Of a stretch of 30,623 bases of DNA, positions 1-30,623 are shown one piece after another. The stretch comes from Ectocarpus siliculosus (Eukaryota; Sar; Phaeophyceae; Ectocarpales; Ectocarpaceae), in NCBI GenBank assembly GCA_000310025.1, contig FN649737.1:3274815-3305437 (forward strand). Reading direction: 5' to 3'. How positions within the stretch are numbered: position 1 is the first letter of the stretch; each line of letters begins with the position of its first letter. The notes under the pieces are model-generated. The model was not told the DNA's origin, made no database searches, and saw nothing but the letters and a program-made list of their open reading frames with translations. Made by a program: the position numbers and the translations under genes.

Positions 1-275
1 AAAAAATTTTTTGGGTCCCCCTTTTTGTGGGGTGGGGTTGGAACACCCCCGCCCGGGCCTTTTTTTTGCTTTTCCGGGCGGGGGGAAAAACCTTGGCCAA
101 ATTTTTTTCCCCCCCCCAAGGGGGGGGAAGACCCTAAAAAATTCCCGGGTGGAAAGGCCTTGGGAGGGCTCCCGTTGGTTTTGGGGGGGGGTTGTTGGGG
201 GGGTTGGGTTTTTTAAAAAAAAGGAACCTTGCGGGGGCCGGTGGGCCCCCCCCCCCCCCCCCCCCCCCCCCCATG
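1..275. other. Low-quality contig end (homopolymer-expanded bases)
   Basis: Almost every base here sits in a run of two to nine identical bases, ending in a poly-C run of about 32 at 241-272. Sequence after about 276 looks normal. This is typical of a degraded Sanger or pyrosequencing read end, not biology. Reading frames across it (for example 11-325 on + and 213-416 on -) are artefacts of the runs and should not be annotated. Confidence 0.85.
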
Positions 276-2690
276 CAGTTTGGGAGAGAAAAGATCCCTG
301 TCCTCGAGAAGTGCGTGGGTTATGAATCCATGAAGAGTTATGAGCTGCTTTCGGATACGACACACCAATTGTGTGTTGCCTGTGCGAAGCGTTTTCCACA
401 AATGTGAATGGCACATGGTGACTCATGCACTCTCTCGTTCGCACCTTTCGCTGTTACGTTACCCACGGCACCTTCCTGCCTGTTGGCGTCTACAACTGGC
501 GCTGCATGCGGTTGTTACCACGCCTATTGTATAGATCATTGGCAGGCCACTGGGGGAAGCGGCAATGCTCCGAGTTGCGCACGAGCTGGAGAGTCGTCTA
601 GACTTCGCGTCGCAGGTTCCTGAGCGCGTAAGGGAGCCGCGCGCTGAGCAGTGTGTTCGGTAGCCCCAGTAGATGGGGCCGTGTGTGCTCGGTTGCTGTC
701 CCTACGTCTTTAGCAGTGTGCCCTCGTACAACGTGTATAAAGTGGGATAGGAAGGGGGTAATTGTGAAATTGTTGATTTGACTACTCTGTGAACACGTGC
801 TTGAAATTTGTTTCGTTGCAGCCCCAACTATTTTACTGCTGCTGTATGTTTTGAAAGGGGGGGGGGGGGGGTCTGCAGAAGTACTACATAAGTGAGGCCT
901 TGGTGTTGCAGTGCGCCCACCCAATGGAGGCAGCGGTACTTGCTGTTGGTAGGCAGAGTCAATTTTGATTTCCCTCGCGAGTGATTGGAATGGCGATCGC
1001 GGTGATACGCTGAACCCAGGATGTCGACCCTGGACCTACCGCAGGCACAATGTAACCGAAACAAATCCGGGCGGTACCGCAAGATAATGCGCGGAAAACG
1101 CTGACGGGGGGAGCACAGGGGGAGGAACATTTAACGTTCATTTTTGGAAATCGAAATGTCAATGAATTTGCGCTCCCGTATGTATTTACACCCAAGATTA
1201 CGCTGGGATTGTGTGCGGACCGTTCCCAACACTACGCGCGTGACCTCGCGTGACCTCACGCGAGGGCACTCTTGCCGCCGCCACGGATGCGATATCGGTT
1301 CTCTTTGTTGTTTTCCTTTCTCGGGAAACCACCGGCGTGTCATGCCGTTCCTGATCTGGAAGCCGTATTCTGGTGTAGCGCACCACCACCACTGCTGCCC
1401 TCCACAACCATGTCACTTCGGTGCACTACAGCACGTATCGGTTGCAGCGACGTTGCAACTGCTGAGTACGAGTACTGCTACATACAGCTGTGCGAAGCTC
1501 ATCGTAGCATTTTCTGGCCGACGCCGCGAACGCCATTTAGTCTTACCTGGCTGACGCCGCGAACGCATGTGTGAGAAAAATGAGTGCATGGTCATTTAGT
1601 CTCCTTAGGCTCACTCATCAGCAAGAAAGTAGTTGGCTTTCATGTAAGAAGAGTCGACCGCACAATACGCATGTACAGCTAGCAGTATACAAGGAAGATG
1701 CCAAGATTACCGCGACCGGTACCAGGCGTGTTCTGCGTGTGTGTATGTGTGTTCTCGTCCTGCTGTGCAACAATTTAGGTAGAATCAAACCTCCTGGAAT
1801 CACATCTCCATCCAAATCCATCCGGTCCATCCGTTGATGATGATGTGTGTGTTGTTATTATTCCTTAATGATCCGATGTATGGGTCGCGGGCAAACCTAC
1901 AGCCGGCAGGTGCGTGGACAGCAAAATTCAGTCTACATGCATTTCTGTAGGGACCAACACGATATTTTTTGGAGTTTTTGTGCGCCAGGGTGTCTACCGT
2001 GCACACCTACAGCATAGGTTCGTCCACAGCTTGGATTGGATGACTAATACGTGTAGTGTCGGCGCACTACTTGGGACTAAAGGTGCAATATAATCTGAAA
2101 ATCTTCAGAAACTATCGCTATTCTGTATTGATCTTCCCGGCTGTGACGTATGTTCCCCTACGCCGAAAGAGAGAAAACGTCTTGTTGAGCCTGTTACCCG
2201 CAGGGGAGATGTCCCTATATGCTGTCTGGGAAATCGTAGACATACAGGTACTTTCTGACGCTATGAATCCATTGCTAATCTGTCTCAGACTCTTTTCTAC
2301 GATAGAGATGGTTTCGTTGTGTCATAATAAGAAAAATAAAAAAAACGAGAGAAAGAACATCGCACAGCAGTAGGGAGATGGCGACGGACGGCCCGAGAGG
2401 ATCAGGTTCAACACATACACATAAGTCATGCCTATTTGTTGAATATCTTCCTCGTGCATGCATACAGTATGTGTACATATCGCATTTACACGGTGTGTTG
2501 CGCGACGAATATGCCGAGGAGGAGAAAGAGCGAAATATATGTATGCCGAGAATTAGAGAGAGAGCGAAAAAATCAACCACGGCTGAAGCCTTGGTTACAC
2601 ATTGATAGTAACTCTTTAAGGGCTAACCGATGTTGAACGTAGCAAGGCTAGGTTCTTCACGCGAGAAAGGCTAGGTTGTTCACCCCACAT
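276..2690. other. Non-coding stretch, no recognisable gene
   Basis: No frame on either strand shows a recognisable domain or coding-like composition, and open frames are short and overlap on both strands. Visible features are a poly-G run near 855-872, a perfect 22-bp hairpin at 1244-1265, a 14-bp motif (GACGCCGCGAACGC) repeated at 1520-1533 and 1553-1566, and an A-rich stretch near 2330-2350. A distant promoter for the downstream gene cannot be excluded. Confidence 0.6.
1244..1265. repeat. Perfect 10-bp-arm inverted repeat
   Basis: Arms CCTCGCGTGA and TCACGCGAGG are separated by CC. The left part overlaps a direct repeat of CGCGTGACCT (1237-1246 and 1247-1256). It could be a DNA hairpin or a dimeric protein-binding site. 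No neighbouring gene helps interpretation. Confidence 0.7.
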
Positions 2691-2692
2691 CT

Positions 2693-2719
2693 ACCCTAAC
2701 CCTAACCTAACCCTAACCC
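2693..2719. repeat. Short interstitial telomere-like tract (CCCTAA)n
   Basis: About four and a half units of CCCTAA are present, one of them shortened to CCTAA, flanked by unique sequence. Just upstream is a diverged tandem pair of a GGCTAGGTTSTTCAC motif (about 2647-2682). With only 27 bp inside a gene-bearing contig it is an interstitial tract, not a chromosome end. Such tracts often mark repaired breaks; that origin is inference. Confidence 0.75.
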
Positions 2720-2749
2720 ACGGCTGGTGTTCGATATCATACATCATGC

Positions 2750-3016
2750 CACTTTTGATTGGCGGATGGAGACCGTACGCCTCTCGTCCGAATCTTATCT
2801 TCCTCTTTCCAATCTGCGTTGCCCCCCCCTGTGGCCCCTCCGGTCCGCAGAATTCCTCTTTTTCCCTCGCTTTTGTTGTCCCTTTGCCCCCACAATCTCA
2901 TTCTTCCAAGCGCGCTCTCCAGCTCTCTGTCTCTTCGCGCCGCCCTGTTCACAGCTTCCCTTCGTTCGCCACAGCAGCAACCTTACTCCTGCTTCCCCCA
3001 AGGACCACACCAACAG
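2750..3016 (+). promoter_or_regulatory. Probable promoter / non-coding first exon of the Cys-rich gene
   Basis: The stretch is strongly pyrimidine-rich and ends in CAACAG followed by GTGAGC at 3017, a strong donor. A matching acceptor (GTGCGCCGCAG) ends at 3878, 19 bases before the ATG at 3898. I infer a 5' UTR exon ending at 3016 and a UTR intron of about 3017-3878. No TATA box is evident and the transcription start is unknown. The open frame across it (2746-3255) reads through the donor and looks like a composition artefact. Confidence 0.4.
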
Positions 3017-3897
3017 GTGAGCGATCCTGCCCCTGTCCGTTCCGTAGCTTGTGTAAGATTTCTGCGTTTGTATGGCACCGAGCCCCGAGTCCGGGAGAGA
3101 GAGATCGGGTCAGGTGGAGCGCCAACACCGCCGACGTAAAATTACGGGGAGAGGGAGACGGAAAGGATGCTAGTCTAGCTGGGGCTGAGCTTGGGCGTGG
3201 CTACCTGATGTGGAGGCTAGCCGCCGCGTGCGCCAATCGCGCCTCGCTCGACTAACGATATTTTCCGTTGGAGCAGGTGGAACGATGGGAGATCGGAAAT
3301 TGTGAAATTGTTGTTGTCGGGCGCGAAAATTGGATTCAGGGTCCCCCAGGAGTCCCTGACCATGGCGCTCCCAATGTCGAGCCACTGCAGCTGTATCTGG
3401 TGACTTGCAAGGGGTTTCAGTGGCGCGCAGGAGATACAGCGAGCCCATGCGCCTCGTGTCGTTTATTGGTAGAGCTGGCGTGCCGGTGTACATACTGAGC
3501 GCGGTCGATGCCGGAGGCAGCCAGCCAGCTGCCGTTCGGAACAGCTTTTTTCTTCCTTTTTCTTTTTCTCGACCTTTTCGGCTCCGTCTGCACACCCTTT
3601 CCGGAAAAGTAGCCGTTTATTGCTGCTGCTGTCTGGGGATGTGCCACGAGGATGTATGAGTCGCGGGAGCTCGTTCAACAGATTAGCGGTGGCGATAGAG
3701 ATAGACGCCTTCGTTCATGTTGATGGGAAGTGAGCAGCAGCACATCTTTTGTCAGTGTATTTGTGGTACGTGTGGGCAGTGCCGAATCCGAAAAAGGTTA
3801 AAATTCGAATTGTTCTCCCATCTCCGTTGGTGACCCAACCCTCCTCCCTTCCCAAACCGTCCGTTGCGTGCGCCGCAGCAGACAGCAGGTTATCGCA

Positions 3898-6800
3898 ATG
3901 ATGAACAAGATGAACTTTGCGGCGTTGCTGGGAGTCGTGCTGGCTCTGGCTGGGTCTGTCGGTGAGAAAACGTTGAATATGAATGCTGGATGGATGTGAA
4001 TGACCTGGACATGGGTTCTGCGGTACACAGCACCGCTTTTTTTTTGGAGCCAGCAGCAAGCCACGCTTCATTCTTCAAACGTCACACTCGAAAAAGAATC
4101 CTTTTCCCCCCCTAGTGTCTACTTGGCGCGCTCGTGCTTGCTCGAAACCATGACCTCTTGAGCGCGCGCGCTCGCCGACATCACTAGCATTGACCATCGT
4201 TGGGTATGATCACTGCCCCCCCCTAGTTGGTGTTGGTGAGCACGAGCGACACGTAGAGCTCGAAAATGCGAACGTTGTCGACGCACACACACAAGGTGGT
4301 GTTATTCCGTCGTCAGAACTCTCTTAAATAGCTCGTCCACCATCAATTGATTGTTGCTCCCGGAACCCAGAGCATCATGTACATACAATATACATATCAA
4401 TACTGCGTACGCCGCCACCCTCCTAGGAGACCTCACCAGCACAGCCGATGGGTGAAAAAATTCTATGGGGAGACATGATTTCGCGGGAGTGGCCGACAGA
4501 AAGTTTAAGTTTCGTTGGCCAGCTGCTCATTTTTTCAAAGCCGGGCGAGGGCCGAATACCCTGCAGATGCCGCCGACTCTTCACGTTCCTTCTAGGTTCT
4601 TCACCTGTGTCGTTCGCTGAGCTTACATGCGTGCGTGGGTATCCACCACGACGGCGGACGTAGTCCATCCCCATGCTTCACGTGCATGTAGGGTTCTGGT
4701 AGGGTTTGGGTTGCCAACGATCATTGACTCACCGGCTACATGTACGTTGAACAACAACCACCCCCTGTCTCACGAATTTACATGAACCTTCAGGCGCTCA
4801 GACTTGCGCCGGCGGAATCTCGGGCGTGGAGTCGACCTCCCTTGACGTGTGCTGCACCCTGGAGTGCGGGACTTGCGGTGGCGTCGGGTGCACCCCGGCC
4901 AACACCTCTTCGCTCACGGCGAACGACTGCTGCGCCACCGAGATCTCGGAATCGGGCGTCATGTGCTCCGACACCGGCGTTGCCCCTTGCATCCTCTCTA
5001 CCGGTGAGGATTGCGCTGCCCCTCGCTCGCTGTAGAGTACCTGCTGTCGAGAGTAAAAGCCTTCTGTTTTGATCCGTGCTTGCATGTTTGGTGTATCCAT
5101 TGCGCAAGTAGTTTGCGCGTCGTGGTTGCTAGAATTGTTCGATGGCGAAGCTGTTTGTTTGTGTTCCAATTTTTGCTTGCCCGTGACAATCGTTTTGTAT
5201 GCGCGCGTTGTGCGATGGAAGGCGCGACGTGCTTCATCCTCTGGTAACCAACACTAAGCTCTCGCTCTCTGCACACTGGAGTACCATCCTTGCTACATGG
5301 TAGTCGCCAAAAAAAAGGACAGTGCCTGTGACATATTTTTATTTCGTCACTGCTTTAAATGAATTACTATATCATAGGGCCTCTGTATCTGCCTTGGAGC
5401 TGAAATTCTGAGTTGTGCTTGGTCTTTGTCTACCACATGATCAGTGCTAATGACTTGTCCCTGTTGTTCCCGTTTTCTACACACGCTCAAAAGGCTTGGA
5501 ACACAGCAGAGCTGATCTACTCACTTGTTCGTTCGTTGCCTCTCTCTCCCGCTGTTCAGAGGCCGCATCCGCGGACTCAGTGTGTGACAACGGCCAGACC
5601 GGTGTCCAAGACCCTGACACGGACGTCTGCTGCCCACTCGAGTGTGGCGAGTCCTGCGGAGGGGAGGGATGCGGAACCATCCCCGGTGTCGACGCCAGCC
5701 AGTGCTGTGCCTCCATCATCGAGCAGTCGGGCATCGTGTGCGGAGACGGCATTGAAGCGCCCTGCACTCAAGTAGCAGGTGTGGAGCAGTTCGTCAACAT
5801 CTGAAAGTTTTGATGACTTGCAGCTGCGGTTATTCGTTCTAGTATGTACTACGCGTCGATCGGGTGTACAGGCTATCTACAGGTCGTCACATTTTTTAGT
5901 TTCATGTCGTTGCTGCTGTATGACTTGCTGCTACAACTTCGTTTTCTTTACGCGTTTTATTTGCTACGCGCGTCATTCGAGAGTAGCACACAATCGAAAA
6001 TGTGCTGCACCATGGGTGTTTCAAAATTTGCACCCGTTTGACTCACCAAACACACTTGCCCCGGTTTTCAATTTGTTTCTCTTCTGCTGCTCCCTTTGGG
6101 CAAACAGTCGCTGTCGCCGACTCGGTATGCAGCAACGGCTTCCCTGGTATCGAGAACGAGGATGCGACCGTCTGCTGCGACCCTGCATGCGTTGTCTGCG
6201 GTGGCTCCACCTGCGGGAACGTGGCGGGCCTTACCGGCGCCGACTGCTGCACCGGCACCATCATCGCCAACGACGAGCTCTGCTCCGAGAAGGGCTCCGC
6301 CCCGTGCGTCGTGGACCCTCCTGGTGAGTCAGCTGAACACTGCTGGTCAATAAAGCCATTGCTGCTTTTTGCTGGACCCTCTTCCGTAGATCTGATGATG
6401 ATGACGCAGCGAGGGGGATTAGCTGCCGGTGACGGCTTGCTTGCCCACGATACCGCACGTCCCCGTTCTCGCTACTCCTTGGAGAGAACCACGTCGTGCC
6501 CACGTCATCCTGCACGATAGGGTTCGTTCAGTTTTTGGGCTGTACACTCCAACCTCGATTGTAGTAACATCTTGGTTCTAACCGACCCACCCACACGTCC
6601 TTCTTTTTCCTGCACCTCAGAGGTGACTGCCTCCACTTGCGCCAACGGACTTGCCGGCGTTTCTTCCGGATCGGTCTGCTGCGCCGAGGTGTGCAACGGC
6701 GTCTGCGGCGGGGAAGGCTGCGGGGACATCGCCGGCACCAACGGTGCTGAGGACTGCTGCTCGGCCACCATCCTGGCCGCCAACATCGCCTGCGTTGACA

Positions 6801-7267
6801 CCGCTCCGTGCGTGATGGTCGAAGGCACGTTCACCCCCGCCCCGGCTGTGGTCCCGACCGTCGCCGCCACCACTACGGCTCCCCTCGCCCCGGGAGAGAC
6901 TGTCACCATGGCGCCTACCCCGACATCGCAGACCGCCGCCCCCACGCCCGGCTCCCGGGACCTTGACTTCGGCACCGGCGTGCCCACCCCGGCTCCCACT
7001 TCCGTCGAAGAGGCTGGCATGAGCTCGGCGCCCACCGCCGGCTCGAGGGACCTCGACATTGGCGAAAGCATGGCGCCAACGGCTGGCTCCAGGGACCTCG
7101 ACCTTGGCACCGCGGGGCCTTCTGCTCTGGGTGACACCATGGCCCCGAGCACCGCGCCCCCCGGCGCGGCGACTGCCGGTTCCGCGGCTCTGTCGGCAGG
7201 CAGCGTTGTATCCGTCGCCGCTATGGCGGGCGGCATGTTCGCGGTGCTCGCGGCAACACGCAACTAA
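3898..7267 (+). CDS. Secreted/surface protein with four ten-cysteine modules and Ser/Thr/Pro tail
   Basis: Exons are 3898-3961, 4794-5003, 5560-5778, 6108-6323 and 6621-7267, totalling 1356 nt and 451 residues. All four introns are GT-AG and phase 1. Residues 1-23 form a signal peptide (hydrophobic core LLGVVLALAG, likely cleavage after VGA). Each later exon opens with one module (about residues 23-92, 93-165, 166-237 and 238-305) with the same ten cysteines: C, then VCC, C, C in a CGG context, C, a second CC, C, and a final PC, so five disulfides per module are possible. Residues about 306-420 are rich in Ser/Thr/Pro/Ala, suiting O-glycosylation, and carry three copies of GSRDLD[FIL]G. The C-terminus (about 425-448) is hydrophobic and ends in a very short tail, suggesting a membrane or GPI-type anchor. 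I associate such CC..C..CGG.GC modules with stramenopile secreted proteins, but biochemical function is unknown; wall or adhesion roles are inference. ATG 3898 is immediately followed by a second ATG. Confidence 0.85.
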
Positions 7268-9259
7268 CATGCGGCGCAACCCAAATTTTACAAACAAAAT
7301 CGGCGGCATGGAACGAAGCGGGGACGGACTCGGAACGGGAGGTCTCTCTCTCTCTTCTATTCCGGCGCCCAAGATAGTTTCCCCTCACCCCGTGTTGTTA
7401 TTTGTTGTCTCCATGCGTGTGCGTTTGCGTCGTTGTGTGTTCTGGTTGGTGTGTTCTGACCCACTCCTGCTGTCGTACCAGAGAAATCGGGGTGTGTCGG
7501 TATTTTTTCCCGAGATTTGTGTGGCATTTTTTGTCAGGCAAGGAAGCTTGCGTCGGAAACGTCCTTGGATGTCGGCGAAGGGGTTTCAAGCTTGATGGCG
7601 GGGGGAGTGGGGTAGGGTACTTGAGCGGCCGGGGGCCTCGAGAGAGATATGGGTCTGGGTTGTTGTTGACAAGCTTCCATCTTGTCGGCATGATTGCCAG
7701 CCATGTGTTTTGAGGCTCTCTTTGAGTTGTTTCATGGGTATCGGGGTGGGAGTTCAACTAGGCATGTACTCTTCTGTAGCTTGATGAGTCGACCAACGAT
7801 AAACTGGGAAGTAACCAGCAGTCGTCACAAGAGCAGTGGGAGTCGCGTTGCATAGCATTCGAGCGCCGGGTCTCTCGGCTAGAGAACCACGCTTTGTTGG
7901 CTTGAGAGACTCCCGTGAGGAGTGTTCGGCATCCCCCGTTTATAGAGTCCGATGCCAGCCAGCTGACCTTGAGTCGGGCGGTGTGGCGGAAAGGAAGAAT
8001 GGAGAAAAACCAAATTGAGGGTGGATTCTTGATTTCCGTAAAGCTTTGTTTGTCTATGAGCTCTTCGTTCGTCCGGGCATGATGATTGAATGGGAGGTTC
8101 TTTCTCGTACAGCTATGCATAGCTGTCCGCGAGAGAATCGATCGAGTACCAACGGGGCTTGAAATTCGTGAACGTTCGGAAAACGGTTCCCTTGTGGCAC
8201 CAATCTTTGTTTCGTCGGATATATGGGGATTTTTCGAGTGTTGTTGGGTAGGCTAGAGGAGGTTTCCGATGGGAAACTTTCCTCGCTTGTTCTAGTTGTC
8301 CCCCATCCCCAAAAAGTTTTATTGGTAGTTGGTAGTGCGTTTGAGGCTAACAGTCGCGGTATTTTCTGTTTTCACGTGTTCCCTGTACCCCGGGTCATTC
8401 GACGAGGGGAGGCAAATTCGCAAGACAGACAGGCGTTACCATTTTCTGGCCTGTAGGCTGTTCCACGACCAATTTCTCAACTTGATTCTATCGTCTCGAT
8501 TGGCTGCTTTGCCAGGGACGTTCGATTTCGTTTTTGGGGACTGGATTTTTTTGTTGGAAAGGGTTGTTTCTGCAATACACGAGTAGCCTTCGATTCCGTC
8601 GCTACAGTAGTTCCATCAGTCTTCCAGTCTTTTGGGGTCTTCAACCGCACACTCGTCACTTTTTTTGTATTGCTTTTGTCTCTGCGAGTAGGTGTATGTG
8701 CTTTAGCCCTGGACAGCTATCGTTCTTGTCTTCACTATTTCTGTGTTAATGCATGCCCCAGGGGGCAGGCTGGGTGCCTCAACCACGTACTTGTAATTTT
8801 CATCTTGTTGCTTTGTTCAGCTGGCCATGGCCACTCCGTGGTTTTCTGTCGGAAGCCTCGCGATAGTCGGGCGGGCGGAGAAGGTCGTGTACGCGGTTGT
8901 TCGCATGTATGTGCGGGGAGCGACGATGTATTTTTATAGCCCGCAGTCGAGAAGAATAGATTCTGAGCGGTAGTTTAGTGACTAAAAATATAGCTCGGTT
9001 GCATATTAAAGCGAATTACGTTTTGGACGTTTCGATATACCAGACCGGTATTATTGTAGGCCGCGTTGTTGTTTTTGTTTCTTCCAAGAACGAGAGCACG
9101 GGATCTAATTATTTGGTCGAAGAAGATAATATTGTCTTTCTTGATGTGGAGATGAAGATGAAGAGGAGGCGTGCTGGCGGGAGCAGGTCTCCCTGCTACA
9201 CGTTGAAAAACAAACATTTCGTTCTGCTGCTTGTCGAACGATGTGGTCCTGGCATCATG
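7268..9259. other. Non-coding region, probably long 3' UTR then spacer
   Basis: After the TAA at 7265-7267 the + strand becomes T/G-rich with no coding signal in any frame. I infer a long 3' UTR for the Cys-rich gene in the first part; its end cannot be placed because no clear polyadenylation signal is visible. No RNA gene or repeat of note was seen. Confidence 0.5.
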
Positions 9260-9515
9260 TGACACATTGCAAACTCCGCGGTCCTGGTGTTGGGGGTATA
9301 TTCGGCTGTTTACACGTCCTTGTGATTTCATCGGGATAGAGCCAAATATCCGAACGGTGTGCAAACTCCGGTCCTGGTGTTTGTGCGGCCCATCACCAGA
9401 AATTATGACGTGTCCGGCCGCGCGCCGCGTATTTTCGACTGTTCATATGTAGTTGCCGCAGTAGGGACACATCCCGCCGCTACCCACACAACCAGCTACG
9501 CCAGTAGTACACACG

Positions 9516-9740
9516 ATGTCCGGAGAGGAGGGGTTAACTGAGCAGCAGCGCCAGCTGCACGCTCAGGCCGCTGCATGGTTGCACGAGAGAAACACGATCG
9601 AGTTGATGACTCAGTTGGAGGCAGCTAATGAGGAGATGTGCCGTCTGGGTGACGATGATGAAGCGTGTATGCGTTGGCAAAACAGATGGGGGGCCTTGGC
9701 GCAGCAGGCAGAGAGGCTGGTCTCCAGGAGATGGTTGTGA
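9516..9740 (+). CDS. Hypothetical ORF inside the TIR element
   Basis: This 74-residue frame starts MSGEEGLTEQQRQLHAQ and is Gln/Glu/Ala-rich, predicted helical. It lies within the 1.1 kb transposon. An overlapping frame (9665-9952, + strand, different phase) continues with basic, Lys/Arg-rich sequence, so the two could be halves of one frameshifted element-encoded protein. I recognise no domain. It may be a decayed transposon accessory protein or chance. Confidence 0.25.
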   Translation: MSGEEGLTEQQRQLHAQAAAWLHERNTIELMTQLEAANEEMCRLGDDDEACMRWQNRWGALAQQAERLVSRRWL

Positions 9741-10212
9741 TTGCGCAGTCGGTGCCTGAGAGTCCGGGCGAGAGAGCCTTCCGTCACACACACCTTGTGT
9801 CTGTGAAGAAACTTAGGAAGTTTAAGTTTCTACCCACGATAGGGAAGGGGAGGAGCGCAGCAAACGACGCCGCATCAAGGAAGAGACGACTGCTGCCGCT
9901 CGCTGCTGCGGATGCTGCTGTCCATCCATGCTGCTCGGACCAAGCGCTATAACACCTCGTTCTCGTTCCTCATGACCGTTCCACACCGCTGGCTGGAAGC
10001 CGGCGGCTGCGTACCCCCCCCCCTAGCATACCCTTCACCACCTTGCCAGCTCGGGGCGTTGTTGGTCATGATGGTGGTTGGTACTTGACGAGTTGGTAGT
10101 TGACGAGTGACACACGGCTGTTGGGAAGAACCGTGGATTTGTGTGCGTGCACGCTCGTTCACGCTGGCAGTCGGTGCGGACATGGGCGCGGGCACCGCAG
10201 TCGTGAAGATCC

Positions 10213-10267
10213 TTCCTGATGAAATCATGAAAAGGGGCAAAAGCCCTTTTCATGATTTCATCGGGAA
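10213..10267. repeat. 24-bp-arm hairpin inside the TIR element
   Basis: The left arm 10213-10236 and right arm 10244-10267 are reverse complements except for one position, with a 7-nt loop (GCAAAAG). The arm core is GATGAAATCATGAAAAGGG. Further inward-facing repeats (ACATTGCAAACTC at 10307-10319 against GAGTTTGCAATGT at 10367-10379) make the whole right end a nested foldback, perhaps subterminal transposase-binding sites. Confidence 0.8.
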
Positions 10268-10383
10268 TGGAAGATCCTCCCGGTGATTTGGCGAATAGTC
10301 GGTGCGACATTGCAAACTCGATCATCAGGAATTCCTGGTGATTTTTGTATGAACACCAGGAACGCTGAGTTTGCAATGTGTCA

Positions 10384-11925
10384 ATGGTGTGCTTGATTTG
10401 CACACGGTTACCTACTTGCGCTGGAGGGCTGGCAACACGGTGCATCATGCTTGTTTCGGTTTCCCAGCAGTCATTGCGGGCGCTGGAATGAAAGTAAACG
10501 CGCGCATGGTTCTGTGGCCGACAAGTGTAGGTAGTGTAGGCCCATTCATGCATACGATGTGAACCAGAGAGTTCCTTGCTTCTTCTGTTCTTGCCGCACA
10601 ATGTGGGACGATCTGTTTCAGGGAACATGCATCCGTGAAGTTCGGTTTCTTTCCTTCCAGATTCCCCCAACAGATGTCTTCTTTCGTTCCCGCTGGTTTC
10701 ACTTTCATTCTGTTGGCAAACAGCTGTCTCCTAGTTCCAGTCATGCATCAACAGAAGAAGAGGTGTCTGACGTAACCCTCACGGTGCTGTGTGGAGACTG
10801 CAGCACAGACACACCCGAGGACTATCCCGAACAATGTGTCATTGTGGCAGGTCCTCTGTGCTGTTAGGTGCTACCACGATTTTTCCTACGACTTGCAGTT
10901 TTTTCTGTTGGTGTACTTATTTTTCCTAATAAAGTTTTCTGCACAATTTCACGCAAATTTCCCCTCTCGGTCCATGATGCAGAATTACAAACCTTAACCT
11001 TCGAACAGCACCGAACACTCCCTGCGCACTGCCAAACCGGGATCATGCGTCCGCTCTGGCTGCTGTCCTTACAGTTTCACACGCGTTGGCTAGGTTCTTT
11101 AAGCCACCGGCGCTGTGTGCACTACAGATGTAGATACATCAAATGCTAGGTTCTTTAAGCCACCGGCGCTGTGTGCACTACAGATGTAGATACATCAAAT
11201 GTGAGAGCTCTGTGGGAAGCTGGGTCATTGGTGGATAATATATAAACAAAGGGACTGTCAAACTAAAAACCAACGAGCGCACGCACGACTGGGCTTTTCG
11301 AATTCGCACAGCGCAATACCATCACGTATTCAGTGCCGAACTTCGCCCCCGCACATTAGAACCCCACGATTCCTGTGGCACACGTTATCCCTGTGCTTCA
11401 TAGAGAAGCTCACATGGAATCTACAGCAGCAGCGAATTGATGCGCCCGGTACAACAGCCATAAATGCGAGTGAATCGATAACCGAGACCCATACATCTAC
11501 AACAACACTTAAATTAGTAAAAATTGTTGTTTTTCAAAGACCGTCAGACGCCGTCGCCAGCGGGTGTGTGCATCTTCGTGGTGGCACTTCACGATGTTTC
11601 AAGGTTGGGATTGGCACAGCTAGATGATCAGTGCGATGCCTCGTGAGCGTGTTCAATCCTCGTCAGCCTCAGCGTCCAACTTCCAACAAACGTGCGTGCG
11701 CGTGCGACGACGTGAAGCATATTTCGAGAACAATATTATTATAGCTGGCTCTATCTGCGTGCAGGCTCTATCTGTGGTGAGTTGTTGGATCTTTGATCCC
11801 GTCATTTGCGTTAACGGTACATTAGCAAGCCTACAACACCTTCACACGTCGTTGCTAGCATCGCCAGATCTGCGGTGCCGTAGCTGCAACTTCGATCGCG
11901 AACGACGAAACTTCTTCTTCCGTCC
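10384..11925. other. Intergenic region upstream of the glycosyltransferase gene
   Basis: No gene is recognised. It contains a 56-bp tandem duplication (11089-11200) and, just after it, an AT-rich TATA-like string (ATAATATATAAACAAA, about 11235-11250). That string is about 680 bp upstream of the ATG, so it could belong to the promoter only if there is a long 5' UTR or a UTR intron. The open frame at 10559-10867 shows no known domain. Confidence 0.45.
11089..11200. repeat. Exact tandem duplication, 2 x 56 bp
   Basis: Units 11089-11144 and 11145-11200 are identical. Each begins GCTAGGTTCTTTAAGCCACC and ends ACATCAAAT. Perfect identity implies a recent duplication or a local assembly artefact. 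The CTAGGTTCTT core also occurs singly near 2648 and 4592. Confidence 0.9.
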
Positions 11926-14900
11926 ATGGAGGGCATCCAAATGTGGGGAGTGCTGCTACCGATCACCTCGCGTGGAGTGGGAGGGGAGGGTGTGCAACCT
12001 CTCTCTGATTTGATGGTTGCTCTACAAGGGTTCTTGGAGGTACGTGGGCGTGCTTTGGCCTAAAAAGTCGTGGAGACACTCACTCCTGAAATCATCGACA
12101 AGGCGCAGCGCAAAGCCCACGTTACACGATGAGAGGGAGTGGTGCCCGTGCTCTGACGTATCATCGTCCACTCTTTGATTGCCCGTACGGCGGCAGCAAT
12201 TTTTTGGGTCCTGAAGAAATGCACGTGAAACAAGCAATCGACGTGATGAAGTGTTGGTGCCGACAGCTACAAGCCACGGCACTTCGTTCACTCTCCCAAC
12301 AAAATCAATCGTGTTTACACCCGCCCGGCCGCCCCCCTCCTCTTGCCCCCAGGGCGTCCTCAGGACGACTGCGGAGGCAGAACGCTCAGGCGGCGGAATC
12401 AAGGTCTTGGTCGGTATCGACGAAGGCGACGCCGTGCTTGACAGCGAGGAAGGGAACGCCGCTCTCACTCGAGCGTTTCGCGGTGAGCACGACTTTGAGA
12501 TATTTCGCGTGAAGACTTCGACCCCTGCGCTCGAGCAACCCTCTGGAGATGTGCCCGATGCCCCTACCGAAGGCAGCAGCGATGAGGAACAACTTTTGTC
12601 GCCGTCGGCAGGTGAGCCGTTTCACATCAGGGACGGGTGAGAATGCTGTCTACGTTGTCCCTTTTTACGAAAATATCCAAATGCTGTTGTTGTGGAGTAT
12701 GCTTGCTCCTGCGCGCATGCACATGTGACAGGCATGCATATAGCCTACTTACGTGCAATGATCCGTTTCTGCCGTTGTTTTCTTTCGAATCGCTTCATTA
12801 TTTCTTCGGTTTCTAGGCTACGTGTTGGGGAGAGAGACGCACGAAACGCTCATCGTCTCTCCGGCCGCGTTAGCTGCGAAGGCCGGCGTCAACTCTTACA
12901 AATCCATCTCTCTCCCCACAAATACTAGCCGGGGGACTACGACTGCAACCGCAGGAGTCCCAAAACTGACCAAGTCCTCAAATGGTACACACCATTCTAC
13001 AACACCCACATCGAGGTCAGTTTCTGGACGACTACCGAATAAGTCAACTATGCGTTCCCCATACGGTCCCCTCCCCCGGCTGTCTCGATACTATCCTGCT
13101 GCCGTCTGTAAGTTTCCGTGACACTCGCCGCGAATCCTCTACATTGTTTCGCGCATACGGCTTGTAGGCATTCGACCTCCACTTCTCTTCTCTCTGAATC
13201 ACTCGTTCTGCGATGTCTCCGCCCGATGCAAGAGCCGTCGCGCCTCCAATTCGCAACGAGTGCAACACGTACTCCTGGGGGTTACGCCCCGACTTCGCTA
13301 CCACTTCTCTGACTGCACGGAGGGCAGCACTATACCTCACTACTCTCACTGCTCTTCCACTACGGTACGAAGCCAACGGTGCGGAGTCAGGCAACGTCGC
13401 ATGACACGACAATAGCTCCACCACAAGAGCCAACGCGCCGCCGCGTGCTCTCACACCTGACTGCGGTCCGGTGACTTCGTCTCGCGTACGAACCCGCATG
13501 TTGCCTTTCTGCTCTTGATCGGCCTTGTGCCCTCTAAACCTCATTTCGACACGGTCTGCTCTACGATAGTGACTAAATCTAGTTGCGTCTCGCCGGCAAA
13601 CAATGCTACGTCCGCCCTCGTAAGACAGTGTGCCTCATGCACCCTGCCCGCGTCATTCGCGACCACTTCATCAGACCGTGTGATGAAGAGATAGGACAGG
13701 CACAGACACAGCCACATCACTCTGCCCCCTTCCCCCCAGTTCTGCCTTGCGCTTTCCCCGTCCAGCGGCATACACCAAGACACAGGCAGGCGCACACGGC
13801 GTACCGTCCCCATAGCCACGTGATTCCTCGTCATCCCCCTTAGCGCACATTTCAACATCGGAGACGACAACTCTAGCTCGACCGAAGCTTTCCAGCCTAT
13901 GAAAATGTTGCACAGCCGTGAGTTTTCCGAATATTGTACTCGCTAGATTACCCTCAGACTCGAAACACCAGGCTACGAAGTCTATCAACTCCCACACATG
14001 AAGGTCCCTGGCACGTTGCCCTAGAAACTTGGGCTTCTCCGTCAGCCTCCGAAACGTGCACCAAGAGTTGAAGCCTGACGTGTAAGTCCTTCTGGACAAC
14101 TGAGTGCTCGACGAGCTGGATGCCAAGACGTCGGTAACAAAGTCCCGTCCTGCCTGTCCCAGGTCCTGAACCTGCTGATTGCCCTGGGGCCAACCTCGTG
14201 TAGACCGGCGTGCTGCCGTTCGATTTGGCCGCATGTGCGCTGACAACCGAGGTAGCCCCCCCCCGCCACGCGGGAGAGCCCACACCCCTATTTGTCTTTC
14301 CCGTGGGTGAAGAAGTCAGCGGCCTTGGGTCTCGCGCCGCCCTCGCCAGCGGCGCGCGCCTCTCCTCCGCACCCTCCCCCGTTGCCGTGGCCAACGCTGC
14401 GACCACGATCTTCGACCCGGAAGTTTGAGAGCGTGTCGAGCGATGCCGCCACTTTCTCTGTCACCAGAACGCCTTTGCGAGGCAAGGATTGCCACTCCGG
14501 CTGCGACAGTTTTGCAACTGCCGGAGGCCGTCCCAGGATGAACCACGCTTTTACCCGGCGGAGGTCCCCCTGCATCCGCCCCCTATCCTTTGCCGCAGCC
14601 TTAGCAGCCTCGGCGCTGGGTACAGCGGGGGCCCGAGCAGCCGGTGGTGGGGCGGTTGTGCCCACCAGTTGCGCCTCCCCCTAAAGGCCAGGTCCTGTTG
14701 CTTGGGTGGCGATCAGGTCGTCGATCGATGGTTGAAGCTGCTGGCGATCGCCGGCAGCCTCGTCGCGCTCCCGCTGCAGCTCCTCCCTCAGGCCGTCCAC
14801 CAGCCCGCGGAGAGGAGCGAGCTCAGTCTCATCAGCGGGGGGTCGCCGCGGGTGCCTGTCCCTCGCGCTCGCGACGAGGATACCGCTCGACGCCTCGCGG

Positions 14901-17290
14901 GAGTACGTGACCCGCTGCGCGTCGAGGGGTGAGCCGTCGAGCTCGCCAACGATCGCGCGGTAGGCCTCCTCGTGCGTGGTGTCGAGGGTGTCGCCGCCCG
15001 ACCCCGCCCTGCTTGCCCGGCCGCGGCCCTGCCGCTCCGCGTGGAGGCCCGTGTCGGCATCTGGTGACGGTTGGAGTCGTATAAGCAGCGACAGCCCCTG
15101 CGTGGACTCGATCACGGAATGACACCCCCAGCTATAGACTACAGAAATAAATCCAAACACCGTGACCCTGGGTTTCCGATAGAAAATGAAGCCAAATTCT
15201 AATTCGACTGTCACAAAATAAACACCAGTTTATTCTATCTGCTCGACGAACAAACCTTCCTTTACGTGCGATGATCCGTTTCTGCCGTCCTAATGCGCTT
15301 GCTGTCGCCTGCAGCACCCAGAGTACACGAAGGCCAGGTGTGCCGCGTCTGGCGCAAGCTCGCCCAGGAGGCCTTCCGGCAGGGAGCCGAATACACCGTG
15401 CTTTTAGGAGACGACGTGCGCCTTCTCTCTCCCGGGTGGATGGGTCAGATCCAAGACGAGTTCAAGTCGCTGCAGCGCGAGCTGTCCTCCCAAACGTCGG
15501 CGGCAACGGAGGGCCTCGGGCGCCCCTTCGTCGACCTCTTGCCCCTCGGATTCGGCGTGGTGTGCTTCACGGACGAGCTGTCACCCGGGTTTCCTGGCTT
15601 CCCGGTGCTGCACCGGACGCACGGCGAGATTTTCCCCGAGATCTTTCCTGAGAAGTTCGTCAACCAAGATGCGGACCCTTGGATATTCGAGGTACGCAGC
15701 ATGCATGCATGTAACGTGGGAGAGGGAACGGGAAAAAATCGAAACGGTGCATGGTGGAAACCGCCATAGGGGTGCATAGAACACACACGTGTGACTGACT
15801 GGTGCATGGGATTAATGTTGCGACATGATGCTTGGGTCAGAGTCCTCCACTCCGGTATGATGTCGAACATTGAAGATTGCTCAGGAGGTGAATGAACGAA
15901 ACTTGAAGAGGATTCTTGTGAAAGATGGTCCATATTTTGTGTGGTCACGTGACGCCGTCGCTTTGTACGAGGGGCCCGTTGGAACGAAAGGGTGCCGTTG
16001 GGGTCTGTCTACTCGAACCTCCAAAGAGCGATAGGGATTGTTGAGGAACCCGCACGGTCCTGGAGCGACGAGATTAACGCGGCGTGTCGACCAACTGCTA
16101 TCTAGTTGTCGATGATAATTAATATAATTTCTCGTCGCACATTGCTCCGGCGTAAAGTTAACAGAGCACCCAAACATTTTGTGCGCCCAGGGGGGGACGA
16201 AAATAAGCCATGCGCCCAGTCGTTTTTGATGGGCCAAGAATACACCCCATAGAGGGAAGGAAAAATAATCTGCTCATTATATATCCTGCCCTACATCAGG
16301 TTATTGAGCCCACCAGTTGGCTGGGCATTGCACCGATTATGTTTGTACACTCTGCATACTCATTCCTTGTGCGATGGGCTGGGCCACGATTCCGTCGACG
16401 TCGAAGACATCCTGCACAGGTATGGCCCCTGCGCCCATTGTATACTTCGCCTTGCTTGGTCGCTGAAGAAATCAAGCTTGATTGATGAAAGCACATCCAA
16501 CCGTCGCGTCATTTCAGGTCTACAACCGCTTCGGGGCCGCCCGGCTGTCGCGGACGGCCAGGCTCAAGAACACGCTCGGCGGGTGCGAGGGAGACGCCGC
16601 CGGCCGCAGCAGCAGCACCTCCTCCTCCTCCCTCCCGGCACAGCAACGCTATCGGAAGGTGGCCGTAGACTGGAAGTCCGAAATGCTCGGACACGGGGTA
16701 CAGCAGGCCCGCGCGTGGCTCGAGTCTCGCCCGCCCCTGCTCCAGCTCTCCCCGGAGGTTAATATCCGCCAAGGGGACGGCGGGCGGCGCCTGCGGCGCC
16801 GTTTCGATCGGTTCGTTGTGCTCGATGTTCTGGTGCCGACGGTCCGGTGCGTACGAGGGTGATGATCGGTAGCGGTCATCTCTGGGAGTGGCTCGCGTTG
16901 TGCAGCTTGTTGTTTCGAAGGTTTTGGGCATGTTCCCCGGGACATTGATTTCGGACGAGTACAACCAGTGTTGTTTCTGTTTCGCGAAGATTTGATTATT
17001 CTCCAACAGTTATCCGCAGCTACAGAAGAATGTCATTCATTTCAACCACCTGTTTAATGTCAATCGTCGTAGTCCTCCAGCGACAACGCCCATTGTTGCT
17101 GCTTCTTGGCCCGCTTCATCGCTGCCAATGCACCTTTCTAGGCGTACGACGCTGCTTGGTGGCAGCTGCTGTTGTGATACTTGTGAAGAACGAACAATAA
17201 TCGTGTTTTTTCGTCGAAAAAACAAATCCTTGGATTACATTTTCGTTTTTCGTGTGTACAATGAATCCTCTTGCTTGTTCTTCGTCTTTG

Positions 17291-17321
<31 letters not shown>

Positions 17322-18602
17322 TTGCGTTAAACCCTGGAACACAAGGCTGGACGATCTCTCCATCCTCACGGCGATCTGTTCGTTGGAGGTTCCCCCGCAC
17401 ATGCGAACGATGTTCATCATCATCGTCGACGACCCCACGATCGCACCGAGTAGGATAAGGACAATGGCCAATGAGCTTCAACGAGCGGCGACAGCAAACA
17501 TTGTCCGAGTGCGGCAGAACCAGGTGCGGGCTGTTCGGGGAAAAAACAACTACATACAGTAGGGTAAGCACACCTTCCTCTTGCGTGAGATAAAAACGGG
17601 ACAACATGTCAAACACAGTTTTATCTGAACAACGCGACTACTCTTGAATGCAGTAGCACCCCGTCTTCGGGCACAACAACATTTCCCAATACCATACTAG
17701 TGGATCAATGCCACCCCCCCCCTGCCCCAGGGCAACTTCCCTACGCATGATTCCACCTACTACGGAACGTGATGATGGTGATTGCAACGGTAGTGCATTG
17801 TAGTGGGGGGAATATGGCGAGGAGCACGTTGGGTGAAAAGGGGCTCAATAACTCTCTCGATGTCCGCGCAAAACGTTTTGTTTCACCCCTTCGGAAGCAT
17901 AGCATACACGTTGAATAGATTCCCTTGGTAGACAAGGCAAGAGCAAACTGTTTCGCATTGTTCATGTTAATACCGTCTTCACAAAAGAAAGAATTTTCTC
18001 TGTTTCTTTAATATGGGCTTTTGAAGGCGGTCGAACAATGGGTGCGCGAACTATCTATGTGGTCTGTATGTGCAGCTGCCTATCTACGTCCGCCAGATGT
18101 TTTCAACGTATCGGCGCGAGTGTGTGCCGTACAACGCATGAGTTAATGTAATGGAGCAACTAGTGTATGAGCGCTGTATGAGTGTTGTATGGGCATGACA
18201 CGGATATTTTGTGTTTTCGGTGGTTGTTGTGACTAGGATTCCAACCCCCGTTCTCACCCTCGACTTGTGAGCGCGGAACGTGGGCTAGGTATGAAGAGGA
18301 TGAAACATGAGATGCAACAACTAACTGTGAACGACCTAGCAAGGAGCAGCGGACCTGCTCCCTTCCCTTTTTTTCCCTTGTTCCTCCATAACATTTACCC
18401 CATGACCGACGGTTTGTGGCGCGTCAACCACTCGACCTTAACCTTCAGGAGAACATCGGGGCGGGCCCGTCCCGCAACCGCGCACTCCAGGAAAGCAGCG
18501 CCGACTGGGGCCTGTTTCTCGACGACGACGTCAAGCCGAAGGGCGACATTCTCGCCGAGTATGGGCGGCTGATCATCAACACGGTGGAGAGCGAGGGGTG
18601 CG

Positions 18603-18642
<40 letters not shown>

Positions 18643-20757
18643 CAACGGCCGCGAAAAGGTCAGCGCCGCCACCGGCGAAGGCGCAAAGAGCGGCAACCAC
18701 AGCCACGCCGCCTCAACAACCACATCAACAACAACAACAACAACCTGTTGCGGCTTCATCGGGATGACCAAGTTCCCGCCCGCCGAGACCCCGCTCCACC
18801 GCGCCGTCGCCCTGAGCGACGTCACCCACATGTACGGCATCAGCGGGGAGTTGTCGCACCCAGCTTGGGGCGTCACCGCCAACCTCCTCGTGCGGTTTTC
18901 GTGGCCGGGCAAGCGGCGCGTGATCACCAAGTTCGGGGACCAGTTCCCCAAGACCGGGGGCGGAGAGGACGTGGATTTTTGCCTCAGGTGAATTCGTTTG
19001 GCGGAGGGTGCTAGCATCCCTTTGCTTCTACGTCCGTCCCGGTCATGTTGACCGCGGTTCACGCCAGCCTTGCACTTTGCTTGCGATTTTCTTTCATTTA
19101 CTCCCGAGTGTACGAGTGTTTCCGACCGGTAGCTTTGACAATTGAAACACAAGTCGAGTGGAGAGTGAGCCAGAGAGAGAGAGACAGAGAAGATAGAGTG
19201 TGCCTTCTACTTCCTGCGTGACCCCGAATGATGCGCCAAGCAAACACCGAACAGCAGTGTGGACTGGAGCCGACAGTAGACGGGACAAAAACACATGTAC
19301 AACACAACCAACACATTCCCCCCTCGCACCCCTGTCCGGTTCAACGAGTGCAGCCACGCCAAAGACACGGGGGGAAGCTTCCTGACGGCGCCTGAGGCCG
19401 TCGTCATCCACCCGTGGAGGCCCGGGGGTCGTTTTAAGACCTACAGGCAAGGAAGGGCGTGGACCGCCTTCGCGAGATTCACGAGGTTATGAGGAAATAG
19501 AACAGGGAGGGGGTACGCAGAACCTATTCCCTAACCCTCACTCAACTTCCCCGATTGCATGCATTATCCAACATGTTTACTTAGTAGAAAAAACTGTGTT
19601 GTTTTCACCCCCCCAGGTGTGCGAGTTATGCCAGTTTTTTTTATGTCAAGAAACCTGGATTTATGGTACTCCAAAGTTCAGCACATGCTGTGGTTCGTCG
19701 ATGGAATGGTGTGTATAGCGATGCGACTGAAACGAGAAGAGCACGGAAGATCTGCCACTTGACGCGTGGTGTGATGAGAACCATAATCATCTCGAAGAGA
19801 ACTTTGCGTGGCTTCGGGGTGCCTTGGTGTGTGAGCTACAACACGTGTTGCTCTGGCCACGCTTCAAGCCTTGCTTCTGGGGCACTATCGACTGCTGCTG
19901 CTGTTAACTTGCCAGTGGCGGGATGTTGGTTTGGTTCCCAGGGAGGAACTCACGGCTTGTCACACGTTGTTCGCCAAGACTGCAAGGTATACACCCCCGC
20001 CCCCCCGCCCCGTCTCTCAATTTCGGCAACTCGATCCACGGGTCGAATCCTACCCGCGGCTGGCTTCTTCCCTGGCAGGCGGTTCTTTCGTTGGAGTTTC
20101 GGCGACGGGCAGCTGATGGACCTTCATCCTCAGTTCTCGTACCGGAGCTACCCGAACGTGGCCGAGTCGATGCTCCTCACGCCGCTCTACCTCACCCTCC
20201 TCTACCTGGCCCCGCTCGCCTTCGAATTCTTCTCACGGGACGGAAGCGGCGGCGACGGCGGCGACGGGGAGCTCTCGTGTTCGAGTGGCGATCTCCCGCC
20301 GCCTCCATTGTCAACGGTGCTAGCGCTCCCCCTCCAGCAGCTTGCCCTCATGCTGCTTGTGGTTCTGACCGCCGAGATGACCTGCGACGTGCCTCGCAAC
20401 ACGTGGGGCCGTCGCTGGAGCGAGCGTCTCCCGAGCGCTGGTTTCTTCCGCCGGGTCATGCCGGCGGCTGAGGCTTCGTGCGTCATCACCGCGCTGGAGG
20501 TGGGCCGTCTGGCCGGCCAGTGGTCCAGGGGAGGGCTAGGACTACAATCCATTTTTTGTCGCCGCAGTGGCGAAAACATGAACGGCAGCGCCGGCGCCGG
20601 GGGCGGCATCGCGGGGAACTTCCGCCGGCGCTTCGACTGGCACTGTGGGAGGCTGGCCGGGGCCATCGAGGGCGAAAAGAGGCGCGCTCTCAGGAAGCTG
20701 TTCGTTTGGCATGGGCTCTTGCTGCTGATCATGATGTGGACACGAGCTGGTTCTTGA
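11926..20757 (+). CDS. Two-module GT-A (GT2-like) glycosyltransferase with C-terminal membrane segments
   Basis: Exons: 11926-12039, 12353-12611, 15315-15691, 16518-16846, 17346-17523, 18449-18987, 19354-19446 and 20079-20757; 2568 nt, 855 residues, all junction phases agreeing. Module 1 (about residues 6-300) has VLLPITSRG, KVLVGIDEGD and LLGDDV (GDD 156-158), then PGWM and a histidine-rich acceptor-like segment. Module 2 (about 350-640) has VLVPTVR, FIIIVDDP, the N-x-G-A..RNRAL motif, LFLDDDV (DDD 444-446, metal/nucleotide-sugar binding), GGGEDVDFC and a VIHPW loop, as in GT2 enzymes. Hydrophobic segments lie at about 661-681 and 708-727, with another at 838-849, so an endomembrane enzyme is likely. 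Donor and acceptor sugars are unknown. ATG 11926 is chosen because an in-frame TAG lies at 11881; an upstream coding exon cannot be excluded. Oddities are a transposon in intron 2, a (GGC)12 run coding Gly 472-483, a Thr-rich run after it, and a likely GC-AG last intron. Exon 7 boundaries are the least certain. Confidence 0.8.
12749..12775. repeat. Left copy of 27-bp direct repeat (attL-like)
   Basis: It begins TTACGTGCAATGATCC and ends TTTCTGCCGT. It differs from the copy at 15262-15288 only at the A/G position after ACGTGC. It lies inside intron 2 of the glycosyltransferase gene, about 270 bp beyond the recombinase 3' end. Confidence 0.8.
13044..14285 (-). pseudogene. Decayed tyrosine recombinase (Crypton-like)
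   Basis: The protein is spread over three minus-strand frames: 14285 to about 13865, 13870-13541 and 13544-13044. The first has an N-terminal core-binding-like part (RRTYTSGFNSWCTF, then a FVAWCFE region). The second carries LSYLFITRSDEV, where the first catalytic Arg is expected. The third has the HxxR box as HSLRIGG (about 13262-13251) and the expected nucleophile Tyr in AYKPYARNN. The usual G-R-W box reads EKW. At least two frameshifts (near 13868 and 13545) plus the altered box indicate it is inactive. Tyrosine recombinases cut and rejoin DNA to move elements as circles. Sequencing error could explain a frameshift, but two frameshifts and a stop in the upstream ORF favour real decay. Confidence 0.75.
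14288..15214 (-). pseudogene. N-terminal/upstream ORF of the Crypton-like element, with one in-frame stop
   Basis: Frames 15214-14681 and 14665-14288 lie in the same phase, separated by a single TAG at 14683-14681, so they were probably one ORF of about 300 codons. The sequence has a charged helical stretch (LREELQRERDEAAGDR) followed by Ala/Pro-rich and basic sequence. It precedes the recombinase on the same strand and may be the N-terminal part of the same protein. I recognise no domain. GC content is high, like the recombinase part. Confidence 0.5.
15262..15288. repeat. Right copy of 27-bp direct repeat (attR-like)
   Basis: It begins TTACGTGCGATGATCC and ends TTTCTGCCGT. It lies 26 bases upstream of the exon 3 acceptor (15314) of the glycosyltransferase gene and 47 bases beyond the start of the element's long minus-strand frame. 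Confidence 0.8.
17291..17320. repeat. (CTG)n microsatellite in glycosyltransferase intron 4
   Basis: About nine to ten CTG triplets lie 25 bases upstream of the proposed acceptor (CACAAG, ending 17345). The intron lacks a conventional pyrimidine tract, so the CTG run may serve as one. In another frame it would give a Cys- or Ala-run ORF, which is not coding. Confidence 0.85.
18605..18640 (+). repeat. (GGC)12 coding microsatellite in glycosyltransferase exon 6
   Basis: Twelve in-frame GGC codons give a polyglycine loop shortly after the DDD motif. A Thr-rich AAC/ACA repeat follows at about 18715-18745. The segment between the DDD strand and GFIGMTKFPP is therefore a low-complexity insert within the catalytic module, likely length-variable and flexible. 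Confidence 0.9.
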
Positions 20758-23700
20758 TTCCGGCAACGCGCGCTGGTGATGATGATCTGAAACGGGCGAT
20801 CTTCAGGCAACAAAGCTGATTCTGAACATTGGGGTTGTCTTACTCCCCCAACGCTCAGCATCAATTTTCTGCCCAATTATCACCCGCTTCAGATACGCCC
20901 AGCGCCAATGTCGCGAGCACCATGCCAAGCCTCGACGAGAGGTCCCCCCTCCCCCCGCTCCCTCCATGATGAGTACTATAAGAAAAGAGACTTCCCCCGA
21001 AAAGTATTTTGTTTTCCCAGTAAAACAGCGTTGGGTTTCCCCCCCCCCATCCTTCCTGCATCTTCTGCCGCTGTGCAACCCGCCGAACAAGAAGCGCTTT
21101 TGGTTTCGGGTTAGGGTTACGTAGCACTAGGGGGGGTTGTCAGGCCCAATAGAGAAACGGGGGTCGTTTCATATACGATTGCCCGACACATCTACATGCA
21201 GGTTCTAAATATAGCTATTCGTATGTGTTTGCTGCGTGCGGCGTTTCTTGGTTCTCCGTTCTCCGTCCTTGTTATTTTATTCCGTTCTAGTTATTATGTT
21301 CCGTACGTGTAGATACGCGCTCTTCTTGTCTGGACGTTTCAACAGAGCAAAGCGAGAGACATCTATTCTTGTTTACTGTAGTATTTATGTCCTTTTGGGC
21401 CTGACGAAGGATTTGGGTTTCACTCTTTTGTGTGGGGCAGGCAGGCGTGCACCACTCTCTTTCTTTTCCGTACTTCACACATCGTCAAGTAGTAGTTTTC
21501 GGGCGCGTATCGACTCCGTCAACATTCACTTGATGGTTCGTCACGTTCTCAAAATCTGTTTTTGGTTGTCGGCATCCACGCCTATTCTGTTCAATTGGTG
21601 TTGACTGGCTCTTGCATTCATTCGTGTCGCGTTCTTTTCCGCCGCCGTTTGACACATGTCGGTCGGTTGCCGAAAGTTTTCGCTCCCCTTTTTATTGTTT
21701 TTTTTCAACTCGACCTAACTAAGCTTGTTCCTAGTTGTGGTGCCGCCCCCGGTGTGCATCGTTAACGTCCCGTCTATGGTTTGCTTTGCGTTTTCATGGT
21801 CCGACGTTCCGCCAGTGCTTCTATTGCATGCCACGGTCGGCGTGTACCATGCCGCTACACCCTTAGCATTTTTCCGTGCAATTTGCCTTGAAGTAAAGTT
21901 TTGATGTTTTTTCGGACGCCCCCCCAATCGCAAGCACGTTTCTCGTGACATGCGAATGTTCCTTTTCATGACGTTTGTGTCCTGCCCGTTGGCCGTTGTT
22001 ATTTGTTTTTCCAGAAATCCCCTCTCCGGCGCGTCTTATCGATTTTGGTTGGCCCTTCAAGGTTTTCCATGTCGACGGTATGCCGTGACAGGCTTGGTTT
22101 TCGTTTGGGGTTCCCCCTCCCGCAAGGTTCTGGATTCTTTTATTGCGTAGTCGACCTGTTCATACGTGCGAGATCGTTTGTGATTTTCCCTGCACGATTC
22201 CGTTACTTGGTGTTATGGTCTTTTCGGTTCGGATGTTTTGGTAAGTGTAGTCTTCGCACCCCGCGTGCTTTTTTTCCGATGTTATCCGCCGACTCTGCCG
22301 CTTGGCTTCCTTGTGTAATGGTATAGACACGCGTAGCAATCCCTGAGTACCTTGGTGAAGACTCACTTGCTGATTAATCTACCTCTTCGGATAGCAGTGC
22401 ATGCTGATTCCTTGCTCTCTGAGGTAGACTCAGCATGTGGGGTAGACCAGCTCCCTCTAACAGGGGCTACAAAGGTCGTGTCCCCTGCTTTATCCTTCAA
22501 TCGGGAGGTACATCTCCCGCACTTTCCTCTGGGCATTAGCCCGCACTGCTACTACTACCGTTGGTACTTTCCCACATATTCGAATCCCATGACACTTTTT
22601 TTCCTTTTCTTCTTGATTCCGCTTCTTTTCTTGGGCAACGGAGAGGTGCGGGTGAGGGTTTTGAGTTGTCGCATCTTCGATCCACTCCGCAATCCTCTTG
22701 ATTTACTAGAGTCCTCCGAGGTTTGCTTCTGTATCTGCATCATCTACGACCACTCAGGGTGGGCTACATGTAGTGTTATGGTTTTTGGAGGTAGACATGT
22801 GATGTGGTTGACCATGGCTGTTTGACGTCGTCAGATGCTATGATGTGACGTCATGCTAGACTAGTAGGGCTTTATGCCGAGGCATGTGCCTTGCTGTTTA
22901 GTGTGCGTACGATCCGGTGATCGTGTGTGCTTGAGATCTTGTGAGTTGGCTTGCGAAAATGTTGATGAAGAGAAAGAGAACAACGGCAAGCAACAACAAT
23001 TTCCACCTACCTGTCTGCACCTACCTGTGGTCGGACAAGAGAGTCCCACACAGCTCAAAGGTGATTGATTCCGAAGGAAGGGGTCGAATCCCATAACACC
23101 TATTTCCCTACAGTACCGTCGTCCCTTTTGCCCCGGGAGTTTTTTTCTGCTTCTTCGTGTTTTGTTTGGCATTCTTCTTTTTCTTGTCTGCTGCTCAAGG
23201 GTAGTTCTTTCTTCGAGCACATGTAATTTTTTTTTACCGATCCTCTTTGTTTTGTTCTAGCGAGCTTGTCCGTTGCATATTTCTTGCTCCACCCACTCTT
23301 TGTTTCGATTTCGATTTCCATCTCATTGTACGGTGTGAAAGCACAAACAACTCCCTTTCGTTTCTTCCCTCTCTGTTTGCGGGAGTTGAACGTGTGCGAC
23401 CTTTCGTCGATAGTGGGGTGCCGTATCAGGAATGCTTCGCGCCGTAGATAGGAGGTGATGATATCTGATCATTAGCAGTAGTACTAGAGCCATCACGGAG
23501 ACAAAGCGAAACATACAAATATACTGGCTGTCTCGACTCCACCAACTTGTCAATCAGTGTTGGAATCGGTCTATCTATTCTTTCTCTAGGGATGATACGG
23601 GCACCAGACAGCGCGCTTCCGAGTACTGGAAAATACACAGACATGATGCACGCAACCGCCTCCACGCTTTACCGAGTGTGCACCCCACACGCCGCTCTAG

Positions 23701-23838
23701 AAAGTACGTCGAGCCTAAAAAAACAAAAAATAAATCGCGATTGACTCCTACGCCAGTCTACCTCCACGTAACCACCACCTATTGACCAATAAAACTAGAC
23801 TGTTTCTAATGCACATACCCCCTCTCGTCTATACAGGA
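20758..23838. other. Non-coding region downstream of the glycosyltransferase gene
   Basis: No gene is recognised on either strand. The + strand from about 21230 to 22330 is T/G-rich, resembling the region after the Cys-rich gene, and may include a long 3' UTR. A single GGGTTAGGGTTA occurs at about 21108. The longest frame (22352-22825, + strand) has a hydrophobic stretch but no domain or coding composition. An 8-bp-arm inverted repeat CATGCTGA/TCAGCATG spans about 22399-22436. Confidence 0.5.
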
Positions 23839-24012
23839 TACCGTGGGTGCCATGACGTAAGACACCACACGCCCCGGAGCGAATTCCAAAGCTCGATTAC
23901 TGCACGATGAAGAGGATGTGCGAGACGAGAAGCATCCAACGCCGTCATGATGATAGTAATGAAGCTTGGAAAATCGGTCTAGGGGGTGTGGTATCTTACG
24001 TCACCTACGGTA
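23839..24012. repeat. Foldback/MITE-like element, copy 1
   Basis: Imperfect inverted repeats of about 31-37 bp face each other: 23839-23875 (TACCGTGGGTG...ACACCACACGCCCC) and 23982-24012 (GGGGGTGTGGTATCTTACG...ACGGTA), enclosing about 106 bp. The terminal TA on both sides might be a target duplication or part of the repeat. The same arm sequence recurs as a second inverted pair at 26963-27194. Confidence 0.65.
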
Positions 24013-24255
24013 CGTTTTTTTCCATAAAAAGGGATGGCCACGATGAATCCAACGTAACCGTTTGCTATCGGACAGTGGTAAAGCAACGTCCTGCGATAGG
24101 CTACGATCGATGCATGGCACAAAGGCCGGCGGCGTAGAGAAACGCACGTGGTTCGCTGAAGCTACACGTTAGTTTACCTCTATCGCTCGGAGCGTGGAGA
24201 ACAACAGCTCTACCACAAGCCCGGCATCCGTAGCCAAGACCATGCCTAGCCCCGT
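24013..24255. other. Spacer / 3' region of the minus-strand plastid gene
   Basis: This is downstream of the TAG (24258-24256) of the minus-strand gene and probably includes its 3' UTR. The short + frame at 23907-24137 runs through the foldback arm and is not credible. Confidence 0.4.
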
Positions 24256-26595
24256 CTACGGCAAAACCTCCATGATTATGTCGAAAGCCTCACGGGCCTG
24301 CCTCAGCTCTAAACTCGCGTGCAAATTTATATCCCAGACAAATAACAGCACAGCAGCAGTAGCACAGGAGGAGCAGGGGGACAAGAGCGGAATTCCATCA
24401 GGACAACACACACGATTGATCGCGTCGTTTCTTGCTCCAGAAACGGGGTCGTGCATGCGATGAACGAAACGGTTCGCGTAATAGAGTTGGAGTTCGCCTC
24501 CTTACAAAATGAAACCGTTGTTTCTGCTTTTTTTTGTGGCGAATCTCGTTCTAGAACAAGGGAAGGCATTCAAGTAAACGAAACCTCATAGCGGTCACTC
24601 TCGTCCACAGCCCAAACGTCTAAGTAACCCACCGGTCATGTTTTCTAGGCACAATTACCCATGGACCACATACTGCGGCTAGCTGGCGACAGAGACCCGC
24701 TTGCTGTGTTCGCTCTCTGATAGCTCAACCAAAACGCGTTACACACATGATTCGACTTGCATGGAGAACACAAATGTTTTAGGGGCGGTAAGGCATGGAA
24801 AATAAGGTGGGTGTTCACACCAACCGCCCTCGCACTAAGAGAGCAAGTTGTACGAGGTTTGCATCCGACGCAGAGTCATCGCAGAGGGTGTTCAGCTAAT
24901 ACAGTACTACAGTAGGTCGTGGAGACACCATCAGGCGAGAGACAGCGGTACACAAGCAGCTCAAAATTTGTGACGCAAAGATAAAAGTAGCAAAAAAAAA
25001 TCTAGTCGTAAAGGGGGCTGACATCAAACGAGTCAAAAGTTCGTGGTGCGCGCCAAGAGCAAGCTGGTGGCGGGCGTTCCGAGCCAAAAACCTTCAACTT
25101 TAAGGCACAAATGGCTCTCTCACCCATCCGTGGGGTGTCGAAGTCAATCTTGGTGCCGAGAATCTGGCGCTCCTCCCCTACGAAGACGTTGTTGTACGAG
25201 AAGCTGTCTAGGTACTGGACGTGGTCCAACACGTCCTGCCGTAGGCCAAGCAGGAGAGCCGAGTCGTCCTCGTCCGATTGTCGCGCGAGCTCAGCGATGA
25301 CGTTCTGTGATGGAAGTTAAGAGTTCGTCGGCAAATGAAACGATGGGATGGGAGTGGGACAACGGCAAGTGGGATGTGTAGCAAGAGAAGGGCTGGGCTA
25401 ACGAGAGGGTTGTACTCGGGTACACAGTGCCACAATCACCGCACCTGCGGTACGATCACTGCTACGGCAGCGAAAGGCTGAAATGAAACGTTTCTCTCAC
25501 TGCCAACTTGGGGGTGCAATTCGTGCAGAGCACTCACACAAACCCTAACGCTTAACCTCCAACACGGCAGGGGCGGAAGGACTGCTGCTGTCGTGTCAAC
25601 AAATTTGTTTGCTTTTTCCGCTGGAAGACTGACTAAATGAAGTCTTCTCGTTCTCTAGCAAAACTATTAAAGTACGACATGAATTGTACCTTGACGTCTG
25701 CCAACGGAGAGGTTTTGATTATATTCCTGATCGCATCCCACTTGGCGTCCTCAATCATCTGATCCACCGGATCCAGCTGTGTCCTGGCTTCGCGCAGCAG
25801 CCTAACCTACAAAGATGCAGCAGGGAACCATTGTGACATTGCCGCCGGCAGACGGGGGAGCTGTTGGTAGAAAACATGCCACAAAACCAAAACAGGGCAT
25901 GTCAAGCAAATGCCCAATTTCTGCGTAACGCGAAACCTTTACAGTACTTCGCCACTTCACCAGTTGGGACGCAAAGCCAGTTAAAAGAGACCACGCCGCC
26001 CTCCGAATCAGTTACAGGGAAGGAGTGTCATTGGCCGTTTGTTGTGCCCAGCCGAACAACAGCGGTTCCGACAAAAAGAGGGCCGTCGTATCCGAGGATC
26101 ACAGAGTTATTGTTCGAGATCGGAAGGAAGCCGATGCCGCTTGCTGCGTCCAGCAATGACAGCACACCTTCCTGCGGGTGCTTACCCGAGCTTGCGTGCG
26201 GTGCGTGGGGTGCGGTACGATAGCTTCAACTGCTGAATGTATGCACACTCGAGTTGCACATGATCTCTTGACATGTTCGGGGCTGGGTAGACAAGACTCA
26301 CCAGGTCTTCCTTGCTCCTGACGGCTGCAGAACAAGACGTGACCTTCAGGCCCAGCGTTCCAGCGATGGTAGCACCCACAGCCCTTGCAGCATCTGCCCT
26401 TGTCATGCCCCGACTACCTCTGCTGTTCACTGATGCGGGGGAGGCACTGATCATATGCTTTGTTGCCGAAGCGGGTGGGTTGGTGGGAGCCCCCGTGGTG
26501 CCCATGCACAAATTCACCGGGACAAAGGCCTGGACTGCATGGTAAGCAGCGCACACGAGCAACAAAACATTGCGCTTGTACAACAGGAGCCTCAT
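24256..26595 (-). CDS. Predicted thylakoid-lumen protein of unknown function
   Basis: Minus-strand exons, in order: 26595-26302, 25806-25690, 25304-25124 and 24308-24256; 645 nt, 214 residues. Introns are GT-AG, phases 0, 0 and 1. Residues 1-22 are a signal peptide (LLLVCAAYHAVQA) followed by FVP, the A|F junction seen in plastid preproteins of algae with secondary red plastids. A Ser/Thr-rich transit region follows, then RADAARAVGATIAGTLGL and SCSA (about 66-89), resembling a thylakoid-transfer hydrophobic domain, so lumenal targeting is likely. The mature part (from about residue 90) is charged and helical: EDLVRLLREARTQLDPV, WDAIRNIIKTSPLADV, YNNVFVGEERQILGTK, DFDTPRM and ending EAFDIIMEVLP. 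It may be a helical-bundle photosystem-associated factor, but I cannot name the family. The last 53-nt exon is supported by phase and motif continuity; without it exon 3 reads on to a stop at 25002. ATG 26595 is preferred over an upstream in-frame ATG (26706) because it places the signal peptide at the N-terminus. Confidence 0.75.
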
Positions 26596-26791
26596 GGTAA
26601 GTGCTATGCAGTATTGATCTCTCTGCTGTTCCCTTGTTGTCTTGTTGGCCCGCTTCGGAAGCCTTCTCCGGAGATTCGGGGGCTCCGTGGAATGAAAATG
26701 CCCCATCCGCCAGCCTCCAGCGGAGCGGTGTGTGTGTGTGTGCTGTGCTTGTGTCTACTGCTGTACCACTTGTTGCTTCTTGGTGGAGGCC
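26596..26791. promoter_or_regulatory. Compact divergent promoter region
   Basis: Only 196 bp separate the start codons of the minus-strand plastid gene and the + strand helicase gene, so both promoters and 5' UTRs must fit here or overlap coding sequence. It contains a (GT)n run at about 26729-26742 and no TATA box. Shared regulation is possible but not shown. Confidence 0.6.
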
Positions 26792-29752
26792 ATGCCCACA
26801 CTCGACATCGGAGGAACGTCTGTGGCTTTCCCATTCAATCCATACGACTGCCAGCTGGAGTATATTGGCGGCGTGCTTGAAGCTCTCAATGGTTCGGTAC
26901 GTTCCTCGTGCTGTTTTTTTTTTCGGGAATTTTGAATTTGTGTGCGGATTCGTCGACTGCTGCCGTAGGTTGCGCAAGATATCACACCCCCGAGGCCTAT
27001 TGCTGTCGAAGCTCCGTTACTCTGCAGCAGAAGTAGAGGAAGTGCCGAAAAGGACGGCATTGGGTCTTACTGATTGAGAAACTTCCGAGAGCGTGTCATT
27101 TAAGTTTGGCTCCCTCTTCGTCGGTGAAGTAGTAAGCGAGCTTCCATATATTATCGATCGTTCCAGGGGGTGTGGTATCTCATGCAACCCATGTACTGCC
27201 TACTCCTCCGTTACAGTACATAGCGTGTACTGCAGTGCCAGCCCATGAGATAAGAAACATCTATCTTGAGCGAGACCCAAACCTTATTTCGTCCCCACCA
27301 CTGAGCAAAGGTTTCTTTGCATGTAGGAAATAATGTAGCGCCGGCCGCTATGCTAGCAGCATTTTTAATCTGAGCCTCGGTTTCTGACGAGCATAATGCA
27401 TATTTATCTTACAACGAGTGTGCCGGCACTCTCTACAGTAGTAGTGGAGCAAGCCCACATGCCACACCAGTAGGGCGGGAATGTCCACTTCATCGGCTGC
27501 ACATAAAATCAGCAATCGTTCGAACAGCAGTTGCGTGCGCGTTTCGCGCTGCCTGGTCATAATCGCGACACCGCAGCGTAAGGTGCGTGCCCACGATTTA
27601 CTTCAAATTAGGGACAGCGCGTCGTGTAGCACACCCGTGGGTGTCAAAGGGGGACATGCTTCGCGAAGTGTATGCATGTCCAGAGGATGTGGCCCCAGTT
27701 TCAGTGTAAGGCCGAGTACTGCCATAGGATTTGTGACCGGCATTACACTGGGATGCTGACGGCTAGTACTGGCCTATATTTTACAGTACTTGGAATTGGA
27801 AGTATGCGTACAGATTATAATGAAATGTTTCCTTACCCTGGCTGACAAAAGGCATGATGCTTGGCTAAGTATACACCCTCCGGCCTCTTGAATGTATCGC
27901 TCGTCCCTCAATCGATCCCGCCTGACCCCGTTACGCGTTCTTCTTGTCTTAGTCTTATTCGGCATGTTCATTTCGTCTTGTTCCTTTCGTCTTATTGCTT
28001 TCGCCTTATTCCTTTCGTCTGGTTCCTTTCGTCTTATATACTCTTACCGCTTCATTCATTTCGTCTTATTCCTCTTGTTGATTTCGTCGTTGCTCTTTCG
28101 TCTTCTTCCTTTCGCTTTACTCCTCTCGTATTTTTCCTTTTGTATTATCTTGCTCTCATCCCATTCACTTCGTCTTATTCCTTTCGTCTTACTCCATCGA
28201 GCAGAAGAATGCCCTCCTGGAAAGCCCGACCGGTACGGGCAAGACGCTATGCCTACTCACGGCCTCTCTCGCTTGGCAACAACGGAATTCGGCCATGGTG
28301 GCCTCCAAGGTAGAAACAACGACCATGTTCTCGAAGCGAAAAAACATAAATAGTCTGTACCACAGGGCCTAAAACGAAGCAGCGTTGGTGTGCAGTATGA
28401 ACCGTTCAGAGCAAACGGGTAAAAGACGAAGTATGAACACCCCCGTTTTGTGGTACAAGAAATTGTTTTGTGCCAGAGCCCAGCGCGCGGGGCGTACATA
28501 TGGCTCACATCCTCGAGAGGACGAAGGCAGATCGACCACATATGTACTATCTGCATATGCATAATACTGCTTCACTCCGTGGTTTATTTACTCTGTCCTT
28601 TTCCATCCCATCGCTTGACAATTTCACTTATCCCCTTCTGAGGGTTCTCGTCGTGGACCCCCCCCCCGGCTGTCCCCCCCCCCCCGCTCGCACGCCTAGA
28701 GCGGGGACTAGCCAAACAAGCATGAAGGAAGGGCGCCGCCCGGCTGTTGGAATTGACGTTCTCCCTATTGGGAGTAGGAACGTCAGTGAGTCAGAGTGAG
28801 GTAATCTGCCTCCAAGGGTCGAGTGATCATATGTTACCATCCACGGCGAGGACCAAACCGCTATACGCCTCCCCCGTCCCATGCACGCAGCCTGCCCCTA
28901 CACAGCTTGCGTACGACGAGCGACCGGTCACCGACCTGTCCCGCCCGCGACACGAGCAACAGCCGTACCAGGAGAACAAGCCTGCCTTAGCCGCGGCCAT
29001 GCCCTCCGTCATCATCTACGCCTCGCGCACCCACAGTCAGCTAGGCCAGGTGCGCTGGTCCCAGGGTGGTGGCTGTTTCGTGTTGGTGTAGGTGGTGGTG
29101 GTGTGGCTGTGGTGACATCGGGTAGTCGCGGTGTGCTTGGGGGGCACCGTAGGCGGACAGGGCACCACCCACGCCCCGTTCATTGGGTCGGTTTTCGTAG
29201 TCCGATGTATGGTTGTGGAACTCCTTGCCGAAAGTAGACCCCAAGGTGCCGGAAGTAGAACGAAAGGATGTATGTACACGGCTGCAACAAGGCCGAGAGG
29301 TTGGGAAAAAGAAACGGTGAAGGAGAAATTTGTCCGCGTGACCCCCACACTTGAGTCACACGGAGCAATAACCGGCACCGAGTGAAACACCACACGAAAA
29401 TCGGAACTAATGAACACAAAACGAAAGCGTTCGCGTAGTATTTCTGTGATTGTTGTGTATGTTCTCTACAAAGCAAACCAACCCCCTTTTCCAAAAAACC
29501 AAAAAGGTGGCGAACGAGCTGAAGAACACGGTGTATCGCCCGAGACTCTCCCTCCTGGGCTCTCGCGACCAGCTCTGCGTCCACGAGGAGGTTTCCCAGA
29601 TGAAGGGAGGCGCCAAGAACCACGCCTGCTCGGCCCTCGTCAAGGCCAGGCGTTGCAAGTACCACCGCGGGACGGAGGACATGGTGGAGCGGGCGGGGGG
29701 GGGGGGCGTGGTTGCGGGAGGGGGGGGGAGCGGGCCCCCTGACCAGAGCACG
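26792..29752 (+). CDS. RTEL1: RTEL1-type iron-sulfur DNA helicase, 5' part only
   Basis: Exons: 26792-26896, 28205-28309, 28891-29049 and 29507-29752, all phase 0; 205 residues so far. The N-terminus (VAFPFNPYDCQLEYIGGVL) matches the start of RTEL1-class superfamily 2 helicases. Walker A is SPTGTGKT with Lys48, the same residue number as in human RTEL1; motif Ia is IIYASRTHSQL. VANELKNTVYRP and LGSRDQLC open the Fe-S domain. Cys147, Cys164 and Cys173 fit the first three cluster ligands; the fourth would lie in the next exon. RTEL1 unwinds D-loops, G-quadruplexes and telomeric T-loops in the nucleus. Relatives XPD, FANCJ and DDX11 are less likely given the N-terminus. Exon 2 could begin at 28202, adding one Gln. 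Exon 3 start (28891) is chosen for its pyrimidine tract; 28906 is in phase too. Exon 4 ends in a Gly-rich stretch with a GTGAGG donor at 29753. The remaining exons lie beyond the contig end. Confidence 0.82.
26963..27194. repeat. Foldback/MITE-like element, copy 2, in helicase intron 1
   Basis: Inverted arms 26963-26991 (CCGTAGGTTGCGCAAGATAT...CACCCCC) and 27166-27194 (GGGGGTGTGGTATCTCATG...) enclose about 174 bp. The arms match those at 23839-24012 with a handful of differences, so the two are members of one small dispersed family. It lies within intron 1, 66 bp after exon 1 of the helicase gene. Confidence 0.6.
27940..28195 (+). repeat. Degenerate ~13-bp-period pyrimidine repeat (TTTCGTCTTATTC)
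   Basis: About twenty diverged units of a TTTCGTCTTATTC motif run up to the acceptor of helicase exon 2. As a 250-base polypyrimidine stretch it may strengthen that acceptor. It creates two overlapping long open frames (27861-28313 and 27892-28353) of Phe/Leu/Ser-rich sequence that are not genes. Confidence 0.8.
28660..28690. repeat. Poly-C runs in helicase intron 2
   Basis: Two long C runs (about 28661-28670 and 28675-28685) flank CGGCTGT. Length may be inaccurate because of sequencing through homopolymers. They lie in the intron between exons 2 and 3 of the helicase gene and have no coding effect. Confidence 0.7.
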
Positions 29753-30245
29753 GTGAGGTTGGCTTCTGAGTCCGGGATCTATTTCGGGGGGGGGCGTCCG
29801 AAGTAGTGTGGCGTTGTAGGTCCCGTGGTTGGTACTGCTGTCTGCACCGTGCTACGCTCATGAAATGCACAGGATCACGTACGCAGACACATATGGCGCC
29901 CCCTCACCGAGGTCCTTAGATCATGACGGCCTTTTGAAGAATTTGTGTTTTCAACCGCACTGAGACTGGCAGCTTTTCAGTGATGAGCATGTTAGCGCGG
30001 TCGATGCTAACAACAATAACGAACACATCCACGCTCCTTTTCCTCTGTTGGGGCGAGCTCCCTGATACCAGCCCTCCATTCATGGTCCCTCCCATCCCCC
30101 CCATAGATAGGATACAGGCTAGACAACATCTTTGCGCCACATTTGGCAAAGCAAGAAGGAGGGATTGACGATCGGTGATCGGTCCCGTGGGAACAACGCT
30201 CCGTCCTCTCGAGGACCCGTGGCCAATGGTCTAACAACTATGGCA
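29753..30245. other. Helicase intron 4 or unassigned sequence before the contig end
   Basis: This follows the GTGAGG donor at 29753. I looked for the next helicase exon, which should carry the fourth Fe-S cysteine and a DEAH-box approach (an MPYNYL-like motif), and found none in any frame. A short minus-strand frame (29916-30149) shows no known domain. Confidence 0.5.
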
Positions 30246-30623
30246 TGCAAAACCTCCCCCCCCCCCCCCCGGCGGTTTTTCCAAAAAGGGGCCCAAAACC
30301 AAGAACTTGGGTTGCTGGGTAAAAAACACCAATTTTTGCCCTATTTACCTGGGAGGGGGGCCCCCCCCAGAAGGGAACCGGGGGTGAAGCCCGAAAAATA
30401 CCCTTTCCAACCCGGGAAACCAAAAAGGAAAAAAGGGGCCTCTGCCTTCCACCGCCGGCCGCCTTTAATGGGGGGGGGGGGTGTAATTTTTTCGAAACCA
30501 AGGAAATTTTGTGGGGGAAAGCCAGGTTTTTTGGGTCACCAACTTTGGTTTTTTACAAAAAAAAACACCCGTTTTTTTACTCCACTCTTAAAGGGGGTTC
30601 CGGGGAAAACTTTTTAAACCTGG
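30246..30623. other. Low-quality contig end (homopolymer-expanded bases)
   Basis: From a poly-C run at about 30257-30270 onward, nearly every base is doubled or in long runs, mirroring the first 275 bases. Frames here (30132-30617 on +, 30238-30501 on -) are artefacts. The helicase gene is therefore truncated by assembly, not by biology. Confidence 0.85.

Follow-up and report, generated by a model that had tools for sequence, protein, structure and literature searches.

The 30,623-nt window of the Ectocarpus siliculosus genome analysed here (G000:C12:3274815-3305437) carries a recombinase-type element inside a predicted intron, with a 27-bp direct repeat lying against its ends. The question raised by this locus is whether the 27-bp repeat is a recombination site shared by related elements or the product of one insertion. 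A sequence-only reading of the window had proposed the former, taking the repeat for the att core of a Crypton-like element. To address this question we compared the locus with other copies of the element in the genome, surveyed the flanks of those copies, and weighed the routes by which the repeat could have arisen.

The intron and its 27-bp repeat

The repeat is present as described, with copies at 12749-12775 and 15262-15288 that enclose 2.5 kb. The two copies are identical at 26 of 27 positions, with a single A/G mismatch, and are spaced 2,513 bp apart; neither side can be extended by even one base, and the number of such repeats expected by chance within the window is 0.00. The features of the locus are as follows.

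12612-15314, plus strand: host intron, 2,703 nt, GTGAGC...TGCAG, open frame across the splice
12749-12775, plus strand: left 27-bp repeat copy, locus-specific, occupying the place of TTTATT in normal copies
12776-15261, minus strand: element, internally deleted copy of a multicopy recombinase-type family with split direct repeats (blastn against genomic copies)
12776-13007, minus strand: B repeat, single copy here, two in larger elements
13044-13634, minus strand: putative recombinase remnant, C-terminal part containing the motifs HSLRIGGAT, W and Y (motif reading)
13541-13942, minus strand: putative recombinase remnant in a different frame, with FITRSDEV (motif reading)
13671-14315, minus strand: putative recombinase remnant, N-terminal part
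15090-15092, no strand: junction of an internal deletion, for which the larger copy L003 has about 4.4 kb (positions 3193-7637), 1-bp overlap
15091-15261, minus strand: A repeat, inner side truncated, with exact AACCTTCCT at the outer end
15262-15288, plus strand: right 27-bp repeat copy, locus-specific, adjoining the right end of the element

The donor GTGAGC at 12612 and the acceptor TGCAG ending at 15314 enclose the element, as the sequence-only reading had stated, and a splice joining 12611 to 15315 is in phase 1 and keeps the reading frame open. Subtraction of 2,513 bp, the element plus one repeat copy, leaves an intron of 190 nt. The exon 3' of the intron matches a paralogue on contig C16 that has an uninterrupted frame of 514 aa (46% in one comparison; 41% over 121 residues, E 2e-27, in another). 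The exon 5' of the intron gave a weak match to the same paralogue, 27 residues with an E value of 0.065 (0.013 when searched alone), and was not reported among the matches when the joined exons, with the join corrected, were compared with it. Because the 5' exon resembles the paralogue only weakly, the sequence comparisons support splicing of 12612-15314 without proving it. The intron flanks joined without the element, searched in assembly G000, matched this locus only, with no second copy.

The host gene at 15315-18991 contains LLGDDV and FLDDDV motifs, which we take to be possibly glycosyltransferase-like; its tested exon returned a Pfam match below threshold only. Also within the window are a perfect tandem duplication near the intron (56 bp, 2.0 copies, 100%, 11089-11201) and a degenerate 14/28-bp tandem array, TTCCTTTCGTCT, at 27965-28195.

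A multicopy family with split direct repeats

Normal copies of the element have the left terminus TTTATTTTG and the right terminus AACCTTCCT. A query with the left part of the window copy gave 40 scored matches of 332 candidates, 39 of them besides the window, and 37 of these 39 start at window position 12775, one starts 1 base earlier and one, on C67, starts 16 bases earlier. With the right part, 40 of 308 candidates were scored and the matches stop at 15261-15270. Other copies thus begin and end at the inner edges of the 27-bp repeats and have other flanks, which indicates that the element extends from one repeat to the other and that the repeats are foreign to those copies; the proposal that the flanks of other copies would share the 27-bp core is not borne out. 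Genome-wide, the left end has 284 matches (129 + 155) at up to 3 mismatches and the right end 284 (137 + 147) at up to 2, counts that include the internal B1 and A2 repeat copies; a left-end pattern that includes TTTATT has 288 (133 + 155). The first 100 matches listed for each end are all exact. The canonical left end is matched exactly by 94 of the 100 listed B ends whose core is exact; three others (L081, L082 and L083) keep TTTATT and are altered in the bases directly following, one base of the terminal hexamer is changed in L084, L080 has one changed or two lost, and the window copy alone is without TTTATT.

All six larger copies inspected (5.4-8.2 kb) have split direct repeats (blastn comparison, L003 rows of 250 and longer). 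Their order is B2-A2-B1 ... A1 in the orientation of the window and A1 ... B1-A2-B2 along the recombinase frame, and the internal junction reads CTTCCT-TTTATT. The B repeat is about 239 bp and the A repeat about 267 bp, each present twice. Similarly, 34 pairs of B ends lie 560-580 bp apart, accounting for 68 of the 100 listed. Two A and two B repeats were found in 8/8 elements selected for previously seen paired ends, namely the six larger copies, L004 (3.3 kb) and a copy on C19 that carries a nested insertion. When repeats of one element are compared with each other, 7/8 elements show 0-4 substitutions between their A copies and 0-2 between their B copies, and the C19 copy shows 15 and 5, respectively; the medians between elements are 1.5% for A and 0.8% for B, with a minimum of 0. 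Furthermore, L014, L015 and L017 are practically identical across 2.3 kb while their flanks differ, so the family has been mobile recently.

Shorter copies are also present. L071, read over its full 333 bp, has canonical ends, carries a single B and a single A repeat and is not flanked by a duplication, which indicates that deletion by itself does not generate the 27-bp repeat. Copies on C16, C18 and C10 appear single as judged from their listed exact ends. Solo B-A units, which may be likened to solo LTRs, measure about 540-570 bp, have ends that are canonical or nearly so, and occur at L068 (C14:3550528-3551300) and at L002/L005 (C180). At L077 (C10:4224480-4224620) the right end of an element directly adjoins an inverted A repeat of a second copy.

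The window copy aligns to L003 positions 874-3193 and then 7637-7810 (blastn against fetched genomic copies, rows of 60 bases and longer). Missing from it are TTTATT at the left terminus, the B2-A2 unit on the outer side and some 4.4 kb of internal sequence; the canonical right end is retained. With the outer repeat pair and this interior missing, the window copy mimics a small Crypton. Splicing was rejected as the origin of the 4.4-kb loss, since the deletion junction has no GT-AG in the sense strand. None of the 39 other matches scored (of 405 candidates) spans the junction.

The coding content of the family was read from its better preserved members. L015 and L016 each contain a stop-to-stop frame of 533 aa, whose R, HxxR, W and Y motifs we take to be the signature of a tyrosine recombinase; FITRSDEV in the 13541-13942 remnant of the window copy presumably marks the first catalytic Arg. 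Searches in Pfam, PHROGs and PDB sequences gave no tyrosine-recombinase match, and an AlphaFold2 prediction, at a pLDDT of 29.5, gave no usable fold. The frame is a putative recombinase, named from its motifs. Of the decayed minus-strand recombinase described in the sequence-only reading, the HSLRIGGAT, W and Y motifs were recovered and profile support was not. The broader description, a mobile recombinase-type element that sits in an intron and directly adjoins the repeat on either side, agrees with our results.

Neither a reverse transcriptase nor an RNase H was detected in six frames of the L014 interior or in the sense frames of L060, where searches returned just HAMP (E 0.56) and DUF4964 (E 0.17); in other parts of the genome RVT_1 was readily detected, with 150 matches scored among 1,041 candidates. 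A methyltransferase domain, a feature of PAT and DIRS only, likewise had no Pfam match in the L014 interior or L060. At C19:2013600-2031200 (L093, L094), a family copy contains a nested LTR retrotransposon with LTRs of about 300 bp that are 97% alike, large open frames and RVT_1 inside; the reverse transcriptase between the two A ends there belongs to this nested element, and the copy was rejected as a reverse-transcriptase-bearing member of the family. In L060 (C23:1351872-1358330), a cysteine/histidine motif, which we assume to be CCCH-like, lies at 2074-2460 of the reverse complement, upstream of the recombinase frame; this stretch is missing from L003 and from the window copy. A search for homologues in viral contigs gave one pattern match and none confirmed.

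Target sites and the origin of the 27-bp repeat

If the 27-mer were a docking site for the family, it should recur with the element. In the 189-Mb, 492-contig genome, the first 26 bases of the 27-mer have 2 matches at up to 3 mismatches, both at the window locus, and the reversed sequence of the same query, searched in the same way, has 0. The 27-mer is also absent from all flanks of other element copies inspected. Confinement to one locus, against 284 matches for each element end, rules out a shared att core, and the earlier proposal of a recombination core common to other copies fails on this point.

A survey of flanks points to a different target. None of 37 surveyed normal copies has a long flanking duplication: their best flush repeat scores 7 (7 bp), the window scores 22, and 1,332 mispaired flanks used as a control score up to 10. 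The sample consisted of early-listed places with recognisable ends and was not random; of 39 places read, L064 (with an internal junction in place of a right end) and L002 (boundary 4 bases off) were omitted, and L063, L067, L072, L073, L005-L009 and L012 lie outside the survey. Ends were paired by proximity, and for C6, C10 and C22, which had two candidate right ends, the outer one was used. The six bases past the right end match TTTATT at at least 4 positions in 16/37 copies, and the same test at seven further offsets gave 1 to 6 of 37. The mean match to TTTATT is 3.46 of 6 past the right end, 1.3-2.0 at the seven offsets and 1.46 in the left flank, and the second base past the right end is T in 35/37 copies. 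The right flank of the window copy, TTACGT, also has T at the second base but matches TTTATT at only 3/6 positions. These patterns suggest that a 6-bp TTTATT-like stretch, rather than the 27-mer, is the likely recombination core. The 27-bp repeat, a host duplication flush against both element ends, looks like the scar of a single insertion and not the general docking site of the family.

Taken together, the results lead us to conclude that the window copy is probably a degenerate, internally deleted copy of a split-direct-repeat recombinase-type element, and that the 27-bp repeat is probably host DNA duplicated at this single insertion via a staggered break. Normal copies would arise when the junction of a circle, CTTCCT^TTTATT, recombines with a T-rich, TTTATT-like target in the manner of a tyrosine recombinase, an exchange that would leave no long duplication. 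At the window locus, the right end would have been joined canonically, while the left end would have lost TTTATT and been end-joined to the target strand about 27 nt away. Fill-in of this stagger of about 27 nt would then give the two 27-bp copies, a private target-site-like duplication of about the same age as the insertion. We infer the circle, the staggered break, the end joining and duplication on entry from a repeat found at a single locus, its exact abutment on the element, the missing TTTATT, the internal deletion, the lack of a long duplication in the surveyed copies and the T-rich 6-bp target; the canonical right end may be luck.

The divergence of the window copy bears on the age of the duplication. 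Of 2,051 sites with a base present and in agreement in at least 8/10 compared copies, 31 (1.5%) are changed in the window copy alone, a rate that may include changes already present in its source copy; among the compared copies the rate is 0 to 3.6%. A rate of 1.5% predicts about 0.8 differences between two 27-bp copies, and 1 is observed, which fits duplication at entry and is no proof of it.

Several other routes to the same arrangement were considered. The element may have inserted canonically, and a later repair event may have replaced TTTATT at the left end by 26-27 bp copied from the right flank. This templated insertion accounts for a loss at the left terminus alone, and it agrees with a canonical right end at which the 27-mer starts exactly; we regard it as unlikely, since the copied tract would have to start precisely where element and host DNA meet, at a distance of 2.5 kb, a coincidence that duplication at entry does not need. 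Rather unlikely, too, is a tandem 27-bp duplication that pre-existed in the intron and received the element between its copies. The two copies are indeed non-identical, and the 56-bp tandem duplication shows that such structures occur nearby. However, the element would have had to land exactly at the copy boundary, flush on both sides, and the divergence of the copies matches the age of the insertion; we therefore rank this explanation as less likely than duplication at entry.

Insertion of an RNA copy by LINE-type machinery, with a long target-site duplication and loss of the 4.4 kb by splicing, appears very unlikely. LINE-type target-site duplications can be this long. Furthermore, LINEs are common in Ectocarpus according to Table 1 of PMC12477816. 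Against this explanation, the 4.4-kb stretch that was lost is not bounded by GT-AG in the sense strand, neither poly-A nor a simple repeat is present at the 3' end, and the 5' end is an exact DNA terminus. Finally, the 27-mer as the att core of a Crypton-like element has in its favour that it adjoins both ends of the element without a gap, but it has no third place in the genome and lies in none of the flanks inspected, normal copies use a 6-bp T-rich target, and the family has long split direct repeats. We consider this origin extremely improbable.

Duplication at entry through a staggered break has a possible parallel in the retrotransposon DNA captured at double-strand breaks in mouse zygotes, as reported in PMC4516963. 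The window copy may be likened to those events in its trimmed end, internal deletion, 1-bp overlaps and duplication of unusual length, but it differs in that its right end is exact.

Relation to Ngaro/PAT-like elements and Cryptons

Two groups of known elements invite comparison with the family. Ectocarpus is described in PMC12477816 as having 15 Ngaro families (DIRS/Ngaro making up 2.45% of the genome) and 5 PAT-like families, with intronic elements common and shorter; the word Crypton occurs 0 times in the main text of that paper. DIRS/Ngaro-like elements in Ectocarpus are also mentioned in PMC3145265, and split direct repeats are described in PMC4157794, PMC9210276 and PMC8547959. The family resembles the Ngaro/PAT-like elements of the DIRS order in its split direct repeats, A1 ... 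B1-A2-B2 along the recombinase frame, and in that this frame, recognised by motif, points to the internal repeats in L003, L014, L015 and L016. It differs in that no reverse transcriptase or RNase H was detected in L014 or L060. In addition, the window copy differs in having one B and one A repeat, as does L071, together with a long flanking duplication.

With Cryptons, in particular the CryptonS elements of oomycetes and a diatom, the family would share a recombinase-type frame and the lack of a detected reverse transcriptase, and the 5-6-bp terminal repeats of those elements may be comparable to its imperfect TTTATT. In contrast, the family has long B and A direct repeats, each present twice, whereas Cryptons as described in PMC3212892 have no long direct repeats. 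The Crypton identity assigned in the sequence-only reading is thus at odds with the larger copies. These comparisons illustrate that internal deletion can make a split-repeat recombinase element look like a small Crypton, and a private duplication can now be told apart from the likely integration site, which is TTTATT-like.

A further reading, unlikely but conceivable, is that the family is a recently mobile, recombinase-only DNA element with Ngaro-type split repeats, in between Cryptons and YR retrotransposons. Its repeats would serve a circular DNA cycle without reverse transcriptase, and the window copy would be a broken, shortened circle that entered with a 27-nt stagger. If such a recombinase-only family were autonomous, split direct repeats would cease to be diagnostic of retrotransposition.
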